From Prevotellaceae bacterium (GTDB lineage: Bacteria; Bacteroidota; Bacteroidia; Bacteroidales; Bacteroidaceae): a stretch of DNA of 38,236 nt. The translations under genes and the position numbers were made by a program. Positions 1-38,236 of the stretch are shown here, piece by piece. The notes below the pieces were generated by a model, which saw only the letters and a list, made by a program, of their open reading frames with translations, did not search any database and was not told the origin of the DNA. The stretch's first letter is position 1. Every line of letters begins with the position of its first letter. The DNA is taken from the NCBI GenBank assembly GCA_031262995.1, contig JAISGR010000052.1, positions 1-38,236 of the forward strand, read 5' to 3'.

Positions 1-30
1 GTCTGCATCTGTCTGCATCCGTCTGCATAT
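1..30. repeat. 10-bp tandem repeat x3 (gtctgcatct/gtctgcatcc/gtctgcatat)
   Basis: Direct reading of window start; may be truncated at the left edge. Confidence 0.7.
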
Positions 31-108
31 TGGAGATAGCACGATGACACTGCCTCTGTACATTCCGGAAAACCGTGCAATAAATATTACCGATAAATCA
101 CACCAAAA

Positions 109-175
109 ACAATAGGAAATTACACCGATAACAATAGGAAATAATCTGATAATAATAGGAAATAATCCGATAAGA
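109..175. repeat. Approx. 22-bp period tandem array, unit aataggaaatnannccgataa, 3 units
   Basis: AATAGGAAAT starts at 111, 133 and 154; a 23-bp segment (aataataggaaataatccgataa, 151-173) recurs identically at 7471-7493. Confidence 0.75.
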
Positions 176-347
176 CTATTTTAAAAAAGCGTGCGTTCGA
201 CCTAAGCCGCGGACAGAAGAAAAGCTACGCCACTGTATCGCTGCCTTGACAGGACTATCTCACAGTGTTTGATCTGACTTTAGTAACATGAATGATTTTG
301 ACAATATCTAAAGGATAACAGGGTGTTGACAGGAGTAGGCACAGTAA

Positions 348-435
348 GGTCGTATACTTGACCCTGTCTGGTCGTATACCTGACCATGCCTGGTCGTATA
401 CTTTACCGGGTTCAGTCGTATACTTTACTTCACCC
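348..435. repeat. 22-bp tandem array x4 (ggtcgtatacttgaccctgtct type)
   Basis: Unit starts at 348, 370, 392, 414; core GGTC-gtatac-nt-GACC dyad. Confidence 0.9.
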
Positions 436-540
436 CCTCCTGAAGGTATTGTAGGGCATCTCCATGAACAACGAGGACTTGCTACAAGCAGATTCGGAAA
501 AAGATTAACAGGCTGTGGTATCCTCAATCGGTGACGGCAC

Positions 541-628
541 ACTTACGCTACGTCAGCGTAGCACTTACGCTAAGGTAGCGTAGCACTTACGTTAGGGTAG
601 CGTAACGCTTACGCTAAGGCGGTGGAGA
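541..628. repeat. 22-bp tandem array x4 (acttacgctaaggtagcgtagc type)
   Basis: Unit starts at 541, 563, 585, 607; unit 2 has perfect dyad TACGCTA-agg-TAGCGTA (566-582); array ends directly at the stop codon of the minus-strand sigma factor gene. Confidence 0.9.
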
Positions 629-1186
629 TTAACGGCAATCATATCGGTCGAGCGCTTCGCGCAGCCGCTTGGTGGCTTTCTGTAGCTGCGCATCGACGGT
701 CTTTGTGCTGATGTGCAACGCCGCTGCCACTTCGGCATAGCTGTCGCCTGCTTCGCGGATGCGCACAAAGACCTCGCGGCAACGTTCGGGCAGGCTGTCG
801 ACGGCACTCAGGTAGCGCGACATCAACTCCTCGTCGATGAGCTGCTCTTCGGGAGAACGCTCGTCGGATGCCGGTTCGGGCAGTGAGTCCAGGGAAGGAG
901 CGGCACGCCGTTCCTCCTTACTGATATAGTTCAGGGACGTGTTTTTGGTGAGAATGAAGCAGTAATCGTAAATGTCTGTCACTTCGGCAAGGCGGGCGCG
1001 CTGCTCCCACAGCTTGGCATATACGTCGATCACCACATCCTGTGCCCATGCTTCATGCCGGGTGTAATAATAGGCGGTGCGAAACATCCGGTCGTGCGTC
1101 TTGTCGTAAAAGACACGAAAGGCATCAGCCGAATCGTGCAGGCTGATGCGCATCAGCTCTTTCTTCAATGGAGGGGGAGTCATCAA
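629..1186 (-). CDS. ECF-type RNA polymerase sigma-70 factor
   Basis: 185 aa; region 2 (YYYTRHEAWAQDVVIDVYAKLWE) and region 4 (DSLPERCREVFVRIREAGDSYAEVAAALHISTKTVDAQLQKATKRLREAL). Confidence 0.9.
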   Translation of the reverse strand: MMTPPPLKKELMRISLHDSADAFRVFYDKTHDRMFRTAYYYTRHEAWAQDVVIDVYAKLWEQRARLAEVTDIYDYCFILTKNTSLNYISKEERRAAPSLDSLPEPASDERSPEEQLIDEELMSRYLSAVDSLPERCREVFVRIREAGDSYAEVAAALHISTKTVDAQLQKATKRLREALDRYDCR

Positions 1187-1337
1187 ACTGGTCTATTGGG
1201 TTGCGGGGCAAAAGTAATGCTTTCCTACTTAGCAGACAAATAATCATATAAAATCGACCAAATTCGCAGACTATCAATATAACTTCTTACTTTTGTCCCC
1301 CGAAAGAATTATACACCCATTAAACGATGAACTTGAT

Positions 1338-2303
1338 ATGAAACTTGCAAATGATCTCACCCAATTGATAGGCAAGACCCCCCTCCTGGAGCTGGTAGCC
1401 TATCGGCGTGCCCAACAGTTAGGCGGTCGTGTGATTGCCAAACTGGAGTACTTCAATCCTGCCGGCAGTGTGAAAGACCGCATTGCGCTGGCATTGATTA
1501 ACGATGCCGAGAAGAGCGGCAGACTCGATCCCCTCGCAAGCACGGGAACCATTGTCGAGCCAACCAGCGGTAACACCGGCATCGGACTTGCCATGGTGGC
1601 AACCGTCAGAGGTTACCGGCTGATACTCACCATGCCCGAAACCATGAGCATGGAACGCCGCAACCTGCTCAAGGCACTGGGCGCCGAACTGGTGCTCACC
1701 CCCGGCGCCGAAGGAATGAAGGGCGCCATCGCCCGCGCCGAAGAGCTGTGCGCCACCATTCCGGGAGCAATCATGCTCAAGCAGTTCGACAACCCAGCCA
1801 ACCCCGATATACACTTCCTTACGACCGGCAAGGAGATCCTGAACGACATGGACAACGATGTAGACCTGTTCGTGGCAGGCGTCGGTACCGGCGGCACGGT
1901 GAGCGGTGTGGGCAAGGCGCTCAAACAGTACAACCCCGCAATCCAGGTCGTGGCGGTAGAGCCTGCCGAATCGCCCGTCATCTCGGGCGGGAAACCCGGG
2001 GCACACAAGATACAGGGCATCGGCGCCGGCTTCGTGCCCCGGAACTATGACCCCGCGAACGTAGACAAGGTGATGCAGGTGGCTGCCGACGATGCCATTC
2101 GCACCGCCCGCGAGGTGGCAAAGATCGAAGGGCTGCTGGTAGGCATCTCCTCGGGCGCTGCCCTCTGCGCGGCAAGCCGGCTTGCCAAGCTCGACGAGAA
2201 CAAAGGCAAGAACATCGTCGTGCTGCTGCCCGACTCGGGAGAACGATACCTCTCGACCGTGCTCTTCGATGCCGAAGCCTATCCGCTTCCGGAAACCCAT
2301 TGA
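1338..2303 (+). CDS. cysK: Cysteine synthase A (O-acetylserine sulfhydrylase)
   Basis: PLP lysine motif GSVKDRIAL, TSGNTGIGLA, GVGTGGTVSGVG; ATG at 1338 preferred because the TActTTTG promoter box overlaps the longer ORF start at 1293. Confidence 0.95.
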   Translation: MKLANDLTQLIGKTPLLELVAYRRAQQLGGRVIAKLEYFNPAGSVKDRIALALINDAEKSGRLDPLASTGTIVEPTSGNTGIGLAMVATVRGYRLILTMPETMSMERRNLLKALGAELVLTPGAEGMKGAIARAEELCATIPGAIMLKQFDNPANPDIHFLTTGKEILNDMDNDVDLFVAGVGTGGTVSGVGKALKQYNPAIQVVAVEPAESPVISGGKPGAHKIQGIGAGFVPRNYDPANVDKVMQVAADDAIRTAREVAKIEGLLVGISSGAALCAASRLAKLDENKGKNIVVLLPDSGERYLSTVLFDAEAYPLPETH

Positions 2304-2331
2304 CAATAACCCCGTTAAACCTGTTGTGACT

Positions 2332-2646
2332 ATGTATACGATTCAAGCAAATCCCAGCGGCACGCGCACGTTGCAAATCTCCGACGAGCACCTTGCCACT
2401 ATCGAGACTTACGGCTTGTTCCGGCACCTGATCGACAGCAACGGCATCGTCGACGAATCGGTATTGGAAAAACTGCGCCTGAATATCCGTTCTCTCATCG
2501 CTTCGCAGGAGGAAGACAGCAAAGACCTGCTCGACCTCTGCATTGATGTGATTTATCACAGCAACATGAAGGCTTTCGGTCTGCAACAACTCATCCACCT
2601 GTACTTGTCGTGGTTCAACGGACAAGAGAGTCAGGACGAAGAGTAA
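2332..2646 (+). CDS. Conserved small hypothetical protein
   Basis: ORF from ATG 2332 (MYTIQANPSG...), compactly placed between cysK and the TusA-like gene. Confidence 0.6.
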   Translation: MYTIQANPSGTRTLQISDEHLATIETYGLFRHLIDSNGIVDESVLEKLRLNIRSLIASQEEDSKDLLDLCIDVIYHSNMKAFGLQQLIHLYLSWFNGQESQDEE

Positions 2647-2652
2647 GCCCCG

Positions 2653-2868
2653 ATGAAAACGATAGATACGCGTGGCAACATGCCCTACAGCCAGCTTATC
2701 CCCGCCATCAAAGCCATCGACGGCGCTTCTGCGGGCGATAAGCTGGAAATCATTATGACCAGCGAGGATGCCTTCAACGACTTGAAAGAGTATTTGGCAG
2801 AGCAGCACATCGGCTTCCGCGAAATATACGGGAGCGATGTCATGACTTTGCAGTTCACTGTCTGTTGA
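2653..2868 (+). CDS. TusA/SirA-like (sulfurtransferase-fold) small protein lacking the canonical Cys-Pro motif
   Basis: 71 aa, MKTIDTRGNMPYSQLIPAIKAIDGASAGDKLEIIMTSEDAFNDLKEYL; TusA-like pattern with MPYS where CPxP is expected. Confidence 0.65.
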   Translation: MKTIDTRGNMPYSQLIPAIKAIDGASAGDKLEIIMTSEDAFNDLKEYLAEQHIGFREIYGSDVMTLQFTVC

Positions 2869-2870
2869 CG

Positions 2871-4634
2871 ATGCCTCTGCTCCTCACCGACTGGTTACCC
2901 ACCACACGCAAAGAGATGGAGTTGCGCGGCTGGCAACAGCCCGATGTCATCCTCTTCAGCGGCGATGCCTACGTAGACCATCCTTCGTTCGGCGCCGCCG
3001 TCATCGGTCGCACGCTCGAAGCCGAAGGGCTGCGCGTGGCTATCGTGCCGCAACCCAACTGGCGCGACGACGGACGCGACTTCAAGAAGCTGGGCGCCCC
3101 GCGCCTCTTCTTCGGGGTGACTGCCGGATGCATGGATTCCATGGTGAACAAATACACCGCCAACAAACGCCTGCGCAGCGACGACGCCTACACTCCCGAT
3201 GCCCGTGCCGACATGCGCCCCGAATACCCCTCCATCGTCTACACCCAAATGTTGAAGCAGTGCTTTCCCCACGTGCCGGTCGTGCTGGGAGGCATCGAAG
3301 CCAGCATGCGCCGGCTCACGCACTACGACTACTGGCAAGACCGACTGATGAAGAGCATCCTCGCAGAGAGCGGCGCCGACTGGTTGGTGTATGGCATGGG
3401 CGAGCAACCCATCATCGAGATTGCCCGCCGCATGCAGACAGGCACTGCCCTGACCGACGTGCCGCAGGTGGCATACCTTGCCGACCACGTCGTGCCGCAA
3501 GCCGGCGACATCCTCCTCCACTCGCACGAAGAGTGCCTGAAGGATAAGAAGAAGCAGGCTGCCAACTTCCGACCCATCGAGGAAGAGAGCAACAAATATG
3601 CCGCCGCACGCATCCTCCAACAGGTCGACGGACGCACGGTGGTGGTCAATCCCCCCTATCCGCCCATGACGGAAGCCGAGCTGGACAGGTCGTTTGACCT
3701 GCCCTATACGCGCCTGCCCCATCCCAAATACAAGGGCAAACGCATTCCGGCATACGACATGATAAAGTTCTCCGTCAACATCCACCGCGGCTGCTTCGGC
3801 GGGTGCGCCTTCTGTACCATCTCGGCGCATCAGGGCAAGTTCATCGTCAGCCGCAGCAAAGAGAGCATACTCAAGGAGGTGCGTGCCATTGCCGCATTGC
3901 CCGACTTCAAAGGCTACCTGAGCGATTTGGGCGGTCCGTCTGCCAACATGTACCGGATGGGCGGACGCGACGAAGCCCGCTGCCGGCGTTGCCAACGACC
4001 CTCGTGCGTCCATCCCCAGGTATGCGCCAACCTCAATACCGACCACCGCCCCTTGCTCGACATCTATCGGGCGGTCGATGCCGTGCCGGGCATCAGGAAG
4101 AGCTTCATCGGCAGCGGCATCCGATACGACATCTGCTCCGACGAATATGCCCGCGAAGTGATTGTTCGCCACGTCAGCGGTCGCCTCAAGGTGGCGCCCG
4201 AGCACACCTCCGACAAGGTGCTCAACCTCATGCGCAAGCCCCCGTTTGCCCGCTTCGAGGCATTCAAGCAGCTCTTCGACCGCATCAACCGCGAGGAGGG
4301 ATTGAATCAGCAACTCATACCTTATTTTATCAGTAGCCATCCGGGCTGCACCGAGGAGGAGATGGCAGAACTGGCTGTTATCACCAAACGGCTGCACTTC
4401 CACTTAGAGCAGGTGCAAGACTTCACCCCCACACCCATGACCGTCGCCACCGAAGCATGGTACACCGGCTATCATCCCTACACGCTGCAACCGGTGTTCA
4501 GCGCCCGTACACCCCGTGAGAAGCTGGCGCAACGGCAATTCTTCTTTTGGTACAAGCCCGAAGAACGGAGCCGAATCATCCGGGAACTCCACCGGCTGAA
4601 ACGCCCCGACCTCATCAAACGCCTGTTCGGCTGA
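2871..4634 (+). CDS. YgiQ family radical SAM protein
   Basis: 589-aa ORF; FLP..W motif near N-term (LLTDWLPTTRKEMELRGW), radical SAM CFGGCAFCTI, second Cys cluster CRRCQRPSCVHPQVCANL. Confidence 0.93.
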   Translation: MPLLLTDWLPTTRKEMELRGWQQPDVILFSGDAYVDHPSFGAAVIGRTLEAEGLRVAIVPQPNWRDDGRDFKKLGAPRLFFGVTAGCMDSMVNKYTANKRLRSDDAYTPDARADMRPEYPSIVYTQMLKQCFPHVPVVLGGIEASMRRLTHYDYWQDRLMKSILAESGADWLVYGMGEQPIIEIARRMQTGTALTDVPQVAYLADHVVPQAGDILLHSHEECLKDKKKQAANFRPIEEESNKYAAARILQQVDGRTVVVNPPYPPMTEAELDRSFDLPYTRLPHPKYKGKRIPAYDMIKFSVNIHRGCFGGCAFCTISAHQGKFIVSRSKESILKEVRAIAALPDFKGYLSDLGGPSANMYRMGGRDEARCRRCQRPSCVHPQVCANLNTDHRPLLDIYRAVDAVPGIRKSFIGSGIRYDICSDEYAREVIVRHVSGRLKVAPEHTSDKVLNLMRKPPFARFEAFKQLFDRINREEGLNQQLIPYFISSHPGCTEEEMAELAVITKRLHFHLEQVQDFTPTPMTVATEAWYTGYHPYTLQPVFSARTPREKLAQRQFFFWYKPEERSRIIRELHRLKRPDLIKRLFG

Positions 4635-4691
4635 GGCGGTACGTCGCTGCTGCTTTTTTGACAAAGTAAGCCGAAGATGACATATTTGTTG

Positions 4692-4700
4692 TAATTTTGC
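4692..4700 (+). promoter_or_regulatory. Bacteroidetes -7 element TAatTTTGC upstream of the Sua5-like gene
   Basis: Matches TAnnTTTG; ATG at 4730. Confidence 0.6.
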
Positions 4701-4729
4701 ACGCACGAATCAGTATTGTTATCACAATC

Positions 4730-5293
4730 ATGAACGAAGAGATCACAGAAGCCTGCCGCATCATGAATCAGGGCGGCATCATCCTCTATCCTACCGACAC
4801 CATCTGGGGGATAGGATGCGACGCGACAAACGAAGAGGCGGTGCGCCGCGTCTATAACCTCAAACAACGTACCGACAGCAAAGCGATGCTGGTACTGGTC
4901 GACTCGCCGGTGAAGGTCGACTTCTATGTGCGCGACGTTCCTGCCGTGGCATGGGACTTGATCGAAGTAGCCGACAAACCGCTCACCATCATCTATTCGG
5001 GTGCACGCAACCTGGCTCCCAACCTGCTTGCCGCCGACGGGAGCATCGGTATCCGCGTCACCGGCGAAGCCTTCTCCCGACAACTCTGCCGGCAGTTCCG
5101 CAAAGCCATCGTGTCGACCTCTGCCAATGTCAGCGGAGCGCCGTCGCCCCGCAATTTCCACGAAATCAGCCAAGAGATAAAGAACGCCGTAGACTACATC
5201 GTAAACTACCGGCAAGACGAAACCAAGGCATCCCAACCGTCGGGCATCATCAAGCTGGATACGGGTGGGGTGGTCATCATCATACGGCAATAA
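4730..5293 (+). CDS. L-threonylcarbamoyladenylate synthase (Sua5/YciO/YrdC family)
   Basis: GGIILYPTDTIWGIGCDATN, KQRTDSKAMLVLV, STSANVSGAPSPRNF. Confidence 0.93.
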   Translation: MNEEITEACRIMNQGGIILYPTDTIWGIGCDATNEEAVRRVYNLKQRTDSKAMLVLVDSPVKVDFYVRDVPAVAWDLIEVADKPLTIIYSGARNLAPNLLAADGSIGIRVTGEAFSRQLCRQFRKAIVSTSANVSGAPSPRNFHEISQEIKNAVDYIVNYRQDETKASQPSGIIKLDTGGVVIIIRQ

Positions 5294-5299
5294 CTCCTC

Positions 5300-7108
5300 A
5301 TGGACGAAGCGGCAACCAACAAGGGCAACGGGCATTCCCTCTACCAACGATTCCTGAACTGGCGGCAGGAGCATGTCAAGGAGAAGCAGTTCATCCTGCT
5401 GCTCAGCCTGATCGTGGGCGTGTTCTGCGCCTTCGCCTCCTATCTGCTCAAGACATTGATACACTGGATTGAGACTTTCCTCACGGAGAACTTCAACGTG
5501 ACGGGCGCCAACTACCTCTACCTGGTCTATCCGGTGGTGGGTATCTTCCTGTCGGGACTGTTTGTGCGGCGCATCGTCAAGGACGACATCAGCCACGGCG
5601 TGACCAAGATTCTCTATGCCATCTCGCGGCGACAGGGACGCATCAAACGGCACAACATCTGGTCGTCTATTATCGCCAGCGCCATCACCATCGGTTTCGG
5701 CGGGTCGGTAGGAGCGGAGGCTCCCATCGTGCTCACCGGCTCTGCCATCGGCTCCAATCTGGGCAGCACCTTCAAGCTCGAACACTCCAAGCTGATGCTG
5801 CTGGTGGGCTGCGGTGCGGCAGGCGCCATCGCCGCCATCTTCAAGGCGCCGATTGCAGGGTTGGTGTTCACGCTTGAGGTGCTGATGGTCGACCTCACCA
5901 TGTCGTCGCTCCTGCCGTTGCTTATCTCGGCAGTGAGCGCTGCCACAGTCTCCTACTTCCTGCTGGGCACGGAGGCGATGTTCAAGTTCCACATGGATCA
6001 GTCGTTCGAGCTGAGCCGCATACCGTTTGTACTTCTGCTGGGCATTCTCTGCGGATTGGTGTCGCTCTACTTCACGCGGGCAATGATGTTCACCGAATCC
6101 ATCTTCGGCAAGCTTAAGTCGCCCTACGGCAAGCTGGTGCTGGGCGGCGTGATGCTGAGTGTGCTCATCTTCCTCTTCCCGCCGCTCTACGGCGAAGGCT
6201 ACGACACCATCTCCCTGCTGCTGGGCAACACCACCGAATCGGGCTGGGACACGGTGATGAACAACTCGTTCTTCTACGGACACGGCGGCTTGTTACTGGT
6301 CTATCTGGCGCTGATAGTGCTGTTCAAGGTCTTTGCCACCAGCGCCACCAACGGCGGCGGCGGATGTGGCGGTACGTTTGCCCCGACGCTCTATCTGGGA
6401 TGTATCTTCGGCTTCATCTTCGCACACTTCAACAATGAGTTCGGCTTCTTCGACCACCTGCCCGAGAAGAACTTCGCCCTGATGGGCATGGCAGGCATGA
6501 TGAGCGGCATCATGCACGCTCCGCTGCTGGGCGTCTTCCTCATTGCCGAGCTGACCGGCGGTTACGACCTCTTCCTGCCGCTGCTCATGGTGTCGGTCAG
6601 CGCCTACCTCACCATCATCATTTTCGAACCTTACAGCATCTACGCCATGCGACTGGCAAAGAAGGGCGACCTGCTCACTCACCACAAGGACAAGGCGGTG
6701 CTCACCCTGATGAAGATGGATAAGGTGATAGAAAAAGACTTCGTTGTGGTGCATCCCGACATGGACTTGGGCGAGCTGGTGAAGGCAATATCGACCTCTA
6801 ACCGCAACATCTTCCCCGTGACCGACACCACCGGCATGTTGATAGGATTGGTTTCGCTCGACGACATCCGTAATATCATGTTCCGCCCCGAACTCTACCA
6901 CCGCTTCAAGGTGGGACGGCTGATGCACGTGCTCTCCACCCACCTTGTCAATACCGACAACATGGAGCGGGTGATGCGGGTGTTCGACCAAAGCAAGGCA
7001 TGGAACCTGCCGGTAGTCGACGAAGAGGGACATTACCTGGGATTTGTGTCGAAATCGAAGCTGTTCAGCGCCTACCGGCAGGTGATGGTGAACTTCTCGG
7101 AAGATTGA
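5300..7108 (+). CDS. ClC-family chloride channel/antiporter with C-terminal CBS domains
   Basis: GGSVGAEAPIVLTGSAIGS, GCGAAGAIAAIFKAPIAGLVFTLE, C-terminal CBS-like repeats. Confidence 0.95.
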   Translation: MDEAATNKGNGHSLYQRFLNWRQEHVKEKQFILLLSLIVGVFCAFASYLLKTLIHWIETFLTENFNVTGANYLYLVYPVVGIFLSGLFVRRIVKDDISHGVTKILYAISRRQGRIKRHNIWSSIIASAITIGFGGSVGAEAPIVLTGSAIGSNLGSTFKLEHSKLMLLVGCGAAGAIAAIFKAPIAGLVFTLEVLMVDLTMSSLLPLLISAVSAATVSYFLLGTEAMFKFHMDQSFELSRIPFVLLLGILCGLVSLYFTRAMMFTESIFGKLKSPYGKLVLGGVMLSVLIFLFPPLYGEGYDTISLLLGNTTESGWDTVMNNSFFYGHGGLLLVYLALIVLFKVFATSATNGGGGCGGTFAPTLYLGCIFGFIFAHFNNEFGFFDHLPEKNFALMGMAGMMSGIMHAPLLGVFLIAELTGGYDLFLPLLMVSVSAYLTIIIFEPYSIYAMRLAKKGDLLTHHKDKAVLTLMKMDKVIEKDFVVVHPDMDLGELVKAISTSNRNIFPVTDTTGMLIGLVSLDDIRNIMFRPELYHRFKVGRLMHVLSTHLVNTDNMERVMRVFDQSKAWNLPVVDEEGHYLGFVSKSKLFSAYRQVMVNFSED

Positions 7109-7169
7109 AAAAGGATTAACTCCCATCCCCCTGCTCCCCCCCCATTTTGCTGAAATATACATGGTTATA

Positions 7170-7200
7170 TTTGGAGAATAGAAAAAGGTTCGTACCTTTG
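7170..7200 (+). promoter_or_regulatory. Promoter TTTG-N19-TAccTTTG for the tRNA-Ser transcript
   Basis: TTTG 7170-7173, 19-nt spacer, TACCTTTG 7193-7200. Confidence 0.8.
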
Positions 7201-7202
7201 CA

Positions 7203-7296
7203 GCGCTTTCAACGGAAAGCCTTCCGGCAAAGAAGCGTTCAATAGGAAGTTTTTCTGGCAAGGAAGCGTTCAATAGGAAGTTTTTTCGGTAAGAAA
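7203..7296 (+). repeat. Approx. 31-bp tandem repeat x3 (gcgttcaataggaagtttttctggcaaggaa)
   Basis: Unit starts at 7203, 7235, 7266; lies between the promoter and the tRNA 5' end. Confidence 0.85.
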
Positions 7297-7301
7297 GTCT
7301 T

Positions 7302-7386
7302 GGAGAGGTGGCAGAGTGGTCGATTGCGGCGGTCTTGAAAACCGTTGAACTGAAAGGTTCCCGGGGTTCGAATCCCTGTCTCTCCG
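7302..7386 (+). tRNA. tRNA-Ser(TGA)
   Basis: GGAGAGG...TCTCTCC acceptor, anticodon loop CTTGAAA in CGGT/ACCG stem, T-loop GGTTCGAATCC, long class II variable arm; CCA not encoded. Confidence 0.95.
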
Positions 7387-7400
7387 CAGATTTACATATT

Positions 7401-7436
7401 AAAAGCCTGTAAGAGTAATATCTTGCAGGCTTTTTT
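7401..7436 (+). terminator. Rho-independent terminator downstream of tRNA-Ser
   Basis: aaaagcctgtaaga-gtaata-tcttgcaggctttttt hairpin followed by T-run. Confidence 0.85.
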
Positions 7437-7746
7437 GTGTACAACTTTCACTGAGAGCATTAGGGAGAATAATAATAGGAAATAATCCGATAAAACCCTT
7501 TAATAACAAATTATTTAATGATGTTCTTGTGCACAATACTCTTGCAAAAAGCAGGATTATTGAATGAAAAGCAATAGCAAAAAAGGAGCCAATCAAAAAC
7601 GCTGTCACTTATCATACAATTATCAGTCTATCCAAAAAATTAGCAGCACCTCACTGATATGACCGTGGCGAGCGGCGATAGCTGGATCTACAAGCTGATT
7701 AACAGTTTGTTACGTGTGGTTTTTCTGGTAGTGATAAAAGTCGTTG

Positions 7747-7835
7747 CTTTCCCGGGTCGTTGGAAAGGCTTTCCCGAGTCTCGGGAAAGGGTTGTCCAGA
7801 GTCATTGGAAAGGCTTTCCAACGACTCGGGAAAGG
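7747..7835. repeat. 22-23-bp array x4 of palindromic units (ctttcccgagtctcgggaaagg type)
   Basis: Unit starts at 7747, 7769, 7791, 7814; unit 2 is CTTTCCCGAG-T-CTCGGGAAAG; unit 4 is the reverse complement of unit 1 at 20/21 positions. Confidence 0.9.
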
Positions 7836-7919
7836 CAATGCCTTGGAGACGGGGAAAATGTCCAGCCGGCGCGCAGAAAAAAGGAGGCGGAAAAGGGGGA
7901 CAAGTTAGGGAGAACGCTT

Positions 7920-7927
7920 TACCTTTG
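7920..7927 (+). promoter_or_regulatory. Bacteroidetes -7 element TAccTTTG
   Basis: Upstream of ATG 7959. Confidence 0.55.
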
Positions 7928-7958
7928 CACCCGCAAATCTGACAGTTACTAAAAACAA

Positions 7959-8582
7959 ATGATAGACAACAACATCAAGAACCTCATCATTGATTTCGGC
8001 GGTGTGCTCATCGACCTCGACCGTCGCCGCTGCTTGGACAATTTCACGAAGCTGGGACTGCCCGACGTGGAGGTGATGCTCAATGAGTATCACCAGCAGG
8101 ACTTCTTTCTGCAACACGAACAGGGGGTGATCAGCAGCGCCGCGTTTCGCGACGAGATACGCAAACGCATCGGTCGGCAGGTGAGCGACCGGCAGATTGA
8201 CGACGCATGGAACAGCTTCCTGGTGGGCATCCCCGCCTACAAGCTCGATTGCCTGCTGAAGCTGCGCACCCGCTACGTGGTCTACCTGCTGAGCAACACC
8301 AACGCCATCCACTGGCAATGGGCATGCCGCCACGCCTTCCGCTACAAGGGCTTCCGCGCCGAAGATTTCTTCGAGCACATCTACCTCTCCTACGAGATGA
8401 AACTGGCAAAACCCGACCCTGCCATCTTCCGACAGGTGCTCGACGAGACGGGCATCGCACCCGCTCAGACGCTCTTTATTGACGATTCCATCGCGAACTG
8501 CCGCACAGCCGAGGCGCTGGGCATTCGCACTTACACCCCGAAAGCGGGGGAGGATTGGAGCCACTTGTTCGAAGCCCCATGA
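7959..8582 (+). CDS. HAD superfamily phosphatase
   Basis: LIIDFGGVLIDLDRRRCL, YLLSNTNAIHW, KPDPAIF, FIDDSIANCRTAEALGI. Confidence 0.9.
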   Translation: MIDNNIKNLIIDFGGVLIDLDRRRCLDNFTKLGLPDVEVMLNEYHQQDFFLQHEQGVISSAAFRDEIRKRIGRQVSDRQIDDAWNSFLVGIPAYKLDCLLKLRTRYVVYLLSNTNAIHWQWACRHAFRYKGFRAEDFFEHIYLSYEMKLAKPDPAIFRQVLDETGIAPAQTLFIDDSIANCRTAEALGIRTYTPKAGEDWSHLFEAP

Positions 8583-9487
8583 AGTATCCGTCTACCGCTT
8601 ACCGCCCCTGCGCGGCAACCATCGGCTTCTTCGACGGCGTGCACCGCGGACACCGCTACCTGATTGAGCAGGTGACGGAGGCTGCCCGTGAGCGCCGGTT
8701 GGATGCGGCGGTCGTCACCTTCCCCGTACATCCCCGCCAAGTGTTGCAGCCCACGTTCCGCCCCGAGCTGCTCACCACGTTCGACGAGAAGCTGGCGCTG
8801 CTCACCTCGTTGGGCATCGACCGCTGCATCACCGTCGACTTCACCGCCGACACAGCCGCCCTCACTGCCCGCGCGTTCATGCAACTGCTGCACGACACCT
8901 ACAATGTGCAGGCGCTCCTCATCGGCTACGACCACCGCTTCGGGCACAACCGCAGCGAAGGCTTCGATGACTACGTGCGTTGCGGCAAAGCGCTGGGCAT
9001 GGAGGTCGTCCGCGCCCAAGCCTACGTCGCCGGCGACATGCCCGTCAGCTCCTCCGCCATCCGCGCCCTGCTGCACGAAGGCGATGTGTCTGCCGCTGCC
9101 GGCTGTCTGGGCTACAACTATGCGCTGGAAGGAACGGTCGTCGGCGGCTACCGCGTGGGACGCACCATCGGTTACCCCACAGCCAACCTGCGCGTCGACA
9201 ACCCCGATAAAGCCATCCCTGCCGACGGCGTGTATGCCGTACGCATCACCGTGGAGGGTGCAACGTACGGCGGCATGCTCTACATCGGTCGCCGTCCCAC
9301 CCTGCAAAACGGATCCGAACGCAGCATCGAAGTCAACATCTTCGGGTTCAGCCGAGACATCTACAACTGCCGCATCCGCATGGAGTTTGTCAGCTATGTG
9401 CGCGGCGACCAGACGTTCGGCAGCATGGACGAACTGATTGCCCAACTGCACAAAGATGAGGCAGAGGTGCGGAGATTGCTCAATTAG
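8579..9487 (+). CDS. ribF: Bifunctional riboflavin kinase/FAD synthetase
   Basis: IGFFDGVHRGHRYLI, YDHRFGHNRSEGF, VSSSAIRALL, GRTIGYPTANLRV; start overlaps HAD stop (ATGA). Confidence 0.95.
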   Translation: MKYPSTAYRPCAATIGFFDGVHRGHRYLIEQVTEAARERRLDAAVVTFPVHPRQVLQPTFRPELLTTFDEKLALLTSLGIDRCITVDFTADTAALTARAFMQLLHDTYNVQALLIGYDHRFGHNRSEGFDDYVRCGKALGMEVVRAQAYVAGDMPVSSSAIRALLHEGDVSAAAGCLGYNYALEGTVVGGYRVGRTIGYPTANLRVDNPDKAIPADGVYAVRITVEGATYGGMLYIGRRPTLQNGSERSIEVNIFGFSRDIYNCRIRMEFVSYVRGDQTFGSMDELIAQLHKDEAEVRRLLN

Positions 9488-9548
9488 TTGTACTTTTGCG
9501 CCACAAAAATCAAATGAATCACCGTTCAAGCAATAATCATCCGTCATT

Positions 9549-11024
9549 ATGGAACATCAACTGACCATTTACAATACGCTGAGCCGGAAGAAAGAGCTTT
9601 TCGTTCCGCTGCACGCTCCCCACGTAGGCTTGTATGTCTGCGGCCCCACCGTCTACGGCGACGCCCACCTGGGGCATGCCCGTCCTGCCATCACGTTCGA
9701 CATCCTGTTTCGCTACCTCACCCACCTGGGTTACAAGGTGCGCTACGTCCGCAACATCACCGACGTGGGGCACTTGGAACACGATGCCGACGAAGGCGAA
9801 GACAAGATTGCCAAGAAAGCCCGCTTAGAGAAGGTCGAGCCGATGGAGGTGGTGCAACACTACCTCATCCGCTACCACCAAGCCATGACCGCGCTCAACG
9901 TGCTGCCTCCCAGCATCGAGCCGCACGCCTCGGGGCACATCATCGAGCAAATCGAACTGGTGAAGGAGATTCTGCGCAACGGCTATGCCTACGAGAGTCA
10001 AGGCTCGGTCTACTTCGACGTCATCAAGTACAACCGTGACTACCGCTATGGCAAGCTCTCCGGTCGCAACCTCGACGACGTGCTCAACACCACCCGCGAG
10101 CTGGACGGTCAGGAGGAGAAGCACAACCCTGCCGACTTTGCCCTCTGGAAGCGGGCACAACCCGAGCACATCATGCGCTGGCCGTCGCCGTGGGGCGAGG
10201 GATTCCCCGGCTGGCACTGCGAGTGCACGGCGATGGGCAAGAAATACCTCGGCGCCCACTTCGACATTCACGGCGGCGGCATGGACTTGATATTCCCCCA
10301 CCACGAGTGCGAGATTGCCCAGTCCGTTGCCTCGCAGGGCGACGACATGGTGCACTACTGGATGCACAACAACATGATCACCATCAACGGACAGAAGATG
10401 GGCAAGTCGTACAACAACTTCATCAACCTCGACGAGTTCTTCCACGGCACGCACCCGCTGCTCACGCAAGCCTACTCGCCCATGACCATCCGCTTCTTCA
10501 TCCTGCAAGCCCACTACCGCAGCACCGTCGACTTCGGCAACGAAGCGCTGCAAGCGGCAGAGAAAGGCCTTGCCCGATTGATGGATGCCATCGCCGGACT
10601 GGAGCGCATCACCCCCGCTGTCACCTCCACCGTCGACATCCGCTCCCTGCGCGAGAAGTGCTACGAGGCGATGAACGACGACCTGAACACCCCCATCGTC
10701 ATTGCCCACCTGTTCGATGCCGCCCGCACGGTCAACAACCTGCTGGCAGGCAACGATACCATCACCGCCGCCGACCTCGACGAGCTGCGCGCCACGTTCC
10801 GCCTCTTCTGCTTCGACATCCTCGGCTTGCAGTCCGTCGCCACCACCAACGCCGACCGCGAAGAGGCATTCGCCCGCGCCGTTGACATGCTGCTCGAACA
10901 ACGCATGCGCGCCAAAGCTGCCAAGGAGTGGGCTGTCTCCGACAAAATACGCAACGACCTCACCGCCCTCGGCTTCGAAATCAAGGACACGAAAGAGGGG
11001 GCGGAGTGGAGGTTGAATAAATAA
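9549..11024 (+). CDS. cysS: Cysteine--tRNA ligase
   Basis: [60 protein letters not shown]. Confidence 0.98.
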
Positions 11025-11036
11025 AAGAATGAGCCT

Positions 11037-11228
11037 ATGAAAGCGAAATTGATAAGAATAAATTTGGATCATACCGACGAAGAATTAGACGCAATGAGCG
11101 CTCTCAATTCGGGATTTCCTATTCTTGACTACTACGATCTGCCGGAAACCACGGAACAAGATATCAAAGACATCATCAAATACAATTCAGGTAGAGTTAT
11201 ACCTGGCTTAGAAAGATGGTTTGAATAA
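11037..11228 (+). CDS. Small hypothetical protein (63 aa)
   Basis: ATG ORF immediately after cysS; MKAKLIRINLDHTDEELDAMSALNSGFPILDYYDLPETTEQ... Confidence 0.55.
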   Translation: MKAKLIRINLDHTDEELDAMSALNSGFPILDYYDLPETTEQDIKDIIKYNSGRVIPGLERWFE

Positions 11229-11241
11229 ATACAACTACACC

Positions 11242-11640
11242 ATGACCCCCCAAGAATTTTTCAAGAACGACCGCTTCGCCACCGAAGCCGGCGTAGAACT
11301 GTTAGAGGTGCGCGAAGGTTACAGCCGCGCCTCGCTCGTCATCACTGCCGCACACCTCAACGCCGGAGGGCGTACACAGGGGGGTGCGGTCTTCACGCTG
11401 GCAGACCTGGCGCTGGCAGCTGCTGCCAACTCGCACGGCACGCTGGCGTTCTCGCTCTCGTCGAGCATCACCTTCCTGCGTGGCAGCGGCGTGGGCGACA
11501 CGCTCTACGCCGAGGCGCGCGAACGCTACATCGGTCGCACCACCGGCTACTACCAGATAGATGTGACCAACCAAGACGGAAAATTGATTGCAACGTTTGA
11601 ATCGAGCGTGTTCCGCATGGAGACTCCGCTGCCTTTCTGA
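11242..11640 (+). CDS. PaaI-family hotdog thioesterase
   Basis: LNAGGRTQGGAVFTLADLALAAAAN; ATG at 11242 (longer ORF from TTG 11221). Confidence 0.88.
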   Translation: MTPQEFFKNDRFATEAGVELLEVREGYSRASLVITAAHLNAGGRTQGGAVFTLADLALAAAANSHGTLAFSLSSSITFLRGSGVGDTLYAEARERYIGRTTGYYQIDVTNQDGKLIATFESSVFRMETPLPF

Positions 11641-11723
11641 GGCTGGGATACGTCCCGCGCTCGCTTTTCGGCGAACTCGCTTGTTTTTAGCTTACATGAA
11701 AGGATGAGTTTCCGGCAGATAAA

Positions 11724-14543
11724 CTAAGGCAACACCAGGCGGAAGCCAACGCCGTTGCGGCGACCGCCGGGCGCGACGCAGCCGCGGGCGGAGACGCGAC
11801 AGTTCGCGTCGAGGCTGTTCCAGCTACCGCCCCGAAGAACGCTGTAGGAGCCACGCGAAGGACCTTTTGGATTTTTCTGCGGATCGGCAGGATAGTGACC
11901 ATACCAATCGCTACACCATTCCCATACGTTGCCGCTCATATCGTAAATTTCTAACTGATCGTGACATTTATTTTTTTCGCCAACGGGATGTGTGGATCCG
12001 CCGCTATTCTCGTCGTACCAGCCTACTTTTTTCAAAATTTCACTGCCGCTGAACTTGGACTTATTTTTGTTTTTACCGCCACGAGCAACGTATTCCCATT
12101 CGGCTTCGGTGGGTAAACGGTACTTCTTTCCTGTAACCATGTTTAGGCGGTTACAGAATTCATGTGCGTCATTCCAACTCACACACTCTACGGGATAGTT
12201 TCTCCCTTGGGCATTGCCGGATGGATTATTCCCCATAATCTTTGTCCACTGCGCTTGCGTCACAGGATACTTGCCGATGGAAAAGTTATCGAGGGTGACT
12301 TGGTGAACAGGCTTTTCGTTGTTCCTGCTATCGCTTCCTTGCTCTTCTGTGCCTCCCATCCAAAAGGTTCCGCCTTCCACATAAACCATCTCAAGATTGT
12401 AAAGCTCGGGGTCGTCGAAAATAATATCTCCCTCATCTTCCTCTTGTTGTTCCTTGTATTTCTTTTGTTGTTTTTGCTCTTCTTGTTGCTCCTTATATCT
12501 CTCTTTTCGTTTTTGTTTTTCCTCCTCTTGTTGTTCCTTGTATTTCTCTTTTCGTTCTTTTCTTTGAGCTGGTGTTCCTGCTATCTCCAATAATTTGTCC
12601 CTATTCTGTATAGTGATTACATCATCTTCCAATATGTTATCCTGCCAAGCATCTTTTATCGTTTCATAGAATTTCTTTATGTCAGATTTTTCTCGCGCAA
12701 TAAACCCATTCACGAAATCGTTAGAGATATCCTTACGATTCGACATACGTGTGAAGATTCTTTCTCTTTGTTCGCTATAGTCATCGGCATGCGCTAACAG
12801 ATAATCCACCAATTGATAATTCAGTATATACTCTGTATCAAAATCCTCTTTAGGTATCCTTTCCATCAAACTACTTATATTATTCAGGAGATGTTTAAAC
12901 CTTTTCTCTGGGTTCTCTGGGAAACTTTTATTAGAAATATAGGAAAGAAATTGTTTATCACTTTTAGATAAATTTCCCCCATGTATATAATCTGAATAAT
13001 TCTCATCAATATACTCTTTCTTCAACAGTGAAAAAATAAGTAACTGCTGCCACTTCTTCTCCGTCTTCTCGCTCTCCTTACTCTCTTCTTTGATACTAAA
13101 AAGGTCATAAATTGTAATCTCTTTACCCTTTACCTTTACCTTAGCATATTTTATGATGGCATCATGCAAGACACCCTTATTGTGCAGAAGAGCGGAAAAA
13201 TCATCCGGATAAAGATTCTTATATAGAATCACAGCCAGCAATTTACTTGAAATTAGCCCTTCTTTCGTAATCAGGTTACGATATATGTTGTATTCATTGG
13301 TGACATTATGCAACAATCTCATGTCGTCAATATAGAGAGATAAATTAGCTATTACTTCTTTCAACCTCTCTTCTGAGTCCTCTATTGTTACCTTTGGCTT
13401 ATCACTTTTTTGAGGGGTACTACCCAGTAAAGCCTCTTCCAACTTTTCATCCGAATCAGACGCACTTACAACCGGCATTACCGGAATGATGAAGTCGAAG
13501 AATTTGGTTCTTTCTTTGCCCGCAAAGAACTCGTCGCAGATAGCATATATAAAAACAATGTTACGCTTTATCTTCTCGTATCCATTGATGAGCGAATTGA
13601 GTTCACGCAGTTTGGAAAATATCTCTGTGCTATGAAATCTGTCCAAATCCTCTATAATAACCACATTATAATCTGTTTCCTCAAAGAAATAGAGAATCTC
13701 ATCTAGGTACTTATTTAAGATCGATTCATTCATCTTCGTGGGGTCAATCTCTATACCTGCCTCTACACCTGCATATTTGAAATTGAAATGATGAAGCTTT
13801 ATACTATGCAGTATTCTGGATTTATAAACACATATAGACACAAGGGTTATTAAAACTATATAACCCACCCATGTAAAGTCCTTCAATACACAACAGTTTA
13901 ACTCTGTCGCGATTCTATTTGGGATTATCACATAGATTAATGATAATAGGAATAGTACACTTCCGATTATCTCTAAAAATCTTTTCCACCAAGATCTTTT
14001 TTCTATCTTTTTGAACCTTGAGTATGGCAGAGTCTTTTTACTCTCCCGATAGAACAATTGCTGAAGAATGCTCAGCTCTATCAAACGCAACTTCTTTTCT
14101 TTATCTTCCGTTGTCTCCTCCTCTACCTTTTTCTCTATCTCCTCTTTTGCCTCGTCTTTCTTGCTCTCCTCTTCCTCTCCTTTCATCCTTGGAACATTCA
14201 TTCCTCTTTCTGTGTCGTTCGCTTTCTCTTTATTCTCCGTTTCTTTTTTCTCATTAAACTGCGCCAACGAGATATAGAGGAAGTGTAAATCTTCACCTCC
14301 CCTTTCTTTCTCATACTCATACGTTTTAAGGATACTGCTCTTTCCCGATCCATACGAACCGGTTAAAGCGATATTCCTAACCATTTTACCATATTTTAAT
14401 GCCCAGTCCAAAGCATCATAGTACTTTCTCGCATTTTCTGCCTCATTCGTAGGAGATAATGCATAAAACGGAGCACTGCTTGCGGAAGATGAAGTTGGTG
14501 CTTCACCTGTCGCATGACCTGTATTTTTCGTTGTTTGTCCCAT
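11724..14543 (-). CDS. YobI-like P-loop NTPase with transmembrane segments fused to C-terminal FGE/SUMF1 (C-type-lectin-fold) domain
   Basis: Walker A ALTGSYGSGKSS, RLIELSILQQLFYRESKKTLPYSRFKKIEKRSWWKRF, acidic motif NVVIIEDLDRF, two hydrophobic segments, KEQQEE coiled linker, then MVYVEGGTFWMGG...RLPTEAEWEYVARGG...MSGNVWEWCSDW...LRGGSW...GFRLVLP. Confidence 0.88.
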   Translation of the reverse strand: MGQTTKNTGHATGEAPTSSSASSAPFYALSPTNEAENARKYYDALDWALKYGKMVRNIALTGSYGSGKSSILKTYEYEKERGGEDLHFLYISLAQFNEKKETENKEKANDTERGMNVPRMKGEEEESKKDEAKEEIEKKVEEETTEDKEKKLRLIELSILQQLFYRESKKTLPYSRFKKIEKRSWWKRFLEIIGSVLFLLSLIYVIIPNRIATELNCCVLKDFTWVGYIVLITLVSICVYKSRILHSIKLHHFNFKYAGVEAGIEIDPTKMNESILNKYLDEILYFFEETDYNVVIIEDLDRFHSTEIFSKLRELNSLINGYEKIKRNIVFIYAICDEFFAGKERTKFFDFIIPVMPVVSASDSDEKLEEALLGSTPQKSDKPKVTIEDSEERLKEVIANLSLYIDDMRLLHNVTNEYNIYRNLITKEGLISSKLLAVILYKNLYPDDFSALLHNKGVLHDAIIKYAKVKVKGKEITIYDLFSIKEESKESEKTEKKWQQLLIFSLLKKEYIDENYSDYIHGGNLSKSDKQFLSYISNKSFPENPEKRFKHLLNNISSLMERIPKEDFDTEYILNYQLVDYLLAHADDYSEQRERIFTRMSNRKDISNDFVNGFIAREKSDIKKFYETIKDAWQDNILEDDVITIQNRDKLLEIAGTPAQRKERKEKYKEQQEEEKQKRKERYKEQQEEQKQQKKYKEQQEEDEGDIIFDDPELYNLEMVYVEGGTFWMGGTEEQGSDSRNNEKPVHQVTLDNFSIGKYPVTQAQWTKIMGNNPSGNAQGRNYPVECVSWNDAHEFCNRLNMVTGKKYRLPTEAEWEYVARGGKNKNKSKFSGSEILKKVGWYDENSGGSTHPVGEKNKCHDQLEIYDMSGNVWEWCSDWYGHYPADPQKNPKGPSRGSYSVLRGGSWNSLDANCRVSARGCVAPGGRRNGVGFRLVLP
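12436..12572 (-). repeat. In-frame degenerate tandem repeat encoding K/E/Q-rich linker (KERYKEQQEEEKQK-type)
   Basis: KERKEKYKEQQEEEKQ / KRKERYKEQQEEQKQQ / KKYKEQQEED. Confidence 0.75.
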
Positions 14544-14610
14544 TGGTATTGATTAGATATAGAAAATTCACAAAGTATAGATGGTTATATATAATGAATA
14601 TGGAAACCCT

Positions 14611-14679
14611 CCATAGGAGGCTATGGAAACCTTCCATAGGAAGCTATGGAGACTTTCCATAGGAGGCAGTGGAACTGTT
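14611..14679. repeat. 23-bp array x3 (ccataggaggctatggaaacctt type)
   Basis: CCATAGG starts at 14611, 14634, 14657; dyad CCATAG-gagg-CTATGG. Confidence 0.9.
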
Positions 14680-14705
14680 TAGGTCGTTGTGCGCGACGCT
14701 GCTCT

Positions 14706-15143
14706 CTATTTCTTCTTCCGCAAGTCGCGCCCCTCGTACCGACAGATGTCCTCTATCCACTCCTCGGTGAGCGGTTTGGACTCGTGCTTTTCGAGGTCGA
14801 AGGTCACCATGATGGAGCTGCACACACACTTCACGTCGCCGCTGCGGGTATCGATCACCCGTTGGGACAGCTTGAAGCTCTTGGTGCCGATTTCGGTGAC
14901 GGCGGTCTGTACGGCGACCTGGTCGGAACCGTAGATCTGATCGAGAAAATCGACCTCGATGTGCACCACTACGATGCCGTCTTTCTCCCAATTCACATCC
15001 GGACAGACGGCTGCGAAGTATTCGGTCTTCCCGAGGTCGTAAAAAGAGAAGTACACGGTGTTGTTGACATGACCGAACTTGTCGACGTCGTTAAAGCGAA
15101 GTTGTATGGGCAGTGTGTGGTTGTAATGAATATCGTCTTCCAT
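14706..15143 (-). CDS. Acyl-CoA thioesterase (4-hydroxybenzoyl-CoA thioesterase-like hotdog)
   Basis: RFNDVDKFGHVNNTVYFSFYDLGKTEYF. Confidence 0.9.
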   Translation of the reverse strand: MEDDIHYNHTLPIQLRFNDVDKFGHVNNTVYFSFYDLGKTEYFAAVCPDVNWEKDGIVVVHIEVDFLDQIYGSDQVAVQTAVTEIGTKSFKLSQRVIDTRSGDVKCVCSSIMVTFDLEKHESKPLTEEWIEDICRYEGRDLRKKK

Positions 15144-15216
15144 AAGAATTCTTTAAATCTTTATTTTACCGCGCAAAAGTAGTGCATTTTTGCATATATA
15201 GCACGCGGATTTGTTG

Positions 15217-15224
15217 TACTTTTG
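15217..15224 (+). promoter_or_regulatory. Bacteroidetes -7 element TActTTTG
   Basis: Upstream of ATG 15240. Confidence 0.55.
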
Positions 15225-15239
15225 CGCCAAAAGTAAACC

Positions 15240-16361
15240 ATGCGCAAACTTCTTTTCTTCATGATGGGATTATTCCTTGTGGCATGCTCGCCTCGCAAGT
15301 CGTCGGGCAACCGCACTACCCACAACGAACTCTCGCTGCTGATAGGTACCTACACCGATGGCGACAGCAAGGGCATCTACACGTTCCGGTTCGATCAGGA
15401 GACGGGCAAGGCAACGCCGCTCGATTCGGTTGCCGTGTCCAATCCCTCGTATCTGGCGCCTTCTGCCGACGGTCGGTTCGTCTATGCGGTGAGCGAGCAG
15501 AACGATGGCGGCGCCGCGCTCAACGCCTTTGCCTTCGACCACGCAACGGGACGGCTGACGCTGCTCAACCGCCGTCCTACTTGCGGAGGCGACCCGTGCT
15601 ACGTGGCAACCAACGGCAAGGAGGTGCTCACAGCCAACTACTCGGGCGGCTCGATGTCGGTCTTCCCGATAGAGAAAGACGGCTCGCTGGGCGACATCGA
15701 CACCCTGTTCGAGGGGAGTGTCGGCGGACCCGATGCCGCACGCCAAGCCACTCCGCACGTGCACTGCGCCACCTTCTCGCCCGACGGCGGGTATATCTTC
15801 GCCACCGACTTCAGCGCCGACAGCATCCTCCGCTTCGTGGTGCATCCCAACAGTTACACGCCCCACCGCTCACTGGCAGCTACGCCGGTAGCTGCGGCAA
15901 CCGGTCCGCGCCACCTCACCTTCAGCCCCAACGGTCGGTTTGCTTACCTGATAGGCGAGCTGTCGGGCAACGTCACCGCCTTCAGCTACCACGACGGCGT
16001 GCTTCAACCGATACAGACCATTGCCGCCGATACGCTCCGTGCCCGCGGCAGCGCCGACATCCACCTCAGTCCCGACGGGCGTTACCTCTATGTCAGCAAC
16101 CGGCTGCAAGGCGACGGCATTGCCATCTTCGAGGTCAATCCTGCCACCGGCATGTTGGCGAAGGCAGGCTATCAGCCCACGGGCATCCATCCGCGCCACT
16201 TCAACATCACCCCCAACGGCAAGTACCTGCTGGCAGCGTGTCGCGACGGTCAAGTTGTGCAGGTCTTCCGCCGCGATATGGATACCGGGATGCTGACCGA
16301 TACCCATCAGGACATCCGATTAGATAAACCGGTCTGTGTGCAGTTCGTCGACCAACCGTAA
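15240..16361 (+). CDS. Lactonase family (6-phosphogluconolactonase-type beta-propeller) lipoprotein
   Basis: Lipobox LFLVACSPR; LIGTYTDGDSKGIYTFRFD, HCATFSPDGGYIFATD, GPRHLTFSPNGRFAYLIGEL. Confidence 0.92.
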   Translation: MRKLLFFMMGLFLVACSPRKSSGNRTTHNELSLLIGTYTDGDSKGIYTFRFDQETGKATPLDSVAVSNPSYLAPSADGRFVYAVSEQNDGGAALNAFAFDHATGRLTLLNRRPTCGGDPCYVATNGKEVLTANYSGGSMSVFPIEKDGSLGDIDTLFEGSVGGPDAARQATPHVHCATFSPDGGYIFATDFSADSILRFVVHPNSYTPHRSLAATPVAAATGPRHLTFSPNGRFAYLIGELSGNVTAFSYHDGVLQPIQTIAADTLRARGSADIHLSPDGRYLYVSNRLQGDGIAIFEVNPATGMLAKAGYQPTGIHPRHFNITPNGKYLLAACRDGQVVQVFRRDMDTGMLTDTHQDIRLDKPVCVQFVDQP

Positions 16362-16407
16362 CGCACCGCCCTCACTCATATATCTTATACTACTACATCC
16401 ACCTGCA

Positions 16408-17274
16408 ATGAAACAACTGCAAATCACCCGCCTGCTCCCCTTCCTGCTCCTGCTGCTCTGCGCGGTTCCCGCCGCGGCACAGACCGCTGCCGATTCGGTG
16501 AAGATTGTCACCGCCGACTGGCACGTCACCACCCTGCATAAAGACATGACCTGCTACGAAGCCCGGTTCGACACCCTTTACGGACTGCCTCAGAGCATCG
16601 CGATACTGGAGCTGTCGCCCCGCACCTACCGCTTCGATGTCGAGGTGCACATCCCCCGCGAAACGGTAGCCGCCGCTGCCCACGAGCTGGGCGCCGTAGC
16701 AGCCATCAACGGCGGATTCTTCAAGGAAGACGGCAGCTCGAGTACCTATCTGCGCAAGAACGGCATCGTGCTCGACACCACCGTGACCACCAAGCTGAGC
16801 ACCGTGGTCAACGGTGCCATCCAGATCCGCCGCGACCGGATCGACATCACCCCGTGGACGCGCTACTCTGCCGACACCTGCTCGCTGGCAGGCGGTACGG
16901 TGCTGGTCGCCGGTCCGCTGCTGCTGCAAGGCGGGCACAACTACAGCTTCGCCACCGTCTATAATCAGGCGTTTGTCAACGCCCGCCACCCGCGCAGTGC
17001 GATGGCAAACAAGGCGAACGGCAACATACTGCTGGTCGTTGCATCGGGCAGACTGCCCGGATATGCCGAAGGGGTCAACCTGCCCCAGCTGCAACACCTG
17101 CTGCGCATACTGGGCGGCAAAGATGCCATCAACCTCGACGGAGGAGGCTCGTCCACCCTGTGGAGTCTCTTTGCGCCCGACAACGGCGTGCTGAACCAAC
17201 CATCCGACAACAAACTGTACGACAGCCACGGCGCGCGCAAGGTGGGCAACTCTATCTGTGTCTATGATGAATAG
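16408..17274 (+). CDS. Phosphodiester glycosidase family (NAGPA-like) secreted protein
   Basis: Signal peptide; AINGGFFKEDG, NARHPRSAM, AINLDGGGSSTLW. Confidence 0.9.
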   Translation: MKQLQITRLLPFLLLLLCAVPAAAQTAADSVKIVTADWHVTTLHKDMTCYEARFDTLYGLPQSIAILELSPRTYRFDVEVHIPRETVAAAAHELGAVAAINGGFFKEDGSSSTYLRKNGIVLDTTVTTKLSTVVNGAIQIRRDRIDITPWTRYSADTCSLAGGTVLVAGPLLLQGGHNYSFATVYNQAFVNARHPRSAMANKANGNILLVVASGRLPGYAEGVNLPQLQHLLRILGGKDAINLDGGGSSTLWSLFAPDNGVLNQPSDNKLYDSHGARKVGNSICVYDE

Positions 17275-18220
17275 AAACCGCTACCTCTATCACCTCATCG
17301 CCCTTGCTGCCGTTACGGTGTGGGGGCTGACCTTCATTTCGACCAAGAAGCTCATTCAGTTCGGCATCACCCCCGAAGAGATCTTTGTGCTCCGCTTCCT
17401 CGTAGCCTACGCGGGCATTTGGGTCTTGGCGCTATTCCCCGCCCGCGGCGCCTCGCCCCGGCAGCCGGCGTCGGCAGCCGGACAGGTCGACTCCCCCCGC
17501 CGTTTGTGGGCAGCTTCGTGGAAAGACGAACTGCTGCTGTTGCTGGGCGGCATCACGGGCGGTTCCGTCTATTTCTGGGCGGAGAATACGGCATTGAGCT
17601 ATACGCAAGCCACCAACGTGTCGTTCATTGTCTGCACGGCTCCCCTCTACACGGCGCTGCTCTCCCTGCTGATAGAGCGGAAGGAGCGGGCTACGCTGCC
17701 CTTGCTGTTCGGCTCGCTGCTGGCAGTGGTCGGCATGGGGCTGGTGGTCTACAACGGGCAGTTCGTGCTGAAACTGTCGCCGCTGGGCGACATCCTCTCC
17801 CTGACCGCCGCATTGGTCTGGGCTTGTTACAGCCTGATTATGCGGCGCATGAGCGACCGTTACCACACGCTCTTCATCACCCGGAAGATATTCTTTTACG
17901 GCATCCTCACCATCCTTCCCACCTTTATCTACAAGCCGTGGAGCGCAGGGATGTCGTTGCTCGTGCAGCCCGCCATCCTCTTCAACCTGCTGTTTCTGGG
18001 CGTGCTGGCATCGCTGGTGTGCTATGCCGCATGGAACCTGGTGCTCCGGCAGCTCGGCACGGTACGCGCTTCCAATTACATCTACCTGAATCCGGTCTTC
18101 ACCCTGCTGGGGTCGGCGCTCTGGCTGAGCGAACAGATCACGGCAACGGCGCTGCTGGGAGCAGGGTGTATCTTGGCAGGGGTGTACTGGGCAGGGAAAC
18201 GGGGAGGAAATCAATCGTAA
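17264..18220 (+). CDS. DMT-family transporter (EamA)
   Basis: Ten-TM pattern; LAAVTVWGLTFISTKKLIQFGITPEEIFVLRFLVAY, YLNPVFTLLGSALWLSEQIT. Confidence 0.92.
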   Translation: MMNRNRYLYHLIALAAVTVWGLTFISTKKLIQFGITPEEIFVLRFLVAYAGIWVLALFPARGASPRQPASAAGQVDSPRRLWAASWKDELLLLLGGITGGSVYFWAENTALSYTQATNVSFIVCTAPLYTALLSLLIERKERATLPLLFGSLLAVVGMGLVVYNGQFVLKLSPLGDILSLTAALVWACYSLIMRRMSDRYHTLFITRKIFFYGILTILPTFIYKPWSAGMSLLVQPAILFNLLFLGVLASLVCYAAWNLVLRQLGTVRASNYIYLNPVFTLLGSALWLSEQITATALLGAGCILAGVYWAGKRGGNQS

Positions 18221-18224
18221 ACAA

Positions 18225-18522
18225 ACGTGAGTTCGACCTAAGCCACGGGCTGAAGGAGATCGACGCCACTACTGTCCCGCTACCTTGATATGACTATATC
18301 ACGGTGCTTGATATGACTATATCACGGTGTTTGATATGACTATATCACGGTGTTTGATATGACTATATCACGGTGTTTGATATGACTATATCACGGTGAT
18401 TGATATGACCATATCAAAGTGTTTGATATGACTATATCAAAGCCATCTGCTAAGGTGGGGCGCACTTACGCTACGGAAGAGGTACATGGTCGGCATTACC
18501 CTTTCTTATATCGAACTTACGT
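18225..18522. mobile_element. MITE-like non-autonomous element with internal 23-bp minisatellite
   Basis: Terminal inverted repeats ACGTGAGTTCGACCTAAG (18225-18242) / CTTATATCGAACTTACGT (18505-18522), 15/18 matching; flanked by TAAACAA at 18218-18224 and 18523-18529; related sequence at 38126-38236 (inverted) and 189 onward. Confidence 0.75.
18285..18445. repeat. 23-bp tandem array x7 (ttgatatgactatatcacggtgt)
   Basis: Unit starts at 18285, 18308, 18331, 18354, 18377, 18400, 18423; each has dyad TGATAT-gact-ATATCA (one unit gacc). Confidence 0.97.
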
Positions 18523-18540
18523 TAAACAACAGGCATTCGA

Positions 18541-18580
18541 CCTTTTGTCACCTCTGACAAAGACCTTTTGTCGCCTCCTA
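18541..18580. repeat. 23-bp repeat x2 (ccttttgtcacctctgacaaaga), second unit truncated at the HHH gene stop codon
   Basis: ccttttgtc at 18541 and 18564; dyad TTTGTC-acctct-GACAAA. Confidence 0.65.
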
Positions 18581-19507
18581 CCGGAAGCAGACGTAATGAC
18601 TGATCCGTTCCAGCGCTTCGGGCGTGAACTCCTCGTAGAGCGTGAACGGTTTCAGGCTGTTGAGCGCACCGTGCTTCTTGCGATATTCCACGATGGCGCG
18701 TGCCTGATAGAAATTGATGTAGGGATGTGCGCGCAGTCGGTCTACGCCTGCCTTGTTGAGGTTGATGCGGCGGATGGCGCTGTCCGACACCACGAACCAA
18801 CCCTTCAACGCTTCGTCGTTCAGCCGGATTTCCCGCAGTTGCTCCGTCCGGTAATACCCGCCCAGCTGCTGTCGGTAGCCCACGATGAGGCGGGCGATGC
18901 CGCTGCCGATGCCGGGAATCTTCTTCAGTTCGGTCGTGTCGGCGCTGTTCAGGTCGACAAGGGTGCCTTCGGGGTATTTCTCTGTCGCGGCAACCCGTGG
19001 CATCGGCGTATAGAGCGCATTGTCCGAGGAATCGCCGCGCAGCCGGCGTGAAGCCGAATCGTTGTGGGCGATGTATAAATAAGGTGCCAGCGTGCGGTAC
19101 CTCTCTTCGTCCATGCCGTATATCTTTTTGAAATCTTCGGCTTTCTTGAACTTGCCCCCTTTGGCGCGGTAGCGCAGGATGTTGCGTGCCATCCAGGCGG
19201 GTATTCCCAACCGGCGGAGCGACACGGAATCGGCGCTGTTGGGGTCGAAAGGGGCAAGCACAGGCGGGTCGGGCTTGGGCGGGCGACGCCATCCGGCAGC
19301 GGCGTCATGGCCTCTTGCCCGCGTCTCCAACTGCTGCATGGAATCGGCGAAAGACCGAAAGGCAATCTCCCGCTCCCGTGAAGCGACAGCCGCTTTGTGC
19401 TGCCGGTGCGACAGCCAACCGCCGACCACCAGCAGCACGCCCGTCAGCAGCGCCAACAGCAAGATGCCGCGCCGTTGATTGCGCGTGTAGTACAGGAACT
19501 CTCTCAT
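18578..19507 (-). CDS. Helix-hairpin-helix domain protein (ComEA-like), membrane-anchored
   Basis: N-terminal TM; repeated HhH motifs FDPNSADSVSLRRLGIPAWMARNILRYRAKGG and VDLNSADTTELKKIPGIGSGIARLIVGYRQQLGGY. Confidence 0.88.
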   Translation of the reverse strand: MREFLYYTRNQRRGILLLALLTGVLLVVGGWLSHRQHKAAVASREREIAFRSFADSMQQLETRARGHDAAAGWRRPPKPDPPVLAPFDPNSADSVSLRRLGIPAWMARNILRYRAKGGKFKKAEDFKKIYGMDEERYRTLAPYLYIAHNDSASRRLRGDSSDNALYTPMPRVAATEKYPEGTLVDLNSADTTELKKIPGIGSGIARLIVGYRQQLGGYYRTEQLREIRLNDEALKGWFVVSDSAIRRINLNKAGVDRLRAHPYINFYQARAIVEYRKKHGALNSLKPFTLYEEFTPEALERISHYVCFR

Positions 19508-19516
19508 CGGTAACGG

Positions 19517-20881
19517 TTACAGCAAACCCAGCTCGTTGACAAAGATGCAGGCAATGCCGAGCGGCGCAAGGTACTTCAGGATGAACACAATCAACCGATA
19601 GACCGGCAACCGGAGCGTGCCGTCGTTGGTCAGCTCGGCACGCACCACACGCTTGTCGAGGTACCATCCCACAAAGAGAGAGATAAAGAATCCGCCGACG
19701 GGAAGCAACACCTTGGCAGTGACATAATCGAACAGGTCGAACAGCGTCAGTCCGAATATCGTATATCCCCTGCCCACTCCCAGCGACATGGAGCAGCCGG
19801 CAGCCAACACGACACATACGGCAGTGACCCATACCGCCGCCCGCTTGCGGGTGAGACCGTAGCGTTCGTGCAGGTACGACGTGGCTACCTCGTGCAGCGA
19901 GATGGTGGAGGTGAGCGCTGCCAGCGCCAGCAACAGGTAGAACATCACCGAGAAGAGATACGCCAGCACCGGCACATCGCCGAAGGCTTGCTGGAACACG
20001 TTGGGAAGCGTGATGAAGACCAATCCCGAACCCGAATCGGGCTGAACCCCTACCGCAAACGCCGCCGGGAAGATGATAAAGCCGGAGAGGATAGCCACCA
20101 GCGTATCGATCATGCCGACCGAGAAGGCGGTCTTTGTCAGGTTGGTCTCTTTCTTGAAGTATGAGCCGTAGGTGATGAGCACCCCCATCCCCACGCTCAG
20201 CGAGAAGAACGCCTGTCCCATGGCGCCCAGAAAGACATCGCTGTTGACCTTGCTGAAATCGGGCTTGAGCAGGAACGTCAGTCCGGCGCCGGCGCCCGGC
20301 AGCGACACGGCGCAGACAGCCAGCAGCAACATCAGCAGGAAGAGCGTGGGCATCATGATTTTCGACGACCGCTCGATGCCCTTCTCCACGCCGCGCACAA
20401 TGATGAAGTGGGTGAGCAGCAGGAAGACGACCGCCCAGACCACCGGTCGCCACGAGTGGGTGGTGAAGGCGTTGAACGAACCGATAAAGTCTTCCGCCTG
20501 CTTACCGGCAAAGCTGTTGGTCACAGCTTCGCCGATGTACTCCAGCGTCCAGCCTGCCACAACGGAGTAGTAGCTCAGGATGAGGATGCCGGTAAGCACG
20601 CCTGCCAAGCCGATCCACTTCCAGGGGGTGCCCGGCGCCAGCTTCTGAAAAGCGTTGCCGGTGTTGGCGCGTGCCCGTCTGCCTATCACCAGCTCAGCCA
20701 GCATAATAGGGATGCCCAGCGCCAATACGCAGCCCAGATAGACCAATATAAAGGCAGCGCCGCCATGATTACCCGCCTCGTACGGGAATCGCCAGATGTT
20801 ACCCAGTCCCACTGCCGAACCGGCAGAAGCCAGTATCACGCCCAGTTTGGAGCTGAATCCGGCTCTTTCTTTTTTCTCCAT
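19517..20881 (-). CDS. Sodium-dependent transporter (NSS/SNF family)
   Basis: LGVILASAGSAVGLGNIWRFPYEAGNHGGAAFILVYL; start MEKKERAGF at 20881. Confidence 0.95.
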   Translation of the reverse strand: MEKKERAGFSSKLGVILASAGSAVGLGNIWRFPYEAGNHGGAAFILVYLGCVLALGIPIMLAELVIGRRARANTGNAFQKLAPGTPWKWIGLAGVLTGILILSYYSVVAGWTLEYIGEAVTNSFAGKQAEDFIGSFNAFTTHSWRPVVWAVVFLLLTHFIIVRGVEKGIERSSKIMMPTLFLLMLLLAVCAVSLPGAGAGLTFLLKPDFSKVNSDVFLGAMGQAFFSLSVGMGVLITYGSYFKKETNLTKTAFSVGMIDTLVAILSGFIIFPAAFAVGVQPDSGSGLVFITLPNVFQQAFGDVPVLAYLFSVMFYLLLALAALTSTISLHEVATSYLHERYGLTRKRAAVWVTAVCVVLAAGCSMSLGVGRGYTIFGLTLFDLFDYVTAKVLLPVGGFFISLFVGWYLDKRVVRAELTNDGTLRLPVYRLIVFILKYLAPLGIACIFVNELGLL

Positions 20882-20907
20882 ATCTAACTGATTATGATTC
20901 AAAAACA

Positions 20908-20916
20908 TGCAAAAGT
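20908..20916 (-). promoter_or_regulatory. -7 element TAcTTTTGC (reverse strand) for the NSS transporter
   Basis: gcaaaagta on plus strand upstream of minus-strand ATG. Confidence 0.55.
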
Positions 20917-20970
20917 AGAATATTCTCTTTACTTTTGCGCGCATTTTGTGTATTTAATTGGAATCGGCGT

Positions 20971-21357
20971 ATGCTACGTTATATAAAGAAGTATCCGTTG
21001 TCGTTGCTTATCATTGCGACGGTGACTTATCTCTCATTCTTTCGTCCTCCCTCTGTCAGCTTGGTAAGCGTTGCCGGATTGGACAAGGTGGTGCACGTGT
21101 GCATGTACCTGGGCATGTCGGGCATGTTGTGGTTGGAGTTCCTGCGCCTGCACAAGCAAGACCAGACGCCGCTGTGGCACGTGTGGGTAGGCGCCTTTGT
21201 TTGTCCCGTTCTGTTCAGCGGCATGGTGGAGATACTGCAAGCCACACTCACTACCTATCGCGGCGGCGACTGGTTAGACTTTGCAGCCAACAGCACCGGC
21301 GCTGCTATCGCCTCGGCGATCGGCTATTGGGTGGTGCGACCGCGCATGATGAAGTAG
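20971..21357 (+). CDS. VanZ-like family membrane protein
   Basis: DKVVHVCMYLGMSGMLWLEF, EILQATLTTYRGGDWLDFAANSTGA. Confidence 0.88.
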   Translation: MLRYIKKYPLSLLIIATVTYLSFFRPPSVSLVSVAGLDKVVHVCMYLGMSGMLWLEFLRLHKQDQTPLWHVWVGAFVCPVLFSGMVEILQATLTTYRGGDWLDFAANSTGAAIASAIGYWVVRPRMMK

Positions 21358-21435
21358 CGCATAAGTAACGACACACCCTCCATTTGAAATCATCGAACGC
21401 ACATCATCGAATCCGGTTCTAAAACGAAGGATGCC

Positions 21436-21466
21436 TTTGCTGTTCTGAAATAGATATATACCTTTG
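21436..21466 (+). promoter_or_regulatory. Full consensus promoter TTTG-N19-TAccTTTG for thiamine pyrophosphokinase
   Basis: TTTG 21436-21439, TACCTTTG 21459-21466; ATG at 21474. Confidence 0.75.
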
Positions 21467-21473
21467 CCGCGCA

Positions 21474-22124
21474 ATGAAAACAGCACAAGAAGATACCGGT
21501 CGTTCTGCCGCAGTGATAGTAGCCAATGGCGACTACCCCGCGCATCCCCTCGCTTTACAGGCGCTGGCAGATGCCCCCTACGTGGTGTGCTGCGACGGCG
21601 GCGCCGACGGTTACATTGCCCGTGGCGGTGTGCCCGATGCGATTGTGGGCGACGGCGATTCACTCAGCGGCGAGAACCGCCGCAAGTATGCCCGCCTGAT
21701 TCACTGCGTGCCCGATCAGGAGACCAACGACCAGACCAAAGCCGTCCGCTACCTGCTGGACAACGGACGGCACCTCATCACTATCGTAGGCGCTACCGGC
21801 AAACGCGAAGACCATACCATCGGCAACGTCAGCTTGCTCATCGAATACATGCGGATGGGTGCACAGGTGCGCATGATTACCGATTACGGCATCTTCCTCC
21901 CCTGTCGCGACACCTGCACCTTCGACTGCCGGCAGGGACAGCAGTTCTCTATCTTCAACTTCACCGCCCGCGGACTGCGCGCCGACGGATTGGTCTATCC
22001 GCTAAGCGACTTCACCGGCTGGTGGCAAGGCACCCTTAACGAGTGCACCGGCGCCACCCTGACGGTACATGCGCAGGGTGAATACCTGGTGTTTCTGGTA
22101 CACAGTCCGCTGGATGCGTCATAG
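21474..22124 (+). CDS. Thiamine pyrophosphokinase
   Basis: VCCDGGADG, DAIVGDGDSLS, DQTKAVRYLL, GATGKREDHTIGNVSLL. Confidence 0.93.
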   Translation: MKTAQEDTGRSAAVIVANGDYPAHPLALQALADAPYVVCCDGGADGYIARGGVPDAIVGDGDSLSGENRRKYARLIHCVPDQETNDQTKAVRYLLDNGRHLITIVGATGKREDHTIGNVSLLIEYMRMGAQVRMITDYGIFLPCRDTCTFDCRQGQQFSIFNFTARGLRADGLVYPLSDFTGWWQGTLNECTGATLTVHAQGEYLVFLVHSPLDAS

Positions 22125-22172
22125 AAAAGCGAATCTTCGCAAATAGTATATACATCTTATAGAATTGACAGA

Positions 22173-24311
22173 ATGAACGTAAAACTCCTAATCGCCTTCG
22201 CCCTTTGCTGCTGCTTCGCGCCGGGCACTCGTGCCGACGAAGGCATGTGGATGCTGGGTAACCTCGACAAACCCACCCGCAAAGCCATGAAGGAACTTGG
22301 CTTGCAACTCTCACCCAACCAACTGTACAACCCCCGCAAGGCATCCCTGAAAGATGCCGTCGTGAGCTTCGGCGGATTCTGCTCGGGTGTGGTCGTGTCG
22401 TCCGACGGCTTGGTGCTGACCAACCACCACTGCGGATTCAGCAGCGTGCAGCAGCACTCGTCGGTGGCACACGACTACTTGCAAGACGGCTTCGTGGCAC
22501 GTACCCGCGCCGAGGAACTCCCCAACCCCGAACTCTATGTGCGCTTCCTGCTGAGCACGAAAGACGTGACAAAGCGCGTGCTCGCCGCCGTCAACCCCGG
22601 GATGAACGAGCAGGCACGCACGCAAGCCATCGACTCGGTGTCGCGCCTGATAGAAGACGAGGTGTCGTACAAGGACAGTACGCTGGTGGGCATTGTCGAC
22701 GCCTACTACGCAGGGAATGAGTTCTGGCTGTCGGTCTATCGCGATTACAACGATGTCCGGTTAGTGTTCGCCCCTCCGTCGTCGGTGGGCAAGTTCGGCT
22801 GGGATACCGACAACTGGGTATGGCCGCGCCACACGGGCGACTTCTCGGTGTTCCGCATCTATGCCGACAAGCACAACCAACCGGCAAACTACTCGCCCGA
22901 CAATGTGCCTTATCACCCCCGCTATGTGGTTCCCCTCTCCACCGACGGCTACCGCGAAGGCGACTTCTGCATGACCATCGGCTATCCGGGCAGCACCGAG
23001 CGCTATCTCTCCTCGTTCGGCATCGAAGAGATGATGACGGGCAACAATCAGGCACAGATAGATGTGCGCGGCGTCAAGCAAGCCATCTGGCAGCAGGCAA
23101 TGGAGGAGAACGACAGCATCCGCATCAAGTATGCCTCCAAATACGATGAAAGCAGCAATTATTGGAAGAACAGCATCGGTATGAACCGCGCCATCCGCAA
23201 GCTGCACCTGCTGGAGAAGAAGCGCGGCATGGAGGAGACGCTACGCAACTGGATACGCAATACACCTGCCGAACGTGCCCGACTGCTGCCGCTCTTCACC
23301 GACCTGGAGCTGGCTTACAAAAGCCGGAAGACGGTGAAACGTGCGCAAGCCTACTTCGAGGAGTCGTTCTTCTACGCACCCGAACTGCCGCAGCTGGCGC
23401 TGAAGATTCTCAACCTCGACCTCGAAGGGGGAGAGCAGGCGCTGACGGCAGCTGTCAAGGACATCCTGAATCAGTATGCCGACCTCGACATCAACCTCGA
23501 CAAGCAGGTCTTCACTGCCATGCTGAAAGCGTATCGCACGAAGGTGGAGCCTGCCTATCTGCCCGCATTCTACCAGACCATCGACACGCTCTACCAAGGC
23601 AACGACCAGGCATACATCGATTCGCTCTATGCCCGCACCACGCTTACCACACCGCTCGGCATGCAGCGCTTCGTGATGCAGGATTCGACCTTCAGCATCG
23701 TCGACGACCCGATGGTGACTGTGGCACTCGACCTGCTGATGAGCTACTTCGATATGAACAACCTCCAGCACAATGCCAACGAGGACGTGGAACAGGGCGA
23801 ACGGCAACTCAATGCTGCCGTCAGACGCATGTATGCCGCCCGTAACTTCTACCCCGACGCCAACAGCACCATGCGCCTCAGCTTCGGAACGGTGGCAAGC
23901 TATGCCCCCTTCGACGGCGCCCGATACAATTACTTCACCACGCCCGCCGGTATCCTCGAGAAGAACCGCGAACACGTCGGCGACCGCGACTATTACCTGC
24001 AACCGGCGCTCCGCTCACTGCTCGCGTCGCAGGAGGCAAGCAACCTGCACGTCTGCTTCATCACCAACAACGACATTACGGGAGGCAACTCGGGCAGCGC
24101 CATGTTCAATGCCCGCGGCGAGCTGCTCGGACTGGCTTTCGACGGCAACTGGGAGGCAATGAGCAGCGACATACAGTACGATGCGGCTCGCCAACGCTGC
24201 ATCGGCGTGGACATCCGATACGTGCTCTTCATCATGGAGAAGTACGCAAAAGCCGAAGCGCTGGTGAAGGAGATGCGCATAAACCCGCCCCGCAATGGAT
24301 GGCTCCAGTAG
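22173..24311 (+). CDS. S46-family dipeptidyl peptidase (DPP7-like)
   Basis: DEGMWMLGNL, TNHHCGFSSVQQHSS (catalytic His), DNWVWPRHTGDFSVFR (Asp region), NNDITGGNSGSAMFNARGELLGLAFDGNWEAM (catalytic Ser). Confidence 0.95.
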   Translation: MNVKLLIAFALCCCFAPGTRADEGMWMLGNLDKPTRKAMKELGLQLSPNQLYNPRKASLKDAVVSFGGFCSGVVVSSDGLVLTNHHCGFSSVQQHSSVAHDYLQDGFVARTRAEELPNPELYVRFLLSTKDVTKRVLAAVNPGMNEQARTQAIDSVSRLIEDEVSYKDSTLVGIVDAYYAGNEFWLSVYRDYNDVRLVFAPPSSVGKFGWDTDNWVWPRHTGDFSVFRIYADKHNQPANYSPDNVPYHPRYVVPLSTDGYREGDFCMTIGYPGSTERYLSSFGIEEMMTGNNQAQIDVRGVKQAIWQQAMEENDSIRIKYASKYDESSNYWKNSIGMNRAIRKLHLLEKKRGMEETLRNWIRNTPAERARLLPLFTDLELAYKSRKTVKRAQAYFEESFFYAPELPQLALKILNLDLEGGEQALTAAVKDILNQYADLDINLDKQVFTAMLKAYRTKVEPAYLPAFYQTIDTLYQGNDQAYIDSLYARTTLTTPLGMQRFVMQDSTFSIVDDPMVTVALDLLMSYFDMNNLQHNANEDVEQGERQLNAAVRRMYAARNFYPDANSTMRLSFGTVASYAPFDGARYNYFTTPAGILEKNREHVGDRDYYLQPALRSLLASQEASNLHVCFITNNDITGGNSGSAMFNARGELLGLAFDGNWEAMSSDIQYDAARQRCIGVDIRYVLFIMEKYAKAEALVKEMRINPPRNGWLQ

Positions 24312-24353
24312 AAAAGTCACTATATTTGTGCACTCAATCAGATAAATAGCAAT

Positions 24354-24644
24354 ATGGAAACAATGAATTTAGAGCTGGAACGCCGCAAGATAGTCCGTCA
24401 ACTGCTTGACGTAGGCGATAAGAATGATTTGAATGAGATAGACAAATGCTTCGACCCGGAGACCGATGCAGCGTATGAAGCATTCTTGAAGGCACACATT
24501 CCCGGCATACCTTGCGGCATTGAAGCGCTGCATGGGGTGGCTGCCGATTTCGAAAAGGAGTTGGCTACGGGCAAGGTGAAAGGAAAGCCATGGGAGGAAT
24601 TTGAACGCGAACTGCTTGAAAAGTATCCGGATTTATGCGAGTAA
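24354..24644 (+). CDS. Putative antitoxin of ParE-type toxin-antitoxin pair
   Basis: 96 aa, charged, stop overlaps the start of the ParE-like gene. Confidence 0.65.
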   Translation: METMNLELERRKIVRQLLDVGDKNDLNEIDKCFDPETDAAYEAFLKAHIPGIPCGIEALHGVAADFEKELATGKVKGKPWEEFERELLEKYPDLCE

Positions 24645-24967
24645 TCATCAGTGAGGCGGTAGAGCGGCAAATCAATATTGTATTTGAATATGGAACGCAA
24701 ACATTTGGGAAGCGGACAGCAGAACGATTAAGAAAAAGCATATATCTCCAGATAAAGCGTCTCACAGAGCACCCGCGTATAGGACACCGGGAATTTCTAC
24801 TGGAAGGACATGTGGTGGTCTATCGTTCTTTGGTCGTACATAAGCATTATAAGGTTATCTATCACATTGATGAAGAGAAGCAGATTCTGTACATCGTTGC
24901 CTTGTGGGACACCCGCCGTAATCCTGCTTCTTTGGTACACGCTGTCATAACCCAACATAACAAGTAG
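24635..24967 (+). CDS. RelE/ParE-family toxin
   Basis: SEAVERQINIVFEYGTQTFGKRTAERLRKSI...VYRSLVVHKHYKVIYHIDEEKQILYIVALWDTRRNP. Confidence 0.88.
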   Translation: MRVIISEAVERQINIVFEYGTQTFGKRTAERLRKSIYLQIKRLTEHPRIGHREFLLEGHVVVYRSLVVHKHYKVIYHIDEEKQILYIVALWDTRRNPASLVHAVITQHNK

Positions 24968-24972
24968 CAATT

Positions 24973-25128
24973 ATGGAGAATCAGGAGAATACAATAGATG
25001 CCATACGCAACAGAATCATAGAAAAGATATATCGCATAGATGATATCAAGATGTTGAGAAAGATAGGAGCAATGATTGACGAGATCATCCGAAAGGAGAA
25101 AGAGAAACAAAATAAAGAGATTAAATAG
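24973..25128 (+). CDS. Small ORF (51 aa) downstream of the toxin gene
   Basis: ATG 24973 to TAG 25126-25128: MENQENTIDAIRNRIIEKIYRIDDIKMLRKIGAMIDEIIRKEKEKQNKEIK; absent from the supplied ORF track. Confidence 0.5.
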   Translation: MENQENTIDAIRNRIIEKIYRIDDIKMLRKIGAMIDEIIRKEKEKQNKEIK

Positions 25129-25137
25129 CATAGACAG

Positions 25138-25863
25138 ATGAAAATAGCATTAATAGGTTACGGCAAGATGGGCAAGGAGATTGAACGGATTGCCCGGAAT
25201 CGCGGACACGAGATTGTCTGCATCATTGATATTGATAATCCCGAAGCGTTGGCATCCGAAGCCTTCCGTGCCGCCGACGTGGCAATCGAATTTACGAACC
25301 CTGCGAGCGCGTACGACAACTGCCTGAAAGCTTTCGCAGCCGGCGTCAAGGTGGTATCGGGAAGCACCGGCTGGATAGAGAACCACCGCGATGAAATGGC
25401 GGATTATTGCACGCGACAGGGCAAAACGCTCTTCTGGTCGTCCAATTTCAGCCTGGGCGTTGCCATCTTCTCGGCACTCAATACCTGTCTGGCAAAGATG
25501 ATGAACCGGTTCCCCGCCTACGACGTAAGCCTGACCGAAACCCACCACGTGCACAAGCTCGATGCGCCCAGCGGTACAGCCATCACCCTCGCGGAGAGCC
25601 TCCTTGCCAACCTCGACAGGAAGACCCGGTGGGTAAAAGAGGCTGCCGCTGCTCCCGACGAACTGCCCATCCACAGCATCCGCCAGGGTGAAGTGCCGGG
25701 CATACACACCATCCGTTACGAAAGCGAAGCCGACAGCATCAGCATCACGCACGATGCCAAGAACCGCAGCGGCTTTGCCCTGGGCGCAGTCCTTGCCGCC
25801 GAATATACTGCCGCGCACGAAGGGTTGCTGGGCATGAACGATTTATTCACCTTCTTAAACTGA
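25138..25863 (+). CDS. dapB: 4-hydroxy-tetrahydrodipicolinate reductase
   Basis: MKIALIGYGKMGKEIERIA, ETHHVHKLDAPSGTAITLAE. Confidence 0.95.
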   Translation: MKIALIGYGKMGKEIERIARNRGHEIVCIIDIDNPEALASEAFRAADVAIEFTNPASAYDNCLKAFAAGVKVVSGSTGWIENHRDEMADYCTRQGKTLFWSSNFSLGVAIFSALNTCLAKMMNRFPAYDVSLTETHHVHKLDAPSGTAITLAESLLANLDRKTRWVKEAAAAPDELPIHSIRQGEVPGIHTIRYESEADSISITHDAKNRSGFALGAVLAAEYTAAHEGLLGMNDLFTFLN

Positions 25864-25869
25864 CGCACC

Positions 25870-27309
25870 ATGACAAAGAACATGATAAAGAATGCCACAC
25901 GCGGACAATGGATTCGCTTCGCCGTCTACACCCTGCTTTACCTCCTCTTTCTGTTGTGGGTAAAGAGCTGGCTGGGACTCATCGTCGTACCCTTCATCTT
26001 CGATGCCTACATCACCCGGATTATCCCGTGGGGCTTCTGGAAGAAATCCGAAAACAAGACCGTGCGCAGCATCATGAGTTGGGTCGATGCCATTGTATTC
26101 GCGCTGGTGGCAGTTTACTTTGTACACAACTTCTTCTGTCAAAACTACCAGATACCGTCGTCGTCGCTGGAGAAATCACTGCTGGTGGGCGACTTCCTTT
26201 ACGTGAGCAAGGTGAGCTACGGTCCCCGCATCCCCAATACACCGCTCTCCATGCCGCTGGCACAGCACACACTGCCGCTGATAGATACCAAGTCCTACAT
26301 CGAGTGGCCGCAGTGGAAATACCGCCGCGTGCCGGGACTGGGACAGGTGAAGCGCAATGACATCGTGGTGTTCAACTTTCCGGCAGGCGACACCGTGGCG
26401 CTCAAGAACCAGGCGGAAGATTTCTACAGCATGGCTTATGCCGCCGGACAGTCGGTTTACTCCAAGTCCATCCGCATGGATACCCTCTCGCTCGAGAAGC
26501 AGCGCATCGTGTACGACCTCTATTACGCTGCCGGCAGCCGGATGATACGACAGAACCCGCAGCGATACGGCAAGGTGGTGACACGCCCCGTAGACCGCCG
26601 CGAGAACTACGTGAAACGCTGCATCGGCATGCCGGGCGATACACTGCAAATCATCGACCGCATCGTCTACATCGACGGAAAGCCGCTGCCCGAACCGGAA
26701 CACGTGCAATACTATTACGACGTGAAGGGTACCGGCAAAACCATCCCGCAGGAGTTTCTGCGCGACGAACTGGGGCTGAGCATGGAAGACCTTGCCGGTT
26801 ATACACCGGGAGCCGAACAATTCTTCCTGCCGCTCACCCAAGAGGCACGCGGCAAGCTGCTGGGACGCAAAGACCTCGTGATATCGGCAACACCCACATC
26901 CTCCTTCCCCAGACACGACATGTATCCCAAGAACCTGTACAACGACTGGACGACCGACAACTACGGTCCCATCTGGATACCCCGGAAAGGCGCCACCACA
27001 CCGCTCACCCTTGCCAACCTGCCCTTCTACGAGCGATGCATCACCGCCTACGAAGGCAACAAGCTGGAGGTACGGGGCGAAGAGATTTACATCAACGGAC
27101 AAAAAGCCGACAGCTATACCTTCGGCATGGACTACTACTTCATGATGGGCGACAACCGCCACAACTCCGCCGACTCGCGCTACTGGGGCTACGTGCCCGA
27201 AGACCACGTGGTGGGCAAACCCATCATGGTGTGGCTCTCTTTAGACAAAGACAGGGGTTGGTTCAGCGGAAAGATTCGATGGAACCGGCTGTTCCGGTGG
27301 GTGCACTGA
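25870..27309 (+). CDS. lepB: Signal peptidase I
   Basis: QNYQIPSSSLEKSLLVGDFLYVSK (Ser), RRENYVKRCIGMPGDTLQI (Lys), YYFMMGDNRHNSADSRYWGYVPEDHVVGK. Confidence 0.95.
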   Translation: MTKNMIKNATRGQWIRFAVYTLLYLLFLLWVKSWLGLIVVPFIFDAYITRIIPWGFWKKSENKTVRSIMSWVDAIVFALVAVYFVHNFFCQNYQIPSSSLEKSLLVGDFLYVSKVSYGPRIPNTPLSMPLAQHTLPLIDTKSYIEWPQWKYRRVPGLGQVKRNDIVVFNFPAGDTVALKNQAEDFYSMAYAAGQSVYSKSIRMDTLSLEKQRIVYDLYYAAGSRMIRQNPQRYGKVVTRPVDRRENYVKRCIGMPGDTLQIIDRIVYIDGKPLPEPEHVQYYYDVKGTGKTIPQEFLRDELGLSMEDLAGYTPGAEQFFLPLTQEARGKLLGRKDLVISATPTSSFPRHDMYPKNLYNDWTTDNYGPIWIPRKGATTPLTLANLPFYERCITAYEGNKLEVRGEEIYINGQKADSYTFGMDYYFMMGDNRHNSADSRYWGYVPEDHVVGKPIMVWLSLDKDRGWFSGKIRWNRLFRWVH

Positions 27310-27358
27310 TTCCGGGCGCACCCCGCCGGATGCGCGCGTAACGACCGGCTGCCACGCG

Positions 27359-28051
27359 TCAATCGGCTTTCTCTATGGCGGCGATGGCTTCGTCGATGGC
27401 GGCTATGTCATCGTCAAAGGGGTTTCCGAACCAATAGGTAATAATGGTCTCCAACAGCTGATGCATGACAGGAAGCTGTATATAGAAGTTCCATTTCCCA
27501 ACATTGTCAAATTTTGAGCCATCAAACGTAAGAAATGCCTTGTCCGCACTTAACCGCGCGAAGGCATCCTCTTTCATATTGCGAAACGACTGAATACCGT
27601 TTACTGTCGAATCTATGCAGCGATAGGCTTTAATGATTTGCATGACATGCTCCTTTTTGGCGATTTTCTGCATCAATCCCGACACTTTGAGCATATCCAA
27701 AGCATCATTCGTCGACTCAACAGAAATCAGCTGAAATACGAGAGGACTGTACATGTTTAAAGTGTCACGTTGATAGTTCCCCTCATTCGACAGGATATAG
27801 CTTGCTACCCGCCGTTGATTCAGATACCACTCCTGCGCAGACACCACCTCCGCCCTGTTGGCAACCAGCTCCGTTTTTATCAATTGCATCATCTCTTTGA
27901 TGTCACGCTGCGTGGCATGTTCCTGAAGCAGGTCGCTGCCGACAAACGTAATCACAATACCCAGCACCACTGCCGTGAAGTTGCTGAAGAATCCGCTCCA
28001 GTTCCACCCGACAAGGCGGATGCGAAGCCTTCTAAAAGAATGATTTTTCAT
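27359..28051 (-). CDS. Hypothetical single-TM protein
   Basis: MKNHSFRRLRIRLVGWNWSGFFSNFTAVVLGIVITFVGSDLLQEHATQRDIKEMMQLIKTEL; upstream extension to 28216 runs through a repeat array, so ATG 28051 is preferred. Confidence 0.65.
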   Translation of the reverse strand: MKNHSFRRLRIRLVGWNWSGFFSNFTAVVLGIVITFVGSDLLQEHATQRDIKEMMQLIKTELVANRAEVVSAQEWYLNQRRVASYILSNEGNYQRDTLNMYSPLVFQLISVESTNDALDMLKVSGLMQKIAKKEHVMQIIKAYRCIDSTVNGIQSFRNMKEDAFARLSADKAFLTFDGSKFDNVGKWNFYIQLPVMHQLLETIITYWFGNPFDDDIAAIDEAIAAIEKAD

Positions 28052-28054
28052 GAG

Positions 28055-28090
28055 ATCAATAGTTGTTTGATTATCAATAGTTGTTTGATG
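28055..28090. repeat. 18-bp tandem repeat x2 (atcaatagttgtttgatt)
   Basis: Copies start at 28055 and 28073; ATCAA...TTGAT dyad. Confidence 0.75.
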
Positions 28091-28158
28091 AATGGATAGT
28101 CGATTCTTTGAACGAAGCAATAGCCTTCGAGCGGCAAAAGTATTAATAATCTGCTTAC

Positions 28159-28312
28159 ATCGCGATGCGCATGGAAGTTTATCGCGATGCGCATGGAAAT
28201 TTATCGCCATGCGCATGGAAATTTCCGTCTATACGCAAGAAAATTTCCGCCTATACGGAAATAAATTTCCAGCCAGACGGAAATAAACTTCCGCCTATAC
28301 GGAAATAAACTT
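28159..28312. repeat. 22-bp tandem array x7 with two sub-families
   Basis: Units 28159, 28181, 28203 (atcgcgatgcgcatggaaattt type) and 28225, 28247, 28269, 28291 (ccgcctatacggaaataaattt type); dyad TTTCCG-cctata-CGGAAA. Confidence 0.93.
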
Positions 28313-28435
28313 CCCGCCATACGTCGTTCAGAGCGGGGGTATTCCCCTTCTTTAAAAAAGAATCGCCGAAATAAGTATCATTATGACAGCAAAGAAAACT
28401 ATATATGTATATTTGCAGCCGATTTAGCTTACATA

Positions 28436-29479
28436 ATGACAATGACCCCCCAGAATCCTCCCATCTTGCTCATCTATACCGGCGGTACTATCGGTATGAT
28501 TGAAAACCCCGAAACCGGCGTGCTGGAAAACTTCAGCTTCGAACAGCTGCAAAAGTTCCTGCCGGAGTTGCAACTCTATGCCTTTCACATCGATTCCTTG
28601 CAGTTTGACCCGCCGATAGATTCGTCGGACATGGCGCCGGATGCCTGGCGACGCTTGGTGCACATCATCAGCGAGCAGTACGACCGCTATGCCGGCTTCG
28701 TGATTCTGCACGGCACGGACACCATGGCTTTTACCGCCTCCGCCCTGAGCTTCATGCTCGAGGGATTGGACAAACCGGTCATCCTGACCGGCTCGCAGCT
28801 CCCCATCGGTGTGCTGCGTACCGACGGCAAGGAGAATCTGCTGACCAGCATAGAGATAGCCTCCGCCCGCGACGACAACGGCGCGCCGCTCGTGCCCGAA
28901 GTGAGCATCTTCTTCGAGAACCACCTGATGCGGGGGAACCGCACCACCAAAATCAATGCCGATAACTTCAATGCCTTCCGCTCGTTCAACTTCCCCGTAC
29001 TGGCGAAGGCAGGCATCCACATCAAGTACAACAACCTGCGGCTTCATCCAGCCGACGTTCACCCGCAGCTCAAACCGCACTACCTGCTCGACACCAACGT
29101 GGCGATACTCAAGCTCTTCCCCGGCATTCAGGAGAACGTGGTGACCGGCATTCTGGGCATCGAAGGGCTGAAAGGAGTGGTGCTGGAGACCTACGGCTCG
29201 GGCAACGCCCCCCGCAAGGAGTGGTTCCTGAACTGCTTGCAGCGCGCCTGCCGGAGCGGCATCGTCGTTGTCAACGTGACCCAGTGCAATGCCGGAACGG
29301 TGGAGATGGAACGGTACGAAACCGGTTACCGCCTGCAAGAGGTAGGCGTGGTGTGCGGTTACGACAGCACAACCGAGAGCGCCGTCACCAAGCTGATGTT
29401 TCTGTTGGGACACGGTTACACACCCGAAGAGGTGCGTCAACGCATGGTTCAATCACTGGCAGGAGAGATTACGCTTTAG
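28436..29479 (+). CDS. Type I asparaginase
   Basis: ILLIYTGGTIGMIENP, FVILHGTDTMAFTASALSFML, LTGSQLPIG. Confidence 0.95.
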   Translation: MTMTPQNPPILLIYTGGTIGMIENPETGVLENFSFEQLQKFLPELQLYAFHIDSLQFDPPIDSSDMAPDAWRRLVHIISEQYDRYAGFVILHGTDTMAFTASALSFMLEGLDKPVILTGSQLPIGVLRTDGKENLLTSIEIASARDDNGAPLVPEVSIFFENHLMRGNRTTKINADNFNAFRSFNFPVLAKAGIHIKYNNLRLHPADVHPQLKPHYLLDTNVAILKLFPGIQENVVTGILGIEGLKGVVLETYGSGNAPRKEWFLNCLQRACRSGIVVVNVTQCNAGTVEMERYETGYRLQEVGVVCGYDSTTESAVTKLMFLLGHGYTPEEVRQRMVQSLAGEITL

Positions 29480-29486
29480 CGCCCCG

Positions 29487-30068
29487 TCACTCGGCGACCG
29501 GCACCACCAGCGACGGATGGATGAAGTGCGTTGCCACTGCCATCACCCCCTCAATACTGACCACCACCCGGCGGTCGTTCTTGATCCGCATCAACACCCC
29601 TTCGACGCCCTCGAAAGGACCGCCGGTGATGCGGACACGCATGCCCTTTCGCAACGTCACGTCGGCAGGACTGAGATAAACCAGCTGTTCGTCGTAAGTG
29701 CCGGCTACGGCAATAAAACTTTCCATCTGGCGGATGGGTACGATGATGGGTTGGTGTGTTTCGAGATTCATGATGTAGCGCATGGGGAGGCGGTATTCCT
29801 GCTCTTTCTTGATGACATCGAGCACTTCGCGGGTGGAGTAGATAAAGATGAGATTGTGCACCACCGGCACCAACCGGCGCACGGCGTGTTCGCCTCTCCT
29901 GATATAATCGTAATGCATGGGAATAAAGCACCTGATGCCCTGTGCGTCGAGGTGTTCCTTCAATGCCATTTCTCGGCTATAGGTTATGCGCAGGGCAAAC
30001 CATTGCAGGGCATCGCCTTGCCTGTTGTTCAATGGTTGCATGTTGTTCGGAATGTCGGTGGCTCTCAT
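29487..30068 (-). CDS. UpxY/NusG-like transcription antiterminator family protein
   Basis: QWFALRITYSREMALKEHLDAQGIRCFIPMHY; C-terminal KOW-like RKGMRVRITGGPFEGVEGVLMRIKNDRRVVVSIEG. Confidence 0.88.
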   Translation of the reverse strand: MRATDIPNNMQPLNNRQGDALQWFALRITYSREMALKEHLDAQGIRCFIPMHYDYIRRGEHAVRRLVPVVHNLIFIYSTREVLDVIKKEQEYRLPMRYIMNLETHQPIIVPIRQMESFIAVAGTYDEQLVYLSPADVTLRKGMRVRITGGPFEGVEGVLMRIKNDRRVVVSIEGVMAVATHFIHPSLVVPVAE

Positions 30069-30112
30069 CACAGGTTTTGTCTCGCCTTTGGATTAATTCT
30101 TTATTACACGGC

Positions 30113-30121
30113 GGCAAAGGT
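30113..30121 (-). promoter_or_regulatory. -7 element TAcCTTTGC (reverse strand) for the UpxY-like gene
   Basis: gcaaaggta on plus strand, about 45 bp upstream of minus-strand ATG. Confidence 0.55.
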
Positions 30122-30167
30122 AAATCTATTTTCCTAATTCAGAAAAGAACGGGGAAAAGAAATTACT

Positions 30168-30980
30168 TCACATCCCCGCGGGCATCGCCTCCCCTGCCAG
30201 TTGCAGCAGCAACGGATGGAGATGTCCGTTGGAGGCAATGATGTGATGTCCCTCCATGAAGCGGCTGTTGCCATAAAAGTCGGTCACTTCACCGCCAGCC
30301 TCTTGCACCAGCAGGGCGGCGGCAGAGTAGTCCCACTTCCCGATAAACGATTCCAACCATCCGTCGAAGCGTCCGGCAGCCACATAGCAGATAGCCAAGG
30401 CTGCCGAGCCGTTCATGCGGATGCCCCCCACCTTGCCGTAGAGTTGCTCCAGCAGGTGTCGGGCGGTGTGGGCATATTGCCTGTAATTATAAGGAAGCTC
30501 AGTCACCACCAACGCATCGGCAATGTTGTCGGTGTCGGAGACGTGTAGCCGTTCGCCGTCGCGATAGGCGCCTCCTCCCTTCCAGCCGTAGAAACATTCG
30601 TTGCGGCAAGGCTCGTACACCACCCCCAGCAGCAGTTCTTCGGCGTTGCGCAGGGCAATACTCACGCAGTAGGGGGCGTTGTCGTGAATGTAGTTTGTTG
30701 TTCCGTCCAGCGGGTCGACCACCCACCAACAGGGTTCGTTGCGATAGACGGCAGTATCCTCCTCGGTGATAAAGCCGGCTTGGGGCAGCAAGGCAGACAG
30801 GGCAGACACTATCCGCTTCTCCGAAGCCTTGTCGACATACGACACATAGTCGTGCGCATGTTTCTCCACCACTGCCTCGCGGCGGAAGGTTCGTCGCTCC
30901 TCCTTCAGGTAGTTACCGGCATCGGTGGCAATGCCGCACACGGCGGCAGTCAATTGAGCCAAATCCAAATTGATCATCAT
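30168..30980 (-). CDS. Inositol monophosphatase family protein
   Basis: FITEEDTAVYRNEPCWWVVDPLDGTTNYIHDNAPYCVSIAL, GKWDYSAAALLVQEAGGEV. Confidence 0.93.
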   Translation of the reverse strand: MMINLDLAQLTAAVCGIATDAGNYLKEERRTFRREAVVEKHAHDYVSYVDKASEKRIVSALSALLPQAGFITEEDTAVYRNEPCWWVVDPLDGTTNYIHDNAPYCVSIALRNAEELLLGVVYEPCRNECFYGWKGGGAYRDGERLHVSDTDNIADALVVTELPYNYRQYAHTARHLLEQLYGKVGGIRMNGSAALAICYVAAGRFDGWLESFIGKWDYSAAALLVQEAGGEVTDFYGNSRFMEGHHIIASNGHLHPLLLQLAGEAMPAGM

Positions 30981-30981
30981 T

Positions 30982-31746
30982 CTATTGTTTCGTCAGGAAA
31001 CGCTCCAGCTCTTCTGCGCTCAGCTTGAGGTGGAACTGCCCTTCGTAGGCGATGGAGATGCGTCCCGTCTCTTCGGACACGATGATGGCGATGGCATCGG
31101 AGACCTGCGAGAGACCCATGCCGGCGCGGTGGCGCAAGCCCAGCTGCTTGGGGATGTCCAAGTTGTGCGACACGGGCAGGATGCACCCGGCAGCCTTGAT
31201 GCGCCCTTTGCTGATGACCATCGCGCCGTCGTGCAGCGGGCTGTTCTTAAAGAAGATATTCTCGATGAGGCGCTGGTTGATATTGGCATCAATCAGGTCG
31301 CCCGTGCGTACAATCTCGTCTAACGGCAGATTGCGTTCAATCACGATGAGCGCGCCCACCTTCTGCTTGCCCATGCTGAGGCAAGCCATCACGATGGGCA
31401 TAATCTCCTCGTGCTTGGCATCGGCAGGCTTGCTCTTGCTGAAGAAACGCACCAATCCGCTGATGTGGCGTTGCGACCCGAGCGTAAGCAGAAAGCGCCG
31501 TATCTCCTCCTGAAACAGGACGATGAGCGCAATGACTCCCACGCTGACCAACTTGTCGAAGATACTGCCCAGCAGCTTCATCTCCAACACTTGCGACACG
31601 ACCAGCCACAACAGGATGAACACAAGAATGCCCGTAAAGACATTGATAGAACCGGACGCCTTCATCAGCTTGTACGTGTAGTAGAGCAGCAGGGCAACCA
31701 GCAGGATGTCGATAAAATCTTTGATGCCGAATTCGAAGAAGAACAT
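30982..31746 (-). CDS. cdaA: Diadenylate cyclase (CdaA, DAC domain)
   Basis: Three N-terminal TM; GALIVIERN, SPLHDGAMVI, RHRAGMGLSQVSDAIAIIVSEETGRIS. Confidence 0.95.
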   Translation of the reverse strand: MFFFEFGIKDFIDILLVALLLYYTYKLMKASGSINVFTGILVFILLWLVVSQVLEMKLLGSIFDKLVSVGVIALIVLFQEEIRRFLLTLGSQRHISGLVRFFSKSKPADAKHEEIMPIVMACLSMGKQKVGALIVIERNLPLDEIVRTGDLIDANINQRLIENIFFKNSPLHDGAMVISKGRIKAAGCILPVSHNLDIPKQLGLRHRAGMGLSQVSDAIAIIVSEETGRISIAYEGQFHLKLSAEELERFLTKQ

Positions 31747-31786
31747 GTGACAGGGAGTTATAAGTGAAACGTCAGGGAATGAACAG

Positions 31787-32629
31787 TTACGAAACTTGCA
31801 ATTGGTTGAACAGCGCCACCACTTCCACCGCGGCTTTGACATCGTGCACCCGCAGGATGTTCGCACCTTTCAGCAAAGCGACGGTGTTCAGTGCGGTGGT
31901 GCCGTTGAGCGCCTCTTCGGGCGTGATGTCCAGCAACCGGTATATCATGCTCTTGCGCGATACGCCCACCAGCAGCGGAAGCTCGAAGCAGCTCAGCTCG
32001 TCCAGATGTGCCAGCAGCTCGTAGTTGTGCGCCAACGTCTTGCCGAAGCCGAAGCCCGGGTCGAGCACAATGTCGTTCACACCCAGCTCCCGCAGCCGCG
32101 CCACCCGTTCGGAGAGATACAGGCAGATGTCCGTCAGCAACGCTTCGTAGTGGGGATGATCCTGCATGTCCTGCGGAGTACCCTGCATGTGCATCATGAT
32201 ATAAGGCACTTGCAGGCGGGCGACCGTATCAAACATCCGGTTGTCCATATCGCCGGCGGAGATGTCGTTAATCATCGACACGCCATACTCTTCCACACAC
32301 ATCGCTGCCACGTCGGCGCGGAACGTATCTACCGAAACGATGGCATCGGGACACTCCTTATATATAATAGACAATCCGCCACGCAGCCGCCGCATCTCCT
32401 CTTCCGCGGAGGGGGAGTCGGCGCCGGGACGCGACGAGTAGGCGCCGATGTCAATGATTGTCGCACCTTCGGCTACGATTTGATGCACGCGGGCAGTGAC
32501 TTGGTTTTCGGTTTGCATCCGGCTGCCGCTAAAGAAAGAATCGGGCGTAACATTGAGAATACCCATCACGCAGGGCGTAGACAAATCGAGCAGTGTGCCG
32601 CTCGCGTTGACGGAAAGAATTTTATTCAT
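31787..32629 (-). CDS. folP: Dihydropteroate synthase
   Basis: MGILNVTPDSFFSGSR, IIDIGAYSSRPGADS, IVLDPGFGFGKTLAHNYELLAHL. Confidence 0.97.
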   Translation of the reverse strand: MNKILSVNASGTLLDLSTPCVMGILNVTPDSFFSGSRMQTENQVTARVHQIVAEGATIIDIGAYSSRPGADSPSAEEEMRRLRGGLSIIYKECPDAIVSVDTFRADVAAMCVEEYGVSMINDISAGDMDNRMFDTVARLQVPYIMMHMQGTPQDMQDHPHYEALLTDICLYLSERVARLRELGVNDIVLDPGFGFGKTLAHNYELLAHLDELSCFELPLLVGVSRKSMIYRLLDITPEEALNGTTALNTVALLKGANILRVHDVKAAVEVVALFNQLQVS

Positions 32630-32749
32630 GATTGTTCCCTTTTATTTTTTGCAAAAGTAACCAAAAAAGATATTAGAGCAGGTAGATATATAAAAAAACG
32701 AATTACCTTTGCGCATAATTAGCAAGTAAATGACGAGATATAGTAACGT

Positions 32750-35700
32750 ATGAATGCTCTTCGACGCACCCATTTTACCTTCTTTTTCTTCTTGTTTGCC
32801 GGTTTGTTGCTGCCTGTTTCGCTACACGGGCAACAGCAGGAAAGTGAACAGGAGAGATACAAAGTGGACAGTACGCTGTACGCATACTACAGCCGCTGCA
32901 AGGAGCATATTGCCTCTCCGACCGTCATTACGATGCTCGACACCCTTTTCCACATGGCAGCCGACAAAGGCGATGCCCGCATGCAGGCGGTAGCGCTCAG
33001 CACGAAGGTCGACCACTTCTATTTCATGCTGAATCCCATCGAAGGCACCGAAGACAGCATCAAGAAATATGTCAATGAAACCAAGGAGTTCGCCCAAAAG
33101 AGCAACCAGCCGCTCTACTACTATTTCACTTGGAGCCGCCTGAGTAATTTCTACAACAAGCAGCGGAAGTACAACCTGGCGCTCTACGAAGCCAACAAGA
33201 TGCAGGAGGAGACCGAAGTCTCCGGCAACACCTACGGCATGCAGTTCTGCTACCAGGCGCTCTATCACATCTACCTCAGCAGGAAGCTCTACCGGCAAGC
33301 CATCACCTACAAGATGAAGGAGATAGAGACCATCCGCGACAACCAGCTGAACGACTACAACCTGTCGACCCACTATCTCGCGCTTGCCGTTTGCTACATG
33401 GAGCTGAACGAAGTCGAACCGGCAGGAAAGGCAATGGAAGAGTGCCGGAAATACATCAACAGCCAGACACAACAGGCTTCCTACCTGTGCGGCATGCTTC
33501 GCTACTACGTGGAAGCCGACCGGCTGGAGGATGCCCGACGGATATTGTCCGAGGCAAACCGCTTCTTCGACGAGCATCGCCAGAGCAGGGAACGACACTA
33601 CCTCGACCTGCTGGACTACTCTTCCTATTATTACCTGAAAGCCGGCGAACCGGCAAAGGCGCTGGAGTATTACCAACGCATGCTCTCCTACAGTTCGGAA
33701 GAGGAAGAGTCCGACCACGTACTTGTAAACCGGCGATTGGGCGCCATCTATACCGCCCTGCACGACCATGAACGGGCAAACAGCTACTACCAACGCGCCA
33801 TTGCACAGGAAGATTCGTTGCAGAGCGTCAATGCCGACCTGGCTGTGGAAGAGTTTGCCTCCATCCTCAATCTGGAGAATCTGGAGCAGGAGAACAAGGA
33901 ATTAGTCCGCCGCAACGAAGAAATCACCTCACGCAACCGACTGTACATCATCATCCTGCTCGTAGCGGTACTGATTCTCTTCGTCCTCGAGCTGATACGC
34001 GAACGCCGGCTGAACGTGGGTCTCAAGCGAGCCAAAGCATCCGAAGAGCGCGCCAACCTCATGAAGACCGAGTTCATACAGAACATGAGCCACGAGATTC
34101 GTACCCCGCTCAACTCCATCGTGGGCTTCTCGCAGATACTGTGCAGCGAGTTCACCGACAACAAGGAGACGCAGGAGTACTCCAACATCATCGAGCAGAG
34201 CAGCAACAACCTGCTGCAACTCATCAACGACGTGCTCGACCTCTCCAACCTCGACAGCGAAGCTGCCATCTCCACACACACCGCTGCCGACGTGAGCACC
34301 ATCTGCGAAGCCGCCGTCAATCAGGTGCGCCCCAAGGTAAAGGCAGGCGTGAAGCTCACCTTTACGCCCGAGCAGAAGATACTGCGCATACAGACCAGCC
34401 CGGGACGGGTGCTTCAGGTACTGATGCACCTGCTGCAAAACGCTGCCAAGTTCACCGACAAGGGGAGCATCGACTTATCTTGGCGTACCGCGCGCACCGA
34501 GCTTGGCGAGGTGGTTGTGTTCCGCATTGCCGATACCGGCACAGGCATCCCGCCCGACAAGCGCGACTATGTGTTCGAACGATTCACCAAGCTGAACACC
34601 TTCGTGTCCGGTACCGGACTGGGACTTCCCATCTGCCGCATGATAGCCGAGAAGATGGGCGGTTCACTCACCATCGACACCGCCTACGCTCCCGGCACCT
34701 GCATGGTGATGACCCTTCCCCTGAAGCGCTCTGTCGACCTGACGAAAGGCAGCGGCAAACGGCGCGCATCGGTCTGGTTCCTGCCGCTTCTCGGATTGCT
34801 GATGCCCGCCGCCCTCTGCGGACAAGAGCAGCCGGAAGCAGGCGCACAGCCGGTAGACAGCGCACTGAGCGCCTATCACCGGTATTGCGACGAAAACCGC
34901 CGCTCGCCCAAAGTCATGCAGATGACCGATACGCTCTTCAGCATGGCAGCCGCCCGAGGTAACGCCCAGATACAGGCAGCGGCGCTCTCCATCAAGACCG
35001 AGCACTTCTACTTCTACCACAAAACCGAAGAAGACAGCATCCTGTTCTATGCCAACATCGCCATGGCATTTGCCAAAAGATACCATGTCTCACGGGCATA
35101 CTACTCCAACTGGAGCCGCATCGTCAGCCAGTACATCCGCACCGAACGATACAACCTTGCCATCTACGAAATCGGCAAGATGCAAAAAGAAGCCGAATCC
35201 ACCAACGACCCCCGCGGATTGCAGTTCTGCTACAGCTCCCTCTACCGCATCTACGCCGACCGGCAACTCTACCGCCAGGCGGCAGAATGCAGAGAGCATG
35301 AGATTCAGATCATCCTCGACAACTTCCCCGACTACAAGAACATTGCAGGCAGCTACTACATGCTGGCGCTGTGCTACGTGGAGCTGGGAGAGATGAACAA
35401 AGCCAAAGAGGCGCTCGACAAGTCGGTGAAGTACATCGGCAACGACAACCTGCAATTCGAATACTACCTCACCACCGTGCAGTACTACGCCGAGAACAAC
35501 GAACTGCCGGAGGCGCTCAACAGCATCAAAAAGGCGGAAGAGCTGCTCAAGACGGGCGAAGGCATCATCGGCGGCGAACCGGCAATCGCCTTCTACAGAT
35601 ACATCTACTACACCAAAACGGGCGACTACAAACGGGCGCTCGAGGCACTGCACGTCTACTACGGCAGCGACGAAGAGCACTACCCCACCGAAGCCTCTCT

Positions 35701-36712
35701 GGAGCTGGCAGAGACCTACGAAAGGCTCAAGGACATGCCCCGTTCCATGAAGTACTACAAGCAGTACATCCATCTGAAGGATTCGCTTTACAAACACACC
35801 GAAAACAACGCCATCAACGAGTTTGCCACCATCCTGGGCAAGAACACCCTCGAAAAGGAGAATCAGGAAATCCTGCTCGAGAAGCAGACCGTAGAGCTGC
35901 GCATGGTCTACCTGCTGGCTGTCGTCATGGGACTGTTCGTCATTGTAACCATCCTCATCATTGCCTACCAGCGACGACTCAACCGACTGCTGCGCAAAGC
36001 CAAAAAGGCAGAAGAGAACAGCAACCACATGAAGACCGAGTTCATACGCAGCATGAGCCACGAGATACGCACACCCCTCAACTCCATCGTGGGCTTCTCG
36101 CAGATACTCAGCGCACAATACTCCGACAACGAGGATACCGCCGAGATGGCAAACATCATCGAACGCAGCACCAACAACCTGCTGATGCTGGTCGACGATG
36201 TGCTCGAACTCTCTACCCTCGACAGCCTGACAACGATTGCCCCCGACACTGCCGTCGACCTCGAAGAGCTGTGCCGCCTGTGCATAGACCGCGCATCCAT
36301 ACACGCCGCCCCCGGCGTACAGATGCTGTTAGTGCCCCAAGGCACCTGCTACGTCATGACCAACTCGCAACGCCTCACACAATTGCTGAATCACATCCTG
36401 CACAATGCCACCAAGTTCACACCCGCGGGCAGCATCCGGTTAGACTACCGCATCAAGCAGGCAAAGGAGAAGAAGCACATCGAGCTGACCATCACCGACA
36501 CCGGAATCGGCATCCCGCAGGATAAACAGGAGTTTGTATTCGAACGCTTCTCCAAAATAGATACCTTTGTGCCCGGAGCAGGACTCGGCCTTGCCGTCTG
36601 CCGCTCCATTGCCGAAAAGATGGGCGGCACACTCACCATCGACCCGAGCTATACCGGCGGTTGCAGATTTGTGCTGACAATCCCCTGGATAGCCATCCCC
36701 GAAGCAAATTAA
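32750..36712 (+). CDS. Tandem-fused TPR-sensor histidine kinase (two TPR-TM-HisKA-HATPase modules in one chain)
   Basis: [27 protein letters not shown] (His codon 34091) and [27 protein letters not shown] (His codon 36059), offset exactly 1968 bp; two HATPase domains ending [11 protein letters not shown]... and [11 protein letters not shown]...; internal signal-like [19 protein letters not shown]. Confidence 0.92.
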   Translation: [1320 protein letters not shown]

Positions 36713-36716
36713 CGAG

Positions 36717-38060
36717 ATGAATATTACAACACTCTATCAAATCTTCAAGAAATGTGCCGGCGGCGTCACTACCGATACCCGCCATTGCCCCCAAGGCTCG
36801 CTGTTCGTGGCTTTGCGGGGCGAACACTTCGACGGCAACGACTATGCCGCGCAAGCCTTGCGCATGGGCAGCAGCTATGTGCTGGTGGACAACCCCGCAT
36901 GTGTGCCCCACGAAGGCGACGACCGCTACATCGTGGTCGACAACACACTGAACAGCCTCCAACAGCTGGCTAACTACCACCGCCGACAGCTCAACACGCC
37001 GCTCATCGCCATCACAGGCACCAACGGCAAAACCACCACCAAGGAGCTGATGGCTGCCGTACTCTCGCAATCGCAGTGCATCCTCTATACCGAAGGCAAC
37101 CTCAACAACCACATCGGCGTTCCCCTCACCCTGCTGCGTCTGCGACAGGAACACGTGCTGGGCATCATCGAGATGGGCGCCAGCCATCCGGGCGACATCC
37201 GGCAGTTGGTCACCATTGCCGAACCCAACTACGGCATCATCACCAACGTGGGCAAGGCACACCTCGAGGGCTTCGGCTCCTTCGAAGGGGTGCTGCGTAC
37301 CAAAGCCGAGCTGTACGACTACCTGCGCAACGCCAGCCAGTCCACCGTCTTCATACACCACGACAACCCCTACCTGCTGAGCCTCTCCAACCGGCTGAAC
37401 AAGATATACTACGGCAGTGACGACAACCTCTACGTCAACGGTCGGGTCACAGGCAACTCCCCCTTCCTCACCTTCGAATGGAAAGCCGGCAAGAACGGCG
37501 AATACCACGAAGTGACCACCCGCCTCATCGGCGCATACAACTTCCCCAACGCCCTGGCGGCGGTCACCGCGGGACGCTATTTCGGCATCAAAGAGGAGAA
37601 AATCAACGCCGCCCTGCGCAACTACACCCCGCAGAACAACCGCTCGCAATTGGTAACGACCCCCTCCAACACCCTGATTGTCGACGCCTACAACGCCAAC
37701 CCCACCAGCATGCTCGCCGCCCTGTCCAACTTCCGCGACATGGACATGCCCCACAAGATGCTCATCCTGGGCGACATGCGCGAGCTGGGCAAAGAGAGCG
37801 CCGACGAACACCGCCGCATCCTCGCCTTCGTCAATGAATGCGGCTTCGACAACGTCGTCCTCGTCGGAACATCTTTCGCCGCCGCTGCCGCCGACACTGC
37901 TTCAGCCTCCGCCGGCACTGCTGCTGCTGTTACCTACCGGCTCTACCCCGACACCCCCGCCCTCATTGCCGATCTCCGAAAACACAAACCGCAAGGCAAA
38001 ACCATCCTCATCAAAGGCTCGAACAGCACCGGATTGAGCACCGTCACAGAAGAGTTATAA
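36717..38060 (+). CDS. murF: UDP-N-acetylmuramoyl-tripeptide--D-alanyl-D-alanine ligase
   Basis: AITGTNGKTTTKELMAAVLSQ, EMGASHPGDIRQLV, TNVGKAHLEGFGS, VDAYNANPTSM. Confidence 0.96.
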   Translation: MNITTLYQIFKKCAGGVTTDTRHCPQGSLFVALRGEHFDGNDYAAQALRMGSSYVLVDNPACVPHEGDDRYIVVDNTLNSLQQLANYHRRQLNTPLIAITGTNGKTTTKELMAAVLSQSQCILYTEGNLNNHIGVPLTLLRLRQEHVLGIIEMGASHPGDIRQLVTIAEPNYGIITNVGKAHLEGFGSFEGVLRTKAELYDYLRNASQSTVFIHHDNPYLLSLSNRLNKIYYGSDDNLYVNGRVTGNSPFLTFEWKAGKNGEYHEVTTRLIGAYNFPNALAAVTAGRYFGIKEEKINAALRNYTPQNNRSQLVTTPSNTLIVDAYNANPTSMLAALSNFRDMDMPHKMLILGDMRELGKESADEHRRILAFVNECGFDNVVLVGTSFAAAAADTASASAGTAAAVTYRLYPDTPALIADLRKHKPQGKTILIKGSNSTGLSTVTEEL

Positions 38061-38086
38061 CAGCTACCATACCAAGCTGCGCGTAT

Positions 38087-38125
38087 TTGCTGTATGAGGC
38101 TACAGCAGCTTGCTGTATGAGGCTA
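38087..38125. repeat. 23-bp repeat x2 (ttgctgtatgaggcta...)
   Basis: Copies start at 38087 and 38110; dyad ACAGCA-gct-TGCTGT. Confidence 0.75.
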
Positions 38126-38236
38126 ACGTGAGTTCGATGTAAGAAAGGGTAATGCCGATGTACCCCTTCCGTAGCGTAAGTGCGCCCCCACCTTAGCGGA
38201 TGGCTTTGATATAGTCATATCAAGCATCGTGATATA
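38126..38236. mobile_element. Second copy of the MITE-like element, inverted relative to 18225-18522, truncated by window end
   Basis: ACGTGAGTTCGATGTAAG terminal repeat, then near-identical (reverse complement) match to 18423-18504 including gcgcacttacgctacgg and the TGATATgactATATCA unit. Confidence 0.8.

Follow-up and report, generated by a model that had tools for sequence, protein, structure and literature searches.

The window, i.e., the whole stretch of 38,236 nucleotides analysed here, carries at 18225-18522 a short non-coding element that sits in the narrow gap between convergent genes of the EamA and helix-hairpin-helix families. The features of this locus, and the related features found elsewhere in the window, are as follows.

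17258-18220, plus strand: EamA-family transporter gene, upstream of the element
18218-18224, no strand: left copy of the target-site duplication, TAAACAA, which opens with the TAA stop codon of the EamA gene
18225-18242, plus strand: left terminal inverted repeat (TIR) ACGTGAGTTCGACCTAAG, matching the right end at 15 of 18 positions and common to IS982 elements
18243-18285, plus strand: head of 43 bp, conserved across copies
18286-18439, plus strand: array of seven 23-bp units with the core TGATAT-N4-ATATCA
18440-18504, plus strand: tail of 65 bp, conserved across copies
18505-18522, minus strand: right TIR CTTATATCGAACTTACGT, pairing with the left TIR
18523-18529, no strand: right target-site duplication TAAACAA
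18578-19507, minus strand: helix-hairpin-helix protein gene, converging with the EamA gene
189-552, plus strand: copy of a second subtype, with its left TIR at 189-206, head and HU-gene leader, the right part entering the 22-bp array at 540-619
38126-38235, minus strand: another array-type copy, cut off by the contig end and retaining its tail end and first units
348-425, 540-619, 7746-7836, 14599-14674 and 28159-28323: intergenic arrays of a 21-24 bp class

Since the left TAAACAA opens with the stop codon of the EamA gene, this gene was left intact by the insertion. TRF reports a 23-bp unit repeated 6.7 times at 18285-18439 (94% match, score 275), and counting by palindrome cores gives seven units, TGATAT-gact-ATATCA, at exact 23-bp spacing. 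The coordinates that the sequence-only reading had assigned to TIRs, flanks and array are all correct. Its inverted repeats matching at 15 of 18 positions were confirmed on recomputation, TAAACAA stands exactly on both sides as it had claimed, and its seven 23-bp units are borne out by both counts.

Searched against its own genome, a 2.3-Mb assembly in 186 contigs that is 74% complete, the element gives 31 BLASTN matches and is thus not a chance arrangement. These matches resolve to about 19 array-type loci sharing its ends, 10 of them with both ends and spanning 273-435 bp when complete, plus the second-subtype copies. Similarity breaks off exactly at ACGTGAG...CTCACGT and does not continue past these termini, the flanks beyond being unrelated. 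The two TIRs match at 15-16 of 18 positions in nine of the 10 complete array-type copies and at 12 of 18 in the remaining one. Allowing at most one mismatch, the TIR pattern occurs at 19 forward and 18 reverse sites in the home genome, and at none in the control. Complete copies lie mostly at or past gene ends; the orientation of the neighbouring genes, judged by open frames alone, is ambiguous because this GC-rich genome commonly has long antisense frames. Several copies are truncated or rearranged, including L013, L017 and L018, the last of which (C168:12429-12640) is an array with an inverted tail on each side. Two other copies, L002 on C12 and L008 on C87, have right flanks with 85-90% identity across more than 1 kb and left flanks that differ, which would fit a segmental duplication or a rearrangement with its breakpoint at or near the element.

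Target duplications were assessed in 12 complete copies, namely the 10 array-type copies plus two second-subtype copies. Five of them have exact 7-bp duplications (TAAACAA, GGTATTA, TACGCTA, TAACCTG and TTGTTTA) and one has a duplication matching at 6/7 (TGAATTA/TAAATTA). When left and right flanks were permuted among the 12 copies, the observed six duplications of at least 6/7 were reached in one of 100,000 trials, which upholds the 7-bp flanking duplication noticed earlier at this locus. The other six copies are without a good 7-bp duplication; among them, one has a 6-bp direct repeat, TCTTTA, and one has its right flank within a duplicated segment. The search for empty sites succeeded in part. 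The copy on C109 interrupts a 22-bp dispersed repeat, GCACTTACGCTAAGGTAGCGTA, which stands whole at window 555-606, and its flanks joined with a single TACGCTA rebuild the repeat unit. This empty site is a paralogous repeat context, not an orthologous allele. For 18225-18522 itself, 160 genomes of the genus yielded no orthologous empty site, since its flanking genes are not adjacent in the nearest relative, G146; there, EamA is followed by no element but by a different downstream gene.

The ends of the element, of the ACGTGAGTTCGA type, match those of an IS982-family insertion sequence of about 1,032 bp in other Bacteroides. There, a transposase of 301 aa, scoring 254.9 bits against the NCBIfam profile NF033520 (transpos_IS982; cut-off 130), lies between paired TIRs at a distance of about 1,032 bp from each other. 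Of 151 genomes of the genus, 60 carry the TIR pattern, against few matches in the control. A B. finegoldii plasmid element annotated as IS982 family also has ends that are closely similar, together with a TAAATA repeat. Copies of the insertion sequence and other MITEs with these ends are flanked by 6-8 bp duplications, as is the element described here. MITEs of 56-238 bp with identical-type IS982 ends also occur in other Bacteroides (L139, L141, L143, L144, L145 and L148), mostly with 6-8 bp duplications and some with hairpin-like interiors. The described IS1187 of B. fragilis, an IS982-family member, is 1028 bp long with 7-bp repeats, and ends of this family mostly begin with AC (PMC7335449). 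By this published description, the insertion sequence of Bacteroides resembles IS1187 in its length of about 1.03 kb, AC-starting ends, 7-bp direct repeats and IS982 transposase (PMC7335449), whereas the element here has the ends alone and does not encode the transposase. Beyond the TIRs, its interior has no clear sequence in common with the IS982 element.

In the home genome, a family search of the 74% complete assembly returned only fragments of IS982, and an intact copy may be absent from the data because of the incompleteness and the division into 186 contigs. On C168 the remnant is a left end whose N-terminal frame has decayed; C18 and C42 have right ends, and C37 has an N-terminal piece. 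Searches with the N-terminal remnant of 43-45 residues against NCBIfam and by tblastn gave no match, the queries being too short and decayed. Repeats of 10 bp and of the GTCTGCATCC type adjoin IS982 remnants and contig ends (window 1-28, L060, L061 and L072).

The assignment to an IS982-type MITE family is well supported. Because the ends match an IS982 insertion sequence and also persist on degenerate IS982 pieces in the home genome, the element is most likely a MITE mobilised in trans by an IS982 transposase and carrying the array as cargo, with a probability of roughly 0.9. The earlier view of a non-coding, non-autonomous MITE depending on a transposase from elsewhere is thereby supported, a transposase gene between matching terminal repeats being found in IS982 of other Bacteroides. 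IS982, in an IS1187-like form, is the clear candidate mobiliser. Its transposase would recognise the ends of about 18 bp (ACGTGAGTTCGAYNTAAG) and move everything in between, and insertion would create a target duplication of 6-8 bp, usually of 7 bp. The interior would travel as gene-less cargo made of the head, the array of 23-bp palindromic units and the tail. Array length and unit order would shift by slippage or recombination while the arms stay near-invariant, the palindrome perhaps being kept by a reader, either a DNA-binding protein or a hairpin in RNA or DNA.

The array itself evolves in a particular way. A survey of 105 units, 28 of them distinct, places variation mainly at four positions outside the palindrome arms, mostly as transitions. 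Among the 10 complete array-type copies, pairwise difference is 0.75% in the arms, 18.9% in loop and spacer, 12.1% in the head and 13.5% in the tail, so that variability in the arms is about 25-fold lower than in loop and spacer. Complete copies contain 6-12 units. Units within one copy differ from each other as much as from those of other copies, their order is scrambled from copy to copy, and no unit-by-unit orthology between copies was detected (distance of 2.10 for the same index versus 2.05 for different indices). Together with the near-invariant arms, this lack of within-copy or index signal indicates a fast turnover of units during which the palindrome is retained. The genome has 121 occurrences of the palindrome TGATATNNNNATATCA, against none in the control, and all of the listed sites fall inside these elements. 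Its near-invariant arms suggest that it is maintained by some reader and that their conservation reflects function, which raises the question of what reads TGATAT-N4-ATATCA.

It is possible, if rather doubtful, that the array has a cellular role, as protein-binding sites, a terminator or a transcript stabiliser, and that the MITE merely spreads it. The contrast between almost invariant arms and variable loop and spacer speaks for such a role, as does the location of complete copies mostly at or past gene ends. The predicted RNA fold of the element is also far stabler than shuffles (z -4.5), a value not counted as evidence of function since tandem palindromes and TIRs produce such stability by construction. 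On the other side, promoter and terminator scans within the element gave no signal above shuffles, no partner protein is known, the listed palindrome sites are all confined to these elements, and arm conservation could equally stem from the mode of amplification of the array. A cellular role is compatible with the IS982-MITE explanation and does not exclude it. The REP/BIME sequences of enterobacteria are dispersed intergenic palindromes, often clustered, like the array here; unlike the element, they are not known to have IS982 TIRs or 7-bp duplications.

Copies of the second subtype (window 189-552, C59, C186 and C50) have the array-type head and, where it is retained, the tail. Their interior is a segment of about 250 bp that combines a 22-bp GGTCGTATAC array with the 5' portion of an HU-family gene, of which an intact form stands on C98 (L190; MAFYKKIQKKINSLWYPQSVTVGKPV..., TIGR01201). 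This HU leader of about 250 bp, with the first codons, is dispersed over about 14 loci of the genome (window 288-535; L187-L196). Some of its copies lie inside a MITE, and several loci, in the home genome and in G146 (L149 and L174), are without TIRs.

Such HU-leader segments dispersed in the home genome without TIRs, the truncated or rearranged copies (L013, L017 and L018) and the duplicated flank that two copies have in common could suggest that recombination or duplication, not transposition, has spread the family as a dispersed intergenic repeat, whose TIRs would be fortuitous or secondary. This is very improbable given the exact ends amid unrelated flanks, the five different exact 7-bp duplications with one empty site, and the fact that the ends are common to an insertion sequence.

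The 23-bp array also recalls BrickBuilt, which the sequence-only reading had put forward as a possibly related family. BrickBuilt elements, reports of which are confined to P. gingivalis and P. gulae, are short and non-autonomous, are composed of a leader, a 23-nt tandem array and a tail, and number 19 copies in one genome (PMC4596501). Repeats of 22, 23 and 41 nt have been reported in P. gingivalis W83 (PMC4596501). The BrickBuilt TIR, GAGACCTTTGCA, is of the IS5 type (PMC4596501 Table 2), and BrickBuilt target duplications are irregular or absent (PMC4596501). That the present family is a BrickBuilt homologue in another Bacteroidales lineage, moved by an IS5-family transposase, is likewise very improbable: although architecture, unit length and copy number are alike (PMC4596501), the TIRs differ (ACGTGAGTTCGA versus GAGACCTTTGCA), the present family duplicates its target with a regular length of 7 bp, and IS982 transposase genes were found between identical-type ends. 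Membership in BrickBuilt was rejected on the IS982-type versus IS5-type TIRs, and the resemblance is one of architecture only, i.e., leader or head, 23-nt array and tail. TIRs of the ACGTGAGTTCGA type, as in the element here, are found in P. gingivalis on MITE239 (ACGTGAGTTCGATATAAAGGAA), ISPg3 (ACGTCAGTTCGA) and MITE700 (TCGAACTCACGT) (PMC4596501 Table 2), which apparently never took in minisatellites (PMC4596501). ISPg3 has been filed under IS5 (PMC4596501), whereas the insertion sequence with these ends here belongs to IS982 by its transposase profile.

A MITE with a 23-bp minisatellite is thus not peculiar to P. gingivalis, and the BrickBuilt-like architecture also occurs on the ends of another transposase family, IS982. 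Searches for array-type copies in relatives, plasmids, phages, viral contigs and GTDB genomes returned only weak partial matches, and the relatives have the TIR in common with the array-type element. Within the searched collections, the family therefore appears new in its sequence and ends, its architecture being known already from BrickBuilt.

The element further points to a class of period-locked intergenic repeats in Bacteroides, which is a less certain part of the analysis than the IS982-type MITE. Sampling 207 kb of the home genome gave 40 arrays, of which 30 have a period of 21-24 bp; for 664 kb from other Bacteroides the figure is 46 of 80. These statistics come from partial sampled stretches (L209-L263) rather than whole genomes, and the contigs are not strictly random, several of those from relatives having been picked through earlier search matches. 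At lags 22/23, recurring 9-mers number 167/282 per 100 kb in the home genome, 81/17 in the genus and 2/9 in other families of the order, with about 0-10 at most other lags. The concentration at period 21-24 was not seen in the samples from other families of the order or in 50 kb of E. coli. The units are unrelated in sequence, the 30 home-genome arrays forming 27 clusters. Judged by open frames rather than annotation, six of these 30 arrays fall within a long open frame, as against 86% of random stretches; 24 of the 30 lie between genes, as do 27 of the 46 elsewhere in Bacteroides, more often than chance. Palindrome arms of at least 6 bp are present in 10 of the 30, where 1.0 would be expected. 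A search of the open-access literature found no description of period-locked Bacteroides arrays. Tentatively, and with odds somewhat short of even, the MITE array may be one member of a genus-wide class of intergenic arrays whose units, unrelated in sequence and in the home genome often palindromic, keep to a length of 21-24 bp, which is about two turns of the helix. Tandem units of about 22 bp would then be generated or preserved in Bacteroides by a process dedicated to this and independent of sequence, and MITEs would be able to bring them to new sites. The density of arrays with a period of 21-24 bp is 14.5 per 100 kb in the home genome, 6.9 in the genus and 2.0 in other families of the order.
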